Shown: positions 1 to 64,000 of the stretch, piece after piece
Layout: each line of letters opens with the position of its first letter
Position numbering within the stretch: position 1 is the first letter of the stretch
Source: Candidatus Bacteroides intestinavium
GTDB lineage: Bacteria > Bacteroidota > Bacteroidia > Bacteroidales > Bacteroidaceae
Assembly: GCA_019118325.1 (NCBI GenBank)
Contig: DWZE01000069.1
Coordinates: 1 to 64,000, forward strand
Length of the DNA stretch: 64,000 nucleotides
Direction of reading: 5' to 3'
Notes under the pieces: model-generated
The model's database searches: none
Seen by the model: only the letters and a program-made list of their open reading frames with translations
Told to the model about the DNA's origin: nothing
Made by a program: the position numbers and the translations under genes

Positions 1-223
1 GGGAATCGTGTCTTTCGGGAGATGTTTCGACTTCGCTTCGCACCCCCTCTTACCTCCCCCGTTTGTCGGGGGAGAACAATGCTCAACATGACAGGCACAC
101 ATCATATAAATTAATTTTCAACATCTACTTAAGTTCCTTAGTTTGTAAGTTTGTGAGTCCTTTAGTCTGTAAGCTGGCATAAAACCATACTTATAAGTAA
201 GTCGCAAGAATTAAATTTATCTC

Positions 224-369
224 TGAGGAGTTAAGGAATTAAGGAGTTAAGGAGTTAAGAAGTTAAGTAGTTAAGCCAATACCTCTGTGTATACGGTTCT
301 TTGACTTACTATCGGCTTAACTCCTAACGGAGCGAAGCGGAGTGATAACTCCTTAACTTCTTAACTCCT
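224..369. repeat. GGAGTTAA-type intergenic inverted repeat (AACTCC family, copy a)
   Basis: Tandem ggagttaagg units, then agttaagccaatacc...ctatcggcttaact and taactccttaacttcttaactcc; related to copies at 15.7, 21.4, 43.6 and 61.8 kb. Confidence 0.7.
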
Positions 370-411
370 AAATATCAACATCTACTTAAACTTAAAAACC
401 AAATAACTCCC

Positions 412-1869
412 CTACTTTCCTCCTTTTTTCCTGAAATACGCCCACGACTCGCGGAAGGTCTGCACGCGGCACAGCACCATCAACCCGACATAGAGCGCGG
501 CAGCCAGCGCAACCTTGGCTATGAACGCCACGTAGACATTCTCCGTCACGTGCGACACGACGAAACCCGTCAGCCCCATGGTCCCCGCAGCTATCAGCAG
601 GAAGGGCACCGTGTCACGCAGCGCGCTCCATAGCGAAAGACGGATCTCGCGCCACGCCAGATAGTGCCAGACAAAGGTCCAGGCAACGGTGACCGCCACA
701 TAGCACATCACCATCCGCTCCATTCCAAGCCGGTAGCAGGACAACGCGACGGCCACCTGCACCACGCCCTGAGCAATGACGTTCCACATATACGCGTCGC
801 TCCGCCCGCGACTGACAATCAGGTTGGAATACAGATTCTGCAAGGGGATGAACGCGCTGCCTATGCACAGCATCTGAAGCAGGCCCGCGCTCCGCGCCCA
901 CTTGTCCGTAATGGCAATCGTTATCAGCTCCGGCGCCACCAGCGACAAGCCCAGCAGACAAGGAAAGCTGACGAACGCCACGAAACGCAGCATCTTCCGG
1001 AAGACCCGTACCTGGCGTTCACGGTCGTCATCCACCTGGCGCAACACGGGCTGGGCCACCCCCTGCACCATCCCTTGGATGACAGAGTAGCCCATGTAGT
1101 TCCATTTATTGCTTTGGTTGAAGAATCCCACTTCGCGCTCCGTATAACAGCGTCCCAACACGACGCTCAGCAGGTTGTAGTTGATGTGCTGGCAAATGTT
1201 CGTCACCAGCAGGCGCGAGCTGAAGGCTATCATCCCCCGCAAAGGACGGAAATCCACGCGACACGTCGGCCGCCAACCGGAGTAGTACCAGCGCAAGGCC
1301 GTCACGCAACAGACGTAGACAATGCTCTGCGTCGCGATGCCCCAATAGGCCATCCCCTGCCAGGCCATCCAGACGCCCACCAGCCCGGAAACTGTCAGCG
1401 CAACGAGCATCACCACAGCGTTTTCCTTCACCCTCAGGTTGCGGAAGATGACGGCATAATGGGCCACGCCCGTACTCGATATGAGGAAACCCAGAAAGCT
1501 ATACCGCGCCAGCGGAGTCAGCTCCGGCGTATGGTAGAAACCGGCAATCAACGGGGCGCAGAAGAAGAGGATGACATACAGCGTCGCACCCGTCAGCGTG
1601 CTGAACCAGAATACGGCATTGTAATCGCGGTGTCCGGCATCCTTCTTGTTGGCCAGGGCGGCGGTGAATCCGCTCTCCTGCAACGTGGAGGCAATGAGGC
1701 TGAAGATGGAGAGCATCCCCACCATGCCATAATCCGCCGGAGTCAGCAACCGGGCCAGGAAGATGCCGAAAAGGAGGTTCAGCAACTGCTGCACGCCGTT
1801 GCTGATCCCTCCCCAAAAAAGTCCGCGGGCAGTCTTTTCTTTCAATGAAGACGGCTCTTCATGCTTCAT
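412..1869 (-). CDS. Polysaccharide biosynthesis flippase (Wzx/MATE-like lipopolysaccharide exporter)
   Basis: 485 aa polytopic protein; N-terminal ARGLFWGGISNGVQQLLNLLFGIFLARLLTPADYG typical of the polysaccharide flippase family. Confidence 0.85.
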   Translation of the reverse strand: MKHEEPSSLKEKTARGLFWGGISNGVQQLLNLLFGIFLARLLTPADYGMVGMLSIFSLIASTLQESGFTAALANKKDAGHRDYNAVFWFSTLTGATLYVILFFCAPLIAGFYHTPELTPLARYSFLGFLISSTGVAHYAVIFRNLRVKENAVVMLVALTVSGLVGVWMAWQGMAYWGIATQSIVYVCCVTALRWYYSGWRPTCRVDFRPLRGMIAFSSRLLVTNICQHINYNLLSVVLGRCYTEREVGFFNQSNKWNYMGYSVIQGMVQGVAQPVLRQVDDDRERQVRVFRKMLRFVAFVSFPCLLGLSLVAPELITIAITDKWARSAGLLQMLCIGSAFIPLQNLYSNLIVSRGRSDAYMWNVIAQGVVQVAVALSCYRLGMERMVMCYVAVTVAWTFVWHYLAWREIRLSLWSALRDTVPFLLIAAGTMGLTGFVVSHVTENVYVAFIAKVALAAALYVGLMVLCRVQTFRESWAYFRKKGGK

Positions 1870-1892
1870 TCTTCATGCTTCATTTATAAGGA

Positions 1893-3947
1893 TTACTTCA
1901 CCTCGCTGCCCGGCTTCACCTCGCGCAGCACCGTGGTCACGGCCAGCGAGCCGTCCCAATCCTCGGCACTGAGAATCATGCCTTCGCTCACCAGGCCGTT
2001 CTTGAATTGGCGGGGTGCCAGGTTGGCGATGAACAAGACCTGACGGCCCACCAGCTCTTCGGGCTTATAATGCTGGGCGATGCCGCTCACGATGGTGCGG
2101 TTCTCCAGGCCGTCGGCTATCTTGAACTGCAGCAGCTTCTTCATCTTGGGCACGGGAGCACATTCCAACACGGTGCCTACACGGATGTCCAGCTTGTCGA
2201 AGTCCTCGATGCTGACAACCGGTTTCACGGGATTGGCCTTGTAGTTGGCGGCTTCGTTGGCTTTCTTCGTGGCCAGCAACTTGTCCACCTGAGCCTGGAT
2301 GGTGGCGTCGTCAATCTTCTCGAACAGCAGGACGGCTTCGCCCAACTGATGTCCTTCGGGCAGGAGGTCGGTATGGCCCAAGTTGTCCCACTCCAGGTGC
2401 TCGACGTTCAGCATCTCGCGCAGCTTCTTGCTGCTGAAGGGCAGGAAGGGCTCGAAGGCAATGGCCAGGTTGGCTACCAGTTGCAAGGCGATGTTCAGGA
2501 TGGTGCCTACACGCTCCATATCGGTCTTGGCCAGCTTCCAAGGCTCGGTATCGGCCAGGTATTTGTTGCCGATGCGCGCCAGGTTCATGGCCTCCTTCTG
2601 CGCGTCGCGGAACTTGAAGATGTCCAACAGCTTCTCCACCTCCGCCTTGACGTTGGCAAAGTCCTGCAAAGTCTCCTGGTCGTAGGCATTTAGTTCGCCA
2701 CACGCAGGCACTTTGCCGTCGAAGTATTTCTTGGTCAGTTGCAGGGCACGGTTGACGAAGTTGCCATAGACGGCCACCAGTTCGTTGTTATTCCTTGCCT
2801 GGAAGTCCTTCCATGTGAAGTCGTTGTCCTTCGTTTCCGGGGCATTGGCCGTCAGCACGTAGCGCAAGACATCCTGCTTGCCGGGGAAATCCTGAAGATA
2901 TTCGTGCAGCCAGACGGCCCAGTTGCGCGAAGTCGATATCTTGTCGCCCTCCAGGTTGAGGAACTCGTTGGCGGGTACATTGTCCGGCAGGATGTAGCTG
3001 CCCTCGGCCTTCAGCATGGCGGGGAAGACGATGCAGTGGAAGACGATGTTGTCCTTGCCGATGAAGTGGATGAGGCGCGTCTCGGGGTCTTTCCACCACT
3101 TTTCCCAGTCGTCGGGCAGCAGCTCCTTGGTGTTGCTGATGTAGCCGATGGGCGCATCAAACCATACATACAGCACCTTTCCCTCGGCACCCTCCACCGG
3201 CACGGGGATACCCCAATCCAGGTCGCGGCTCACGGCACGGGGTTGCAGGCCCATGTCCAGCCAACTCTTGCACTGGCCGTAGACGTTGGGACGCCACTCC
3301 TTGTGGTCCTCCAATATCCATTGGCGCAACCACGGCTCGTGCTTGTCCAGGGGCAGATACCAGTGCGTGGTCTCCTTCATCACGGGTTCGCTTCCGCTGA
3401 TGGCGCTCTTGGGGTTAATCAACTCCGTGGGGCTGAGCGTCGAGCCGCACTTCTCGCACTGGTCGCCATAAGCACCCTGAGCGTGGCAACGGGGACATTC
3501 GCCCGTGATGTAGCGGTCGGCCAGGAAAGTCTTGGCCTCCTCGTCATAGTACTGCATCGAGGTCTTCTCGATGAACTCGCCCTTGTCATAGAGCTTGCGG
3601 AAGAAGTTCGATGCCGTGTCATGGTGCACCTGCGACGTGGTGCGTCCATAGACATCGAACGAAATGCCGAACTCCTCAAACGACTTTTTGATAAGTTCGT
3701 GGTAGCGGTCCACGATGTCCTGCGGCGTGCAGCCTTCTTTCTTGGCGCGGATGGTGATGGGCACCCCGTGCTCGTCGCTTCCTCCGATGAAGAGGACCTC
3801 TTCTTTCTTCAGCCGCAAGTAGCGGACATAGATGTCAGCCGGTACATACACCCCGGCCAGGTGGCCGATATGCACCGGTCCGTTGGCATAGGGCAGGGCC
3901 GATGTCACCGTGGTACGTTTGAATTTCTTTTCCATATTTTGCTGCAT
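1893..3947 (-). CDS. metG: Methionyl-tRNA synthetase with C-terminal tRNA-binding domain
   Basis: [29 protein letters not shown] (KMSKS-type), C-terminal [24 protein letters not shown]. Confidence 0.97.
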
Positions 3948-4054
3948 TTATTTATTGTTGTCTATTTCGGTACGAGGAACTATTTCGCTGAAATCGTGCA
4001 AAGATAGCGTTTCTTCGGGAATATACCGCGAGGTGGGGTTTAAAATCACTATCC

Positions 4055-5026
4055 CTAACAATAATACTTGTCCACAATTTTTTTCAGGTCTTCAATGACT
4101 TTATCGATTGACTCCTGACGTCTCTTTTTTGAATGATTCAGCATTTGCCTAATGACAGCATAGAGACTGGAATTATGCACAATAAAATCGCTCTCTTTCA
4201 CACAACCAATAGGAGCATTCCCTTGCATGATATACCAAAACACTTTTCCTAATTGGAACAGATCGGATTGATGGTCTATATTACAATCAAAGTTCTTACT
4301 ATCCACTTTTTCTGACAGATATTTATTCATAGCCTCAGGAGAAAGCCAGCCTCTTGGTCCCAATAACTCCCCCTCTCTATCTAAACTTTCTTGATTCCTC
4401 ATTTGTATAAGTCCCAAATCTCCAATCTTCCAAATTCCATTCACAACAAATATGTTATCCGGTTTTATGTCTCGGTGATAATAGCCTAAGTCGTTCAATT
4501 CCTTAAGTCCCTGTGCTATTTGCAAACAAAGTTCAACACGCGAAGCCTCATCCACTTCTTCATTTTTTTCTTCAAGGTAACTTTTCAAATCAAACTCGGC
4601 ATATTCCATTATATAGAATGGGAACGAAACATTATACGAATTACTCCCTTCTGTTTTACATTTCAGATTTCCATCAAAACTAATATCTACAACATTTCCT
4701 ACTCTACGCTTTTTACAATTATACAAAGCCTGGACCTCTTGTCTAAACCGGCGATTCTTATCTTTCTGTATAATTCGCCCACCTTTTACAATCTTCTCAG
4801 CATTCTTAGAAATCTTAATAACTTTATCCGGAATAGATTCGTCATCAAACTCTTGGGCAACGAACAAAGCAAAAACATAAGAATTACCACCCTTATTGGC
4901 CTTGATTTGCGGATTCAAATAAGACAGATAATAATCTATACCATCTACAGTCAGATAATTTTTTGTTATCTCATTCGAAATCTCAAGCCCAGCTTTATTA
5001 TATCGGAAATTGCATTCTACATCCAT
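4055..5026 (-). CDS. Eukaryotic-like serine/threonine protein kinase
   Basis: YYHRDIKPDNIFV (HRD loop), KIGDLGLIQ (DFG-equivalent DLG), GWLSPEAMN (APE-equivalent), KVIKISK; starts 7 bp after the DUF262 ORF stop. Confidence 0.85.
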   Translation of the reverse strand: MDVECNFRYNKAGLEISNEITKNYLTVDGIDYYLSYLNPQIKANKGGNSYVFALFVAQEFDDESIPDKVIKISKNAEKIVKGGRIIQKDKNRRFRQEVQALYNCKKRRVGNVVDISFDGNLKCKTEGSNSYNVSFPFYIMEYAEFDLKSYLEEKNEEVDEASRVELCLQIAQGLKELNDLGYYHRDIKPDNIFVVNGIWKIGDLGLIQMRNQESLDREGELLGPRGWLSPEAMNKYLSEKVDSKNFDCNIDHQSDLFQLGKVFWYIMQGNAPIGCVKESDFIVHNSSLYAVIRQMLNHSKKRRQESIDKVIEDLKKIVDKYYC

Positions 5027-5032
5027 AATGCG

Positions 5033-6139
5033 TTAAATGAACTGTTTTGTATCAATAATTCGCCACTTACCCAGATGAATGAAGGAAATTTCCTCTAAAT
5101 CAAACTCCGCTTCTAAGAATTCACACACTTCTGCTAGATGAGGTGCCATTACGCTCTCACCCTCATATGAAATTAATATTTCCTCCAATATATCCAACCT
5201 AACTTGCCGAGCTGTCTTTGAATTCGATTGGGTTACACAATTATAGGCATACATTTTACATGTTTCGCAATCATCATTCGTTGGCCTGATAAACCCTCTC
5301 TCATCCATAAATACCATGAGACGATATTGTGCAATCAAAACATCCTCTGGCAATTCCTTATGCTTTGAGATAAAGCAAAACCATGTATAAAAGTCATTCC
5401 GTTGCTTAAATCTCGTTTCATTGATGGGTTTAATCTTATTAAGCGTCACTAATCTATCAACGACTCTCCTAAATTCGGACTTGACATCTTGAATAGTTTC
5501 ATTATCCAAATCAGTTTCCAGCAGTTCATCCACAGCCTTCCTCTTGTCAGTAACTTTTTTCTTAAATAAATAGGCAACCAATTCTTCTATCAAACTCCGG
5601 TCATTCATACGCTGGACCGTTTTTGTAGAAAATATATCCAACTCCGTGAGTCCCTGCAAATCCATCAATTCATTGACCAAAATCATGAAGGAAGCATCAT
5701 GATATTGAGCTTTATTAACTTCAGCCGCATTCAGATGAACCCCAGGTTTATTTACAAGACTATAGAAATCTTCTAAAGATTCGCCCGCCGCTATATCAAC
5801 ATCATAAATTTCCGTAATACTCAATCTATAAGACATAAAATTTTCTTGATCAATATCATTATAATATCTCTTCTTTGAGTCAGAAAATTCATTCTTGACA
5901 TATTTACAAATAGTTGTAGCACGTTGTTGTCCATCAACCATATCATAGCCATTCTCGGCATTCTTATAGATAAAGAAATTAGGCAATGGATAACCTTTTG
6001 TAATGGAATCTATTAATAACTTTTGGTCTCTTATAGACCAAATAAAGTTTCTCTGATAAGGAGGATGAAGATTCATTCTCCCAGACTTTATCCATTGCAT
6101 TAATTGTGAAATTGAAACTTCTTTAATTGAATAATTCAT
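5033..6139 (-). CDS. DUF262 domain protein (GmrSD/SspE N-terminal-like) with no recognisable C-terminal HNH
   Basis: PYQRNFIWSIRDQKLLIDSITKGYPLPNFFIYKN...YDMVDGQQRATTICKYV (canonical DGQQR motif). Confidence 0.85.
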   Translation of the reverse strand: MNYSIKEVSISQLMQWIKSGRMNLHPPYQRNFIWSIRDQKLLIDSITKGYPLPNFFIYKNAENGYDMVDGQQRATTICKYVKNEFSDSKKRYYNDIDQENFMSYRLSITEIYDVDIAAGESLEDFYSLVNKPGVHLNAAEVNKAQYHDASFMILVNELMDLQGLTELDIFSTKTVQRMNDRSLIEELVAYLFKKKVTDKRKAVDELLETDLDNETIQDVKSEFRRVVDRLVTLNKIKPINETRFKQRNDFYTWFCFISKHKELPEDVLIAQYRLMVFMDERGFIRPTNDDCETCKMYAYNCVTQSNSKTARQVRLDILEEILISYEGESVMAPHLAEVCEFLEAEFDLEEISFIHLGKWRIIDTKQFI

Positions 6140-6160
6140 CGTAAATCAATATTTAAATGA

Positions 6161-7117
6161 TTATCCGCAATAAGGTGTACTTCCGTATAACCGATGATCG
6201 AAAGAGGGTTTAGTACAAACGGCCGCAATCATCAATCTTTCGAACAATCTTTCTCCGAAATATCTTCGATTGAACTTATAACAGAATTCATCAAGATAGA
6301 GTTGTAGGAACTCCCGTTTGATTCCATGGTACATGTCTGTAAGTACGGCTTTTGCATTGGATATGGCAGTGTGCACCCAAGGAAGTACCTTGTGCCCCTC
6401 CTTGGGCTTGACGGCACGGGCTTCCGCCTTGTCCACGACCTCACTTACTTTTACATGCGCCGTGGAAGCATCCATGATGACTTCGATGGATTCCTTTTCA
6501 CAAATGTCATTCACGGCCTCTTTTACGGTGTCCGCTTTAAGGTTGTCTATGACGACCATGCGCAGATGACCGGCCTTGCGGTCTTCCTTCCCTTTCCCGG
6601 GAACGTCAACAGGCTCACTTTCCACCATCACAAGGACTTTCGTCTTGCCTTGGCTGCCGTTACCCCGTTTAAGTGGTTCATCCTCTTCACGCTCGTCCTC
6701 CGTGGTAAAGTGGGCCTCATCCAGCTCTGCCACGCCGCTGAGCTTGTAACGGGAATCCCGTTGTCCCATGACGCTGCGGATTTTGTGCACCATTTCCCAA
6801 ATGGGTTGGTAACGTTTGTGACCCAGTTGGCGTTGTATCTCAAGGACGGAAAAAGTCTTTTTCGTACTGATCAGTAAATGGATGGCGGTGAACCAGTACA
6901 TCAAAGGCAACTTGCTGCTTTGGAACAATGTGCCGGAACGCAAAGTGATGACATGCTTGCAGGAAGCACACAACCAACGCTTGTTGTATTTATCCCAATG
7001 GTGGCGCGTTCCACCGCAATGAGGGCAAACCAACCCTTCCTGTTCACGCAAGGCGCGGAGATACTCCTCGCAAGAGGCCTCATCGGGAAATATACGGTTA
7101 AAATCAAGTAGTTTCAT
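6161..7117 (-). mobile_element. IS1595-family transposase (ISXO2-like, N-terminal zinc ribbon)
   Basis: CPHCGG...CASCKH zinc ribbon, GTLFQSSKLPLMYWFTAIHLL, AELDEAHFTTEDERE (DDE-type), INAVLTDMYHGIKREFLQLYLDEFCYKFNRR-like C-terminus; terminal repeats not resolved. Confidence 0.85.
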
Positions 7118-7206
7118 AAGCTATCTATTTGATTACAAAGGTAATGAGAACTTGCAACTTTAACAAGACTATAACCTTATTTATTCACTCCTTTGCGGAG
7201 AATCAT

Positions 7207-8088
7207 TTAGTATTTTTGTTTGCTTGGTATCACCCCGCGCACCCCTCCCTTAGGATTGGGCACATCCCCCTTATATCGGGGAATGAGATGCATATGCACA
7301 TGAAAGACAGATTGCCCGGCAGCCTCATTCACATTGATGCCCACATTGTATCCATCCGGATGATAGCGTTCATCAATTTTCTGCTTCACATATTGGAGCA
7401 TGACATTCATGGCCTCCCGCTCATGGTTTGTCAGATCGAAATAAGAAGCCACATGACGCTTGGGGATAATCAAAGCATGGCCGGGAGATACCGGATAACC
7501 ATCATAAAAGGCCACACAAGTAGCCGTTTCGCAGATGATTTCCACCCGGCGGGACAAACGGCAGAAAGGACACGTTTCACCTTCTTTACGCGGCAATTTA
7601 TTAAAATGAATGTATTGGTAAAGTTCATAGCTGGGAGTACATTCCAAACTCAAAAAAGGCAAACGAACATTGCACTGATAAGTGTATTGCCGATGGATGG
7701 CATGAAGACGGAAGCCTTCTTCCTTCAAATCACGCCGCACTGCAAAATAAGCCGTGCCACGTGGATGAAGCAAGTTGGTGACATTCATCATTACTTCGGC
7801 TTGAGCATAAGGTTCAAGCACATTCAGCACATAATTGCAGAGGATGGTATCGAATTTCCCTTCCGGATAATCCGGACGATAATAATAGTCATAACCTACG
7901 ATATCATATCCCTGACGTTTCAACTCATCCGTATCAAATCCAAATCCGCAACCAAAATCAAGAATGCGTCCTTTCAGCAAACCATGCTGAAACAAATAAC
8001 GGGTAGGTACGGAGAGCGCCGTCCTCCTGATAGCAGTCAAGTAAGGATGGTTTATTTTTTCGGGTTCCATAAAATTCAAAATTTCCAA
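7207..8088 (-). CDS. Class I SAM methyltransferase / HIT-domain fusion protein
   Basis: N-terminal ILDFGCGFGFDTDELKRQGYDIVGYDYYYRP and TILCNYVLNVLEP; C-terminal CPFCR, GHALIIPKRHV, QSVFHVHMHLIPR (HxHxH HIT triad). Confidence 0.85.
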   Translation of the reverse strand: MEILNFMEPEKINHPYLTAIRRTALSVPTRYLFQHGLLKGRILDFGCGFGFDTDELKRQGYDIVGYDYYYRPDYPEGKFDTILCNYVLNVLEPYAQAEVMMNVTNLLHPRGTAYFAVRRDLKEEGFRLHAIHRQYTYQCNVRLPFLSLECTPSYELYQYIHFNKLPRKEGETCPFCRLSRRVEIICETATCVAFYDGYPVSPGHALIIPKRHVASYFDLTNHEREAMNVMLQYVKQKIDERYHPDGYNVGINVNEAAGQSVFHVHMHLIPRYKGDVPNPKGGVRGVIPSKQKY

Positions 8089-9146
8089 GTAGTAAATCCC
8101 ATATTCAACGCTATCTGATACATCGGCGAGAATGTCCGAAAAAAACAGTCCAACAAATGTTCCCTGTCCATAGTCACTATATCTTGAGGAGTATGCTGGA
8201 GTAGCAAATAGTCTTCCAACAATTTAGACGACTTGCATACCTGCAGATTAATCTTTAGGGAAGATTGATGCATTTCCGCCAACTTAGGAAGGTAACAATC
8301 CAAGTCCGGCAGTTTGTTCCCTTTCGAACTGTTCACACTCGAGTCTACCGGAATCAGATTCCAAAGTAGGTCGTGGGAAACAAAACTCCATGGAATGAAA
8401 TGGTCAAGGTCGTAATGGGAGACTTCCAGCAATCTCCCTGTATAAATGCACCTAACCTCCATACCATGATTGATGGCCGCATTCCAGAACCCCTTCTGCG
8501 CGGCCAATGAATGCCTTTCCTCTTTCTTTACCAATTTGCCGGGAATATTGGGTACATTCGGATTCCGCAATTGCAAGAAATTCGCCAACCCCCAATAAGC
8601 AAAGGAGGTAAGTATCTCGTAATTCTCCCGGAGATAAGGCAACCATATAGGATTCAGTTCAACCCACAACGAACCGTTCTTTTTCTCCAGTTTATACAGA
8701 CAACCATTCTCCAATGTCTGTGAACGGATCAGCATTTCCCTATCATCCGAAGTGTTTATCCAAGGACGCAAGAAGCGGAAAGGAACGTTTATCTGTAGAA
8801 AATTCAACTGCTTTCGGATATCTCTACGGCTCACCAATTGATATAACAAATCTGTCAAGTCCTTCACACCAATGTTTATCGGAATATTATTCTCTTTCTG
8901 TAAGGTCAAGATAGCCTCGTAGAGTGATTCGGACTTACCAAAAGACAGGCGGAAGTAATTCACTGGATACCATGCGTTGGCAACCATTGTTATCATAATA
9001 TCCCATACATTCAGCCTGGTTTTTCCTTGTTTCACATACAAATCTAGGATGCCTAGAAACCAATAGTATTTGTAGGTAGCCACTGTCTTATCAAATACCC
9101 TATTCAGATATTTTGTAGTCAAAGTTTGTGATTGAGGTATATTCAT
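8076..9146 (-). CDS. HNH endonuclease domain protein
   Basis: CIYTGRLLEVSHYDLDHFIPWSFVSHDLLWNLIPVDSSVNSSKGNKLP (HNH/beta-beta-alpha-metal motif); overlaps the downstream MT-HIT start by 13 nt. Confidence 0.8.
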   Translation of the reverse strand: MNIPQSQTLTTKYLNRVFDKTVATYKYYWFLGILDLYVKQGKTRLNVWDIMITMVANAWYPVNYFRLSFGKSESLYEAILTLQKENNIPINIGVKDLTDLLYQLVSRRDIRKQLNFLQINVPFRFLRPWINTSDDREMLIRSQTLENGCLYKLEKKNGSLWVELNPIWLPYLRENYEILTSFAYWGLANFLQLRNPNVPNIPGKLVKKEERHSLAAQKGFWNAAINHGMEVRCIYTGRLLEVSHYDLDHFIPWSFVSHDLLWNLIPVDSSVNSSKGNKLPDLDCYLPKLAEMHQSSLKINLQVCKSSKLLEDYLLLQHTPQDIVTMDREHLLDCFFRTFSPMYQIALNMGFTTWKF

Positions 9147-9483
9147 TTCAATAGTTTATTAAACCTCCAATTAACCAAAAAGTTGCTCAAGTCCGCCCGA
9201 TTCACTCTATGAAGCATTTCCTACATCTTCTTCAATAGGGATGAATAGAAACGAACTTGACCCATATATTACGATAATAAACACCACGTTACTTAAATCC
9301 GCGGTAAAGATAATCAAATGGCGCGAGAAATTTATACTAGAAGTGCTACTTTCATACTTGATTAATTCTCGAAAAGATTAATTTCCTCTGGTTGACACGT
9401 CCCTCATGCACGGCCTGCACAGCACCGGACATCGTGCAGCCTCAGACTGAAATCGGTGTCAGACTTCATAATAATTATTATAA

Positions 9484-9664
9484 ACCCGTTGGCGGAATTA
9501 ATTGGGGCATGAAACCCACGGGCGGAGATATCTTCGGGCCAAGACAGAGATATCTGCGGGCACGGACGGAGATATCTGCGGACAAAAGCGGAGATATCCG
9601 CCCGCAAAGCCGCACGATGGACCGACAGATAAAGTGCATATTGGTTATAATTCCGCCAACGGGT
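9484..9664. repeat. MITE-like intergenic element: 16-bp perfect terminal inverted repeats enclosing a 4x22-bp GATATC array
   Basis: acccgttggcggaatt (9484-9499) and aattccgccaacgggt (9649-9664); GATATC cores at 9527, 9549, 9571, 9593. Confidence 0.8.
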
Positions 9665-10082
9665 ATTATAAATATCCGCAGATTGCCTAACCAGAGAAAT
9701 GAAAAGCCTATATAAGCAAGCTCCTACGGCTAAGTATTATTGGATATTTGGCCATTTATCATTGCTTCTATGCTGGTTGAAGCATAGCATACTTGCAAAA
9801 GTATCATTGGGGAGAATGCGGACATTCATTCTAAGCATGACGGTCTGAAAACCGGTGAAACATCATTCGGGGCGTGAAGCACCCTGGCAAGACCCCACGA
9901 TGAAGAAAGAAAGGTACCGCAAAGGATACGGCGGCTACCGCATCGCCCGCCACGCCCGGTCCCTCTATATATAAATAGGTGTAGTTTCTATTAAACCAGG
10001 AAGGAGGGAAAAACACCGGTTCATGCGCACCGCAACAAGAAAGCGGGTACAAACTGTAAACAAATTATACTTCCAATTTGTC

Positions 10083-10181
10083 TCTCAACATTTCCCGTAG
10101 AAACTCTGAACAATTTCTTCGAAAACACTGAAGTATTTCTGCCGAAATACTGAACAGTTTTGGGAGAAATACTTCAGTGTT
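10083..10181. repeat. 22-bp-period array, ACTGAA-type core, with an overlapping 17-bp inverted repeat
   Basis: Cores tctcaa 10083, tctgaa 10105, actgaa 10127, actgaa 10149, acttca 10171; aacactgaagtatttct (10124-10140) / agaaatacttcagtgtt (10165-10181). Confidence 0.65.
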
Positions 10182-10315
10182 ATTTTAAGCCTGTGGAATA
10201 ATTTTTAAAGCATTGTATTCCAACCGCTTGCATTAAGAAGGATATTTACAAAAATAATTTTCGTAATGATTTATTAAACCGGAGGCGTTGAGAATTTTCA
10301 GTGTCTGCCATAAGG

Positions 10316-10609
10316 TCATCCCACACCGACCGGAATCAACAAATCCTCTTCCGGCCAGCGGGGCAAATAGAACAGCGGCAAGGGCCGACCCCCTACCCCG
10401 CTCCACTCCACGCGGCACAGGTGATAGAAGTCCGGCGCCCCGAAGTCGAACGAACGTCCATAAAGCAGTATGGCTCCACGACCCTCGTCAATCTTCCACA
10501 AACCGCCTCCGTAGGGACATTCCTCGCCCTGCGACAAGAGGTCTCTATGCAAATAGACGCGGCCGAACTTCAACACCCCGTCTTGATTGATAATGAACTT
10601 CTGATACAT
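10316..10609 (-). CDS. Small hypothetical protein
   Basis: 97 aa ORF directly upstream of the yjbQ-type gene, same strand; overlapping ORFs in other frames reduce certainty. Confidence 0.5.
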   Translation of the reverse strand: MYQKFIINQDGVLKFGRVYLHRDLLSQGEECPYGGGLWKIDEGRGAILLYGRSFDFGAPDFYHLCRVEWSGVGGRPLPLFYLPRWPEEDLLIPVGVG

Positions 10610-10619
10610 GGTTCTTATA

Positions 10620-11033
10620 TTATGTATAAAGGGTAGCTACTATTTTTCGTTCTCCCCCGTCATGACGGAACTCACACAAATAGATGCCTTGCCAGGTGCC
10701 CAAGTTCAACCGACCGTCCGTGACAGGGATGGTCAGACTCACGCCGAAAAGCGAACATTTGGCATGGGCAGGCATGTCGTCGGGGCCTTCCAACACGTGG
10801 TCATAGTAGGGTTCATTCTCCCGGACCAGATGGTTCAAGATTTTCTCCATGTCGCCTCGCACGTCGGGATCGGCATTTTCATTGATGGAAAGAGCGCATG
10901 AAGTATGCTGCACAAACAGATGGAGCAGCCCTGCCTGTGGCAAGGGCTGAGGCAGATGCTCCAGAATCTCACGGGTCACCAGATGGCATCCTCGACGCCG
11001 GGCTGACAATCGGAAAGCAAATTGCTGTATCAT
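10620..11033 (-). CDS. YjbQ/UPF0047 family protein (secondary thiamine-phosphate synthase-like)
   Basis: GLLHLFVQHTSCALSINENADPDVRGDMEKILNHLV...PAHAKCSLFGVSLTIPVTDGRLNLGTWQGIYLCEFR. Confidence 0.92.
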   Translation of the reverse strand: MIQQFAFRLSARRRGCHLVTREILEHLPQPLPQAGLLHLFVQHTSCALSINENADPDVRGDMEKILNHLVRENEPYYDHVLEGPDDMPAHAKCSLFGVSLTIPVTDGRLNLGTWQGIYLCEFRHDGGERKIVATLYT

Positions 11034-11347
11034 AATATTTAGTTTTTGAATATCCGCAAAACCCCTATTCAGTGACGAACTACTAGCTACAAGCTACGAG
11101 TAGGATTGCTTGCAAGGCTCAGGGCGAGTATGCTTGCAGCTCGTCACTGGTAGCTGAATGGCCGATTGCGGACATCAATTTATGCAATCAAACAACAAAC
11201 TTTGCAAAGATACGGATTGCTGCCGACAAGCCATGCAACGAAACAGGCTTTTCCTGCCTATCCAAGAAAAATCACGAAAAAAGACAGACAGACGAACAAT
11301 ATATGAAAGTTTATTGTAACTTTACGCCAAACTAAACACCATTCGGT

Positions 11348-12856
11348 ATGAAAAACATCATCAGACTACTGATTATCACAGCCTTATGCTGCATCAGCCT
11401 TCCCTCTACGGCACAAGGGAAAGGCGAGGGACTACAAAGACAGGCCCAAGAAAGCCTGACAGACAAGGATTACATCCGGGCACGCTATATGTTCCTGCAG
11501 GCCTACAATGCCTACATGGACGCGGGACAATATGCCCAAGGCGTGGCGTGCGGCGTGCAGGCCGGCGCCTTATATCACCGGGAGAACTACTACAAGGAAG
11601 CTTTCGAACTGCTGTACAAGGTGGAGCAGAACATCATCGAAGGCGAACGGAAAACCGGAAGCCCGATGCCGGCCCTGCGCTATCCCGTGACGCGCGAACG
11701 CCTGCAGATGTATATCAAACTCCGCAATGCAGCCCGCGCCAAGGAACAGCTGGCCAAGCTGCAAGGCTGGGCCGAGAGCGCCCAAGTGGATTCGCTGAGC
11801 ACCGACCTGCTTTATACGCAGGCCAACTATTATTATACCTTCGGACAGAACCAACAGGGAGACGCCGCCTTCAATGCCCTGGTGCAACGCTACGCCCAAC
11901 AGAAGGACTATGACAAGGCCCGTGCCTGCTACCAGGAGATGATCGGCATGGGACGCCGTTCGGGAAGCACCGCTCTCGTGGCCCGCGCCTATGACAAGTA
12001 TATGGCGTGGAACGATTCTATCCGCGCCATCGAAGCCCAGGAAAAATACAACGACCTGAAAGCCCAATACGAAGCCAGCCTGCAGACCATCGCCGAAAAA
12101 GACGACTCGTTGGCCGCCCGCCAATATACCATCATCGGCCTCTGCGTGCTGGCCCTCATCCTGGCCGCCGCCCTGGTGCTGGGAGGCATCGTGCTGCTGC
12201 GATACATCATGCAGACCCGCAAGCAGAAGAAAGTCATTGAGACCGTGAACGAACACAATGCCCTGAAGACGCAATTCATCCGCAACATATCCGCCCAAAT
12301 GAAACCTACGCTGGACACGCTGGACGCTTCGCAGCCGGGCGTACGCGCCCTTTCAGCCTTCTCCGACCACATTGAGGAGCTCTCTGCCCTGGAGGACACG
12401 CTGACCGAGCCTTACGAACTGGAGGAAGTCAATGTATCTGCCTTCTGCGAAGGCGTGATGGACCAAATCCGCGGAACGGAGAAAGAAGGCGTCGCCTTGA
12501 CAGTCAACGCTCCCAAGCTGACAGTAAAGCTCAACAAGGAGCACGTGGCCAAGATTCTGGTGCACCTCCTGCGCAACGCCGCCGAACATACCCCTGCAGA
12601 AGGGAAAATCTGGCTGGACTTCAAGAAGCGTGGCGCGCACACTCATCAATTCGTTGTCACCGACACGGGCTGCGGCATCACCGAGGAACAACGCGCCAAC
12701 CTCTTCAAGCCTTTCAGCGAACTGAAAGACCTGACAAAGGGAGATGGCCTGGGACTGCCCATCTGCTCGCTGGAGGCCACCAAGATGAACGGAAGCCTGT
12801 CGCTGGATACGGACTACACCAAGGGAGCGCGGTTCGTACTGGAACTGCATGCGTGA
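11348..12856 (+). CDS. TPR-containing membrane histidine-kinase-like protein with degenerate H-box
   Basis: Signal peptide, TPR-like repeats, TM ILAAALVLGGIVLLRYIM, FIRNISAQMKPTLDTL (Q where His expected), N-box LLRNAAEHTP, DTGCGI, GDGLGLPIC. Confidence 0.8.
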   Translation: MKNIIRLLIITALCCISLPSTAQGKGEGLQRQAQESLTDKDYIRARYMFLQAYNAYMDAGQYAQGVACGVQAGALYHRENYYKEAFELLYKVEQNIIEGERKTGSPMPALRYPVTRERLQMYIKLRNAARAKEQLAKLQGWAESAQVDSLSTDLLYTQANYYYTFGQNQQGDAAFNALVQRYAQQKDYDKARACYQEMIGMGRRSGSTALVARAYDKYMAWNDSIRAIEAQEKYNDLKAQYEASLQTIAEKDDSLAARQYTIIGLCVLALILAAALVLGGIVLLRYIMQTRKQKKVIETVNEHNALKTQFIRNISAQMKPTLDTLDASQPGVRALSAFSDHIEELSALEDTLTEPYELEEVNVSAFCEGVMDQIRGTEKEGVALTVNAPKLTVKLNKEHVAKILVHLLRNAAEHTPAEGKIWLDFKKRGAHTHQFVVTDTGCGITEEQRANLFKPFSELKDLTKGDGLGLPICSLEATKMNGSLSLDTDYTKGARFVLELHA

Positions 12857-12960
12857 CCGAGATTAACTTCCTTAAGTACGAAGAACGCATGTCTTTACGA
12901 GGACCCATAAATTTGCGAATATACAAAGGGCTGCTCAGGTCTTAAGATAAGATAGGAATC

Positions 12961-13651
12961 ATGAACATGAAAGGAAGAATCGCCGTATCGGCCTTGGCCA
13001 TTTGGGCGCTCGGCGCCTGCCAAGACGGTCCCCGCACGGTGGAAAATCCGTTGATTGAAACCGCCAATTCCCTGACCCTCGACATCACAAGAGTGGAACT
13101 GACAGACACAGCCACTTGGCTACAGGTCGATGCCTATCGCGCGAAAGACTGGATAAGAATCACTTCAGACGCCTGCCTCCAGGCTGAAGGGCAGACCTAT
13201 GCCCTGACAGGGACACAGGACATCACACCCGATTCGGATTTTTGGATGCCCGCATCCGGGAAAGCTACTTTCCACCTGCGTTTTGAACCGTTGCCCCTCC
13301 GCACCCGCTCGTTCGACTTCATCCAAAAGGCCGAAGGGAAGGACTGCTTCAAGTTGTTCGGTATTGACCTTACAGGCAAGGCGACGTATGACACGCCCGA
13401 AAGCGTGCCCCAAACCGCACGCGTCATGGAAAAACAACACCGCTACCTACCGGACCATGATACCCGGCATCCGCGGACAACACTACCGCCTGACCAACGA
13501 GCAATGGGATGCCCTCTGCAAACCATTGAAGATAGGTGCCATCCCCGCCTATGTGCTGGTGGACAAAGACGGCACGTATGCCCGGCGGGACGACCTGATG
13601 GACACCCGTCTGCTGATAAAGACGCTGAAAGACAAACTGAATAACCCTTAA
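12961..13651 (+). pseudogene. Remnant of a TlpA/thioredoxin-family lipoprotein with internal deletion and frameshift
   Basis: N-terminus (PRTVENPLIETANSLTLDI...FGIDLTGKATYDTPESVP) and frame-shifted C-terminus (TMIPGIRGQHYRLTNEQWDALC...) both match the neighbouring 626-aa paralog; the middle is missing. Confidence 0.75.
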
Positions 13652-13663
13652 TAACAACAACCT

Positions 13664-15544
13664 ATGAGTTTCAAACATTTCATCGGGGCACTCCTGTTGC
13701 CCCTGGCCTTCGCAGCCTGTCAAAGCGGTCCCCGCACGGTGGAGAATCCGCTGATCGAGACGTCCAACACCAGAACCCTTGACATCGTCAAGGTGGAACT
13801 GACGGACACGGCCACCATCCTGCAAGTGGATGCCTACTTCACCCCCCGGTATTGGATACGCATCGACTCCAAGACCTACCTCCAGGCCGACGGCCAAAAG
13901 TATGCCCTCACCTCCGCCCAGGGCATCACGCCCGACTCCCTGTTCTGGATGCCCGACTCCGGCGAGGCTTCCTTCCAACTGACGTTCCAGCCCCTGCCCC
14001 TCGGCACCAAGACGTTCGACTTCATCGAGTCGGACTGTGAGGATTGCTTCAAGCTGTATGGCATCGACCTCACGGGCAAGGCCGCGTATGACACGCCCGA
14101 AGGCATCCCCGCCGAAGCCCTGGCCATGGATGGAAACGCTCCCATGCCCGAACCCATCTTCAAGACCGGGGAAACCACGGTGGACGTACACCTGCTGCAC
14201 TACCGGCCGGAACTGCTCAAGGAACTGAATCTGTATGTCAACACCCTGTGGGGCAACCAGGAAGAAAACACTGCCGCCATCGACCCCGAGACGGGCACGG
14301 CCACCTTCCAATTCCGGCAATACGGGCCGGCACAAGCCCTGATGGCAATGGGCAGGCTGGGCGGTTCCACCCTCTGGCTGGCTCCCGGCGAACACGCGGA
14401 ACTGTACTACGATATGCGAGCCATGGGACATTGGATAGTGGAACGGCGCGAGAACGGAATCCAGCCTCCCTTCCGTCCGCTCTACGCCACAGGAACCTAC
14501 GCCAACCTGAACAACCTGTGGAACAGCGGACTCATCAAGCGCCTACACTCCATGAACCTCTACACCGGCGAATTTGCCGACTATAAGATGAGCGCGGCAG
14601 ACTACGTGACCCATGTGACCACTGTCTACAAAGCCCAATCAGACAGCATTGCCGCCGACTCCCTCCCGCCGCTGGTCAAGGAAATCCTGCAACTCAGCCT
14701 GAAGGAAGAGGCCGTGACCGCCATGGCGCAAGGCGACTTCTTCCGCGAGCACAATTACCGCGCCCTCCACAATGACTGGCAGAACCCCGTGAAAGGCATA
14801 GACAAGCTGAATCCGGAGCAAAAGGCTTCCGTGGCCAAGCTCTTCGACCTCAACGACCCCATGCTGCTGATGGGCCATAACGCCAGCGACTACGTGGGCA
14901 CCGTAGCCTACGCGGACGATGCGTGGCTGAAGGCTACCGGCATCCGGGAGGAAGGCTTCATCCCCTCCCTCCGCAAGTTTGCCCCCTTGACACGCAAGGC
15001 ACAGGCTGCCGAACTGGCCGATGCAGACCTCCGGGCATTCACCGCGGACGAAGCGTTCTATGCCGAAGCCCTGAAAGCCATGCAACAGACTGCCCTGGAC
15101 AAGCTGAAAGCCGCCGAAGGCAAGGCGGTCATCGAGCAGACGCCGGACGTGCCCGTGGCACAACTGTTCGATGCCATCATCGCTCCCTACAAGGGCAAGG
15201 TGGTGTTCGTGGACTTCTGGAACACATGGTGCGGCCCCTGCCGTGCCTCCATCAAGGCCACCGAGCCGCTGAAGTCCACGGAGCTGAAACACGACGGCCT
15301 GGTGTGGATCTACATTGCCAACGAGACCTCGCCCATCGTGCAATACAAGACGATGATTCCCGACATCCAAGGCAAGCACTACCGCCTGAACGACAAACAG
15401 TGGGCCTACCTCTGTGACAAGTTCAAGATAGACGGCATCCCCTCCTACGTCGTGGTGGACAAGGACGGAACCTACAAGCTGCGCAACGACCTGCGCGACC
15501 ACAGCCTCCTGGTACCAACCCTGCAGGAGAAGCTGGCTGAATGA
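13664..15544 (+). CDS. TlpA-like thioredoxin-family lipoprotein
   Basis: Lipobox LAFAAC; VVFVDFWNTWCGPCRASIKATEPLK (WCGPC); IDGIPSYVVVDKDGT. Confidence 0.85.
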   Translation: MSFKHFIGALLLPLAFAACQSGPRTVENPLIETSNTRTLDIVKVELTDTATILQVDAYFTPRYWIRIDSKTYLQADGQKYALTSAQGITPDSLFWMPDSGEASFQLTFQPLPLGTKTFDFIESDCEDCFKLYGIDLTGKAAYDTPEGIPAEALAMDGNAPMPEPIFKTGETTVDVHLLHYRPELLKELNLYVNTLWGNQEENTAAIDPETGTATFQFRQYGPAQALMAMGRLGGSTLWLAPGEHAELYYDMRAMGHWIVERRENGIQPPFRPLYATGTYANLNNLWNSGLIKRLHSMNLYTGEFADYKMSAADYVTHVTTVYKAQSDSIAADSLPPLVKEILQLSLKEEAVTAMAQGDFFREHNYRALHNDWQNPVKGIDKLNPEQKASVAKLFDLNDPMLLMGHNASDYVGTVAYADDAWLKATGIREEGFIPSLRKFAPLTRKAQAAELADADLRAFTADEAFYAEALKAMQQTALDKLKAAEGKAVIEQTPDVPVAQLFDAIIAPYKGKVVFVDFWNTWCGPCRASIKATEPLKSTELKHDGLVWIYIANETSPIVQYKTMIPDIQGKHYRLNDKQWAYLCDKFKIDGIPSYVVVDKDGTYKLRNDLRDHSLLVPTLQEKLAE

Positions 15545-15570
15545 ACCTCCTGACAGGCACACAGATTATA

Positions 15571-15632
15571 CAGATGGCCGCAGATGATAGTTCGTTGATA
15601 GACAAACTAAAAATCTGCGGCCATCTGTTTTT
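15571..15632 (+). terminator. Rho-independent-like terminator
   Basis: 15-bp perfect stem cagatggccgcagat (15571-15585) / atctgcggccatctg (15613-15627) followed by ttttt. Confidence 0.75.
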
Positions 15633-15717
15633 ACCCTGTGTCACCTGCGCGCCATTCAAATCCTGACACTATCTCTTCTCTGAGCCACAAGCGACTGTTC
15701 ACATTTAGTCTATATTA

Positions 15718-15772
15718 CAGGAGTTAAGGAGTTATCACTCCGCTTTGTTTCGCCAGGAGTTAAGCCGATAAA
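15718..15772. repeat. Degenerate AACTCC-family copy (b) between convergent genes
   Basis: caggagttaaggagttatcactccgctttgtttcgccaggagttaagccgataa. Confidence 0.5.
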
Positions 15773-15788
15773 AACTCTCTATTTTTCC

Positions 15789-16958
15789 TTACTTCTTATA
15801 CTTCATCAGCATCAGCACCGGATTGTCCTCCGCACCCAGGCGGGAAGCGATGTCCTTCAGCGGGCCTTCGTTCAACTCGCCATCCTCATAAGCGGTGACC
15901 AGCTCGTCCGCAGAAAGGACTTGCAGGGCAGCCACGCCGTGACGGTTTACCGGACTGTCTATCACATTGGCCTCGCGACCGTCTTTGAAATCCGTATTCC
16001 TCACGACAGGCGTATAGACGGCTTTTTCCTGTCGGTCGTACATCCAGTCGTCACGGCTAAAACCTTTGCCGGTGACCGGATCGAATTCCTTCCGCATCCC
16101 CTGCATGAAATAATAGCGGTCTGTCACCGTACTCATGCAAAACAGCCGCTCCGGTTCGGCAGACGGAAGAGTGACCAGAAACGGCTCCATTTCGTCTTCC
16201 GACGGCACATAGTTATACACCGTATCGGCCGAAATCTCCACCAGCAGCCAGTCGCCCTGGTTGGGCACAATGGCAGCGGGCGGGAAAGCCACCGCTACCA
16301 TATCCCCTTTCCACACATAAGGCCCTACGGCTTCCGCGAAGTGAACAGGCAAAGCCCGCTCCACATGCCCGTCCTGCTTGGAAATGATGGCATGATAGTA
16401 AGGCTGCGAAGGCGGTTCTCCCTCCCGCCGCTGAGCGGAAGCATCATATACAATCAGGTGCTCCTTGTCGTAGTTCATCACGGTGTGGCAGACAAAGCCT
16501 TCGCGCAGAGGGACGTTGCGGCGGAAGCGGCCTTCCCAGTCATACACCAGGATTTTATTGACCGACGCATCGACCACAAACAATTCCCCGCCGGCTTCGT
16601 CCAACACCACGCCACCCAGATAGGTGTATTCTCCGCCGCTCTGCCCCCGGCGGTTAATGCAACGTACGCCACGCCCGTTTTGACGGTCGAAAAGGTAAAG
16701 ATTGCCATCGTTGTTCCAGTTCTTTACGGCCACGAAATGTTCGCTGATGTCCAACACTTCCCCTTGCGTGACAAACTCATCACTCGTCTCCAGCGGCACA
16801 TACTCCACGTCGAACAGGTCCTGCACCACCAGTTCTTTCTCCGGATACTCCTTCCCCATATCGATGACGGGAAGCGTGTCCGCCTGTTCCGCTTGCCGGC
16901 AGCCCGCAAAGGCCCAGGCGGTCGCCAAGGCCAGTGCCGGAATAAGATACTTCTTCAT
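15789..16958 (-). CDS. 6-bladed beta-propeller (NHL-like) lipoprotein
   Basis: Lipobox WAFAGC; EYPEKELVVQDLFDVEYVPLETSDEFVTQG...INRRGQSGGEYTYLGGVVLDEAGGELFVVDASVNKILVYDWEG. Confidence 0.75.
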   Translation of the reverse strand: MKKYLIPALALATAWAFAGCRQAEQADTLPVIDMGKEYPEKELVVQDLFDVEYVPLETSDEFVTQGEVLDISEHFVAVKNWNNDGNLYLFDRQNGRGVRCINRRGQSGGEYTYLGGVVLDEAGGELFVVDASVNKILVYDWEGRFRRNVPLREGFVCHTVMNYDKEHLIVYDASAQRREGEPPSQPYYHAIISKQDGHVERALPVHFAEAVGPYVWKGDMVAVAFPPAAIVPNQGDWLLVEISADTVYNYVPSEDEMEPFLVTLPSAEPERLFCMSTVTDRYYFMQGMRKEFDPVTGKGFSRDDWMYDRQEKAVYTPVVRNTDFKDGREANVIDSPVNRHGVAALQVLSADELVTAYEDGELNEGPLKDIASRLGAEDNPVLMLMKYKK

Positions 16959-17002
16959 CGTTGTAAACTAAGTAATTGGCTGAAATAAATGCTTCCCAAT
17001 TA

Positions 17003-17066
17003 AATACAGAGACACCGAGTTTCACAGGCGCTTATCAAGGCACCATTGTCTCAGCGTCTCTGTATT
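17003..17066. terminator. Intergenic hairpin, probable terminator between pepP and the beta-propeller gene
   Basis: 11-bp perfect inverted repeat aatacagagac / gtctctgtatt. Confidence 0.4.
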
Positions 17067-17133
17067 CAGCATAGGCATACTAATCATCTGCGGCCATCAG
17101 TTTTTACTCTGTGTCATCCGCGTGCCATTGCCC

Positions 17134-18507
17134 TCAGCGCATTGCCTCCACTTCGTCCGGCGTCAAGGGTATCTTCTTGCCCAGGCGGCGGGCGCCGGTG
17201 TCGGTGATGAGGTAATCCTCTTCGTTGCGGATGCCACCGAAGTGGCGGTATTCCTCCACCTTATCATAATTGATGAAGTCGGTGAACTTGCCCTGGCCGC
17301 GCCACAGGTCTATCAGTTCGGGGATGAAATAGATGCCCGGCTCGACGGTGTGGACAAAGCCCGGCTCCAGCGGGATGGCCAGACGCTGGCTCTTACGGCC
17401 GAACTGCGTGCTCTTGGGCTGGCCGTCGTAGCCCACCCATTGTTCACCCAGGTTCTCCATGTCGTGCACATCCAGACCCATCATGTGCCCCAGTCCGTGG
17501 GGATAGAACAGGGCGTGGGCGCCTTCGCGCACGGCATCTTCGGCATTGCCCTTCATCAGGCCCAGTTCCTTCAGTCCCTCCACCATGACGCGGGCGGAGA
17601 GGTCGTAGACGTCCATGTAGGGGATGCCCGGGCGCAGGGCCTTGACGGACTCCAGGTGCATGGCGTTCTGAATTTCGTAGACGGCACGCTGGCGCGGGGT
17701 GAAAGTCTTCGAGACGGGAATGGTGGACGACATGTCGCCGCAGTAGCCCGAAGGCAGTTCGGCACCGGCGTCGATGAGGAAGAGTTGCCCCTCCTCGATG
17801 CGGTTGCCGTGGTAATGGTTGTGCAGGGTCTGCCCGTTGATGGTGGCGATGGTGGCGAATGACAGTTCGCAGTTGTGGCTCTCGGCCACATGGTTCATCT
17901 CGGCCACCACTTCATACTCGTACATGCCGGGACGGATGAAGCGCGTGGCGGCGATGTGCATATCGGCAGTGATGTCGCAGGCGCGCTCTATCTCGGCAAT
18001 CTCCTCGGCCGACTTGTGGTTGCGCTGCTTCACCACGGCGCGGATGAACGGCACGGAGCCTTCCTGATGGGCGGGAGGCAGTCCCAGCCAGTCCATCAGT
18101 TTCAGCTTGTGCTCAGGGCGATAGGGCGGCAGGTAATGGATGGTGCGCCCCTGCTGGATGGCACGATGCAGATAGGCCATCAGCTGGTCCGAGGGACGCG
18201 TCTCGGTGATGCCCACGGCGGCTGCCTTTTCGTGCAGAGTGGGCTGCGTGCCCATCCAGACGATGTAGTCGATGGACAACTCGTCGCCGAAGATAATCTC
18301 GCGGTCCTCGTCGATGTCTATCACGGCATTCAGCCCGGCAAAATTCAGGCCGAAATAATAGAGGAAAGAGGAATCCTGCCGGTAGCGGAAGGTATTGTCC
18401 TCGTAGTTCAGTCCCTGTTCGTCATTGCCCAGGAACAGCAGCAACCCTTGCCCGACGGCTTTCTTCAGCCCGGCCCGACGCTGCACGTAGGTTTCTTTTG
18501 CAAACAT
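17134..18507 (-). CDS. pepP: Xaa-Pro aminopeptidase (M24B)
   Basis: QLFLIDAGAELPSGYCGDMSSTIPVS, FYPHGLGHMMGLDVHDMENLG, HTVEPGIYFIPELI. Confidence 0.93.
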   Translation of the reverse strand: MFAKETYVQRRAGLKKAVGQGLLLFLGNDEQGLNYEDNTFRYRQDSSFLYYFGLNFAGLNAVIDIDEDREIIFGDELSIDYIVWMGTQPTLHEKAAAVGITETRPSDQLMAYLHRAIQQGRTIHYLPPYRPEHKLKLMDWLGLPPAHQEGSVPFIRAVVKQRNHKSAEEIAEIERACDITADMHIAATRFIRPGMYEYEVVAEMNHVAESHNCELSFATIATINGQTLHNHYHGNRIEEGQLFLIDAGAELPSGYCGDMSSTIPVSKTFTPRQRAVYEIQNAMHLESVKALRPGIPYMDVYDLSARVMVEGLKELGLMKGNAEDAVREGAHALFYPHGLGHMMGLDVHDMENLGEQWVGYDGQPKSTQFGRKSQRLAIPLEPGFVHTVEPGIYFIPELIDLWRGQGKFTDFINYDKVEEYRHFGGIRNEEDYLITDTGARRLGKKIPLTPDEVEAMR

Positions 18508-18560
18508 AGTTCTCTAATTTCTTTAGGTATTCTGAATAATCATTGGCGTCTTCGGACGGG

Positions 18561-18632
18561 GATATCACGGCCCGTGTCCGCTGATATCTGCGCCCGGACA
18601 CGCTGATATCTGCGCCCGCGGGCCGCGATATC
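18561..18632. repeat. 22-bp-period GATATC array in the pepP-rpoN divergent intergenic region
   Basis: GATATC at 18561, 18583, 18605, 18627. Confidence 0.8.
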
Positions 18633-18752
18633 TCCGCCTTTAAGTCCCCCCAAAGATACGTAGAAAAACAGAAAGCCACACACGGACGAGACAAAAATCG
18701 CTCTCCGCTTGAAATATCGCCCCGCAATGTTTCGCTTTCGCGAACTATTCAC

Positions 18753-18760
18753 TACATTTG
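18753..18760 (+). promoter_or_regulatory. Bacteroidetes -7 box (TAnnTTTG) upstream of rpoN
   Basis: tacatttg, 29 nt before the ATG at 18789. Confidence 0.55.
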
Positions 18761-18788
18761 TGCCCGCAACCATATCGGAGATTCATCT

Positions 18789-20279
18789 ATGGCACAAACT
18801 TCCCGACAAGTACAGACGCAGGCGCAGCAACAGGTGCAGACCCTCTCGCCCCAACAGATACAGGTGGTACGCCTGCTGGAGTTACCCGCCGTGGAGCTGG
18901 AGGACCGCGTGCGCGCCGAACTGCTGGAGAACCCCGCCCTCGAAGAAGGCAAGGAAGAACCGGCCACGGACGACTATGCCGACACGACAGGCACAGACAC
19001 GGAAAGCCCCGAGGACGGCGGGGACACCGACTACGACTCGCTGAGCGACTACCTGACGGAAGACGACATCCCCGACTACAAGCTGCAGGAAAACAACCGA
19101 AGCCGCGACGACCGGGCGGAGGAAATCCCCTTCTCCGACGCCACCTCCTTCTACGAAACCCTGAAGGAACAACTGGGCGAACAGGACTTGACGCCCCACC
19201 GCCGCGAGCTGGCCGAGTACCTCATCGGCTCGCTGGACGACGACGGCCTGCTGCGCAAGTCACTGGACAGCATCAGCGACGAACTGGCCATCTATGCCGG
19301 TGTGGAGACCAACCCACAGGAACTGGAGGAAGTCCTGAAGATTATCCAGGACTTCGACCCGCCCGGCCTGGGTGCAAGAAGTCTGCAGGAATGCCTCCTC
19401 ATCCAGATACGCCGCAAACAGGAACAGCGCACCAAACCCGACCCCTTGCTCAAAGTGGAAGAAGACATCGTGGCCGACTGCTACGACGAGTTCACCCGCA
19501 AGCACTGGGACAAGATACAGCAGAAGCTGGACATCGACAAGGACACAACCGAACGCGCCATCCGCGAAATCTGCCGCCTCAACCCGCGCCCGGGCGCCTC
19601 GATGGGCGAGGCCATCGGCAAGAACATGCAGCAGATTGTGCCCGACTTCATCGTCGAGACTGCGGATGACGGCACCGTCACCCTCAGCCTCAACAACCGC
19701 AACGTGCCCGAGCTGCGCATCAGCCGCGACTTCAGCACCTTGCTGGAGGAGCATACCAAGAACCGGGCCAACCAGACGAAAGAGTCGCGCGAGGCACTGA
19801 TGTTCCTCAAACAGAAGATGGACGCCGCACAGGGCTTCATTGACGCTGTGAAGCAACGGCAAAACACACTGATGAAAACCATGCAGGCCATCATCGACCT
19901 GCAACGCCCATTCTTCCAGGAAGGCGACGAGTCTCTGCTGCGCCCCATGATTCTGAAGGACGTGGCCGAGCGGGCCGGGCTGGACATCTCCACCGTGTCG
20001 CGCGTCAGCAACAGCAAGTACGTGCAGACCAACTTCGGCATTTACCCGCTGAAATTCTTCTTCAGCGACGGCTATGTCACCGAAGATGGCGAGGAAATGT
20101 CCGTCCGCGAAATACGCAAGATACTGAAGGAGTGCATCGACGGTGAAGACAAGGCCAAGCCCTACACCGACGACGAACTGTGCGAACTGCTGAAGCAGAA
20201 GGGCTACCCCATCGCCCGCCGCACCGTGGCCAAGTATCGCCAACAAATGAACATCCCCGTGGCACGCCTGCGGAGATAA
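18789..20279 (+). CDS. rpoN: RNA polymerase sigma-54 factor
   Basis: QTLSPQQIQVVRLLELPAVELEDRVRAELLENPALEE; LDISTVSRVSNSKYVQTNFGIYPLKFFFSDGY; C-terminal IARRTVAKYRQQMNIPVARLRR (RpoN box). Confidence 0.97.
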   Translation: MAQTSRQVQTQAQQQVQTLSPQQIQVVRLLELPAVELEDRVRAELLENPALEEGKEEPATDDYADTTGTDTESPEDGGDTDYDSLSDYLTEDDIPDYKLQENNRSRDDRAEEIPFSDATSFYETLKEQLGEQDLTPHRRELAEYLIGSLDDDGLLRKSLDSISDELAIYAGVETNPQELEEVLKIIQDFDPPGLGARSLQECLLIQIRRKQEQRTKPDPLLKVEEDIVADCYDEFTRKHWDKIQQKLDIDKDTTERAIREICRLNPRPGASMGEAIGKNMQQIVPDFIVETADDGTVTLSLNNRNVPELRISRDFSTLLEEHTKNRANQTKESREALMFLKQKMDAAQGFIDAVKQRQNTLMKTMQAIIDLQRPFFQEGDESLLRPMILKDVAERAGLDISTVSRVSNSKYVQTNFGIYPLKFFFSDGYVTEDGEEMSVREIRKILKECIDGEDKAKPYTDDELCELLKQKGYPIARRTVAKYRQQMNIPVARLRR

Positions 20280-20310
20280 TGAACCAGATAGAAAACGAAC
20301 GAATTACCCC

Positions 20311-20979
20311 ATGGATACAAAGGAAGAAAAAGGACTGGTGCAAGTGGCCCGGGTGGTGTCGGCGGTGTTCACGCCGTTTTCCATCCCGTTTCTGGCCTAT
20401 CTGGTGTTGTTCTTTCTCACCTACCTGCGCATGATGCCGTTCACCTACAAACTGATAGTGCTGGGCGTGGCCTACTGTTTCACCATCTTCCTGCCCACAC
20501 TGACCATTTTCCTGTTCCGCAAGTGGAACGGGTTCAATCGCAGCGACCTGCTGGAACGCCGGCGGCGTTATGTGCCCTTCCTGCTCACCATCACGTCCTA
20601 CGCCTTCGGGCTGGCCCTGATGTACCGGATGCGGTTGCCCTGGTACATGGTCAACATCCTTTGGGCGGCGCTGGTCATCATGGTCATCTGCGTGGCGCTC
20701 AACCTGAAGTGGAAACTCAGCGAACACATGGCCGGAGCCGGCGCGGTGATAGGCGGCGTAGTGGTGTTCAGTTCGCTGTTCGACTACAACCCCGTGTGGT
20801 GGCTGTGCTTCTTCATCCTCATCTCGGGGATGCTGGGCAGCGCACGCATCATCCTGCGGCATCACACTCCGGGCGAGGTATTGGGCGGCTTCATCGTGGG
20901 GCTGGTCTGCTCGATGCTGGTACTGGACCCCTTCTACAGCGTCATGATGCGAATGTTTATTAACTCTATAACCCATTAA
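20311..20979 (+). CDS. PAP2-family membrane phosphatase
   Basis: Polytopic; [24 protein letters not shown] (PAP2 C-terminal motif). Confidence 0.75.
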
Positions 20980-20990
20980 AACCAACTATT

Positions 20991-21371
20991 ATGAACTATC
21001 CGACTAACGTAAAGTACACCAAGGAACATGAGTGGATCCGCCTGGAAGGCGACATCGCCTATGTAGGCATCACTGACTATGCACAGCAGCAGCTGGGCGA
21101 CATTGTCTTCGTAGACATCCAGACGGAAGGCGAGACGCTGGAAGCCGGCGAGGCTTTCGGCACCATCGAAGTAGTAAAGACCATCTCCGACCTCTTCATG
21201 CCCGTCAGCGGCGAAGTACTGGAGCAGAACAGCACCCTGGCCGACCAGCCCGAACTGGTGAACCAGGATCCCTACGGCGAAGGCTGGCTAATCAAGGTGA
21301 AGCCCGCCGCAGACGCCGACTTCGACAGCCTGCTGGATGCAGAAGCGTACAAGGCACTCATCAATGAGTGA
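20991..21371 (+). CDS. gcvH: Glycine cleavage system H protein
   Basis: [34 protein letters not shown]...[21 protein letters not shown]. Confidence 0.97.
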
Positions 21372-21400
21372 TAAATTAGGAATTTAGCGGGCTTTGCCCG

Positions 21401-21545
21401 CAGGAGTCAAAAGGAGTTAGAAGGAGTTATCGCTTCGCTTGGGGAGTTAAAGGCCAATACCACATTTGCATCGATGATGCCAGTTATCGCCGGACCAACT
21501 ATCGGCCTATAACTCCCTCTCACTCCTTATAACTCCCTCCCATTC
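21401..21545. repeat. AACTCC-family inverted repeat (copy c)
   Basis: aaggagttagaaggagttatcgcttcgcttggggagttaaaggccaatacc...gttatcgccggaccaactatcggcctataactccctctcactccttataactccc. Confidence 0.75.
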
Positions 21546-21580
21546 CTCAAAGATAAATTATCATTTAATCCTCTACAATT

Positions 21581-22090
21581 ATGACCCCCATAGTTAGCAT
21601 CATCATGGGCAGCACTTCCGACCTTCCCGTCATGGAAAAAGCCGCCCAACTACTGAACGATATGCACGTGCCCTTCGAGATGAATGCCCTCTCGGCACAC
21701 CGCACGCCCGAAGCCGTCGAACAGTTTGCCAAGAACGCGGCCGGACGCGGCATCCGCGTCATCATCGCCGCAGCCGGTATGGCCGCAGCCCTGCCCGGTG
21801 TGATTGCCGCCAACACCACGCTGCCCGTCATCGGCGTACCCGTCAAAGGCAGCGTGCTGGACGGTGTGGATGCCCTCTACTCCATCATCCAGATGCCTCC
21901 CGGCATCCCCGTGGCCACTGTTGCCATCAACGGAGCGATGAACGCCGCCATCCTGGCCGTACAGATATTGGCCTTGAGCGACCCACAACTGGCCGAAGCC
22001 TTCGCCTCCTACAAGGAAGGACTGAAGAAAAAAATCACCAAGGCCAACGAGGAACTGAAAGAAGTGAAATACGAGTACAAAGTCAATTAA
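21581..22090 (+). CDS. purE: N5-carboxyaminoimidazole ribonucleotide mutase
   Basis: VSIIMGSTSDLPVMEKAAQLLND...SAHRTPEAVEQFAK...GVPVKGSVLDGVDALYSIIQMPPGIPVATVAI. Confidence 0.96.
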   Translation: MTPIVSIIMGSTSDLPVMEKAAQLLNDMHVPFEMNALSAHRTPEAVEQFAKNAAGRGIRVIIAAAGMAAALPGVIAANTTLPVIGVPVKGSVLDGVDALYSIIQMPPGIPVATVAINGAMNAAILAVQILALSDPQLAEAFASYKEGLKKKITKANEELKEVKYEYKVN

Positions 22091-22095
22091 AAGAA

Positions 22096-23940
22096 GTGGA
22101 CTTATTCAACTATTCCCGTCGGGAGACAACCGAAGTAAACATCGGCGGCACGCCATTGGGCGGCCATAATCCCATCCGCGTGCAGAGCATGACGAACACC
22201 AACACACTGGACACGGATGCCTGCGTGGCGCAAATCAAACGAATCGTTGCAGCAGGAGGCGAATATGTACGCCTCACGGCGCAAGGCACGAAGGAGGCCG
22301 AGAACCTGCGCAACATCAATGCCGCCCTGCGCGCTGAGGGCTGCATGGTGCCCCTCGTGGCAGACATTCACTTCAACCCCAATGTGGCCGACGTGGCCGC
22401 AAAGTATGTGGAGAAAGTACGCATCAATCCGGGCAATTACGTCGATGCCGCCCGCACTTTCAAGCATCTGGAATACACCGACGAGGAGTATGCCCACGAA
22501 CTCCAGAAGATACGCGACCGTTTCGTCCCTTTCCTCCGCATCTGCCGGGAAAACCACACGGCCATCCGCATCGGCGTGAACCACGGTTCGTTGTCGGACC
22601 GTATCATGTCCCGCTACGGCGATACGCCCGAAGGCATGGTGGAATCATGCATGGAATTCCTGCGCATCTGCGTGGACGAGGACTTCAAAGATGTGGTCAT
22701 CTCCATCAAGGCATCGAACACGGTGGTGATGGTCCGCACCGTGCGCCTGCTGGTGGACACGATGGAGCGGGAGAACATGTACTTCCCCCTGCATCTGGGC
22801 GTGACCGAAGCCGGCGACGGTGAAGACGGACGCATCAAGTCTGCCGTGGGCATCGGCGCCCTGCTGGCCGACGGACTGGGCGACACCATCCGCGTCTCGC
22901 TGAGCGAAGCTCCCGAAGCGGAGATTCCCGTAGCCCGCAAACTGGTGGACTATGTCACGAAACGCACCGGACATCCTTATATCCCCGGTCCCCAAGACAC
23001 ATCCTTCGACTATCTCCGCCCCACCCGCCGCGAAACAAAGGCAGTGCAAAAGATTGGCGGAGACAATGTCCCCGCAGTACTTTGCGCCCGACTGGACGGG
23101 AACCTGGACGTCGACCCGCCATTCATGCCAGACTATATCTACGTAGGCCGGCAACTGCCCGACGAACGCCCGCAAGGTCCACAGTATATTGTTGACGCCG
23201 ACCTCTGGCAGGGACAGACTGACTGCTGGCCCGCCTTCAAGACCGACCAGCTGTTCTTCATGGCCGGATGCACCGCCCCGCTGAAGTTCCTCTTCATCAC
23301 CTATATGGGACTGAACGATGAAGCCCTGGCCTGCCTGAAGCATCACCCCGAAGTGGTGCTCATCGCACAGAGCAACCATCCCAACCGCTTGGGCGAACAG
23401 CGCGCCCTGGCCCTCCAACTGATGCAGGAAGGACTGAAGAACCCCGTCGTATTCTTCCAGCATTACGCCGAGAATGATTTGGAAGACTTCCAGCTGAAAG
23501 CCGCTACAGACATGGGCGCCCTCTTGCTGGATGGACTGGCAGACGGCATTTTCCTCTTCAACCAAGGAGACATAGCCCCGAAGGCGCTGGACACTACCGC
23601 CTTCGGCATCCTTCAGGCCGCACGGACCCGCACCAGCAAGACGGAGTATATCTCCTGCCCCGGCTGCGGACGCACACTCTACGACCTGCCGGGCACCATC
23701 GCCCGCATCAAAGCAGCTACATCGCACCTGAAAGGACTGAAAATAGGCATCATGGGGTGCATCGTCAATGGCCCGGGCGAGATGGCCGATGCCGACTATG
23801 GCTATGTGGGCGCCGGACGCGGCAAGGTCAGCCTCTATAAGAAAAAGGAATGTGTCGAAAAGAACATCCCTGAAGCAGAAGCCGTGAATCGCCTCATTGA
23901 ACTGATCAAGAGCAACGGCGATTACAAGCCTACGCTCTAA
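22096..23940 (+). CDS. ispG: 4-hydroxy-3-methylbut-2-en-1-yl diphosphate synthase (long-form GcpE; probable GTG start)
   Basis: NIGGTPLGGHNPIRVQSMTNTNTLDTDACVAQIKR; SCPGCGRTLYDLPGTI; GIMGCIVNGPGEMADADYGYVGAGRGKVSLY. Confidence 0.96.
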   Translation: MDLFNYSRRETTEVNIGGTPLGGHNPIRVQSMTNTNTLDTDACVAQIKRIVAAGGEYVRLTAQGTKEAENLRNINAALRAEGCMVPLVADIHFNPNVADVAAKYVEKVRINPGNYVDAARTFKHLEYTDEEYAHELQKIRDRFVPFLRICRENHTAIRIGVNHGSLSDRIMSRYGDTPEGMVESCMEFLRICVDEDFKDVVISIKASNTVVMVRTVRLLVDTMERENMYFPLHLGVTEAGDGEDGRIKSAVGIGALLADGLGDTIRVSLSEAPEAEIPVARKLVDYVTKRTGHPYIPGPQDTSFDYLRPTRRETKAVQKIGGDNVPAVLCARLDGNLDVDPPFMPDYIYVGRQLPDERPQGPQYIVDADLWQGQTDCWPAFKTDQLFFMAGCTAPLKFLFITYMGLNDEALACLKHHPEVVLIAQSNHPNRLGEQRALALQLMQEGLKNPVVFFQHYAENDLEDFQLKAATDMGALLLDGLADGIFLFNQGDIAPKALDTTAFGILQAARTRTSKTEYISCPGCGRTLYDLPGTIARIKAATSHLKGLKIGIMGCIVNGPGEMADADYGYVGAGRGKVSLYKKKECVEKNIPEAEAVNRLIELIKSNGDYKPTL

Positions 23941-24006
23941 ACACGATGCCCTACACATCAACCATACAGCCGGCATCTGACGGCAGTATGCCCCACCGGA
24001 ACGCAC

Positions 24007-24048
24007 AAACAGCGGTACGCCTGAATAGTCACAAGCGTACCGCTGTTT
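24007..24048. terminator. Bidirectional terminator between ispG and the AraC-family gene
   Basis: 14-bp perfect stem aaacagcggtacgc / gcgtaccgctgttt, converging genes. Confidence 0.8.
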
Positions 24049-24068
24049 TCCAATGAACCATGTCCTTG

Positions 24069-24953
24069 TCAGTTCCCCTTCCCCAGCACCTTCTCGCGAT
24101 ACTGCTTGGGGGACAATCCCAGATGCTTCTTGACATAGCGGCCAAAGAAGGAAAGATTGGGAAACTCCAGTTCGTTGCAGATTTCCTTGACACTCCGGCC
24201 GCGTTGTTTCAGCAGGAAATCAATGTCCTTCACCACATAGCGGTTGATAAGCTCGCTGGCCGTCTCGCCGCTGACTTCCTTGCAAACCGTGGACAGGTAC
24301 TTGGGCGTCAGACACAGCTTGTCGGCATAATAGGCCACGCTGCGCGATTTGGGATAAGAAGAAGAGAGCAGCGAAAGGAAATTCCGGAATACGTTGCTGC
24401 CCGCCGAGTAAGACTGCGGCCGGAAATCGGCAAAACGGTCCAACACGTCATGCAACTCGATGAGGAACGCCGTCAGGAGGGCATCGACCAATTCCTTGCT
24501 ATGCCGGCGGGCAGTTCCCGTCAGCCGCGAACGCATCAGGTCATAGTACAGGCAAAAATCCTTCACCTCGTCCGGCGTGAGCGACAATACGGGCGACTTC
24601 TCCAGAAACATCATCACGTCCCACGTGTTCTCGGACGGAATCATCGTCAGCTGTTTCAGGTATTCCTTCGACAGGCATATACAACGAAAATCAAAATCCA
24701 TGCTGGCCACGCTCTTCCCCAAAATGATATTAGGATGGCAAATCAGCGCGTCATAAGCCCGCATGTCGTACGTCCGCCCTTCGATATTCACCGTTGCCTG
24801 TCCGCGCAGGCATACCATCATCAGGAAATGCTCCAACTTCATGGCTTCCCCAAACTCCTGGTTCTGCAGATTCTCCACAAAAGCGATGCGCTCGTCTGAA
24901 TAGACGGCCCAATTCCGCCCCTTGTGCTTCTGGTTCAAAGCATTTTCTTCCAT
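24069..24953 (-). CDS. AraC-family transcriptional regulator
   Basis: KSRSVAYYADKLCLTPKYLSTVCKEVSGETASELINRYVVKDIDFLLKQ...LEFPNLSFFGRYVKKHLGLSPKQYRE. Confidence 0.92.
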   Translation of the reverse strand: MEENALNQKHKGRNWAVYSDERIAFVENLQNQEFGEAMKLEHFLMMVCLRGQATVNIEGRTYDMRAYDALICHPNIILGKSVASMDFDFRCICLSKEYLKQLTMIPSENTWDVMMFLEKSPVLSLTPDEVKDFCLYYDLMRSRLTGTARRHSKELVDALLTAFLIELHDVLDRFADFRPQSYSAGSNVFRNFLSLLSSSYPKSRSVAYYADKLCLTPKYLSTVCKEVSGETASELINRYVVKDIDFLLKQRGRSVKEICNELEFPNLSFFGRYVKKHLGLSPKQYREKVLGKGN

Positions 24954-25220
24954 TTATACCTAGTTAAGTGTTTGATTTGGACGCAAAGTAAGACAATATT
25001 TCCGACACGGAAGTTCTGCATTCCGCGCCATAAATGTCCTAAAATTCCGATACCCCGCCCATGACCTGCAATCTGTCCAACAAACAAGGAGCCTGATACG
25101 GCCAATTTATAAAAAAAAGTAAAACAGAACACAATTAATACACAACAGGATGTAAGTTTTTCACCCAAAGTTCCTTTCTTTGCAATAAAGAATCTAATTT
25201 CATTAATATCAAGTACAAAT

Positions 25221-25451
25221 ATGGACAAGTATCAAATTGGTCTGAATGCAGGTAAGATATGGAACCTGCTGGACTCCAACAGAGACAAGCGTGTGTGGGA
25301 TGTCGAAGGGCTGCAACAAGCTTCGGGACTTTCCATACCCGACTTTTATGCAGCTATCGGATGGCTGGCCCGCGAAAGCAAGGTGGACTTCGGCGAGGAC
25401 GGCATCACGCATCATGGCACGGTGGGACTTATTGTAGAGTTCTATCATTAA
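25221..25451 (+). CDS. Small winged-helix protein (DUF2582-like)
   Basis: 76 aa MDKYQIGLNAGKIWNLLDSNRDKRVWDVEGLQQASGLSIPDFYAAIGWLARESKVDF. Confidence 0.75.
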   Translation: MDKYQIGLNAGKIWNLLDSNRDKRVWDVEGLQQASGLSIPDFYAAIGWLARESKVDFGEDGITHHGTVGLIVEFYH

Positions 25452-25467
25452 TCCCCACACGGCGCGC

Positions 25468-26940
25468 ATGAACATTTCATTGGAAATCGGACTGCTGGTG
25501 GGTTCTTTGCTCATCTTCGGCAGCATCCTTATCAGTAAGACGGGATACCGGTTCGGTATCCCGACTTTGTTGATGTTCCTCGTGGCAGGCATGCTGTTCG
25601 GCACCGACGGAGTGGGCATCCAGTTCGACAATGCCACACAGGCCCAGTACATCGGCACCATTGCCTTGAGCATCATCCTCTTCAGCGGAGGCATGGACAC
25701 CAAACTGTCGGACATCCGCCCCGTGGCCCTGCCAGGCATCATGCTGTCAACCGTAGGCGTATTGCTGACCACCACCCTTACCGGACTCTTCATTTACCTC
25801 ATATCGGGCTGGCAACACACCGAAATAGGCTTCAGTCTGCTGGGTTCGTTGCTGTTGGCCGCCACCATGTCGTCCACAGACTCGGCATCGGTATTCAACA
25901 TCCTGCGCACGCAGCGCATTAACCTGCGCCATAATCTGCGCCCCATGCTGGAACTGGAGAGCGGCAGCAACGACCCCATGGCCTACCTGTTGACTATCAT
26001 CCTCATTCAGTGCATCCAGTCGGGCAATCTGGCGGCGGGCGACATCGCCACATCCCTCGTTCTGCAGTTCGCAGTAGGCGGAGCGGCTGGTTTCCTGCTG
26101 GGAAAAGCCGCGGTATGGCTGGTAAACCGTATCAACCTGAAAAACGAGGAACTGTATCCGGTGCTGATGATCAGCTTCGTCTTCATCATCTACTGCGCCA
26201 CCTTCCTGTTGAAAGGCAACGGTTACCTGGCCGTCTACCTGGCGGGCCTGGTCATCGGCAACAGCCGGCTGATACACAAAAAGGAGACAGGAACCTTCCT
26301 GAACGGCGTGACATGGCTGCTTCAAGTGGTGATGTTCCTTGTCCTGGGCCTGCTGGTCAATCCGCACGAAATGCTGGGCGTCACGGTAACGGCCATATTG
26401 GTCAGCTTCTTCATGATGCTGGTGGCCCGCCCTGTCAGCGTATGGCTCAGCCTCCTGCCTTTCGGGCGTAAAATCAGCGGCAAGTCCAAACTGTTTGTCT
26501 CGTGGGTGGGTCTACGCGGAGCGGCCCCCATCCTGTTCGCCACCTATCCAGTGGTAAGCAACGTGCCCGGAGGCGAGCAGATCTTCAACATCGTCTTCTT
26601 TGTCACCCTCATCTCGCTCGTGGCCCAGGGCATGACCCTGCCATGGGCAGCCCGCAAACTGGACCTCTGCGACCCTGTGCCCGAGAAGCCGGACTTCTTC
26701 GGCATTGAATTTCCCGACACGATGGACAGCAGCCTGCATGAAATCCGTTGCACGAAGAAGATGCTGGCCCAAGGCGACCACATCCGCGACATCCACTTTC
26801 CCAAGGGAGTGCTGGTCATGCTGGTGAAACGCGATGACCGTTTCCTGGTGCCCAACGGCGACCTGCAGCTACAGCCGGAAGACATCCTGCTTATCGTGGC
26901 CCAAGACGGGGTGGAACCGCCGTCCTGCGATGCCAAGTAA
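25468..26940 (+). CDS. CPA1-type K+/H+ antiporter with TrkA-C domain (NhaP2/CvrA-like)
   Basis: Polytopic; FSGGMDTKLSDIRPV, SSTDSASVFNILR, WVGLRGAAPILFATYP; C-terminal cytosolic TrkA-C-like segment. Confidence 0.85.
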   Translation: MNISLEIGLLVGSLLIFGSILISKTGYRFGIPTLLMFLVAGMLFGTDGVGIQFDNATQAQYIGTIALSIILFSGGMDTKLSDIRPVALPGIMLSTVGVLLTTTLTGLFIYLISGWQHTEIGFSLLGSLLLAATMSSTDSASVFNILRTQRINLRHNLRPMLELESGSNDPMAYLLTIILIQCIQSGNLAAGDIATSLVLQFAVGGAAGFLLGKAAVWLVNRINLKNEELYPVLMISFVFIIYCATFLLKGNGYLAVYLAGLVIGNSRLIHKKETGTFLNGVTWLLQVVMFLVLGLLVNPHEMLGVTVTAILVSFFMMLVARPVSVWLSLLPFGRKISGKSKLFVSWVGLRGAAPILFATYPVVSNVPGGEQIFNIVFFVTLISLVAQGMTLPWAARKLDLCDPVPEKPDFFGIEFPDTMDSSLHEIRCTKKMLAQGDHIRDIHFPKGVLVMLVKRDDRFLVPNGDLQLQPEDILLIVAQDGVEPPSCDAK

Positions 26941-27068
26941 GTTAAAGAAGTGGAAAGAACCGCAAAAGGACAACATAAAAGAGGTTTCAACGCTTGCTTA
27001 TCCGAAATAAATGCGTTACTTTGTAGAGCAAATAACCTAAACCGTTGTATTTAGCAACATTTTGTTTT

Positions 27069-27287
27069 ATGAAGTTCAATATTCAAGCTATTAGAACCAA
27101 CAGCCGAAAGGTGTACGACATTCTGCTCCGTTACACCCGTTGTACTTTCGGCGAGCTCGAGAACCTATGCAACCTGGCCAGCACGGACCTGTGCATGGCA
27201 TTGCTACAGCTTCTGCGGGAAAAGAAGATAGAGCAGGTGAGTGAAAAACAAGGTATTTATTACCGCCTGGCTGTCCTGACCGCCTGA
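27069..27287 (+). CDS. Small hypothetical protein, possible winged helix
   Basis: MKFNIQAIRTNSRKVYDILLRYTRCTFGELENLCNLASTDLCMALLQLLREKKIEQVSEKQGIYYRL. Confidence 0.6.
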   Translation: MKFNIQAIRTNSRKVYDILLRYTRCTFGELENLCNLASTDLCMALLQLLREKKIEQVSEKQGIYYRLAVLTA

Positions 27288-27320
27288 TGCAGCAGAAGCA
27301 TAGGTAGAAAACAAAATGTG

Positions 27321-27354
27321 AAAGGCTTGCATCCCTCACGGGGCGCAAGCCTTT
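27321..27354. terminator. Terminator hairpin
   Basis: aaaggcttgc / gcaagccttt 10-bp perfect stem after the 27069 ORF. Confidence 0.7.
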
Positions 27355-27430
27355 CCTTATGTGTGTATTTATCCACTTCCACAGTGCCCGACGACAAATC
27401 CGCATGTGTGTCTGAACAGTTCATTAATCG

Positions 27431-27570
27431 GGCCATGAAAGGCCACGGGCAGAGATATCTGCGGGCAAGGGCGGGGATATCTGCGGGCAAGGGCGGAGAT
27501 ATCCCCCCGCAATGCCGTGCGATTGACCGCCAGAATAAAGTGCCCATTGACCTTGATTCCGCCAAATGGA
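27431..27570. repeat. Second copy of the 9.5-kb element; 3-core 22-bp GATATC array with conserved flanks
   Basis: GATATC at 27455, 27477, 27499; flanks gggccatgaaaggccacggg and ccccccgcaatgccgtgcgattgaccgccagaataaagtgcccattg...attccgcc align with 9.50-9.66 kb. Confidence 0.8.
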
Positions 27571-27575
27571 TATTG

Positions 27576-28232
27576 TCAATCTACAAAGCGCACCTTCTCC
27601 GCATTGCGAGGCTTGGCTGCCGGAGTTTCATCCGGGTAGCCGAAGGCAATGCAGTACAACAACTCATAACCCTCGCTGAAATCCAGCTTCTGCAAGTAAG
27701 GAGCGGCCTCCGCCGTTGTCAGCATGAAGCGCACAGGGCTGCCCAGGCAGCACGAGCCGATGCCCATTGACCAAGCGGACAACACCATGTTGCCGCCCAG
27801 CAGGCCACAGTCTATCTGCGACATGTCATAAGATGTGTCACGGGCGATGAACGCCACCGTAGGCGCATTGCGGAACATGTTCTTGAACGAGGGGTCCCCG
27901 GCAACCTTGGGATTGGCTTTCTTGAATATCTCCGTCAGACCGTTGATATACTCGGGATTGTCCACCACGCGAACCTCCCATGACTGCTTGTTCTGTCCAT
28001 TGGGAGCGTTGATACCACAATTCAGAATAATCTGCATCGTGTCGCGATTCACGGCTTGAGGCTTGTACTGGCGGATGCTGCGACGCGTCAGGATGTTCTC
28101 AATCACTACGTCCGACTTGGCGGGAGTCTTTGCGACAGACTCTTCCTGTTGCGCAGACGGGGTGCAACCGCTGATGGCGGCACAAAGACACAGGCCGCCA
28201 AGGATGGTTTTCATTGCTTTCATACGTTTCAA
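27576..28232 (-). CDS. Nitroreductase-family lipoprotein/secreted protein
   Basis: Signal peptide with lipobox-like CAAISGC; IENILTRRSIRQYKPQAVNRDTMQIILNCGINAPNGQNKQSWEVRVV. Confidence 0.88.
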   Translation of the reverse strand: MKRMKAMKTILGGLCLCAAISGCTPSAQQEESVAKTPAKSDVVIENILTRRSIRQYKPQAVNRDTMQIILNCGINAPNGQNKQSWEVRVVDNPEYINGLTEIFKKANPKVAGDPSFKNMFRNAPTVAFIARDTSYDMSQIDCGLLGGNMVLSAWSMGIGSCCLGSPVRFMLTTAEAAPYLQKLDFSEGYELLYCIAFGYPDETPAAKPRNAEKVRFVD

Positions 28233-28280
28233 GTTTTTGGGGTTATTATTAGCTTGTCAGGGGACAAAGATACGAAAAAG

Positions 28281-28352
28281 TAGTCTCGCCGGGAATCGAA
28301 CCCGGATCTAAAGTTTAGGAAACTTCTATTCTATCCGTTGAACTACAAGACC
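28281..28352 (-). tRNA. tRNA-Arg (anticodon CCT)
   Basis: Minus strand GGTCTTGTAGTTCAACGGATAGAATAGAAGTTTCCTAAACTTTAGATCCGGGTTCGATTCCCGGCGAGACTA folds as a cloverleaf; anticodon loop TTCCTAA. Confidence 0.92.
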
Positions 28353-28523
28353 ATTCAACCCCGAAAAAGAGAGGGAACAAGGAATGTGGCCGCAAAGATA
28401 ACACTTTCCACTGATTTTACGAAGAAAAGTTTTGAGAATCCGATTAACTTTCCGAAATTTGTCGGCTGGACACGCGTCCGACACTAAATATAAGAACTAC
28501 ATTAAACATAACACGTTAAGATT

Positions 28524-30374
28524 ATGGCAAACGACATGATGGTCAAAGAACTGGACGAAGTGGTAGTACGGTTCTCGGGCGACTCCGGCGACGGAATGCA
28601 ACTCGCCGGCAACATCTTTTCTACAGTTTCGGCTACGGTGGGAAACGACATCAGCACCTTCCCCGACTATCCGGCAGACATCCGCGCCCCGCAAGGCTCG
28701 CTGACGGGAGTATCGGGCTTCCAGGTGCACATCGGCGCCCGCAAGGTCTATACGCCGGGTGACAAGTGCGACCTGCTGGTGGCCATGAACGCCGCTGCCC
28801 TGAAGACACAGTATAAGTTCGCCAAACCAAACGGGTGCATCATTATCGACACGGACGCCTTCCAGAAGTCGGATTTGGAGAAGGCTGCCTTTGCCACGGA
28901 CGACCCCATTGCCGAACTGGGCATCAAGCAAGAGCTGATCGCCGCCCCCATCACGAAGATGGTGAAGGACTGCCTGGCAGACACGGGCATGGACAACAAG
29001 GCGATGCTGAAGTGCCGCAACATGTTTGTCGTGGGCCTGGTGTGCTGGCTCTTCGACCGCGACCTGACCATCGCCGAGGTCTTCCTGCGCGAAAAGTTCG
29101 CCAAGAAGCCCGAGGTGGCCGAGGCCAACATCAAGGTGATTCATGCCGGATGGGACTACGGACATAACACGCATGCCTCCATAGCCCACTCCACCTGGCG
29201 CATCGAGAGCAAGGAGAAGGTGCCCGGACGCTACATGGACATCACGGGCAACAAGGCCACGGCCTACGGCTTCATCGCCGCCGCCGAAAAAGCCGGGTTG
29301 AAGCTGTTCCTCGGCTCTTATCCCATCACTCCCGCCACGGACGTGCTGCATGAGTTGTCCAAACACAAATCGCTGGGCGTCATGACCGTGCAATGCGAGG
29401 ACGAGATTTCGGGCTGCTCCACCGCCATCGGCGCTTCGTTTGCCGGGGCACTGGCCGTCACGTCCACCTCCGGCCCGGGCGTCTGCCTCAAGTCGGAAGC
29501 TATGAACCTGGCCGTCATCACGGAGTTGCCCCTGGTGGTATTGGACGTGCAGCGCGGCGGCCCTTCCACGGGTTTGCCCACCAAGTCCGAGCAGACGGAC
29601 CTGCTCCAGGCTCTCTTCGGACGCAACGGCGAAAGCCCCATGCCGGTCATTGCCGCTACTTCGCCTACGAATTGTTTTGATGCCGCCTACATGGCCAGCA
29701 AGATTGCCTTAGAGCACATGACGCCCGTCGTGCTGCTGACCGACGGCTATGTGGCCAACGGCTCCGGCTCTTGGCGTCTGCCCAAACTCGCTGAATATCC
29801 GGACATCAAGCCGCCCTACGTGAAGGAAGGCATGGAAGGACACTATGCCCCCTATCTCCGCAATGCCGAGACGGGCGTGCGCTATTGGGCCATCCCCGGA
29901 CAGAAGGGCTTCACCCACATCCTGGGCGGCCTGGAGAAGGACAGCTGGACGGGTGCCATCTCTACTGACCCGGAGAACCACAACCTGATGTGCCGCTTGC
30001 GTGCCGAGAAGGTGGCCAAGATTCCCGTGCCCGACGTCCGGGTGTATGGCTGTGCGGACGATGCCGACCTGCTCATCGTGGGTTTCGGCGGTACGTTCGG
30101 CCACTTGTATTCGGCCATGGACGAGCTGAACAAGGCCGGGCAGAAAGTCGCCCTGGCCCACTTCAGCTATATCAACCCCTTGCCCCGGAACACGGCCGAG
30201 GTGCTGAAGAAGTATCCCAAGGTGGTCGTGGCCGAACAGAACCTGGGCCAGTTTGCCGGCTACCTGCGCATGAAGGTGGACGGCTTCGTGCCCTACCAGT
30301 ACAACGAGGTCAAGGGTCAGCCGTTCGTGGTGAGCGAACTGGTGGCCGCTTTCACCCAAATCATCAACCAATAA
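28524..30374 (+). CDS. korA: 2-oxoglutarate/2-oxoacid:ferredoxin oxidoreductase subunit alpha
   Basis: VVRFSGDSGDGMQLAGNIFS; LKLFLGSYPITPATDVLHEL; SGPGVCLKSEAMNLAVITELPLVVLDVQRGGPSTGLPTKSEQTDLLQA. Confidence 0.92.
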   Translation: MANDMMVKELDEVVVRFSGDSGDGMQLAGNIFSTVSATVGNDISTFPDYPADIRAPQGSLTGVSGFQVHIGARKVYTPGDKCDLLVAMNAAALKTQYKFAKPNGCIIIDTDAFQKSDLEKAAFATDDPIAELGIKQELIAAPITKMVKDCLADTGMDNKAMLKCRNMFVVGLVCWLFDRDLTIAEVFLREKFAKKPEVAEANIKVIHAGWDYGHNTHASIAHSTWRIESKEKVPGRYMDITGNKATAYGFIAAAEKAGLKLFLGSYPITPATDVLHELSKHKSLGVMTVQCEDEISGCSTAIGASFAGALAVTSTSGPGVCLKSEAMNLAVITELPLVVLDVQRGGPSTGLPTKSEQTDLLQALFGRNGESPMPVIAATSPTNCFDAAYMASKIALEHMTPVVLLTDGYVANGSGSWRLPKLAEYPDIKPPYVKEGMEGHYAPYLRNAETGVRYWAIPGQKGFTHILGGLEKDSWTGAISTDPENHNLMCRLRAEKVAKIPVPDVRVYGCADDADLLIVGFGGTFGHLYSAMDELNKAGQKVALAHFSYINPLPRNTAEVLKKYPKVVVAEQNLGQFAGYLRMKVDGFVPYQYNEVKGQPFVVSELVAAFTQIINQ

Positions 30375-30389
30375 TCAGGAGGACAAATC

Positions 30390-31406
30390 ATGGACAACAA
30401 CAATACTACCTTTACTGCAAAAGATTTTAAGAAAGGACAACCCCGCTGGTGTCCCGGTTGCGGCGACCACTTCTTCCTCGCCTCCCTGCACAAGGCCATG
30501 GCCGAGCTGGGCATCGCCCCGTGGCAGACGGCTGTCATCTCCGGCATCGGCTGCTCCAGCCGCTTGCCATACTACATGAACACCTACGCCATGCAGACCA
30601 TACACGGCCGTGCCGCCGCCATCTCGACGGGTGCCAAGGTGGCCAATCCCGCCCTGACTGTCTGGCAGATTTCGGGCGACGGAGACGGGCTGGCCATCGG
30701 TGGCAACCACTTCATCCACGCCGTGCGGCGCAACATTGACATCAACATGATTTTGCTGAACAACCGCATCTACGGCCTGACCAAGGGACAATATTCGCCC
30801 ACGTCGCCCCGCGGGTTTGTCAGCAAGTCATCGCCTTACGGCACGGTGGAAGACCCCTTCCATCCGGCAGAGCTGTGCTTCGGCGCACGCGGACGCTTCT
30901 TTGCCCGCGCCGTGGCCACGGACGCACAAGGCACGGTGGATATCCTGAAGGCCGCCGCCCGGCACAAGGGCGCCTCGGTGTGCGAAATCCTCCAGAACTG
31001 CGTCATCTTCAACAACGGCACGCACGACTCTGTATATAATAAGGAGGGACGCGCCAAGAACGCCATCTATCTGGAGCACGGCAAACCGATGCTCTTCGGC
31101 GAAAACCACGAATACGGTCTGGCGCAGGAAGGTTTCGGGTTGAAGGTGGTAAAACTTGGCGAAAACGGCATCACCGAGAAGGATATCCTCATCCACGACG
31201 CGCACTGCATGGACAATACCCTGCAACTGAAGCTGGCGTTGATGGAGGGTCCCGACTTCCCCATTGCCCTGGGCGTCATCCGCGATGTGGACGAGCCGAC
31301 CTACGATGAGGCCGTACATGCGCAGATCGAGGAAGTCAGCGCCAAGAAAAGCTACCATAACTTCGAGGAACTGCTGATGACCAACGATACGTGGGAGGTG
31401 AAATAA
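30390..31406 (+). CDS. korB: 2-oxoglutarate/2-oxoacid:ferredoxin oxidoreductase subunit beta
   Basis: RWCPGCGDHFFLASLHKAMAELG; GIGCSSRLPYYMNTYAMQTIHGRA; ISGDGDGLAIGGNHFIHAVRRNIDINMILLNNRIYGLTKGQYSPTS. Confidence 0.93.
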   Translation: MDNNNTTFTAKDFKKGQPRWCPGCGDHFFLASLHKAMAELGIAPWQTAVISGIGCSSRLPYYMNTYAMQTIHGRAAAISTGAKVANPALTVWQISGDGDGLAIGGNHFIHAVRRNIDINMILLNNRIYGLTKGQYSPTSPRGFVSKSSPYGTVEDPFHPAELCFGARGRFFARAVATDAQGTVDILKAAARHKGASVCEILQNCVIFNNGTHDSVYNKEGRAKNAIYLEHGKPMLFGENHEYGLAQEGFGLKVVKLGENGITEKDILIHDAHCMDNTLQLKLALMEGPDFPIALGVIRDVDEPTYDEAVHAQIEEVSAKKSYHNFEELLMTNDTWEVK

Positions 31407-31440
31407 TTCCCCTACCCGCCCCGGCAGCGACAATTCATCC

Positions 31441-31514
31441 GTCCACCCCGGGCAGAACGCTCGTCCCGAGGCGGACGGATGCTTCGTCCACTCTGGACAT
31501 GTCACCCGTCCAAC
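31441..31514. repeat. 22-bp-period GTCC array (left of the glycan block)
   Basis: GTCC at 31441, 31463, 31486, 31508 (22, 23, 22 bp); closely matches the reverse complement of 36.42-36.49 kb. Confidence 0.75.
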
Positions 31515-31577
31515 CGCAAACGGATATTAACAATTTGAGTAACTTGCATATGTATGTAACAATCATATTCCTTTCCC

Positions 31578-32696
31578 ATGCAGCACAAAGCATACGACTA
31601 CCTCATCATCGGCGCCGGTCTCTTCGGTGCCGTGTTCGCCCATGAAGCCCGCCGGGCCGGAAAACGGTGCCTCGTGGTGGATAAGCGTGCGCACCGCGGC
31701 GGCAACCTCTATTGCGAAGATGTGGATGGCATCCACGTGCATAAGTATGGTGCCCATATCTTTCACACCGACAACAAGGATGTGTGGCAGTACGTCAACC
31801 GGTTCGTCGAGTTCAACCGCTACACCAACTCCCCCGTAGCCCGCTACGGCGACCGCCTGTACAACCTGCCTTTCAACATGAGCACTTTCTATCAGTTGTG
31901 GGGAGTAACCACGCCCGCCGAAGCACAAGCCAAACTCGATGAACAACGAGCGGAATACGCCCTCATCGCCGAACCTGCCAACCTGGAAGAACAAGCTTTG
32001 AAACTCTGCGGACGGGACATCTACGAACGCCTCATCAAGGGATACACCGAAAAGCAATGGGGGCGCGCGGCCACCGAACTGCCCGCCTTCATCATCCGCC
32101 GCCTGCCTTTCCGCTTCACCTTCGACAACAACTACTTCAACGATGCTTACCAAGGCATCCCCATCGGCGGCTACAACCGGCTGATCGATGTCCTGCTGGA
32201 AGGCTCGGAAGTCCGTCTAGACACGGACTATTTCCGGCACAAAGACGAACTGGACGCCCTGGCCGCACGAACACTCTTCACGGGTTGCATTGACGAATTT
32301 TTCAGCTACCGGCTCGGACGTTTGGAGTATCGCAGCCTTCACTTTGAGGAACAGCGGCTATACAACACGGACAACTTCCAAGGCAATGCCGTAGTAAACT
32401 ACACGGAACGTGCCGTGCCTTACACCCGCATCATCGAACACAAACACTTCGAATTCGGCCGCCAGCCGCACACCGTCATCACCTACGAATATCCCGACCG
32501 CTTCGGCCCGGGCAAGGAACCTTACTATCCGGTGAATGACGAACGGAACAGCCGCCTTTATGCCGACTATCGGGAAATGGCCGCCACGTTGCCCAACGTC
32601 CTGTTCGGCGGAAGGCTGGGACAATATACCTATGCCGACATGGACGACACGGTGGCGGCGGCGCTACAGCTTGCACGGGAGATATTCGGACAATAA
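31578..32696 (+). CDS. glf: UDP-galactopyranose mutase
   Basis: YDYLIIGAGLFGAVFAHEARRAGKRCLVVDKRAHRGGNLYCEDVDGIHVHKYGAHIFHTDNKDVW. Confidence 0.96.
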   Translation: MQHKAYDYLIIGAGLFGAVFAHEARRAGKRCLVVDKRAHRGGNLYCEDVDGIHVHKYGAHIFHTDNKDVWQYVNRFVEFNRYTNSPVARYGDRLYNLPFNMSTFYQLWGVTTPAEAQAKLDEQRAEYALIAEPANLEEQALKLCGRDIYERLIKGYTEKQWGRAATELPAFIIRRLPFRFTFDNNYFNDAYQGIPIGGYNRLIDVLLEGSEVRLDTDYFRHKDELDALAARTLFTGCIDEFFSYRLGRLEYRSLHFEEQRLYNTDNFQGNAVVNYTERAVPYTRIIEHKHFEFGRQPHTVITYEYPDRFGPGKEPYYPVNDERNSRLYADYREMAATLPNVLFGGRLGQYTYADMDDTVAAALQLAREIFGQ

Positions 32697-32720
32697 CTTG
32701 CCTGTTCAGTGAAAAAAGAA

Positions 32721-32728
32721 TACCTTTG
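32721..32728 (+). promoter_or_regulatory. Bacteroidetes -7 box (TAnnTTTG) upstream of the 32756 ORF
   Basis: tacctttg about 28 nt before ATG. Confidence 0.5.
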
Positions 32729-32755
32729 TAGCCATTCATGCATTAGCTATCAACT

Positions 32756-33472
32756 ATGGACAGCCTTCACATCCTTACACCTGTAAAAGATTCAATAGAC
32801 CTGACGCTGGACACCATCCGTGCTATCTGCGGGTCAACCATCACCGTAACCTGCCAATATACGGTGTACAACGACTTCAGCACCGCCGAGAACACCGCCC
32901 GGCTGGAGGAAGCAGCCCGCCAATACGGCTTCCGTCTGGTCAACCTGGCGGACGTGACCGACCACCCCTCGCCCAACTATCTGCTGGTGCTGCAAATGGC
33001 CCAGCAGGAAGCTCTCCGGGCCAATGCCGGCCTGCTCATTGTAGAATCGGACGTGGTGGTAAAACCCGATACCCTGCAAGCCCTTTTCGACGGGGCCGGA
33101 CGGCAAGAGAAATGCGCCATCGCCGCCGCCGTCACGGTGGATGAAACAGGCGCCATCAATTATCCCTACCTCCATGCCAAAGGACACGAGGGTACTGTCT
33201 ACCCCGAACGGAAACATTGCAGCTTCTGCTGCTCCCTGCTGACGCCGGAGTTCCTGCGCGCCTTCGACTTCCGCGAACTGGACGCTTCGAAGAACTGGTT
33301 CGATGTCACCCTATCGCATGAGGCACTGAAGGCCGGATTCCGCAACTACGTCTTCGCCAACCTGCCCGTATGGCACCGCCCGCACGGTAGCCGGCCCTGG
33401 AAACAGCTGAAGTACAAGAATCCCCTGAAGTATTACTGGTTGAAATACACCAAAGGTTTGGACAAAATCTAA
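32756..33472 (+). CDS. Family 2-like glycosyltransferase
   Basis: HILTPVKDSIDLTLDTIRAI...QEALRANAGLLIVESDVVVKPDTLQALFD. Confidence 0.7.
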   Translation: MDSLHILTPVKDSIDLTLDTIRAICGSTITVTCQYTVYNDFSTAENTARLEEAARQYGFRLVNLADVTDHPSPNYLLVLQMAQQEALRANAGLLIVESDVVVKPDTLQALFDGAGRQEKCAIAAAVTVDETGAINYPYLHAKGHEGTVYPERKHCSFCCSLLTPEFLRAFDFRELDASKNWFDVTLSHEALKAGFRNYVFANLPVWHRPHGSRPWKQLKYKNPLKYYWLKYTKGLDKI

Positions 33473-33477
33473 CGCGT

Positions 33478-34251
33478 ATGGGACTGCTTAACCATCGGAC
33501 ACTGGTGCTCCACCCGGACTATACCGAACTGGCGGACTTCCTGCAAAGCCTGCCGGAGCGTTTCGCCCGGGGCGAGGGCACGCTCATTCACAACGGGCGC
33601 AACCAACTGCGGCGCATCACCTGCCAAGGCACGGACTATGTGGCCAAGTCCTTCCGGCGCCCCAACTTCATCAACCGCTTCGTCTACGGCATTTTCCGCC
33701 CGTCCAAGGCCAAGCGTTCGTATGACCACGCAAGGATGTTCCAGGCCATCGGGGTCGGCACCCCCCAGCCGGTGGGCTACCTGAACATCCGCCGGGGACT
33801 GCTGTTCGACCGCAGCTACTACGTCACCCTGGCCTCCACCTGCCCCTACCGCTACGAAGACCTGTTCCATAGGCAATTCGATTATGAGGACGAAGTGCTG
33901 CGGGCCGTCGGCCATGTAACCGCCATCCTGCACAACCACGGTTATGCCCACAAGGATTATGGACGGGCCAATATCCTGTTCGGGCGGACCCCCCAAGGCA
34001 TCCGCCTGGACATCGTGGACCTGAACCGCCTGGCGGTCGGCCCGCTGGACATGAAAGCCGGCTGCAAGAACTTGGAACGCCTGCCCGCCACACCCGCCAT
34101 GCACCGTATTATCGCCACGGAGTATGCCCGTGTCCGCGGTTTCGACCCCGAAGCGTGCTACCGCCTGATGGTGGCCTACCGCAGCACCCAGCCCGGCAAA
34201 GAACCCCAGGAGATTGACGCATTACGAAACTTCAACATCCCCAAGCCATGA
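33478..34251 (+). CDS. Lipopolysaccharide kinase (InaA/Kdo-kinase family)
   Basis: ILHNHGYAHKDYGRANILFGRTPQGIRLDIVDLNRLAVGPLDMKAGCKNLERL. Confidence 0.8.
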   Translation: MGLLNHRTLVLHPDYTELADFLQSLPERFARGEGTLIHNGRNQLRRITCQGTDYVAKSFRRPNFINRFVYGIFRPSKAKRSYDHARMFQAIGVGTPQPVGYLNIRRGLLFDRSYYVTLASTCPYRYEDLFHRQFDYEDEVLRAVGHVTAILHNHGYAHKDYGRANILFGRTPQGIRLDIVDLNRLAVGPLDMKAGCKNLERLPATPAMHRIIATEYARVRGFDPEACYRLMVAYRSTQPGKEPQEIDALRNFNIPKP

Positions 34252-35159
34252 AAATCATCGCAGTAGTAGTGACCTACAACCGGCTGGAACTGCTGAAACG
34301 CACCATCAGCTGCCTCCAGGGGCAAAGCCGCCCGCTGGACGAGCTCCTCGTCGTGAACAACGGCAGCACGGACGGCACATCCGACTGGCTGGACACGCAG
34401 CAGGGACTCCACGCCATCACCCAGACCAACACCGGCGGCTCCGGCGGCTTCCACACCGGCATCCGCGCGGCTTTTCTCCGCCAAGCGGACTGGATCTGGT
34501 GCATGGACGATGACGTTTTTCCCCGCGCCGATTGCCTGGAACGCCTGTTGCGGCACACGGACGACGCCCCCCGCACCGGCATCCTGGCCCCGCGCCGCCT
34601 GTTGGAGGGACGCATCTTCACCAACGACTTCCGGGCGCTGAACCTGACCAACCCCTTCGCCTCAATGTACCAAAAGAAGTTGAAAGGGCAGGCTGTGGAT
34701 GCCCCCACAGACATCTGCGGCACAGCCTTCGAGGGCCTCTGCATCAGCAAGGAATGCGTGGCGGAAATCGGCCTGCCCAACCGCGACCTCTTCATCTTCT
34801 GTGACGACACGGACTACTGCATACGTGCCGTGCTGGCCCGCTACCGCATCCGCTACATCCCCGACGCCCTGATGGACAAACAACGATTCTTCACACAATG
34901 CAGCTGGAGCGAACGGCAGCACCAGAAGAAATGGAAACGCTTCTACCAAGTGCGCAACGCCACCTACCTGAACCACCGCTACGGGCGCAACTGGGCCGTC
35001 CGGTACCTGCGCGGCCTCAACGGCGCGCTAGGCTACATACTCATCGTCCTGCTGACCGCCCCGTTCACGAAGGCCTACCGATGGGGCGACATCCGGCGGT
35101 TCTGGAAGGCCTACCGCGACGGCGTGCAAGAGAGACTGGGAAACATGTCAATGACATAA
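34248..35159 (+). CDS. GT2 glycosyltransferase, galactofuranosyltransferase (GlfT)-like
   Basis: VVVTYNRLELLKRTISCLQGQ...NTGGSGGFHTGIRAAF...WIWCMDDDVFPRADCLERLL. Confidence 0.8.
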   Translation: MKIIAVVVTYNRLELLKRTISCLQGQSRPLDELLVVNNGSTDGTSDWLDTQQGLHAITQTNTGGSGGFHTGIRAAFLRQADWIWCMDDDVFPRADCLERLLRHTDDAPRTGILAPRRLLEGRIFTNDFRALNLTNPFASMYQKKLKGQAVDAPTDICGTAFEGLCISKECVAEIGLPNRDLFIFCDDTDYCIRAVLARYRIRYIPDALMDKQRFFTQCSWSERQHQKKWKRFYQVRNATYLNHRYGRNWAVRYLRGLNGALGYILIVLLTAPFTKAYRWGDIRRFWKAYRDGVQERLGNMSMT

Positions 35160-35171
35160 ACAAGAATACCA

Positions 35172-36125
35172 ATGAAAATAAACTGCGTAGTCGTAACCTA
35201 CAATAGACTCAGCCTGCTGAAAGAATGCCTGGCCGCACTGGAGAGCCAGACATATGCCCCCAACCAAATCGTCATCATAGACAACTGCTCCACGGACGGG
35301 ACAGAAGCCTTCCTGAGAGGACTGCCGGAGGGTAAATACTACGTCGTACGGACGGAGCGGAACTTGGGCGGCGCCGGCGGTTTCTCCTTGGGACTGAAGA
35401 CGGCCGTAGCTGCGGGGTGCGACTTTGCGTGGCTGATGGATGACGACACCATCCCCGAACCAACCGCGTTAGAAGAGCTGGTGAAGGTGGCCTCCGCAGA
35501 CCCCGGGGCTGGCTTTGTCTGCAGCCGGGTTGACTGGACGGACGGCATGCCGCACGTCATGAACAAAGCCGCACTGATATGCGACAAACGAGGCAACCCG
35601 CTGCCGCTGCAAGAAGCCGGCCAGCCGGCCAGCCGTTGCCGCCTCTGCTCCTTTGTGTCCGTACTGGTCAATGCGGATGCCGTCCGCAAGGTGGGACTTC
35701 CCGTCAAGGAGTTCTTCATCTGGTGCGACGATATTGAATATACCCTGCGCATCTCCGATGCCGGCTATCCCTGCTATTTCGCCCCGCAGAGCGTGGCAGT
35801 GCACAAGACCGCATCAAATTACTCGCCTGCCATCCATGAGGTACCGGCCTCTCTTGCCTGGAGGTTTTATTACCAAGCCCGGAACCGTTGCTACATGAAA
35901 CGCCGGAAAACGAGGAACAAACTGATTTTCTTCGTGTCCGTCTGGAATATGTATAGGATCTACAAGCAACGCATCCGGCGCAGAAAAGACAAGGCGGAAC
36001 AGAAGGCCTTCCTGGATGCTGTCAGAAGAGGTTGCAAGGATGGGCTTACGTTTTGTCCTGAGATAGAGTACCTGCCGCCTCTTAATGAGCACGACTGCCC
36101 TGAAACGGCCCTTGAAAAGGCGTGA
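35172..36125 (+). CDS. GT2 glycosyltransferase, galactofuranosyltransferase (GlfT)-like, paralog of the preceding gene
   Basis: CVVVTYNRLSLLKECLAALESQ...NLGGAGGFSLGLKTAV...FAWLMDDDTIPEPTALEELV. Confidence 0.8.
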   Translation: MKINCVVVTYNRLSLLKECLAALESQTYAPNQIVIIDNCSTDGTEAFLRGLPEGKYYVVRTERNLGGAGGFSLGLKTAVAAGCDFAWLMDDDTIPEPTALEELVKVASADPGAGFVCSRVDWTDGMPHVMNKAALICDKRGNPLPLQEAGQPASRCRLCSFVSVLVNADAVRKVGLPVKEFFIWCDDIEYTLRISDAGYPCYFAPQSVAVHKTASNYSPAIHEVPASLAWRFYYQARNRCYMKRRKTRNKLIFFVSVWNMYRIYKQRIRRRKDKAEQKAFLDAVRRGCKDGLTFCPEIEYLPPLNEHDCPETALEKA

Positions 36126-36370
36126 CAAAGTTAACGGACGACATGATCGCCCTCGCCGAACCCTCGCGCCTGATCATCCTCATACCCGCCGACCTGGACG
36201 ACGGCGAATACACGCTGACCGTCACCACCCAGTACAAGGGAACCAGCAATGACTACTTCAAGACACCCCGCAGCACCTCGCAGACCATCTATGTCGGCGG
36301 CGCGCCCCAGACACCCGGCACCGGAAGTGGCGGAGGTGCGGGCGAAAGCGAAGAAGGCTCGTTTGGGTAA
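36122..36370 (+). pseudogene. C-terminal remnant resembling a DUF4469-type (Ig-like) domain; GTG start overlapping the upstream GT stop
   Basis: 82 aa VTKLTDDMIALAEPSRLIILIPADLDDGEYTLTVTTQYKGTSNDYFKTPRSTSQTIYVGG followed by a Gly/Ser/Glu tail. Confidence 0.5.
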
Positions 36371-36419
36371 TTAATATTTTGAAACACCTATAGATTTTTA
36401 TTGACGATTATTCACTGTT

Positions 36420-36489
36420 GGACGGGTGACCCGTCCAGGGTGGACATACGGAAAGTCCACCCCGGACGAGCATTCCTCGCAGGGTGGAC
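36420..36489. repeat. 22-bp-period GGAC array (right of the glycan block), inverted relative to 31.44 kb
   Basis: GGAC at 36420, 36442, 36464, 36486. Confidence 0.75.
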
Positions 36490-36516
36490 TTGCTTTTTGT
36501 CCGGCTCAAAAGGTAT

Positions 36517-37440
36517 TCACAGCTCTTCCATCCGCACATACTTGGGCCGGCGCAGCCCCAGCCGGAACGGCAGCAAGCGGAAAAAGCGCTTAAAGCGCAT
36601 CAAGGGGTTATGCAACACGCGTTGCCCGCGCCAAGGTGTCAGATCCTGATACTTGAAGTAAACGTCACGCAGGGGGTGCTGGCTGTCATACTCCCACGGC
36701 TTGCGGTTGGTGAAGTGCAGAATGACGGGATGCAGCAGCACCTGCGCGAAGCGGGCCCGCCACGCCTCGTCCATTCGGCGCGGACGGCGATAGAAGGCAT
36801 CCTGCACATTCCACTTCAAGCCAACCAGCCGCTTGTGGGCGTGGAGGACGCTGTTCAGCAGGTCCTGGTCGTTGAAGAGGATACGCTCGGGATAACGGCG
36901 GTAATAATCGATGCAGGCCCGGGCCACGCCGTGTCGCCGCCAATAGTCCAGGTTGATGAGCAGGACGCCCGCGTTGAAGTAAGAATCCTCCATGGGATAC
37001 TGCAACGTCTCATACCTGGCAGCCTCGCGGCAGCCCATGTCCTCGACGGCGGCCACAGCCACATCGTCCAACGGCGTGTCCCACAGCGGGCGGATATCCC
37101 CTGTCACCACGATGTCACAGTCCAGGTAGAGCAGGCGGTCCACCCCGGCGGGCAGCAGCTCGGAGAGGATGCACCGGTAATACGTGGCCATCGAGATGCG
37201 CCGGCTGAACTTACGGATGGTGAAGCCCTCCAACAGGGAGGGGTCTGGCTCGTAGAAGGCGACACGGCTGCCATAGCGGGCGGCCAAGCCTGTCAGGACA
37301 GTCTGTTCCTTGGCCGTCAGCCCGCGGGCCAGGATGTGCACGGTGAATGTTTCTGCGCGGTTGTTCTCGAACAGCGAAACGAGCGTCACGGCACAGTGGC
37401 GAACATAGTTGGAATCAATGTTGCAAGCGATATGTATCAT
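36517..37440 (-). CDS. Family 8 glycosyltransferase
   Basis: IHIACNIDSNYVRHCAVTLVSLFENN...VDRLLYLDCDIVVTGDIRPLWDTPL...ILFNDQDLLNSVL. Confidence 0.9.
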   Translation of the reverse strand: MIHIACNIDSNYVRHCAVTLVSLFENNRAETFTVHILARGLTAKEQTVLTGLAARYGSRVAFYEPDPSLLEGFTIRKFSRRISMATYYRCILSELLPAGVDRLLYLDCDIVVTGDIRPLWDTPLDDVAVAAVEDMGCREAARYETLQYPMEDSYFNAGVLLINLDYWRRHGVARACIDYYRRYPERILFNDQDLLNSVLHAHKRLVGLKWNVQDAFYRRPRRMDEAWRARFAQVLLHPVILHFTNRKPWEYDSQHPLRDVYFKYQDLTPWRGQRVLHNPLMRFKRFFRLLPFRLGLRRPKYVRMEEL

Positions 37441-37475
37441 ATTTCCAGTTTTTGATTATCCTTAATCTCTGTATC

Positions 37476-38261
37476 TCAAATTCCCGGTATGAACCTCCGC
37501 CAAAAGGCCACGCGGCTCTTGTGCCTGTAACCGTGGCACCCCATGGGAAGCTGCCGCCCGTTCAGCCGCCAGCAGACACGGGGCTTGAGGTCAAAGGCGA
37601 ACCGAAGGGCCGTTTCCACGGCAGGCGTCTTCAACTCTCCGGGAACCAAGGCCCAGAAAATATCCTCATTATGCATGGTGTCTGCCCGACTGTTGAAGTC
37701 GTCAATCTCACGGGCATAGCGCAGACAGGCGTCGCGGAAAGCCGAAACACGGCGCAGGCACAACCCGCCGTTACCTATCCTGCCGTACATCTGCTGGCGC
37801 GAGATGCCGCAAGCGGGCATGCACAACCGGCGCTTCAATGCCAGCCACTGCTTCAGCGGGAAATGCCGGTAGCGCGGGCGCAAAGGCCACGGAGCCGCCA
37901 CCAGGTCGTAGCCCGCCCGGCACCAATCAGCCAACTCATCGCGGAAAAGCCAGGCGTCCGTGTGGCAAATCAGGATATACTCCGTATCTGCGAACAAGGC
38001 ATAGAAATCCGCAGACATCATCATCTCGTTGTAGCCTGCAATGCCACGCCGAGTCCCCAGCCAGTCGCCAGAGACGCTCATCACCTCCGCCCGGGGATAC
38101 CGGCGGGCAATGGCCGACAGGTCAAGTCCCTCGGGCTTGAGGAACACAACAGGATGGATGTCCAGGACACGCATATTGTTCGCTAATGCCTCGCTCTCCC
38201 ACCGGTCCAATGTCTCTCTGTAAAACGGTACAACGACCTTGACCATAGCACTCATATACAT
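37476..38261 (-). CDS. DUF5672-like putative glycosyltransferase
   Basis: YILICHTDAWLFRDELADWCRAGYDLVAAPWPLRPR...GNGGLCLRRVSAF...NEDIFWALVPGEL. Confidence 0.7.
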   Translation of the reverse strand: MYMSAMVKVVVPFYRETLDRWESEALANNMRVLDIHPVVFLKPEGLDLSAIARRYPRAEVMSVSGDWLGTRRGIAGYNEMMMSADFYALFADTEYILICHTDAWLFRDELADWCRAGYDLVAAPWPLRPRYRHFPLKQWLALKRRLCMPACGISRQQMYGRIGNGGLCLRRVSAFRDACLRYAREIDDFNSRADTMHNEDIFWALVPGELKTPAVETALRFAFDLKPRVCWRLNGRQLPMGCHGYRHKSRVAFWRRFIPGI

Positions 38262-38281
38262 TCTTTATCCTTTGATGCCTG

Positions 38282-38289
38282 CAAAGGTA
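38282..38289 (-). promoter_or_regulatory. -7 box for the 37476-38261 gene (divergent)
   Basis: caaaggta = TACCTTTG on the minus strand, 21 nt upstream of the start. Confidence 0.5.
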
Positions 38290-38310
38290 TGGATTATAGG
38301 ATAAAAACAC

Positions 38311-38318
38311 TACCTTTG
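38311..38318 (+). promoter_or_regulatory. -7 box for the GT90-like gene
   Basis: tacctttg on the plus strand, about 43 nt before ATG. Confidence 0.5.
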
Positions 38319-38360
38319 CACCGAAAAAACATCTATCATCCTTTCGTAGACACATGAATC

Positions 38361-39371
38361 ATGAGCGACAGCCTTTTCTATAAACTGCACAGCGGCAAAC
38401 CGAACAAGCTGCTCAACCTGCTCAGCAACTTCCTGGGCCTGCTCGTTCCCGACGCCTGCTACCGCGCCCGTCGCGAGCGGAAACTACGGGCCGCACAGTC
38501 ACGCCCGGACTATGACTACATGCTGCAACGCGCGGCCTACTATAACCGCATTAGTACCCCTTGGCAAGTTTCCCCGCAAGACGCGTTGCGCCGGGAGCGT
38601 AGCTGGCTCTACTTCACGGGGACTCTCTACGGCTTCCGCCTGAAGACGTTCCACACGGCCTACTATTTCGACCAGCACGACGTAACCCGCTGGTTTCCAT
38701 CCCACCTGCGCTGGAACTTCTGTCCGGGCGATGTCTACTTCACCCCCACCGTACCCACCGTTGTCAAGAGCCGCCTGCTCACGGCAGACAACCACAACTC
38801 AGTGGTGCTAAAGCTGGACAAGCTGCGCCACTTCCTGTTCGTGCATGACACGAAGACTTTCCGCGAGAAGAAAGACTGTGCCATCTTCCGGGGCAAGATC
38901 CGCCAAAGCCGCCTGCGAAGCCGCTTCCTGGAGATGTTTTTCGGACATCCGCTGTGCGACTGCGGGGTGGTGGGCCGCAACGAGGGCTGCCCGGAGGTAT
39001 GGATGACACCCAAGAAAACCATCCGCGAACACTTGGACTACAAATTCATCATCGCCCTGGAAGGCAACGACGTGGCCTCCAACCTGAAGTGGGTGATGTC
39101 GTCCAACTCATTGGCCGTGATGACCCGCCCCACATGCGAAACATGGTTCATGGAAGGCACGCTCCGACCCGGTTACCACTATGTGGAAGTGCGCGAGGAT
39201 TTCTCGGACTTCGAGGAAAAACTCCGCCACTACATCGCCCATCCGGAGGAGGCAGAGGAAATCATCCGCCACGCCCATGAATATGTCGCCCAATTCCGCG
39301 ACGCGGAACGCGAGGAACTGCTTCAACTGATGGTGATGGAGCGGTACTTCGAAACCAGCGGACAACTCTAA
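38361..39371 (+). CDS. Glycosyltransferase family 90-like (CAP10-type) protein
   Basis: [30 protein letters not shown]...[51 protein letters not shown]. Confidence 0.85.
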
Positions 39372-39453
39372 TTCACCCGGGCAATATACCATCCAGCCCC
39401 ATAGACTTACGCATTTACCAGCCATTTACGAACCACTTTCCACAGATTTTCCG

Positions 39454-39461
39454 TAACTTTG
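39454..39461 (+). promoter_or_regulatory. -7 box (TAACTTTG) upstream of the topoisomerase subunit gene
   Basis: taactttg about 27 nt before ATG at 39488. Confidence 0.55.
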
Positions 39462-39487
39462 TCCCGAAATGCCGATATAGTACGAAT

Positions 39488-41437
39488 ATGAACGAGACGA
39501 ACAAGATACAGGAAAACAACGACCAATTGCTACCGCTGGACGAAGCCAACGACACCCCTCAGCCCACGCGGGTGGACTACACCGAGGAGAACATCCGCCA
39601 CCTGGACGACATGGAGCACATCCGTGTACGCTCCGGCATGTACATAGGACGCCTGGGCGACGGCTCGCAGAGCGACGACGGCATCTACGTGCTGCTGAAG
39701 GAGACGATAGACAACTCGATAGACGAGTTCAAGATGGGCGCAGGCAAGAAAATCGAGGTGACCATCGAGGACAACCGCCGCGTCAGCGTGCGCGACTATG
39801 GACGAGGCATCCCCCAAGGCAAACTGGTGGAAGCGGTGAGCAAACTGAACACGGGCGGCAAGTACGACTCGAAGGCGTTCAAGAAGAGCGTGGGCCTGAA
39901 CGGTGTGGGCATCAAGGCGGTGAACGCGCTGAGCACGAGATTCGAGGTGCGCAGCTACCGCGACGGCAAGGTCCGTGCCGTGGTGTTCGAACGGGGCGTG
40001 TTGCTGAGCGACGTCACCGAGGACTCCACGGAGGAAACCGGCACCTACATCTACTTCGAGCCGGACGACACGCTGTTCGTCGGCTTCAGCTTCCAGAACC
40101 AGTTCGTGGAGAACCTGCTGCGCAACTACACCTACCTCAACACGGGACTGACCTTCGTCTACAACGGACAACGCATCCTCTCGCGCCACGGCCTGGAGGA
40201 CCTGCTGAAGGACAACATGACCAGCGAGGGCCTCTACGACATCATCCACCTCAAGGGCGAGGACATCGAAATAGCCTTCACCCATACCAACCAATACGGC
40301 GAGGAATATTACTCCTTCGTCAACGGCCAGCACACCACACAGGGCGGCACACATCAAAGTGCCTTGAAGGAGCATCTGGCGCGCACCATTAAGGAGTTCT
40401 ACAACAAGAATTTCGATTACGCCGACATCCGCAACGGACTGGTGGCCGCCATCGCCATCAACGTGGAAGAGCCGATGTTCGAAAGCCAGACAAAGACAAA
40501 GCTGGGCAGCAACAACATGTGGCCCGCCGTCCCCCAGGAAGACAAGCCCGCCGGACCCAGCATCAACAAATACGTGGGCGACTTCGTCAAGACCGAGGTG
40601 GACAACTACCTGCACAAGAACCCGCTGGTGGCCGAAGTGATGCTGCAGAAAATACAAGATTCGGAGAAGGAGCGCAAAGCCATAGCCGGCGTCACGAAAC
40701 TGGCCCGCGAACGCGCCAAGAAGGCCAACCTGCACAACCGCAAGCTGCGCGATTGCCGCTATCACCTGAGCGACGGCAAGGGCAAGGAACAGGAAGCGGA
40801 GTCGTGCATCTTCATCACCGAGGGCGACTCGGCCAGCGGCTCCATCACCAAGAGCCGCGACGTCAACACGCAGGCCGTATTCTCCCTGCGCGGCAAGCCG
40901 CTGAACAGCTACGGGCTGACCAAGAAGGTGGTGTATGAAAACGAAGAGTTCAACCTCCTGCAAGCCGCCCTCAACATCGAAGACGGCATGGAAGGACTGC
41001 GCTACAACAAAGTCATCGTGGCCACCGATGCCGACGTGGACGGCATGCACATCCGCCTGCTGATGATTACGTTCTTCCTCCAGTTCTTCCCCGACCTCAT
41101 CAAGAAGGGGCACGTATATATCCTGCAAACACCCCTGTTCCGCGTGCGCAACAAGAAGAAGACCACCTATTGCTACACCGAAGAGGAACGCATCCGCGCC
41201 ATCAGCGAGCTGGGTCCCAACCCGGAAATCACCCGTTTCAAGGGACTGGGAGAAATCTCGCCCGACGAGTTCCGCCACTTCATCGGCAAGGACATGCGCC
41301 TGGAGCCGGTCAGCCTGCGCAAGACAGACTCGGTGAAGGACATGCTGGAGTTCTACATGGGCAAGAACACGATGGAACGCCAGAACTTCATCATCGACAA
41401 TCTGGTGATTGAGGAAGACTTGGTGGAGGAAGAATAA
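39488..41437 (+). CDS. DNA topoisomerase IV subunit B / GyrB-type ATPase subunit
   Basis: [89 protein letters not shown]. Confidence 0.93.
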
Positions 41438-41461
41438 TTAAAACAAAACAACCGAAAGCAT

Positions 41462-41923
41462 ATGACCCGAGCCATCTTCCCCGGCACGTTCGACCCCTTC
41501 ACCGCCGGACATGCCTCCATCGTCCGCCGCGCGCTGACGTTCATCGACGAAATCGTCATCGCCATCGGCATCAACGAAAGCAAGCACACGCACTTCCCCC
41601 TGGAGCAGCGCAAACGAATGATTGCCGACTATTACAGGCACGAACCACGCATCACGGTCGAATCCTACGACGGGCTGACCACCGACTTCGCACAACAGGC
41701 GGGAGCCAACCTCATCGTACGCGGCATACGCACGGTGCGCGACTTCGAATACGAAGAAACCATCGCCGACATCAACCGCAAGCTGACGGGCATCGAGACC
41801 ATCCTGCTCTTCACCGAGCCGGAACTGACATGCGTCAGCTCCACCATCGTGCGCGAGCTGTTGAGCTTCGGCAAAGACATCAGCCAGTTTGTGCCGGAGG
41901 GAATGCGGCTCAACCAAGAGTGA
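41462..41923 (+). CDS. coaD: Phosphopantetheine adenylyltransferase
   Basis: [69 protein letters not shown]. Confidence 0.97.
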
Positions 41924-41956
41924 GAAAACGAACAACGAATCATAAAACCAGACCTG

Positions 41957-43585
41957 ATGAAAAAGATAATCACATCTATCCTGTGCCTTGCCGCCTTCGG
42001 ATGGCAAGCCCTGGCGCAAAGCAATATGCCCCTGCGCAAACTCCAGATGGCCGAGTTCGCCATCAGCCGCCTGTATGTAGACTCCGTAGACGAGGACAAA
42101 ATGGTGGAAAGCGCCATCATCGAGATGCTGGCCCAACTGGATCCGCACTCGACGTACAACAACGCCGAAGAAGTGCGTGCCATGAACGAACCGCTGCAAG
42201 GCAACTTCGAAGGCATCGGCATCCAGTTCCAAATGATAGAAGACACCCTGCTGGTCATCCAGCCCGTCAGCGGAGGACCCTCGGAGAAGGTAGGCATCCT
42301 GGCGGGCGACCGCATCACGGCGGTGAACGATACGACCATTGCCGGCGTCAAGATGGGCACCGATGACATCATGAAGCGTTTGCGCGGCCCCAAAGGCACG
42401 AAAGTGAACCTCACCATCGTGCGGCGCGGCGTGACAGACCCGCTCTCCTTCACCGTGAAGCGCGACAAGATTCCCATCTTCAGCCTCGATGCCGCCTATA
42501 TGATTCAACCCCAAACCGGTTATATCCGCATCAACCGCTTTGCCGCCACCACGGGCGAGGAATTTCTCCAAGCCCTGGAAAAGCTACAGGCACAGGGCAT
42601 GAAGGACCTCATACTCGACCTGCAAGGCAACGGCGGAGGCTACCTCAATGCCGCCATCGACCTGGCCAACCAGTTCTTGAACCAGAAAGAACTCATTGTC
42701 TACACCGAAGGACGGGCTGAACGACGCCGCAACTTCCTGGCACAAGGCAACGGACGCCTCACAGGCGGACGCCTCGTGGTGCTGGTAGACGAATATTCGG
42801 CCTCGGCCAGCGAAATCGTCACAGGAGCCATACAGGACTGGGACCGCGGCGTGGTAGTCGGCCGCCGCACCTTCGGCAAGGGATTGGTGCAACGCCCCAT
42901 CGACCTGCCCGACGGCTCGATGATACGACTCACCGTGGCACGCTACTACACCCCCGCCGGACGCTGCATACAGAAACCCTATGACACCTCTGCCAAGAAC
43001 GGCGAAGACATGCTGGAACAGTATCACCGCGACCTGCTGGACCGCTTCAACCACGGCGAACTGATGCACGCCGACAGCATCCACTTCCCCGACTCGCTGA
43101 AATACCGCACCCAACGGTTGCGGCGCACCGTCTATGGCGGCGGAGGCATCATGCCCGACTTCTTCGTACCCATCGACACGACCCTCTACACGGACTACCA
43201 CCGCGACCTCGTGGCCAAAGGTGTCATCATCCGCAGCACCACGGGCTACATCGAACAACACCGCCAGGAACTGAAGAAGAAATACAAGGACTTCAAGGCC
43301 TTCGACAAAAAGTTCGAAATAGACGACGATTTCATGAACGAAGTGCTGGCACTGGCCGAAAAAGAGAAAATAGCGTTCAACGAAGAACAATATGAACGCT
43401 CCCTGCCCCTGCTGAAAACCCAGCTGAAAGCCCTCATCGCCCGCGACCTATGGGACATGAGCGAATATTTCCAGGTGATGAACACCACCGACCGCACCGT
43501 ACAACAGGCGCTGAAGGTGCTGAACGAAGGGGCTTACGAACGGCTGATGACCCGTCCTGTGCTCCAGCCCCTCCCGGCTCAATAG
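41957..43585 (+). CDS. S41-family C-terminal processing peptidase with PDZ domain
   Basis: GIGIQFQMIEDTLLVIQPVSGGPSEKVGILAGDRITAVNDT; DLILDLQGNGGGYLNAAIDLANQF; VDEYSASASEIVTGAIQDWDRGVVVGRRTFGKGLVQ. Confidence 0.94.
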   Translation: MKKIITSILCLAAFGWQALAQSNMPLRKLQMAEFAISRLYVDSVDEDKMVESAIIEMLAQLDPHSTYNNAEEVRAMNEPLQGNFEGIGIQFQMIEDTLLVIQPVSGGPSEKVGILAGDRITAVNDTTIAGVKMGTDDIMKRLRGPKGTKVNLTIVRRGVTDPLSFTVKRDKIPIFSLDAAYMIQPQTGYIRINRFAATTGEEFLQALEKLQAQGMKDLILDLQGNGGGYLNAAIDLANQFLNQKELIVYTEGRAERRRNFLAQGNGRLTGGRLVVLVDEYSASASEIVTGAIQDWDRGVVVGRRTFGKGLVQRPIDLPDGSMIRLTVARYYTPAGRCIQKPYDTSAKNGEDMLEQYHRDLLDRFNHGELMHADSIHFPDSLKYRTQRLRRTVYGGGGIMPDFFVPIDTTLYTDYHRDLVAKGVIIRSTTGYIEQHRQELKKKYKDFKAFDKKFEIDDDFMNEVLALAEKEKIAFNEEQYERSLPLLKTQLKALIARDLWDMSEYFQVMNTTDRTVQQALKVLNEGAYERLMTRPVLQPLPAQ

Positions 43586-43616
43586 AACTGATATTTAAGG
43601 ATTTATCTTTGAGGAA

Positions 43617-43718
43617 TAGGAGGGAGTTATAAGGAGTTAGAGGCCGATAGTTAGTCCGGTGATAACGTCAAAGGTGTTGGCCTTTAACTCCTTATAACTC
43701 CTTAACTCCTTCACTTAA
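43617..43718. repeat. AACTCC-family inverted repeat (copy d) between convergent genes
   Basis: ggagttagaggccgatagttagtccggtgataacg...ggtgttggcctttaactccttataactcc. Confidence 0.75.
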
Positions 43719-43721
43719 GCT

Positions 43722-44408
43722 TTAGCGTTTTCCGTCGCCTCCGATAGCGTTCCACACCAAGGCGCTGACCGCTGCCCCCACAAACGGAGCCACGATGAAC
43801 AGCCACAATTGTGACAACGCCTTACCGCCCTCAAACAGAGCCGGACCGATGCTACGTGCCGGATTGACCGAAGTACCCGTAATGGGAATGCAGACAATGT
43901 GCACCAACACCAGCGTCAGGCCGATGGCCAGTCCGGCCAGGTTGCCTGCACCCTTCTTGCTGTCTGTAGTGCCCAACACCACCAGCACAAAAATAAAAGT
44001 GAAAATGGCCTCGGCCAGGAAGGCCTGAATCAGCATGCCGTCGGCATACGAGTTACTGCCCGTCTCCGTAGGACCGCCATGTGCGCCCGTAGACACCAGT
44101 GCCCACAAGATGGCCGACCCGATGATGGCGCCAATCACCTGAAACAGCATATACATACCCGCATCTTTACCGCTCATCCGCCCAGACATCCAAACGCCCA
44201 GCGTGATGGCAGGATTGATGTGGCAGCCCGATATGCCTCCGATAGTATAGGCCATAGCCACCACGGACAAGCCGAAGGCCAACGCCACGCCCAATGTTCC
44301 AACACCTGCGCTCACCGCGCCCGCAGCATGGCCGGCAAAGACGGCACTGCCGCAACCCATCAATACGAGGACCATGGTCCCCACCATTTCTGCTAAGTAC
44401 TTTTTCAT
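43722..44408 (-). CDS. aqpZ: Aquaporin (MIP family)
   Basis: ISGCHINPAITLGVWMSGRM; TGTSVNPARSIGPALFEGG (both NPA motifs). Confidence 0.94.
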   Translation of the reverse strand: MKKYLAEMVGTMVLVLMGCGSAVFAGHAAGAVSAGVGTLGVALAFGLSVVAMAYTIGGISGCHINPAITLGVWMSGRMSGKDAGMYMLFQVIGAIIGSAILWALVSTGAHGGPTETGSNSYADGMLIQAFLAEAIFTFIFVLVVLGTTDSKKGAGNLAGLAIGLTLVLVHIVCIPITGTSVNPARSIGPALFEGGKALSQLWLFIVAPFVGAAVSALVWNAIGGDGKR

Positions 44409-44576
44409 AAGTCTGATGATTTAAAAGTTTATCCGCGTCAAATATAACGAATTTGCAGGAACAGTGGTTCACGAACTAACGCTTTTTTTCAGCCGGACTG
44501 CATAAAAGTTGTTTCATGGGGACACAGATAGGTAAGTAATCAGAATTAAATGATAATTTATGTGCGCGAAGCGCAC

Positions 44577-44672
44577 AATGGTTAATGGTTTGGTTAATGA
44601 TAAATGGTTAATAGGCTTGTGCATGGTTCCTTTTGCTACGTATTAACCATTAACCATTTATCATTAATCATT
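44577..44672. repeat. TTAACCAT-type intergenic inverted repeat
   Basis: 19-nt perfect arms ttaatgataaatggttaat (44594-44612) / attaaccatttatcattaa (44649-44667). Confidence 0.75.
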
Positions 44673-44730
44673 GCGGCCTTCAGCCGCCAAATTCCTATTT
44701 AACGTATAAACTAAATACGGACATTACCTA

Positions 44731-45723
44731 TCAACCCACTTTCACCCGCTGGCCGGCTGTCACGAACAACGGCCGCGCAAACCATTTCTTGAACATCCAC
44801 GTCACGGCCCAATAGAGGACGAAGGCAGACAGGAATCCCGCTATGGCGTCGATGACATAATGGGCCTGGATATATACCGTCGCCCCACACAGCAGCAGAT
44901 AGAGCGGCAACAAGCAGACAAAGAGCCGACGACTGCCCCGCCACGCCATAATCATCAGAATGGTCGAGATGCCCACGTGCGAACTGGGGAAAGCCGCCGT
45001 GGGACGCTCGCCCACCTGCTGCGAACTCTCCACCAGGCTGTAGAAGAAACCGTGCTCGTAGCCGGGACCGGGCAACAACTCCTGATGGTGGTTGAAGTAA
45101 TCGCCGATGGCCGGAAAAACACCCCGCGCCACGTTGTCCGCACCGATGGCGGGAAAGTAGAACTGCGGGCCGGCCACAGGCAAGAAGATATAGATGAAGT
45201 AATAGATGAAAAACGACGTGATGATGACAAAGGATATCTTCTCCAACAAGTCATAGCGGTAAATGAAATACCACAACACGACGATGAGCATCATCGGATA
45301 ATAGAAGAAATAGCCCAGATTGAGCGGCTCGCTGACCCACAACTGCGGCAGGCACTGGCTGAACCAGATGGCCGGTTGCCCGCCAAACAAACTCTGCTCC
45401 GCCGAGGCAAAGAGGTGATCCAGGTTGGGGAACAGACGGTTGAACTCATACGTGTCCGGATACCAGTAGGACAGCAACGACATCTGTACCACCACCCGCA
45501 CAAAAGCAGCGAACTTGCACGGAGCCAGCCGATAGAGGTACATCAGCACGAAGGTGACGGCGGCAATGAGCACGCGGTCCCACAACATCCCCGCCGGATG
45601 GTCCATCCGGTCATGAAGGAGGACTATCAGCAACGATGTCAGCAGATTGTATATCAGTGATATCTTTTCTATCGCGAACAGACCCTTGTAGGTCTCCACC
45701 CGCTTGAATATGTCTATAACCAT
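44731..45723 (-). CDS. PAP2-family membrane protein (AUR1/IPC-synthase-like architecture)
   Basis: AAFPSSHVGISTILMIMAW...YIQAHYVIDAIAGFLSA PAP2 motifs in a polytopic 330-aa protein. Confidence 0.75.
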   Translation of the reverse strand: MVIDIFKRVETYKGLFAIEKISLIYNLLTSLLIVLLHDRMDHPAGMLWDRVLIAAVTFVLMYLYRLAPCKFAAFVRVVVQMSLLSYWYPDTYEFNRLFPNLDHLFASAEQSLFGGQPAIWFSQCLPQLWVSEPLNLGYFFYYPMMLIVVLWYFIYRYDLLEKISFVIITSFFIYYFIYIFLPVAGPQFYFPAIGADNVARGVFPAIGDYFNHHQELLPGPGYEHGFFYSLVESSQQVGERPTAAFPSSHVGISTILMIMAWRGSRRLFVCLLPLYLLLCGATVYIQAHYVIDAIAGFLSAFVLYWAVTWMFKKWFARPLFVTAGQRVKVG

Positions 45724-46742
45724 CCGTTTTCCTTATACCACGCCACCGTCAGGCGCACGCCCCGGTCCAGGTCGTAAGCAGGAGCATAGCCCAGCTCACG
45801 GACTGCGGGACCTGTATCGCACCGCCAGTTGCGCTGTTTCATAATGTGATACTTGTCGCGGTTGAGCGTACTGGCCTTCTTACGGCGCTTCGCCCACCAT
45901 TCAGCGCACAAAGATACGATTTTCAACGCAAACAACGGCAACTTCAAGCGGATAACCCACGGATTTCCCATCTCACGAATCAAAAGGTCCGAGAAAGTAC
46001 GGCTGCTGTACACCTGTCCGTCGGACAAGAAATAGGCACGTCGCGCCACGCCCTTCCCGATGGCCAGGAAGACAGCCTGCACCACGTCGGCCACATAGAC
46101 AAAGGTCAGGTCCTGACGGCGGAAGCCGGCGGCCACGTCCACGTGACGCCGGATGCTCTGAGCCATCAGGTAGTAGTCGCGCTCGCGGGGACCGTAAACC
46201 CCCGTGGGACGGAAGATGACATAAGGAAAGCCCTCCAGCCGCTGGAGATACTGCTCAGTCTTCAGCTTGCTGCGCCCGTAGGCGGTATCGGGACAAGGAG
46301 TGTCCGAGTCGCAGATGGGTTCGTACGTCCGTTCGTGCACCGGGCCAAAGACGCTGAGCGTGCTGATGAAGATAAACTGCCGGGGCACAAGGTCCAGCTC
46401 GCGCAACGCATCGATGAAGTCGCATGTCTGCCGATGGTTCATACGCTCGAAGTCCGCCGGATCGATGCACTTGGTGACGCCCGCACAATGGACAATATAG
46501 TCAAAACGCCCGTGCCCGGCCAGTTGGCGGCGCAGGACATCGGACTTGCCGAAGTCCAATTCGAGGAAGTGAATGCGCGGGTCTTGCAGGTAGGCCCGGC
46601 TGCTCGTGGCACGTACCCCTGCCCAAGTGTCGAAGCCACGGCGCACGGCCTCCTCCACGAGAAAGCTGCCGATGAAACCGCTGGCGCCGGTGATGAGGAC
46701 GCTGCCGCCCGATTCTTTGTTCTTCATTTTTTCATTCTTCAT
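45714..46742 (-). CDS. NAD-dependent epimerase/dehydratase (extended SDR)
   Basis: SVLITGASGFIGSFLVEEAVRRGFDTWAGVRATSS; YGRSKLKTEQYLQ (YxxxK). Confidence 0.88.
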   Translation of the reverse strand: MKNEKMKNKESGGSVLITGASGFIGSFLVEEAVRRGFDTWAGVRATSSRAYLQDPRIHFLELDFGKSDVLRRQLAGHGRFDYIVHCAGVTKCIDPADFERMNHRQTCDFIDALRELDLVPRQFIFISTLSVFGPVHERTYEPICDSDTPCPDTAYGRSKLKTEQYLQRLEGFPYVIFRPTGVYGPRERDYYLMAQSIRRHVDVAAGFRRQDLTFVYVADVVQAVFLAIGKGVARRAYFLSDGQVYSSRTFSDLLIREMGNPWVIRLKLPLFALKIVSLCAEWWAKRRKKASTLNRDKYHIMKQRNWRCDTGPAVRELGYAPAYDLDRGVRLTVAWYKENGWL

Positions 46743-47647
46743 TTAATCGGTTCCACATGAATGCTGATATACGTTCCCTTGCCAAACTCTTCGCGCAGGC
46801 GCTGCTCGATGATTGTCGCCCGGCGATGCGCTTCCTCCAAAGGCAGCCCGCCATCCATGCGGACATGCAGGTCGATGGAGCAGGCATTGCCGATACGGCG
46901 TGTGCGCAGGTGATGAGGGGCGGTGATGCCGGGATAGGACTGTACGATACGGAGGATTTTCTCCTCCTCGGCGGCGGGCAGGGACTTTTCCAGCAGTTCG
47001 TTCATCGAGGGCACCAGCAGTTTGACAGACACCTTTATGATGAAGAAGCTGACAATGACCGCCGCAATAGGATCCAGGACTCTCCACCGGTCGCCCAGCA
47101 GGATGGCGCCACCGATGCCCGCCATCGTGCCAATGGATGAGAAGGCATCGCTGCGGTGATGCCAGGCATTGGCCACGACGGCCTGCGAGTTCAGCCGGCG
47201 GCCCTTATAGACGGTGTATTGGTAAAGCGCCTCCTTGGATACCACCGAGATGACAGCGGCCACCAGGGCCAACATGCCCGGTTCGGGCAGCACCTGCCCC
47301 CGGATGACGCTCCAGATGGACTGCATCCCGTTCCACAGGATGCCCACCCCCACCACCAAGAGGCAGAGGCCGATGATGGCCGTGGCCAGCGTTTCATACT
47401 TGCCGTGCCCGTAGTCATGCCCCTCGTCCTCAGGCTTGGACGAGATGCGCACGAAGACCAGCACGATGATGTCCGTCACGAAATCCGACAACGAATGCAC
47501 GGCATCGGCCAGCATGGCCGCGCTATGCCCCACGATGCCGGCAAAGAACTTGAAGAGCAGCAACACGAGATTGACCACGCTGCCCACAATGGTCACCTTG
47601 TAAATCTGACGCTCGCGCGAAGCGGTATCCTCAGCAGATGTTTTCAT
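46739..47647 (-). CDS. Cation diffusion facilitator transporter
   Basis: AMLADAVHSLSDFVTDIIVLVFVRISSKPEDEGHDYGHGKYETLATAIIGL; NAWHHRSDAFSSIGTM. Confidence 0.92.
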   Translation of the reverse strand: MKTSAEDTASRERQIYKVTIVGSVVNLVLLLFKFFAGIVGHSAAMLADAVHSLSDFVTDIIVLVFVRISSKPEDEGHDYGHGKYETLATAIIGLCLLVVGVGILWNGMQSIWSVIRGQVLPEPGMLALVAAVISVVSKEALYQYTVYKGRRLNSQAVVANAWHHRSDAFSSIGTMAGIGGAILLGDRWRVLDPIAAVIVSFFIIKVSVKLLVPSMNELLEKSLPAAEEEKILRIVQSYPGITAPHHLRTRRIGNACSIDLHVRMDGGLPLEEAHRRATIIEQRLREEFGKGTYISIHVEPIK

Positions 47648-47831
47648 ACATATCCTTTTCCTAAACAGAACTTACATCAGGACTCAGAGGCACAAAGGCA
47701 CACGCTATCCCAGGAGGACAGCCTGCGTCTGACATCCGTCCATTCTTAAGGGAGGCAAAGATAATACATCCGCACGGATTGGACGAATTTCTCCGGAGAA
47801 AAATCGGCCGGCAAAGGCCCCTCCGCACCCC

Positions 47832-47925
47832 CATATCCGCAAGCACGGGCGGGGATATCTCCGAATGCGGACAGGGATATCTCCAAGTACGGGCGAGGAT
47901 ATCTCCGAGTACGGGCGGGGATATC
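47832..47925. repeat. 22-bp-period GATATC array between the divergent CDF and rnr genes
   Basis: catatc 47832 (degenerate), GATATC 47854, 47876, 47898, 47920. Confidence 0.8.
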
Positions 47926-48028
47926 TCCGGACAAACGCCCGGACATATCAATTTTTTAGGCGGAAAATGAACGAAAAACAGCGGGAATTTGTTTACTTTG
48001 CATTATCATTCATTCCTCTATATATATC

Positions 48029-50182
48029 ATGGGCAAGAAGAAAGAAAAACGAGAAAAGAAGGCGGGCAAACGCATGAGCAAGAAGCAACTGTCCGACCTG
48101 CTGACGGACTACCTGCACGAGAAAGGCAACGAAAGCGTGTCGCTGAAAAAGATATTCCAACAACTGCGCCTCACCACCCATCCGCTGAAAAGGCTGTGCA
48201 TGGACCTGCTGGACGAACTGAAAGAGGACGACTACATCACAGAGACGGAGCACCACGTCTACCGCTTGCACCAACGCGGCGTGGAGATGACAGGACGGTT
48301 CGTGCGCAAAAGTAACGGCAAGAACTCCTTCATCCCCGACGACGGAGGAGACCCCATCTTCATCGCCGAACGCAACTCCGCCCACGCCATGAACAACGAC
48401 CGCGTGCGCATAGCCTGCTACGCCCGCCGCCGGGGAAAAACAGCCGAAGGCGAGGTGCTGGAAATACTGGAGCGCGCCGCCGACAGCATCGTGGGCACCC
48501 TGGAGGTGACGCGCAACTATGCCTTCCTGCTGACCGAAAACCGCACGCTGGCCAACGACATCTTCATCCCCAAGGATAAACTGAAAGGCGGCAAGACGGG
48601 AGACAAGGCCGTGGTGAAAATCACCGAATGGCCGGACAAAGCCAAGAACCCCATCGGGCAAGTCGTCGACATCCTGGGCCGCGCAGGCGAGAACAACACG
48701 GAGATGCATGCCATCCTGGCGGAGTTCGGACTGCCCTACTCCTATCCGGAGAATGTGGAGGCGGCCGCGGACAAGATTCCGGACGAAATCCCCGCCGAAG
48801 AGATTGCCCGGCGCGAGGACTTCCGCCGCATCACCACCTTCACCATCGACCCGCGCGACGCCAAGGACTTCGACGACGCACTCTCCATACGAAGCCTGGG
48901 AGGCGGACTGTGGGAAGTGGGCGTACACATCGCCGACGTCACCCACTACGTGCGCGAAGGCACCGTCATCGACAAGGAGGCTCAACGGCGGGCCACGTCC
49001 GTCTATCTCGTGGACCGCACCATCCCGATGCTGCCCGAACGGCTCTGCAACCAGCTCTGCTCCCTCCGGCCGGACGAGGAGAAACTGGCGTACAGCGTCA
49101 TCTTCCAGATGGACGACAAGGCCGAGGTGAAGTCATCGCGCATTGTCCACACCGTCATCCGGAGCGACCGGCGCTTCACCTACGAAGAGGCACAACAGGT
49201 CATCGAAACAGGCGAGGGGGACTACAAGTACGAACTGCTGCAACTGGACCGCATGGCCAAGCTCTTGCGCGAACGGCGCATGGCAGGCGGCGCGCTGGAG
49301 TTCGACCGCGTGGAGGTGAAGTTCGAGATTGACGAGAAGGGCAAACCGCTGCGCGTTTACTTCAAAGAGTCGAAAGATGCCAACAAGCTGGTGGAGGAAT
49401 TCATGCTGCTGGCCAACCGCACCGTGGCCGAAGCCGTCGGGCGCGTGCCCAAAGGCAAGAAGGCGAAGGTCTTCCCCTATCGCATACACGACCTGCCCGA
49501 CCCCGCCAAACTGGACACGCTGGCGCAGTTCATCGGCCGCTTCGGCTACAAACTGCGCACGGCAGGCAGCCGGAGCGACCTCTCCAAATCCATCAACCGC
49601 CTGCTGACGGACGTCAAAGGCAAGAAGGAACAGAACCTCATCGAGACCGTTTCCATCCGAGCCATGCAGAAAGCATGCTACTCCACACACAACATCGGAC
49701 ACTATGGACTGGGATTCGAATACTACACGCACTTCACCTCGCCCATCCGACGCTATCCGGACATGATGGTACACCGCCTGCTCACGAAGTATCTGGACGA
49801 ACACGGCCGAACCGTCAGCGAGAAAAAATACGAGGACCTGTGCGAGCACAGCAGCGCCATGGAGCAACTGGCCGCACAGGCCGAGCGGGCCAGCGTGAAG
49901 TACAAACAGGTGGAGTTCATGCAGAAACACGTGGGACAGGTGTACGACGGGGTCATCTCCGGCGTCACCGAGTGGGGCCTCTACGTGGAACTGAACGAAA
50001 ACAAATGCGAGGGCATGATTCCCATCCGCGACCTGGACGACGACTACTACGAGTATGACGAGAAGAACTACTGCCTGCGCGGACGGCGCAAGAAACAGGT
50101 CTACAGCCTGGGCGACGCCATCACGGTGAAGGTGGCCCGCGCCAATCTGGAGAAGAAGCAGCTGGACTTTGCGCTGGCGTAA
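48029..50182 (+). CDS. rnr: Ribonuclease R
   Basis: FTIDPRDAKDFDDALSIRSLGGGLWEVGVHIADVTHYV; YTHFTSPIRRYPDMMVHRLL; C-terminal S1 domain GQVYDGVISGVTEWGLYVELNENKCEGMI. Confidence 0.95.
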   Translation: MGKKKEKREKKAGKRMSKKQLSDLLTDYLHEKGNESVSLKKIFQQLRLTTHPLKRLCMDLLDELKEDDYITETEHHVYRLHQRGVEMTGRFVRKSNGKNSFIPDDGGDPIFIAERNSAHAMNNDRVRIACYARRRGKTAEGEVLEILERAADSIVGTLEVTRNYAFLLTENRTLANDIFIPKDKLKGGKTGDKAVVKITEWPDKAKNPIGQVVDILGRAGENNTEMHAILAEFGLPYSYPENVEAAADKIPDEIPAEEIARREDFRRITTFTIDPRDAKDFDDALSIRSLGGGLWEVGVHIADVTHYVREGTVIDKEAQRRATSVYLVDRTIPMLPERLCNQLCSLRPDEEKLAYSVIFQMDDKAEVKSSRIVHTVIRSDRRFTYEEAQQVIETGEGDYKYELLQLDRMAKLLRERRMAGGALEFDRVEVKFEIDEKGKPLRVYFKESKDANKLVEEFMLLANRTVAEAVGRVPKGKKAKVFPYRIHDLPDPAKLDTLAQFIGRFGYKLRTAGSRSDLSKSINRLLTDVKGKKEQNLIETVSIRAMQKACYSTHNIGHYGLGFEYYTHFTSPIRRYPDMMVHRLLTKYLDEHGRTVSEKKYEDLCEHSSAMEQLAAQAERASVKYKQVEFMQKHVGQVYDGVISGVTEWGLYVELNENKCEGMIPIRDLDDDYYEYDEKNYCLRGRRKKQVYSLGDAITVKVARANLEKKQLDFALA

Positions 50183-50195
50183 GGAAGGGGCAGCA

Positions 50196-50870
50196 TCATC
50201 CGCCGGCCCGCGTGCGGTAGTCCAGCGTGCCGTCAACCCAGGCAACAGACCTGGCCAGGCGCGACACGGCCTCCGCATCGTGACTCACCAGGACGACGGC
50301 ACACGTGCGGTTGATCTCCGCCAGCAGGTCATAAAGACGGGTCGTCGAGTCCCTGTCCATGTAGGTATCCGGCTCGTCGAGCACAATAACTTCCGGGTCG
50401 GAGATGACCGCACGGCCCAGCAAAGCACGTTGCAGCTGTCCGCCACTCAGCGACCCGATGGCACGGTTGCCCAACCCTTCCAGCCCCATACGGGCCATCA
50501 CGCTACGGGCTTGGGCACGGTCGGCGGCCGTATAACGGTACACAAGCGGCCGGCGACCGGACAGGCCGGAAAGCACCGCTTCCTCCACCGTAATGGGAAA
50601 CTTGCGGTCGATGCTGCTGTATTGGGGCAGGTAGCCCATGGCAAACCTACGCACGCCGGCACCGCCACGGGCGGAATGGTAGACGATTTCGCCGGCGGCA
50701 GGCTTCAACAGGCCCAATATGCAGCGGACCAGCGTCGTCTTACCCCCGCCATTGGGACCGACGATGCCCAGGAAGTCACGCTCATACACCGTCAGGTTCA
50801 CATCCGTCAGCACGGTCTTGACGCCATAGGCCACGCGCAGGTTCTTTATTTCAATCAAGGGAACAGGCAT
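50196..50870 (-). CDS. Metal ABC transporter ATP-binding protein (ZnuC/MntB-like)
   Basis: GPNGGGKTTLVRCILGLLKP (Walker A), SLSGGQLQRALLGRAVISDPEVIVLDEPDTYMD (signature/Walker B). Confidence 0.9.
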   Translation of the reverse strand: MPVPLIEIKNLRVAYGVKTVLTDVNLTVYERDFLGIVGPNGGGKTTLVRCILGLLKPAAGEIVYHSARGGAGVRRFAMGYLPQYSSIDRKFPITVEEAVLSGLSGRRPLVYRYTAADRAQARSVMARMGLEGLGNRAIGSLSGGQLQRALLGRAVISDPEVIVLDEPDTYMDRDSTTRLYDLLAEINRTCAVVLVSHDAEAVSRLARSVAWVDGTLDYRTRAGG

Positions 50871-50892
50871 GAGAAGAGGGAATCGGATGAGG

Positions 50893-52167
50893 TCAAGGAT
50901 TCGGAACTAATGATTCAGCCACATGCAGCATCTCCGCCGGCCAGTCATAGGCCAACGGATTGACGTCCACCACCCGCGTGCCGGTCTGCCGGGCAATCTG
51001 CGCGGCATTGCGCCGGTCAAACTCAGGCTGCACAAAGATAACGCGCACCCCCGCTTCGCGGCACGTGTCCACCAGCGCCTTCAGATAGGCCGGCGTAGGC
51101 TCCTTGCCCCCGGCCTCGATAGGTATCTGACGAAGCCCATAGTCGCGGGCGAAATAAGACAGAGCCGGATGATAAATCATGAACGCACGATCGGCATCGG
51201 GACGGGCCAACAGGACACGGCACAAGCTGTCCGTGCGGTCAATGACACGGCACAGGCTGTCGTACCGCTGCCGGTAGAAGGATTCACCCGCCGGATCCAG
51301 GCGGGTCAGGGCCTGCGTGATACCTCCGGCCATCAGACGGGCATTCAAGGCGGAATTCCAGACGTGAGGCTCTACACCCCCCTCCGGATGATGACCGTGT
51401 TCACGAATCAAGTCGATGCCTTCGGACAAGTCGAAGACCTGCAGGTCCGGTGCATTGGCGGTCAACCGCTCCGCCCACACTTGTTCAAAGCCCAAATAAC
51501 CCGTGCGAAGCCAAGCCCGGCTTCCGGACAGGTCCACCAATTGCCGGGGCGTAGGGTCGTAGGTCTCGGGGCTGGCTCCCTTGGGCACAAGACTGACTAC
51601 CCGGAAACGGTCGCCTGCCACCGCCTCCGTCAAATAACGGACAGGCTCAATGCTCACCGTAACGACCGGCTTGTCCGTCCCGGCCGTGCGCGGCGCGCAG
51701 GAAGACAAGACCCCCATCAGGGCCAGCAACATCACGACGTAGCGCGCCAACTTGCCCGCAAACATGGACAAAGTCGTCAACGTCAGGTTGCTGCGCATGA
51801 AGCCCAAAGCCACGGCAATAGCCTCGCCCACGAAAGGCAGGAAAGCAAAAAAAGCCATCAGCGCACCGCGCCCTTGCAGAAAACGCTGCATACGCTCCAC
51901 CTTCTCCGGCTTCACGCCCAGATATTTCTCAATCCAGTCCGTACGCCCCAGACGCCCCAGCCAATAACACGTGAGGCCACCCAGCGTATTACCCAACGAA
52001 GCCGACAGCACACAAGCCCACGGTTTCAGGCCCATGGCCACCAGAGCCGCCATCACCAGTTCCGAACTGAAAGGCACAATGCTGCCCGCCAATAAAGCAG
52101 ACAGAAACAGGCCCACATAGCCCCAGTCCGTCAGCAACCGTATCAACGCATCTAAGAAAGCATCCAT
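50893..52167 (-). CDS. DedA/YqaA (VTT)-like membrane domain fused to a ZnuA-like metal-binding substrate-binding protein
   Basis: N-terminal MDAFLDALIRLLTDWGYVGLFLSALLAGSIVPFSSELVMAALV...GNTLGGLTCYWLGR; then VVMLLALMGVLSSCAPRTAGTDKPVVTVSIEPVRYLTEAVAGDRFRVVSLVPKGASPETYDPTPRQLVDL; start re-assigned from 52377 to the internal Met. Confidence 0.75.
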   Translation of the reverse strand: MDAFLDALIRLLTDWGYVGLFLSALLAGSIVPFSSELVMAALVAMGLKPWACVLSASLGNTLGGLTCYWLGRLGRTDWIEKYLGVKPEKVERMQRFLQGRGALMAFFAFLPFVGEAIAVALGFMRSNLTLTTLSMFAGKLARYVVMLLALMGVLSSCAPRTAGTDKPVVTVSIEPVRYLTEAVAGDRFRVVSLVPKGASPETYDPTPRQLVDLSGSRAWLRTGYLGFEQVWAERLTANAPDLQVFDLSEGIDLIREHGHHPEGGVEPHVWNSALNARLMAGGITQALTRLDPAGESFYRQRYDSLCRVIDRTDSLCRVLLARPDADRAFMIYHPALSYFARDYGLRQIPIEAGGKEPTPAYLKALVDTCREAGVRVIFVQPEFDRRNAAQIARQTGTRVVDVNPLAYDWPAEMLHVAESLVPNP

Positions 52168-53144
52168 AAATTCAACAGATAAATAAAGAATCCCGCCCAC
52201 AAGACGGAAATAAAGAAGAGATTGGCCGCGCGTCCCCGCGTCAGCACAAACAAGTGGCCAACCAACACGCTGACACAGACCGCCAATGCCGACAACAGGC
52301 CGACACAAAGCAATGGTTGCAATGCGATGGCCAGGAAAAGACACACACACAGCAGGACAAAGAACCGCAGGCTGCAACGCGTGCGTATCTTGTCATCAAA
52401 CCCGCGGGCCAACGCATGACTGCCTGCCACCAGAAACAGCACCAGGAGATAGGCCAACGTTCCCCAATCCCGTCCTTCAAATCCCTGAAAAACAGGGGAG
52501 AACCGAACCATCTCGTTAAATGGCGCCGTAAACAGCTCCATCTCGCCGTAGAACCAAGCATGCCCCAGCAGAAACCAGAAAGGGAACATCCAGCCCAACA
52601 ACGAGCCGAAAAAGCTACGAAGCGACAGGGCTTGCAGGCTATAAGCCCCTATCCAATACAAGGGTACGAAAAACGTCAGCGAGGGTACGAAGAGTGCCCC
52701 TACTCCCACACAACCCGTCGCCAGGAACAAGTCTGTCGGCGCAGCAGGACTGCGGTAAGCACGGAACAGGAAGAAAAGCGAACCGACGATGGCCACTCCA
52801 GCAAGGTGTCCGGCCTGCAATCCGTACCAATCGGGACTGAGCGACACCAACAACAGATAGACCGCCGACTGAAACGAGGCCCGCTGACGGATAAGACCAT
52901 AAGCGTTGTTGAGCAATATCAACAGATAGGCTGTCAGGATATGAACCAATAATCCTCCCCACCACAACACCATATCCGGCAAACCACCCACCAACTGTCC
53001 CCAAAGCGAGTTGTCCCTATCCGGAAGCCCGACAGAAGGCTGTGCCACCTGCACCACCAAGCGGCACAACACGGCCACAAGCAACGCCGCGGGCAGCGTG
53101 TACCGCCCGGACGTCACTCTGTATTGCAAACGCCTTTCCGCCAT
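52152..53144 (-). CDS. Polytopic membrane protein of unknown function
   Basis: 330 aa with many predicted hydrophobic helices; overlaps the DedA start by 16 nt. Confidence 0.7.
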   Translation of the reverse strand: MAERRLQYRVTSGRYTLPAALLVAVLCRLVVQVAQPSVGLPDRDNSLWGQLVGGLPDMVLWWGGLLVHILTAYLLILLNNAYGLIRQRASFQSAVYLLLVSLSPDWYGLQAGHLAGVAIVGSLFFLFRAYRSPAAPTDLFLATGCVGVGALFVPSLTFFVPLYWIGAYSLQALSLRSFFGSLLGWMFPFWFLLGHAWFYGEMELFTAPFNEMVRFSPVFQGFEGRDWGTLAYLLVLFLVAGSHALARGFDDKIRTRCSLRFFVLLCVCLFLAIALQPLLCVGLLSALAVCVSVLVGHLFVLTRGRAANLFFISVLWAGFFIYLLNLWMLS

Positions 53145-53158
53145 GCACCTACTCTACC

Positions 53159-54433
53159 TCAAAGATCAAAACCGATGTCGCGACGGAAGTATTTCTTGTC
53201 GAACCGGATTTGCTCGGCCACCCGGTAACTCTGAGCCAGTGCCTCTTCCTTCGTGGCACCATACGAGCATACAGCCAGTACACGGCCCCCCGAGGTAACC
53301 ACATCCGTACCCGACACGGCCGTCCCGGCGTGGAACAGGATGCTGCCTCCACGGGCAGCTTCGTCCAGCCCCGTGATGACCTTTCCTTTCTCGTAGGCTT
53401 CGGGATAACCGCCGCTGACCATCATGACGCAGGCGGCCGCACGCGGGTCCGCCTCAACGGGATGTTGGTCCAGTTCGCCCTGCCAGGTGGCTTCCAACAG
53501 CTCCACCAGGTCGCTCTTGAGGCGCAGCATGACACTCTCTGTCTCGGGGTCGCCCATGCGGACGTTATACTCAATGACATAAGGATTGCCCCCCACGTTC
53601 ATCAATCCCAGGAAAATAAAGCCTTTGTAGACAATATCCTCCTCGGCCAGACCGCGGACGGTCGGCTCGATGATGCGGGTACGCACTTTCTCCATGAACA
53701 CCTCGTCGGCAAAGGGGACGGGCGTCACACTGCCCATACCACCCGTATTCAGGCCTTTGTCACCCTCACCGATGCGCTTGTAGTCCTTAGCCACCGGCAA
53801 CACCTGATAGTGCGTGCCGTCGGTCAGCACGAAGACACTACACTCAATGCCGCTCAGATATTCCTCAATCAGCACCGTGGCACTGGCCTGGCCGAACATG
53901 CCGCCAAGCATCTCCTGCAACTCACGCTTCGCCTCGTCCAGCGTAGGGAGAATCAGCACACCCTTGCCGGCGCAAAGCCCGTCGGCTTTCAGCACATAAG
54001 GAGCGGAAAGGGTTTCGAGGAAAGCCAGTCCTTCAGCCAGGTTGGCAGCCGTCACGCTGAGGTGGCGCGCCGTAGGAATGCCGTGGCGCAGCATGAAATC
54101 CTTGGCAAAATCCTTGCTCCCCTCCAATCTTGCCCCCGACCGGGAAGGACCAATGACGGCGATGTGGCGTGTGGCCTCATCTTCCTGAAAAGCATCGTAG
54201 ATGCCCTGCACCAGCGGGTCTTCGGGACCTACAACCACCATCTGCACGTCATGCTCCAAGGCGAATTGCTTGATGGCAGGGAAATCCGTCGCCTTCAAGG
54301 GGACATTCTCACCCACCTCACGCGTACCGGCATTGCCCGGCGCGATGTACAGTTTGTCCACACGGTTGCTTTGGGCTATCTTCCACGCCAATGCGTGTTC
54401 GCGGCCGCCCGAGCCGAGTAATAAGATGTTCAT
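53159..54433 (-). CDS. purD: Phosphoribosylamine-glycine ligase
   Basis: [73 protein letters not shown]. Confidence 0.97.
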
Positions 54434-54561
54434 AAAAGTATAGTTTAATGATGAATGAAGAACGATGATGTATGAAGAACCGGCCGTACGGACTAAGCAT
54501 CGGCCTTTTCTTCTTCTTCTTCATCTTCCCTCATTCCCTTGTTTTTAATTGCTTGAATTCT

Positions 54562-56778
54562 TCATTTCCGCAAATAGTCGTCGAAGTAGCGCGTAATCTT
54601 CTCGTGCAGGTGCACACGGTCCCGTCCCAACACATTGTGGTCATGTCCCGGATAGATGAAGAGATCGGGATAGGTGCGGGCATCCACGCAGGCCTTCATG
54701 AAGGACAGCGTATGCTGGGGCACGCACGTGCGGTCATGGTCATCATGGATGATAAGCAGGTGTCCCTTCAGTTGTCCGGCCAACTGCTTGAGGTCGCTGC
54801 CGGCATAGCCTTCGGGATTGGCCTGGGGCGTATCCATGTAGCGCTCGCCATACATCACCTCGTAATACTTCCAGTCAATGACCGGCCCGCCGGCCACACC
54901 CACCCGGAAGAGGTCGGGATAGCGCAGGACGAGCCCCGTGGTCATGTGACCGCCGAAACTCCAGCCATGCACACCGATGCGCCCGCCATCCACATAGGGC
55001 AATGTGCGGAGCCACTCGGCAGCCTTGGCCTGGTCCTTGCCCTCCTCGATGCCAAGATGGCGGAACGTGCAATTCTCAAAAGCCAGTCCGCGGTTGCTGC
55101 TGCCACGGTTGTCGATGGTGAACAGGATGTATCCCCGGTTGGCCATATAGAGGTCCCAGCCACGGGCGGCATACATATAGTTGGAAGCCAGCATCTGCGC
55201 GTGGGGACCGCCATAGACATAGACAATGACAGGATATTTCTTGGCCGGGTCAAAGTCTGCCGGCTTCAGCATCCGCCAATAAAGGGTGGTAGTATCGTCG
55301 GCGGCCTTCATCGTGCCGGTCTCGACAAGAGGCATGACCAGTCCGGCAAAGGGGTCAGGCGCCGTCAGCAGGCGTGCTGTAACTCGGGCGTTGGCGGTAG
55401 ACACCAGGTCGATGTTTCGCGGCACGTCGGGAGTGGAATACTTGTCTATCAGATAGGTGCCCGACTTGGACAATTGGGCCGTGTGTACGCCCTCGCCGTT
55501 ATCCAAAGCGGTCATCCGGCCGTCCTTCACACGCACCTTATATATATTGGTCTGCATGGGCGACTCTTTCGTACCTGCAATGTAGACTTCTTTCTTCTTC
55601 TCGTTGAAGCCCAGGACAGACTGCACCAGCCACGGGCCTTCGGTCAGCTGCGTGTGCATGTATTCGGATGTATATCTGCTGCCGAAGTCCGTCTCGTAGG
55701 TCTCGGGATATTTCCGTTTACTGAGGTCGAAGAGGTAGAGGTGGTTGAAACCGTCGCGCTGGCTCTGGTAGATGAACTTCGTGTCGTCCCAAGGCAGGAA
55801 AACGATAGGGTTCTGAGGCTCCACGTACTTCGGATGTTCCTCGGTGTAGAGTGTCTCGGCCAGCTTGCCGGTCTGTGCGTCATAGCGGCACAACTTTGCA
55901 CAGTTCTGGTCGCGGTTCACCTCGATGAGGTACAGGGACTGCCCGTCAGGACTCCAGGATATGTTGGTAAAGTAGCGGTCAGTGGGGTCGCCTGTCTCCA
56001 AGTAGAGAGTTTGCCTGGTATCGGGATGGTAGATGCCCACCTGCACCTGATGGCTGGTCATGCCGGCCATGGGATAGCGGATAGGTTCCAACTCGCCCAC
56101 ACGGGCGGTGATGTCCACCAGCGGATACTCCGTCACCATGCTTTCGTCCATGCGGTAGAAGGCCAGGAGTGTCCCCGCCGGACTCCAGAAAGTCCCCTTG
56201 TAGATGCCGAATTCATTGCGGTGCACGCTCTGTCCGCACACCACGCCCTCCGGCTCCTGCGTGACGGCCTCTCCATCCACGTAGAGGTTGTTCTTCAGCG
56301 TATAGGCCACATGGCCGCTCACCGTGTTATAATCCACGTTGGCAGCGCCTTCCTCCGTTTCCCGCACGAAGGTAACACGCTTTTGCGTCCAGTCGTAGGT
56401 GATGAACTTGCCGTGCAGGGACAGCAGAGCCTGCGTCTTGTCGGCCCAAGGATAGCTCAGACCGTAGAGGTGGCTCGCCTGCCCCAAGTTGTCGGCCCCG
56501 AGCGCCGCATTGAGTTCTTCGCGGGTCAGGACCAGCGTCTCGCGGCCCGTCTTCGGGTCGACGGCCATCAGCGAGTCAATGCCGGGTTTCATAGCGGTGT
56601 CGCCCCACCATTGCAGGCCATAGAGGTCTTCGGTGTAGCGATAGGTCTCACCGCCGGGGATGAGGTCTTCCAACGTGGGCATCCGCAGGGAGGTCGCGGT
56701 GCCCGATACAGAATCTTGTGCCATAAGCATAGCCGGCGCCATCAGCAGGGCGCACATCGTTTTAATCAGCCGTTTCAT
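54562..56778 (-). CDS. S9 family peptidase (dipeptidyl peptidase IV-like)
   Basis: MKRLIKTMCALLMAPAMLMAQ signal peptide (start moved in from the 57105 ORF); VYGGPHAQM, GRIGVHGWSFGGHMTTGLVLRYPD (GWSFGG), catalytic HDDHDRTCVPQHT/YPGHDHNV. Confidence 0.93.
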   Translation of the reverse strand: MKRLIKTMCALLMAPAMLMAQDSVSGTATSLRMPTLEDLIPGGETYRYTEDLYGLQWWGDTAMKPGIDSLMAVDPKTGRETLVLTREELNAALGADNLGQASHLYGLSYPWADKTQALLSLHGKFITYDWTQKRVTFVRETEEGAANVDYNTVSGHVAYTLKNNLYVDGEAVTQEPEGVVCGQSVHRNEFGIYKGTFWSPAGTLLAFYRMDESMVTEYPLVDITARVGELEPIRYPMAGMTSHQVQVGIYHPDTRQTLYLETGDPTDRYFTNISWSPDGQSLYLIEVNRDQNCAKLCRYDAQTGKLAETLYTEEHPKYVEPQNPIVFLPWDDTKFIYQSQRDGFNHLYLFDLSKRKYPETYETDFGSRYTSEYMHTQLTEGPWLVQSVLGFNEKKKEVYIAGTKESPMQTNIYKVRVKDGRMTALDNGEGVHTAQLSKSGTYLIDKYSTPDVPRNIDLVSTANARVTARLLTAPDPFAGLVMPLVETGTMKAADDTTTLYWRMLKPADFDPAKKYPVIVYVYGGPHAQMLASNYMYAARGWDLYMANRGYILFTIDNRGSSNRGLAFENCTFRHLGIEEGKDQAKAAEWLRTLPYVDGGRIGVHGWSFGGHMTTGLVLRYPDLFRVGVAGGPVIDWKYYEVMYGERYMDTPQANPEGYAGSDLKQLAGQLKGHLLIIHDDHDRTCVPQHTLSFMKACVDARTYPDLFIYPGHDHNVLGRDRVHLHEKITRYFDDYLRK

Positions 56779-58165
56779 AAGGGGTATTTGTATCAGTCTT
56801 CGGTTTCTCTTGTTGTTCTCCGGCCTCGCGTCGTTTCCGCTCCGGATAGGATTCGCCCGAACGGGGACGATGGTCGCGCTCGGGCCGGCGACGTTCCTTC
56901 TCGTCCGCACGGAAAGGGCGGCGCGGACCCGACGGACGGCGGTCACGGGAATCGCGTGCCTCGCCACGCCGCTCACGACGGTTGTCCGCATGGGGCTTGT
57001 CCAACGCCTCGCCGCCCTCGCGGAATTCCTTGTACTTGCCGTCGAATATCTCATACTTGCGGAACTCGCAATCCAGGCCTCCGTTCTGCAAGGGGATACG
57101 GGCACTGGGCTTCAGGCCTATCTGGTCGAAGCATTCATCCCGATAGGACAGGATCCAGGCTGTATTGCCCGTGAAGGCATGCTTCAGCCGCTCGCCTATC
57201 ATCCGGTACAGTCCCAGCAGGTCGGTGGAGGAGATGCGCTCGCCATAGGGCGGGTTGGTGATGATGATGGCCTTGTCCTGCGGCTGCTCGAATTGCTGGA
57301 AGGGCTGCACCTTCAGCACGATATCGCGCCCCGCTCCCGCCGCTTTCACGTTGCGCTGGGCAATGGCATTGGCCTTGATGGAATTGTCATAACCGTATAT
57401 CTTGTATTCGAAGTCGCGCTCCTGGCTGTCGTCGTTGTAGATGCGCTCCAGCAGGTCGGCATCGAAGTCCGGCCAATGCTCGAAGGCATACCCCCGGCGG
57501 AAGAGTCCCGGAGCGATGTTCCGCGCAATAAGGGCGGCCTCGATGGGGATGGTGCCCGACCCGCACATCGGGTCGATCAGGTCGCATTCTCCCTTCCAGC
57601 CCGTCAGCAGGATCATGCCGGCGGCCAGCACCTCGTTCAGCGGCGCCTCGACGGCTTCCTGGCGGTAGCCGCGGCGGTGCAGGGATTCGCCGCTGCTGTC
57701 CAGCGACAGGGTGCAGTCAGTCTGGGCGATATGGATGTTCAGCAGGACATCCGGCTTGGTGATACTGACGCTGGGACGCTTGCCCGTCTTCTCGCGGAAG
57801 TAGTCGGCAATGGCATCCTTCACGCGGTAGGACACGAACTTGCTGTGGCGGAAGTCCTCGCTGAACACGGTGGCGTCCACGGCGAAGGTCTTGGAAGGGT
57901 CCAGGTAGTCCTCCCAGCGGATTTCCTTCACAGCCTCGTAGACGGCATCGGCGTCGGCAGCAGTAAAGTGCTTGATGGGCCGCAGGATACGCAAGGCGGT
58001 GCGCAGGCAAAAGTTGGCGCGGTACAGCATCTCCTTGTCGCCCGTGAAGGCCACCATGCGTCGCCCCGTCTGAATATTGTCGGCGCCCAGCGTGGTCAGC
58101 TCGGCGGCCAGTACTTCTTCCAAGCCTTGGAAGGTCTTGGCAATCATCTCAAAGGTTTGTTCCAT
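56762..58165 (-). CDS. THUMP-domain class I SAM-dependent RNA methyltransferase (RlmL/YcbY-like)
   Basis: LIDPMCGSGTIPIEAALIARNIAPG; AIIITNPPYGERIS (NPPY); basic C-terminal tail. Confidence 0.92.
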   Translation of the reverse strand: MEQTFEMIAKTFQGLEEVLAAELTTLGADNIQTGRRMVAFTGDKEMLYRANFCLRTALRILRPIKHFTAADADAVYEAVKEIRWEDYLDPSKTFAVDATVFSEDFRHSKFVSYRVKDAIADYFREKTGKRPSVSITKPDVLLNIHIAQTDCTLSLDSSGESLHRRGYRQEAVEAPLNEVLAAGMILLTGWKGECDLIDPMCGSGTIPIEAALIARNIAPGLFRRGYAFEHWPDFDADLLERIYNDDSQERDFEYKIYGYDNSIKANAIAQRNVKAAGAGRDIVLKVQPFQQFEQPQDKAIIITNPPYGERISSTDLLGLYRMIGERLKHAFTGNTAWILSYRDECFDQIGLKPSARIPLQNGGLDCEFRKYEIFDGKYKEFREGGEALDKPHADNRRERRGEARDSRDRRPSGPRRPFRADEKERRRPERDHRPRSGESYPERKRREAGEQQEKPKTDTNTPYETAD

Positions 58166-58177
58166 ATAATAGGTCTG

Positions 58178-59122
58178 TTATTTTCGTTGCACGATTCTTG
58201 CTCCCGCAGGCACGTCTTCCGTCACCCAGATATTGCCTCCCACGGTGGCTCCCCGCCCGATGGTGATGCGGCCCAGGATGGTGGCGTTGGAGTAGACGAT
58301 GACATCGTCCTCCAGGATGGGATGGCGGGGTATGCCCTTGATAGGGTTGCCGTCCCCGTCCAGCGGGAAGCTCTTGGCTCCCAGGGTAACGCCCTGATAG
58401 AGCTTGACATTGCGGCCGATGATGCAGGTCTCGCCAATCACCACTCCCGTACCGTGGTCTATGGTGAAGTGGCTGCCAATCTGTGCGCCGGGATGAATGT
58501 CGATGCCCGTCTCGCTATGGGCCATTTCGGTGATGATGCGGGGGATGAGGGGCACGCCCAGCACCAGCAGCTCGTGGGCAATGCGATAGTTGCTGATGGC
58601 ACGGATACAGGGATAGCAGCTGATGACCTCGCCGAAAGAGCGGGCGGCCGGGTCGCCGTTGTAGGCGGCCTCCACGTCGGTGGCCAGCAGGGCGCGCAGG
58701 CGGGGCAGGGCACTGATAAAGTCCGCCGCCTTCCGCGCCGCCTCCTCGCGCAGGGCGTCGGTGCAGCTGGGCCCGACGCCGTTGTCGTCCGTCAGGCAGA
58801 GGGCGGCCAGCACCTGGCCCGTCAGCAGTTCGAACAGTTGTTCGATGTCGACGCCGATGTGGTAAGGCAGCGTGCGGCTGTTCACCGTGGAATTTCCAAA
58901 ATAGCCCGGGAAGATGACGGCACGCGCCAGGTCGACGATATGCCGCAGGTCGCGGCCCGAAGGCAGGGGATTCCCCTCCGTATGGCGCAGGAAGAGCCCC
59001 TCGTAACTCTCGGGGGCGGACAACCGGTCGACGGCCTGCGTCAGGATGTGGGTGAAGTTCAATGGGCTCATCAGAATGTCGTTGCTTGATAAACAGCTGC
59101 AAAAGTACGGAGTTTTCGGCAA
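58178..59122 (-). CDS. Serine O-acetyltransferase (left-handed beta-helix)
   Basis: GIDIHPGAQIGSHFTIDHGTGVVIGETCIIGRNVKLYQGVTLGAKSF; HPILEDDVIVYSNATILGRITIG. Confidence 0.9.
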   Translation of the reverse strand: MPKTPYFCSCLSSNDILMSPLNFTHILTQAVDRLSAPESYEGLFLRHTEGNPLPSGRDLRHIVDLARAVIFPGYFGNSTVNSRTLPYHIGVDIEQLFELLTGQVLAALCLTDDNGVGPSCTDALREEAARKAADFISALPRLRALLATDVEAAYNGDPAARSFGEVISCYPCIRAISNYRIAHELLVLGVPLIPRIITEMAHSETGIDIHPGAQIGSHFTIDHGTGVVIGETCIIGRNVKLYQGVTLGAKSFPLDGDGNPIKGIPRHPILEDDVIVYSNATILGRITIGRGATVGGNIWVTEDVPAGARIVQRK

Positions 59123-59178
59123 ATAACCTACTATATTCGCAGGTAAATTGCCGCTTGGGACTTAAGGAGTTAGAATCT

Positions 59179-59655
59179 TTACATCTCCGAGGGCAACAGC
59201 CCGAACGACTTGCCCGTCATCTCCTCCACCTTCACCTCCCACACCAGGACGTGGCGCACAGCGGGATCGGAATATCCGCACGGCGTGTCCGTATAATGCC
59301 GCATCATCAGGTCCAGGGCATGCCGCTTCTCTGCCAAGTCCGTCAACGGGCGCACCCGGCCGCGGCACATCACGCTGCGCGACTTCATGCTGTAGCTGCA
59401 CGCCATCTGCGCATGCATCCACACCAGTTCGTGCCCCTCGCAGAAGGTGATGCAGACGCGCGGACGCTGCTCCGCGAAGCGCACCTTGCTGCCCCCGGGA
59501 CCGGAGTGCAGGTAGATGAAGCCGTCGGCATAGGCAAAATTCATGGGTACCACGTAGGGCGCACCCTCGTCGTCCGTCAATCCCACCATGCAGTAGGGAC
59601 ACCGCACCATGATGGCCTCCATCTCGGCGCGGTCGGTCAAAGTCTTTGTTTTCAT
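59179..59655 (-). CDS. Pyridoxamine 5'-phosphate oxidase/FMN-binding family protein
   Basis: MEAIMVRCPYCMVGLTDDEGAPYVVPMNFAYADGFIYLHSGPGGSKVRF; start re-assigned to the Met at 59655 with an upstream ggagga. Confidence 0.85.
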   Translation of the reverse strand: MKTKTLTDRAEMEAIMVRCPYCMVGLTDDEGAPYVVPMNFAYADGFIYLHSGPGGSKVRFAEQRPRVCITFCEGHELVWMHAQMACSYSMKSRSVMCRGRVRPLTDLAEKRHALDLMMRHYTDTPCGYSDPAVRHVLVWEVKVEEMTGKSFGLLPSEM

Positions 59656-59739
59656 CGGTAATCCTCCTTTACAATTATGCGCACAAAGATACGAAAAATC
59701 CCCGGAAAACGAGCCGTGCGTCTCCCGCATCCGTCCGCA

Positions 59740-59811
59740 GATATCTCCGCCCGCGGGCGGAGTATACACCGTCCGCGGGCGGGGACTACTCCGCTCGCGG
59801 GCGGGGATATA
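59740..59811. repeat. Degenerate 22-bp-period array (gatatc/gtatac/gactac/gatata)
   Basis: Cores at 59740, 59762, 59784, 59806 joined by cgcgggcgg spacers. Confidence 0.75.
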
Positions 59812-59897
59812 GGAAAACAAGCCGCCCGAAACAGGCTGACAGGCAACAGGTTATATTTTGTATCGAAAAGAGATTGGCATATCTGACTTGTTTTTCC

Positions 59898-59905
59898 TAT
59901 TTTTG
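59898..59905 (+). promoter_or_regulatory. -7 box (TATTTTTG) upstream of the Crp/Fnr gene
   Basis: tatttttg about 25 nt before the ATG at 59930. Confidence 0.5.
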
Positions 59906-59929
59906 CACAAACATAGCAAAAACAACCGT

Positions 59930-60493
59930 ATGAGACGCATCCTCGAACAGATAAACACCCTCGTCCCCCTCTCGCCCGCCACGGAACGCGCCCTCCGCGA
60001 CTGCCTCACGCCCTGCAGGTTCCCCCGCCGCCACCTGCTGGTGCAGGCCGACCACCGGACCGGGGCCGCCTTTTTCATCGAGCGGGGCCTGACGCGCTCC
60101 TACTGGCTGGTGAACGGCGAGGAAATCACCACATCCTTCTCCGCAGAAGGCAGTATCGTCTTCAGCATGGACGAGCTGTACTACGGCAAGCCCAGCGAGG
60201 AATTCGTGGAAACCCTGGAGGAGACCGAAGCCTACCGCATCGCCCTGGACGACCTGCAAAGATTGTTCCGCACCAACCTGGAGCTGGCCAACTGGGGGCG
60301 CATCATCCACCAGAACGAATACCGCCGCCTGCACCGCTCGCACAAGGAGCGGCTCACCCTCTCCGCCGCCGAACGCTACGACGCCTTCTGCCGGCAGTTT
60401 CCCGAACTGATGCAACGGGTGCAACTGGGCTACATCGCCTCCTATCTGGGCATCACCCTCCCCACCCTGAGCCGGCTCAGGGGGCGCAAGTAA
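59930..60493 (+). CDS. Crp/Fnr-family cyclic-nucleotide-binding-like regulator
   Basis: FIERGLTRSYWLVNGEEITTSFSAEGSIVFSMDELYYGKPSEEFVETLEETEAYRI; LGYIASYLGITLPTLSRLRGRK. Confidence 0.9.
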   Translation: MRRILEQINTLVPLSPATERALRDCLTPCRFPRRHLLVQADHRTGAAFFIERGLTRSYWLVNGEEITTSFSAEGSIVFSMDELYYGKPSEEFVETLEETEAYRIALDDLQRLFRTNLELANWGRIIHQNEYRRLHRSHKERLTLSAAERYDAFCRQFPELMQRVQLGYIASYLGITLPTLSRLRGRK

Positions 60494-60533
60494 GTTTTTG
60501 TCGCAGGACAAATGCCGTGCCGCGAAAGATGCG

Positions 60534-60541
60534 TACCTTTG
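60534..60541 (+). promoter_or_regulatory. -7 box (TACCTTTG) upstream of the acyltransferase gene
   Basis: tacctttg, about 44 nt before ATG. Confidence 0.5.
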
Positions 60542-60584
60542 CACCGCTAAACAAATCACCTAATTTTAAAAACAAACTGCTATT

Positions 60585-61745
60585 ATGTCAAGACCTTCTT
60601 CTGCCGCCTACGTGGACTCCAAACCCCACTACGAAATCCTGGACGGCCTGCGCGGGGTAGCTGCCCTGCTGGTAGTGTTTTACCACATCTTCGAGGGACT
60701 GTCCTTCGCCGCCGGAGGCACCGTCATCACGGTGATCAACCACGGCTATCTGGCCGTAGACTTCTTCTTCATCCTTTCGGGCTTCGTCATCGGCTATGCC
60801 TACGACGACCGCTGGGGCAAGACGCTCACGCTGGGCAACTTCTTCAAGCGGCGCCTCATCCGCCTGCACCCCATGATTGTGATGGGCGCCGTGCTGGGCG
60901 TGGTGTTCTACGTGCTGCAAGGCTGCGAGCAATGGGACGGCACCCACGTGGGCACGTCGATGATCATGCTCGCCCTGCTGTGCGCCCTGTTCTTCATCCC
61001 CGCCACGCCGGGCTCGTGCTATGACATCCGCGGCAATGGCGAGATGTTCCCCCTGAACGGCCCCAACTGGTCGCTGTTCTTCGAATACATCGGCAACCTG
61101 CTCTACGCCCTGTTCATCCATCGCCTCAGCACCAAGGCCCTGACGGCGCTGGTGGTGCTGACCGGCCTCGGGCTGGCGTGGTTCATGCTGTTCGACGTGG
61201 TGGGCTACGGGATGATCGGCGTGGGCTGGACGCTGGACGGGCAGAACTTCCTGGGCGGCCTGCTGCGGATGTTGTTCCCCTTCTCGATGGGCATGCTGCT
61301 GGCGCGCAAGTTCCAGCCGCTGAAAAACGTGCGGGGCACCTTCTGGGTATGCTCGGCCATACTGCTCATGCTGTTCTTCGTGCCCTACATCGAGGGAAAG
61401 GCCGGCGGCATCATCCTCAACGGGGTGTTCGAGGCTGTCTGCATCTTCCTCATCTTCCCCGCCCTGGTATGGCTGGGCGCATCGGGCCGGACGACCGACC
61501 GCCGCTCGACGCTGGTGTGCAAATTCTCGGGCGACATCTCGTTCCCGCTCTATGCCGTACACTACCCGGTGATGTACCTCTTCTACTCCTGGCTGATAGA
61601 GAATAAATACTACACCTTCGGCGAGATATGGCCGATGGCCATCGTGGTGTATGCAGGCAGCGTGCTGCTGGCCTATGCCGCCCTGAAGTGGTATGACGAA
61701 CCGGTGCGCAAACGGCTGACGAAACGGTTTCTCCGGAAGAAATAG
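60585..61745 (+). CDS. Acyltransferase family 3 membrane protein
   Basis: YEILDGLRGVAALLVVFYHIFEG; GYLAVDFFFILSGFVIGYAYDDRW; ISFPLYAVHYPVMYLFYSW. Confidence 0.93.
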   Translation: MSRPSSAAYVDSKPHYEILDGLRGVAALLVVFYHIFEGLSFAAGGTVITVINHGYLAVDFFFILSGFVIGYAYDDRWGKTLTLGNFFKRRLIRLHPMIVMGAVLGVVFYVLQGCEQWDGTHVGTSMIMLALLCALFFIPATPGSCYDIRGNGEMFPLNGPNWSLFFEYIGNLLYALFIHRLSTKALTALVVLTGLGLAWFMLFDVVGYGMIGVGWTLDGQNFLGGLLRMLFPFSMGMLLARKFQPLKNVRGTFWVCSAILLMLFFVPYIEGKAGGIILNGVFEAVCIFLIFPALVWLGASGRTTDRRSTLVCKFSGDISFPLYAVHYPVMYLFYSWLIENKYYTFGEIWPMAIVVYAGSVLLAYAALKWYDEPVRKRLTKRFLRKK

Positions 61746-61751
61746 TAACTT

Positions 61752-61912
61752 GGAAGGAGTTAGAGGGAGTTAGAAGGAGTTAGAGGGAGTTAGAGGCCGA
61801 TAGTTGGTCCGGCGATGGCTCGTAACGAGGTATCGGCCTCTAACTCCCCAAGCGAAGCGATAACTCCCTCTAACTCCTTATAACTCCCTTGAGCGAAGCG
61901 ATAACTCCCCCC
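61752..61912. repeat. AACTCC-family inverted repeat (copy e) between convergent genes
   Basis: 16-bp perfect arms ggagttagaggccgat (61786-61801) / atcggcctctaactcc (61832-61847), flanked by further ggagttagag and taactccctc tandem units and gcgaagcg. Confidence 0.85.
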
Positions 61913-63670
61913 TTACCTCGCGCTCAACGCATCCAACGCCGAAGCAGCAGCCACCAGCGCGGCATTCCACTGGATGGCGACCCCGTTGGAGGCGTAAGAA
62001 TCCTGGCTGTCCACATAAGACTCGTCCGGCAGGTCCGAAGGATAGGCCACAGACTGACCGTCCTGTTGCCCGCCGTTGGGGCCGCCCACCAGGAAGCCCG
62101 GGACGGGGGCCTCGACACCGTCGGCAACCGACAGGCTGTGATGCGGATGCAGGGGGCTCTTCACGCCCAGGCCGGTCACATAGCAATAGCCCAGCGGGTT
62201 GCGGCCGAGGATATAGTCCATGTTGCGGTAAGCATTGGTCAGGAAGCTGGCATTGTCGTCCAGCAGGTAGGCATAAACCAGCAGGATGGCCTGGCCGGCA
62301 CACTGTTCGCCCAAGCTCCCCCAAGAGAAGTCGGACTCATCGGCGCCATAGGGTGCATGGAAAGCCGACTGGTTGGCTCCCTTCACCAGGCCGGAGGCGT
62401 AGGACGACAGGTAGCTCTTGGCCGTCCCCTCCATGGCCTCTTCCGTCACGCCCTTCAGCTGGCGGTCCGGCGACAACCATGCAAAAAAGCCCAACGCCGC
62501 CACATTCGCCCACGAAGGCGGCAGGATCCCGCGGGGGGCGGACTTGACGGACTTGACCATGTAGGCCTGCTTGCCCGTGGCGAAGAACAGCTCGGCGGCG
62601 GCCCAGAAGAGCTCGTCGTCGGCATACTGGTCGTCATAGTCGTCCGTCGTGATGTCGGGGTCATACTGCGCGTTCATGGCCTCCTGGCGGTACAAAGCCT
62701 CCGGGTTCTTCACGGCCCAGGCGTAAGCACGCTCGGCGGCCCGCAAGGCCTTGGCGGAGAAACCGGGATAGTCCTTCTGATAGGGCTTGAAGAGGACCGA
62801 AGCCTGCGCCATGACCGCGGCAAAGTCCAGCGTGGCCGTCACGGACTTGCGCACCACGTAGCGCGGCTGTCCGCACGCGGCCGGCATCACGGCTCCCTCG
62901 GGGGCGGGGGCGGTCAGCTTGTGGTAGACGCCGCCGTCGGCCGGGTCCTGCATGGTCAGCAGCCAGTCCAGGCCGTAATACGCCTCGTCCAGCAGGTCGG
63001 GCGTGCTGTTGCCGCTTTCGGGGATGCTGGTCTGCTGGCGGGCAAAGTAGTCCGGGAACAGGCGGTAGACGGCCTGCATCAGCCCGATGCTGTAGGCCGT
63101 GGCGGCAACGTACTTGCCATAGCCGTCCGAGCCATACCAGCCCTTCGGCGAGGCGATGGCGTCACCGGCCTTGCGCACGGGCCCGGCCGCGCTGGGGTGG
63201 ACCAGCACGTCCGTGTCGGGATGTCCCGCCGGACGGCTCCAGGCCCCGGCATACGGCTCGTCGAGGGCCATGCCCGCACGCTGGTAGTAGAAGGCCTTCA
63301 GGGCCGCATCGGCCACCGCGGCCAACGGCCGGTCCTTGATTTCGAAAGCCGCCGTATCGCCGCCTGCCAGCAGCAGGTAGGTGCCGGGGCGGTCGAGGGC
63401 GCTGAAATCCATCGTGGAACGCGCCGTCGGCGACCACGCATTGGGGGTGGTCACCGCCGTAGTCCCCTTCATCACCTCCTCGCCCGTGGCCGCATCGACC
63501 ACCGTGAAGTCTGTCACTCCCGCCGTGTTCGCCACGGCCACCTTCTCCTGCGAGGGGAAATAGCCCACCTGGTTCAGGCGGATCACGTCGGCGCCGGACT
63601 GGCCGCACGCAGCCAGGGTGGCGGCCATCAGCCCCCAACCCATCAGTTTTCTGTTCATCATAAATCGCAT
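61913..63670 (-). CDS. Glycoside hydrolase family 9 with N-terminal cellulase Ig-like domain
   Basis: VIRLNQVGYFPSQEKVAVA (CelD_N); GKYVAATAYSIGLMQAVYRLFPDYF; LLDEAYYGLDWLLTMQDPADGGVYHKLT; MDYILGRNPLGYCYVTGLGVKSPLHPHH. Confidence 0.9.
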   Translation of the reverse strand: MRFMMNRKLMGWGLMAATLAACGQSGADVIRLNQVGYFPSQEKVAVANTAGVTDFTVVDAATGEEVMKGTTAVTTPNAWSPTARSTMDFSALDRPGTYLLLAGGDTAAFEIKDRPLAAVADAALKAFYYQRAGMALDEPYAGAWSRPAGHPDTDVLVHPSAAGPVRKAGDAIASPKGWYGSDGYGKYVAATAYSIGLMQAVYRLFPDYFARQQTSIPESGNSTPDLLDEAYYGLDWLLTMQDPADGGVYHKLTAPAPEGAVMPAACGQPRYVVRKSVTATLDFAAVMAQASVLFKPYQKDYPGFSAKALRAAERAYAWAVKNPEALYRQEAMNAQYDPDITTDDYDDQYADDELFWAAAELFFATGKQAYMVKSVKSAPRGILPPSWANVAALGFFAWLSPDRQLKGVTEEAMEGTAKSYLSSYASGLVKGANQSAFHAPYGADESDFSWGSLGEQCAGQAILLVYAYLLDDNASFLTNAYRNMDYILGRNPLGYCYVTGLGVKSPLHPHHSLSVADGVEAPVPGFLVGGPNGGQQDGQSVAYPSDLPDESYVDSQDSYASNGVAIQWNAALVAAASALDALSAR

Positions 63671-64000
63671 ATCTTGAAGTTTTTAAGTTAGTTGGATTCT
63701 CAGACGCGGACGGCGCGGATTCATCTTTTTTTTGATGGCAGACAATCAGCTGATAAAGATGATAAGCCTGCGTCATCTGTGCCTGAAAAATAACGTCCGG
63801 ACAAAGATAGGCAATCCGGCCGAATACGGAAAATTCTGCAAGACTTATTTGGAGGAGTTAAAAAAGTTTAGACGCGGATGGGATTTTGGAACGCAAATCA
63901 CGCAAAAACTTTTTAGGTGCGGATGACGCGGATGACGCGGATTTATTTTCTTTATCGACTGATTATCAGCTATCAAAGATTATTATCGCTCAGCAGCATC

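Follow-up and report, generated by a model that had tools for sequence, protein, structure and literature searches.

A nuclease-less DUF262 gene and a Ser/Thr kinase gene form a recurrent pair linked to Ssp phosphorothioate loci

RESULTS

A two-gene unit encodes a DUF262 protein and a Ser/Thr kinase

We analyzed a window of 64,000 nucleotides from Candidatus Bacteroides intestinavium (contig DWZE01000069.1), in which two adjacent genes lie on the minus strand.

4055..5026, minus strand: Ser/Thr protein kinase, 323 amino acids; K71, E97, D186 of HRD, K188, N191, D203 of DLG, E231 of SPE
5027..5032, minus strand: intergenic gap between the DUF262 and kinase genes, 6 bp; translational coupling likely
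5033..6139, minus strand: DUF262 (GmrSD_N/ParB-like) protein, 368 amino acids; candidate sensor/NTPase; P26-P27-Y28-Q29, DGQQR at 69 to 73

Open reading frames and Pfam matches (PF03235 GmrSD_N, E = 1.2e-19, for 5033-6139; PF00069 Pkinase, E = 3.5e-19, for 4055-5026) confirm the two-gene unit proposed in an initial annotation of this DNA, and both genes are intact. That annotation correctly placed them a few base pairs apart, but the distance from the DUF262 stop to the kinase start is 6 bp rather than the 7 bp it gave. Translational coupling, which it also proposed, is likely in view of this gap and of the overlap of 1 to 35 bp between the homologous genes in five other loci where both are intact and adjacent.

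The motif PYQRNFIW occupies residues 27 to 34 of the DUF262 protein and DGQQR residues 69 to 73; both had been noted initially, as had the lack of an HNH- or DUF1524-like motif at the C terminus. Neither Pfam, NCBIfam, nor PADLOC detects HNH or DUF1524 in this protein. In an AlphaFold2 model built with 31 sequences (pLDDT 82.7), a ParB-like domain is followed by an all-helical C terminus with no strand of at least 3 residues past residue 112, and the model therefore contains neither an HNH (beta-beta-alpha) nor a PD-(D/E)xK core. Foldseek comparison with the PDB returned BrxU (7p9k) first, at a probability of 1.00, followed by ParB-like proteins, sulfiredoxin, and SspE (6jiv, 0.69); because these scores are modest (best E value, 1.3e-3; TM-scores of at most 0.30 over the query), the fold assignment leans equally on Pfam and Foldseek. 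Profiles, model, and PDB matches agree on a protein predicted to be without a nuclease fold, so that the C terminus does not contradict the initial reading, which a nuclease there would have refuted. For a possible degenerate HNH at the C terminus of the alphaproteobacterial and cyanobacterial relatives, hhalign gave a probability of 9%.

SspE reads the phosphorothioate (PT) mark through a pocket formed by P61/Y63/Q64, and GTP hydrolysis via the Arg of its DGQQR motif licenses its HNH nuclease (PMC13251355). The window protein has counterparts of these pocket residues and of the GTPase Arg (P26/Y28/Q29 and R73). The P-x-Y-Q-R motif is common to DUF262 proteins generally and is therefore not diagnostic for PT binding; Phe replaces the Tyr of P-x-Y-Q in the alphaproteobacterial and cyanobacterial paired members and in the Bacteroidota genome G1069.

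The kinase carries the HRD (184 to 186), DLG (203 to 205), and SPE (229 to 231) motifs recognized initially, with K71 (in VIKI) as the candidate beta3 Lys and E97 as the alphaC Glu, so that the Hanks-type Ser/Thr kinase set is complete (K71, E97, D186, D203, and E231). PknB is the top fold match of its structure model (pLDDT 82.8), and other kinases match as well. The catalytic residues are kept in all eight paired kinases in an alignment; conservation of the beta3 Lys, whose column is unaligned, was judged by eye from the sequences. By its residues, the window kinase is predicted to be catalytically complete. PADLOC scores it at 82 bits against mad6 and 77 bits against PD-T4-6. We rejected an assignment as MADS mad6: the resemblance is one of kinase domains, the NCBIfam MAD6 score is 31 bits against a cut-off of 460 bits, and no mad operon lies nearby.

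Seven further loci carry the pair, all with Ssp genes

Other pairs were located by similarity to the DUF262 and kinase proteins and by subsequent inspection of the neighboring genes; Ssp genes were not a search criterion. Conservation of the pair beyond this genome, on which the initial reading depended, is borne out by seven further loci from three phyla (Bacteroidota, Alphaproteobacteria, and Cyanobacteria). Exact-peptide scans of genome and viral contigs for close relatives returned one partial match and none that was useful. The gene orders are as follows.

G113 (window organism's family; pair 51% and 44% identical): C-terminal part of SspD, DUF262, kinase, PbeA (1114 bits), SMC-like ATPase, DndB, AbiH
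G1069 and G875 (window organism's phylum): SspB, SspC, SspD, DUF262, and kinase, co-directional; a GHKL ATPase gene, convergent
Asticcacaulis excentricus pASTEX02 and Asticcacaulis DW145: DUF262-kinase, convergent with IscS-DUF4007(SspB)-SspC-SspD
Sphingopyxis: two genes and SspH, DUF262, about 38 kb of transposon cargo, kinase, SspD, SspC, SspB, IscS
Pseudanabaena: genes ending in an FtsK/SspH-like protein, DUF262, kinase, cysteine desulfurase; DUF4007 and a 3.5-kb gene close by

Genes of the Ssp PT system accompany all seven pairs, which lie directly behind SspD, convergent with SspD, or beside SspFGH. Three of the loci have the DUF262 gene immediately after SspD, on the same strand and no more than about 20 bp away. 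PADLOC identifies SspC (1115 and 1270 bits) and SspD (296 and 310 bits) in G1069 and G875, respectively, and SspB (302 bits) in G1069; DUF4007 is found in both. The Sphingopyxis pair sat between SspFGH and SspD and was later split by transposons, and the Pseudanabaena SspD-like gene is in two pieces, about 10 kb from the pair. In G875, a frameshift breaks the DUF262 gene (L097:7516-8612); the reading frames of the kinase gene and of SspBCD are open.

These arrangements establish a genetic linkage of the pair to Ssp genes, and counts across collections agree. SspB (DUF4007) occurs in 25 of 396 genomes of the phylum, and both pair-bearing genomes are among those 25 (chance, about 0.004). An SspD-like gene occurs in 69 of 72,556 plasmids; all five pair-bearing records, two of which are near-identical Sphingopyxis records, belong to those 69. 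Sensor and kinase distances over the seven pairs correlate at r = 0.976, a value matched by 1 of 5,040 permutations and largely driven by two deep clades; such covariation is expected under co-inheritance.

The pair is present in only 2 of 22 Bacteroidota SspB loci examined, the others having PbeA-like, SspFGH-like, GHKL ATPase, or SspE-like genes, and it is thus one, and a rare one, of several exchangeable Ssp-locus modules. On the two Asticcacaulis plasmids, it is the only restriction-like candidate seen; no SspFGH was seen within about 8 to 15 kb of either pair, which makes the pair the best effector candidate there. FtsK/SspFGH-like genes fill the convergent slot on plasmids whose SspD is about 81 to 82% identical. 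Further restriction-like genes accompany the pair in three loci (PbeA in G113; SspFGH-like genes in Sphingopyxis and Pseudanabaena), and G1069 and G875 each have a GHKL ATPase gene; in those five, the effector could therefore be something other than the pair. A GHKL/HSP90-like ATPase gene of about 810 codons accompanies several Bacteroidota SspBCD loci, with or without the kinase pair (e.g., L096:2223-4676, L097:4175-6598, L247, L251, and L252); these examples have no PADLOC match.

The window copy lies on an acquired island, apart from modification genes

The surroundings of the window copy had escaped the initial annotation, which missed the PT link, the island with its insertion sequence, and the separation from modification genes.

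4049..10328, no strand assigned: acquired island with the pair, an insertion sequence, and methyltransferase-HIT (MTase-HIT) and HNH genes; left boundary 6 bp beyond the kinase stop codon
6154..7209, minus strand: IS1595-family element; transposase at 6161-7117 (NCBIfam transpos_IS1595, 8e-55)

A near relative, G1092 (MetG 97% identical), has about 51 bp between the matching flanks in place of the island at about 4049-10328, and the GC content of the pair is 35.1%, compared with 57.6 ± 2.6% for the remainder of the window. The IS1595 element has 17-bp terminal inverted repeats (6154-6170 and 7193-7209), and matches in other genomes start or stop at about 6152 and 7208; no clear target duplication was found at the element. 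One end sits 14 bp upstream of the DUF262 ATG, so that IS1595 occupies the position that SspD has in Bacteroidota relatives. SspB, SspC, and SspD were not found in the window's genome assembly, which is 81.9% complete. The window pair is accordingly an orphan or mobile copy, separated from modification genes; it may act in trans or by itself, or it may be inactive.

One possibility is that the window copy is a decaying, unexpressed remnant cut from an Ssp operon by an IS1595-linked event. This would concern the window copy only and is compatible with any reading of the pair as a whole. The place of the IS1595 end, where relatives have SspD, and the frameshift in G875 are consistent with it; both window reading frames are full length and keep all conserved motifs, however, and we regard decay as rather unlikely.

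The neighbors of the pair in the window are IS1595, MTase-HIT, HNH, and metG. The HNH_4 (Cas9-type HNH) gene and the methyltransferase-HIT fusion gene at 7207-9146 form a separate conserved two-gene module and were rejected as operon partners of the pair: MTase-HIT occurs in eleven other genomes, nearly always with HNH and with different sequence after it. MTase-HIT is 84 to 90% identical in those genomes, and the adjacent HNH protein merely 49 to 77%. In the window, the IS1595 end supplies the MTase-HIT stop codon, and the gene may thus have lost part of its 3' end. The methyltransferase scores 63 bits against TIGR04096, the PT-associated methyltransferase family, far under the cut-off of 150, and is not evidence of a PT system. 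Elsewhere in the window's genome, a PAPS-reductase-family (IbrA-like) gene is followed by a ParB-like gene (G000:C115, L099:1426-3284), a locus that is neither Ssp nor Dnd.

Related nuclease-less DUF262 genes have other partners

Relatives of the DUF262 gene that also lack a nuclease pair with HEPN-like, SIR2, or nucleotidyltransferase-like partners. In DUF262-HEPN units, the DUF262 gene is directly followed by a gene for an R-x4-H protein of about 207 amino acids, with weak HEPN_RiboL-PSP matches in some (L063, L064, L065, L067, L092, L102, L107, L109, L111, L115, L130, L145, and L160); many of these units sit on viral-collection contigs. In other loci (L004, L069, L093, L100, L104, L105, L119, and L129), a Pfam-negative gene of about 200 codons, nucleotidyltransferase-like of the polymerase-beta type by its GS...DxD motif alone, lies directly upstream. 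On a Sinorhizobium americanum plasmid (L236:22145-24047), DUF262 and then SIR2 stand beside an SspABCD locus with FtsK/SspFGH-like genes, making SIR2 a candidate second alternative output in a PT locus. HEPN-like and SIR2 families are typical effectors. Together, these partners suggest one DUF262 sensor with swappable outputs. No PT context was seen for kinase-less relatives in the stretches viewed (G120, G312, G329, G757, Rhizobium, Sulfurovum, Glutamicibacter, and Pseudoalteromonas), and PT linkage is therefore not general to DUF262.

DISCUSSION

A candidate effector module of Ssp-type PT defense

Both sspE and sspFGH are absent from 2,211 of 2,678 sspBCD loci (given as about 84%), and further, undiscovered restriction counterparts of sspBCD have been suggested (PMC8092258). 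The pair described here is a concrete candidate for such a counterpart in loci without SspE and SspFGH, with a different chemistry, protein phosphorylation. We consider it somewhat probable that the pair serves as an effector module in PT defense of the Ssp type, as a split analogue of SspE with the DUF262 protein as NTPase sensor and the kinase as the effector under its control. The DUF262 protein, related to the N-terminal domain of SspE/GmrSD but lacking a nuclease, would be a ParB-fold NTPase that reads a DNA state, either PT present or PT missing on phage DNA. Its NTPase cycle would activate the co-translated Ser/Thr kinase by contact between the two proteins, and the kinase would phosphorylate host or phage proteins and so stop infection, a job that SspE does via its fused HNH nickase. 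The initial annotation had offered phosphorylation as the output in place of DNA cleavage. This is partly supported: it fits the context, because the pair occupies the usual place of the SspFGH/PbeA restriction module in PT loci, while the choice of effector over regulator is one that we infer.

As a regulator, the kinase would phosphorylate DUF262, SspBCD, SspFGH, or PbeA and thereby restrain restriction, or would guard the PT system against phage kinases. The pair does adjoin other restriction genes in G113, Sphingopyxis, and Pseudanabaena; PMC11662687 and PMC12904381 refer to phage kinases that inactivate DndFGH by phosphorylating it; and DndF may carry fused S/T/Y kinase domains, which have been proposed as co-effectors (PMC10853773). 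We nevertheless think regulation unlikely, since no other restriction gene was seen near the pair in the two Asticcacaulis loci and related DUF262 genes pair in the same way with HEPN-like and SIR2 proteins. On another reading, the two genes would act independently of PT, in the manner of an abortive-infection or toxin-antitoxin unit, and would only be carried along with PT loci, the copy in the window working by itself. This would account for two intact reading frames on a small acquired island in an assembly without SspBCD, and PADLOC counts single kinases, PD-T4-6 for example, among defense genes, but with all seven other pairs in Ssp loci, and DUF262 directly downstream of SspD in three, it is improbable.

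If the pair does have this effector role in PT defense, a kinase pathway would take its input from the modification status of DNA, a form of output undescribed for Ssp systems in the openly licensed papers searched, and a kinase in place of a DNA-cutting enzyme would be a new way for sulfur-marking defenses to act. Neither the DUF262-kinase pair nor sspBCD together with "protein kinase" was found in that literature, where DndF fusions were the only protein kinases seen described for PT loci. More tentatively, a ParB-fold NTPase could read a DNA-backbone mark and thereby control a eukaryotic-like kinase, which would amount to PT defense by protein phosphorylation instead of DNA cleavage, with the same nuclease-less sensor serving as a plug-in for kinase, HEPN-like, SIR2, or nucleotidyltransferase outputs; this could explain why SspE and SspFGH are both missing from some sspBCD loci.

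Comparison with known systems

One of the closest known systems is the PT-sensing defense SspABCD-SspE. SspE (DUF262 plus DUF1524) shares with the window protein the DUF262 domain of predicted NTPase type, its DGQQR, and a P-x-Y-Q motif like that of the SspE pocket, and relatives of the window pair are likewise encoded with SspBCD, although the window copy is without them; SspE has a fused DUF1524/HNH nickase, whereas the window DUF262 protein has a separate Ser/Thr kinase gene instead. In IscS-DndBCDE-DndI, DndI (DUF262 plus HNH) is a DUF262 self/non-self reader beside PT genes (PMC11662687) with its own nickase, while the pair has no nuclease and the modification module of its relatives is Ssp, not Dnd. 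The type IV restriction enzymes GmrSD and BrxU are DUF262 plus DUF1524/HNH endonucleases, unlike the window protein, which is without DUF1524.

Closer to the window protein in this respect are Menshen (NsnA), Dazbog, and PD-T4-2, which have DUF262 without fused DUF1524 (PMC10952713). NsnA is the best PADLOC match of the window DUF262 protein (90 bits); Menshen couples DUF262 with a predicted OLD nuclease, and no kinase or PT link is described for it there (PMC10952713). The NsnA-like match stands alone in the window, Menshen partner genes, including the OLD-type nuclease, being absent among the neighbors. Ser/Thr kinases also occur in other DNA-modification or antiphage loci, as DndF with a fused S/T/Y kinase, PglW of BREX type 2, MADS mad6, and PD-T4-6; these are fused or stand-alone, have other partners, and none is a DUF262-kinase gene pair. 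The two-gene layout itself, a nuclease-less DUF262 gene with a separate effector-like gene after it, is found in DUF262/ParB-HEPN pairs (RiboL-PSP-HEPN and MAE_28990, "in operon with ParB"; PMC3710099), in which an RNase-like partner takes the place that the kinase has in the window pair.

Follow-up and report, generated by a model that had tools for sequence, protein, structure and literature searches.

An HNH nuclease paired with a methyltransferase-HIT protein in Bacteroidales: a candidate defence module with links to DNA phosphorothioation

Introduction

Two neighboring genes in a 64,000-nt stretch of DNA from Candidatus Bacteroides intestinavium, here called the window, raise the question of what an HNH nuclease, a methyltransferase (MT) and a HIT protein do together, the latter two being fused in a single protein (MT-HIT). 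No description of an HNH/MT-HIT pair was found in a literature search that covered few subscription papers, and the PADLOC library (2023) holds no specific model for the HNH gene or the MT-HIT gene. Also, the full texts of a survey of the phosphorothioation (PT) machinery (PMC10853773) and of a survey of the BREX machinery (PMC12839542) mention no HIT protein.

Reading frames and spacing of the pair

Both open reading frames (ORFs) described in an earlier note on the window are present on the minus strand. The HNH nuclease gene, assigned by the ORF list, Pfam and the homologues that adjoin MT-HIT, is located at 8076-9146 (356 aa) and the MT-HIT gene at 7207-8088 (293 aa counted from the TTG at 8088). 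The 13-nt overlap from which translational coupling had been proposed exists only with this mechanically chosen TTG. The true start is probably the ATG at 8070, where the start is conserved across the family (MEPEKINHPYLTA); it leaves a 5-nt gap after the HNH stop codon instead of an overlap. With the conserved ATG, the commonest spacings among 81 pairs were a 4-nt overlap (32 pairs) and a 5-nt gap (15 pairs), so that translational coupling is still plausible. In locus L121, HNH and MT-HIT form a single ORF of 723 aa.

An IS1595-family transposase gene (6161-7117, minus strand) follows about 90 bp downstream of MT-HIT. As 12 of 68 relatives have a Myb-like C-terminal extension, truncation of MT-HIT by this element was considered; it was rejected because most relatives lack an extension and end at about this place (KQKY or the like).

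Domains and conserved residues

The nuclease domain of the HNH protein is a Cas9-like His-Me finger of the HNH_4 type (PF13395, 2.8e-12) at residues 233-280 (8307-8450, minus strand), the sole Pfam domain of this protein. The preceding N-terminal helical domain (residues 1-219; 8490-9146, minus strand) had no counterpart in Pfam, the PDB or the viral models: the Pfam search found nothing over residues 1-220, and a fold search with these 220 residues of the AlphaFold model (pLDDT of the protein 84.8) against the PDB and viral models gave no match below E 0.01. This agrees with the earlier reading of an HNH motif behind about 220 aa of unfamiliar sequence. Compared with the PDB, an HNH profile of 49 sequences gave meaningful scores only for Cas9 HNH domains, over residues 200-299. 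The DH...N...K catalytic motif of HNH/His-Me finger nucleases is present in the window protein, and within 68 aligned pairs H249, N263, N272 and K275 occur in all and D248 in 67 (one D-to-E exchange).

MT-HIT comprises a TIGR04096-like methyltransferase domain, identified by profile matches, at residues 9-160 (7609-8064, minus strand) and a HIT domain, identified by Pfam and fold match, at residues 170-293 (7210-7581, minus strand). Pfam matched Methyltransf_23 over residues 25-118 and HIT (PF01230, 3.7e-26) over residues 183-273, and the SAM motif DFGCGFG occupies residues 44-50. The HIT domain belongs to the HIT superfamily by its Pfam match, its fold match to 3imi and its HxHxH triad, and its fold also matches 1y23 (B. 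subtilis HIT protein). Placements in a tree of HIT proteins were unstable, and the tree is disregarded here. As noted before, the triad is complete (HVHMH, residues 263-267; 7288-7302, minus strand) and a CPFC motif, probably of zinc ligands, is present (residues 173-176; 7561-7572, minus strand), both conserved in 68/68 pairs. Invariant in these pairs are the HIT histidines 263/265/267, Cys173/176, the GCG motif, D67 and YVLN, and the sole deviation among the catalytic residues of MT-HIT that were checked is one D-to-N exchange at MT position 120. This invariance indicates that the motifs are under selection and are not there by chance.

The HNH protein diverges faster than its partner: mean HNH identity is 63-68% (down to 41%) where MT-HIT identity is 80-95%. 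Such divergence would be expected of the target-facing part of a defence module. In L071-L074, a second, divergent HNH subtype is paired with the same MT-HIT.

Relationship of the methyltransferase domain to TIGR04096

From its N-terminus, MT-HIT had been likened to the methyltransferase associated with Dnd loci. With regard to the family of the METHYLTRANSFERASE, TIGR04096 scored best among the methyltransferase models (NCBIfam, 63-65 bits with a cut-off of 150), and this profile search revealed no unrelated methyltransferase family with a better match. TIGR04096 matched 16/16 MT domains from different loci, and no other family matched more than four. A profile-profile comparison of MT with genuine TIGR04096 proteins, which are cyanobacterial and score 690-720 bits, gave a probability of 98.8% over 93 columns. 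Over the N-terminal SAM-binding region (about 77 residues) the alignment has no large gaps; MT and these proteins have in common an RxxxSxP start, the GCG, D-x-YY and Y-[VI]-[LI]-N-V motifs and a short link from the second to the fourth strand. However, only positions 5-94 of the 478 model positions align with MT, whereas the remaining 380 are absent from MT-HIT, HIT being in their place, and the gene does not lie in a PT locus here. Because of the score of 63-65 bits against a cut-off of 150 and the missing 380 positions, MT is, judged from its sequence, a domain-level relative of TIGR04096 and not a member. The proposed resemblance therefore stood at the level of the domain but not as family membership.

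Distribution and genomic neighborhoods

Of 151 genomes in the family to which the window belongs, nine have a match to HNH, nine to MT-HIT and seven to both; a profile scan of nine further genomes from its genus detected neither gene. Full-length or near-full-length MT-HIT occurs in 12/295 genomes of the order. A scan of species genomes yielded at least 292 MT-HIT relatives, and from the matches listed 80 were kept, from Bacteroidales or other Bacteroidia, plus four from cyanobacteria. The phage and plasmid collections contained no full-length MT-HIT. HNH adjoins MT-HIT in 82 of the 85 non-cyanobacterial (Bacteroidales) loci among the matches listed, with one locus fused (L121); two of the other three lack HNH (L097, L119) and the third is cut off by the contig edge.

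At least one scored defence system lies within 8 kb in 47 of the 85 loci listed, which is a raw count without a random-locus control. Within this distance, PT genes (SspC/SspD/PbeA) were found in nine of the 85 loci, Wadjet JetC or DUF3584 with MksE likewise in nine, YhcG in eight, DUF5131 with a TcmP-like gene in five, and DpdF and Abi-like genes in four each. Hachiman HamA/HamB lies near the pair in two loci (L068, L147), a Druantia DruE-like helicase in one (L067/L129) and a TOTE primase-helicase in L076. Overall, the genes next to MT-HIT are highly varied (295 clusters among 404 genes). The neighborhood survey that the earlier note had proposed thus revealed a patchy, defence-associated distribution and not that of a housekeeping pair. 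A housekeeping HIT protein or methyltransferase is ruled out for MT-HIT by this patchiness and by the pairing with HNH.

The same data bear on a role in DNA repair or end processing outside defence, with HIT as an aprataxin-like AMP remover and HNH as a trimming nuclease. HIT enzymes can strip AMP from 5'-adenylated DNA (aprataxin, PMC4530458), and HINT1, aprataxin and 1y23 share the complete HxHxH triad and the HIT fold with MT-HIT; but these are housekeeping or repair enzymes that are not coupled to a nuclease, the distribution of the pair is patchy, mobile and of a defence-island kind, and it is absent from nine of nine other genomes sampled in the genus. We consider this role very improbable.

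A toxin-antitoxin or addiction pair, in which HNH would be a DNA-damaging toxin that MT-HIT neutralises by binding or modification, would account for the overlapping or abutting genes, the plasmid-borne relatives, the faster-evolving nuclease and the fused locus. It is improbable since each gene also occurs alone: MT-HIT lacks HNH in L097 and L119 and, at least as an adjacent gene, in cyanobacteria, and HNH lacks MT-HIT in Ssp loci.

The cyanobacterial MT-HIT genes (L162-L165) have no adjacent HNH and lie beside non-defence genes in genomes with full TIGR04096. In the Fischerella genome among them, HNH lies some 120 kb away in an Ssp operon.

Links to DNA phosphorothioation

Ssp/Pbe genes lie in or beside nine Bacteroidales pairs of the 85 loci listed. 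Six Bacteroidales loci have SspC within 8 kb, frequently arranged as SspC-SspD-HNH-MTHIT, and five have PbeA nearby. This order, or HNH-MTHIT followed by SspD/PbeA, was observed in L076, L096, L120, L137, L138, L150 and L153; in L076 the HIT domain is degenerate. Between SspD and PbeA, other Bacteroidales Ssp loci (L195-L203) differ in their cargo, with other genes in the slot of HNH-MTHIT.

Outside Bacteroidales, HNH homologues lie inside or beside Ssp loci. The Ssp locus on a plasmid of Cyanobacterium HL-69 comprises DUF4007/SspB, SspC in two parts, a full-length HNH homologue, SspD and a DndB-like gene, and a Geminocystis plasmid has the same layout. Hymenobacter yonginensis carries HNH, cysteine desulfurase, SspB, SspC and SspD in a plasmid Ssp locus. 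SspB, a partial SspC, HNH, cysteine desulfurase and TIGR04096 occur on Synechocystis pSYSM, and TIGR04096, SspC, HNH and cysteine desulfurase are all present on a 26-kb Leptolyngbya plasmid. In Synechococcus NIES-970, HNH is accompanied by cysteine desulfurase and by TIGR04096, the latter beside HNH as in pSYSM, and the gene order on the Fischerella chromosome is SspB-SspC-HNH-cysteine desulfurase. SspC is encoded on 64 of 72,556 plasmids and on 5 of 14 non-redundant HNH plasmids (hypergeometric p ~7e-13, a value that ignores phylogeny).

An HNH-superfamily nuclease adjoining PT modification genes, as in Fischerella and similarly in Synechocystis pSYSM, recalls SspABCD-SspE and IscS-DndBCDE-DndI. 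SspE and DndI are DUF262 + DUF1524 proteins (PMC11662687), whereas the HNH protein of the window has neither of these domains and consists of HNH_4 and the unmatched N-terminal domain only.

Two fusions connect the parts of the pair with the DNA sulfur-binding domain (SBD). In L065 (7798-8613), an SBD (8h0l, E 7.5e-7) is fused to a HIT domain that is 67% identical to the HIT of the window; to our knowledge, such an SBD-HIT fusion has no earlier description. In L085 (6324-8555, 743 aa), downstream of SspD and PbeA, an SBD (8h0l, E 5.9e-17) is joined to a Myb-like domain, a relative of the extension at the C-terminus of some MT-HITs, and, at residues 563-732 of L085, to the N-terminal domain of the HNH protein with the nuclease absent. 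ScoMcrA-like SBD-SRA-HNH proteins resemble the pair in their HNH nuclease and, through L065 and L085, in the kind of SBD, but the HNH protein of the window contains no SBD or SRA domain according to the Pfam and PDB searches.

A check for dnd or ssp genes had been suggested for the window's genome. Profile searches detected neither SspC nor DndC in it (82% complete), so that no SspBCD or DndBCDE system was found, either beside the pair or elsewhere in the genome; the same searches found SspC in 12 and DndC in 17 other genomes, and such a system was recognised for nine related loci. In a sample of the order with 12 pair-bearing genomes, SspC occurred in 2/12 (p 0.08) and DndC in 1/12, and the association at genome level was not significant. 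The absence from the window's genome and the rarity in pair-bearing genomes argue that PT is not required, and shared ancestry with a loose functional association fits better. Wadjet neighbors are as frequent as PT neighbors, so that co-location may reflect the clustering of defence islands. The suspected PT link was thus supported by unforeseen routes, namely the HNH homologues in Ssp loci and the SBD fusions, but not by SspC or DndC in the window's genome.

Two PAPS reductases of that genome were considered as SspD and rejected, as the SspD profile matched neither; one belongs to a cysC/cysN-type sulfate-assimilation operon and the other lies beside a ParB-like gene (IbrAB-like by inspection). 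A link to Dnd as opposed to Ssp was likewise dismissed: MT-HIT was found in 0/17 Bacteroidales Dnd loci, several of which end at contig edges, and full TIGR04096 in 0/13 Dnd genomes tested.

Modularity of the partners

The recurring unit is HNH with HIT and/or MT, and MT-HIT is one form of it. HNH is accompanied by a separate HIT protein in Polaromonas, Aromatoleum, Hymenobacter canadensis and Persicobacter, and within Bacteroidales by HIT without MT in L064 and L077. On plasmids of Francisella, Acinetobacter and Pseudoalteromonas (L249, L250, L252), it overlaps or adjoins a separate small class I methyltransferase, and in Ssp loci outside Bacteroidales it has neither HIT nor MT. The HNH proteins of the HIT-only and the Acinetobacter/Pseudoalteromonas pairs are distant relatives with a profile match mainly over the nuclease domain. 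Also, an HNH_5-type nuclease is fused to HIT in one ORF (L082:7956-8930, L083:6765-7748).

The gammaproteobacterial plasmids suggest that HNH acquired a methyltransferase partner on more than one occasion. These pairs would also suit an analogue of restriction-modification, with MT methylating host DNA, HNH cutting unmethylated DNA and HIT as an auxiliary, but the gammaproteobacterial methyltransferase is only generically similar to MT. Moreover, MT has a conserved YVLNV where DNA amino-methyltransferases carry motif IV ([DNS]PP[YFW]), comprises about 150 aa without a target-recognition domain, which sets it apart from type II systems, and is missing from the HNH + HIT pairs. Such an analogue is quite improbable.

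The pairs with HIT alone beside HNH in several lineages (L064, L077, L236, L239-L241) speak for signalling, in which a nucleotide induced by infection would activate HNH and HIT, with or without MT, would destroy or modify this nucleotide. An off-switch role of this kind was proposed for ThsC, the HIT-family protein of Thoeris type II (PMC8565338), and the PADLOC ThsC model matches the HIT part of MT-HIT with 46 bits. However, no ThsA/ThsB was seen beside the pair, and the HIT domain here shares a protein with a methyltransferase and has an HNH nuclease as its partner. Among the 404 neighbors (295 clusters), no nucleotide synthase recurs constantly, and the cyanobacterial Ssp loci contain HNH but no HIT. 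We regard signalling as unlikely.

Possible function

The recurrence in anti-virus islands and the relatives of its parts in PT systems make the pair look like an undescribed defence module. The explanation that we tentatively favor, at just short of even confidence, is a mobile two-gene nuclease module for defence with PT-linked ancestry, in which HIT and MT are interchangeable partners for nucleotide chemistry. It has its direct basis in the domains, the intact active sites, the co-inheritance, the defence and PT neighborhoods of homologues and the SBD fusions, from which we infer HNH activity on invader DNA, a HIT substrate, a methyl acceptor and a protective effect. The HNH protein would be a DNA nuclease that cuts invader DNA, and its N-terminal domain may recognise DNA or dock onto a partner complex. 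It may have been derived from Ssp-type PT loci and would still be their nuclease component in cyanobacteria, Hymenobacter and some Bacteroidales. HIT would hydrolyse a nucleoside-phosphate adduct tied to the action of the nuclease, candidate substrates being adenylylated DNA ends or backbone and nucleoside phosphorothioates released when PT-DNA is cut. A second, dispensable chemical step could come from the TIGR04096-like methyltransferase. Against this explanation stand the lack of SspC/DndC in the window's genome and their scarcity in other pair-bearing genomes, the equal frequency of Wadjet and PT neighbors, the MT-HIT count of 0/17 in Bacteroidales Dnd loci, the degenerate HIT of the Ssp-linked L076, and plasmid statistics that ignore phylogeny.

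By analogy, HIT chemistry fits PT biology: human HINT1 converts dGMPS to dGMP + H2S (PMC8775712), aprataxin removes AMP from 5'-adenylated DNA ends (PMC4530458), and an adenylated intermediate was reported for a PT pathway, as far as the citation of An et al. 2025 in PMC12345140 conveys; one or another of these chemistries may apply. As the earlier note had proposed, the pair may install, remove or sense a nucleic-acid adduct.

A stronger version, in which the HIT proteins are dedicated PT-DNA enzymes recruited by SBD or HNH, seems quite improbable to us. They would desulfurate or hydrolyse PT (or adenylylated) DNA and nucleotides, and the TIGR04096-like domain would methylate the sulfur product. 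If so, the pair would attack, read or erase PT marks even in hosts without PT, and would be a first enzymatic eraser of DNA backbone sulfur.

HNH with HIT, MT or MT-HIT is a concrete, widespread and apparently undescribed module. Through it, DNA phosphorothioation is linked with HIT hydrolases and with the methyltransferase fold of TIGR04096, which is uncharacterised. If the favored explanation is right, a set of Ssp loci would gain a candidate nuclease, and PT marks a candidate enzyme that removes or processes them.

Further observations

In Streptomyces phage phiSASD1, a PAPS-reductase/AANH-like gene is directly followed by a HIT gene (gp3-gp4; L242:5123-6450); gp3 was rejected as SspD-like because the SspD profile does not match it. 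A DUF3584/MksE-type (Wadjet-like) system adjoins MT-HIT in L097, L101, L126, L130, L146 and L060. The large subunit in L101 had no PADLOC match below 1e-8 and may belong to an unlisted Wadjet variant. In the window, beyond the IS1595 element, a DUF262/GmrSD-N protein (best PADLOC model NsnA, 90 bits) adjoins a Ser/Thr-kinase-like protein (PADLOC models mad6 and PD-T4-6, 77-82 bits) at 4055-6139 on the minus strand, forming a second candidate defence operon.
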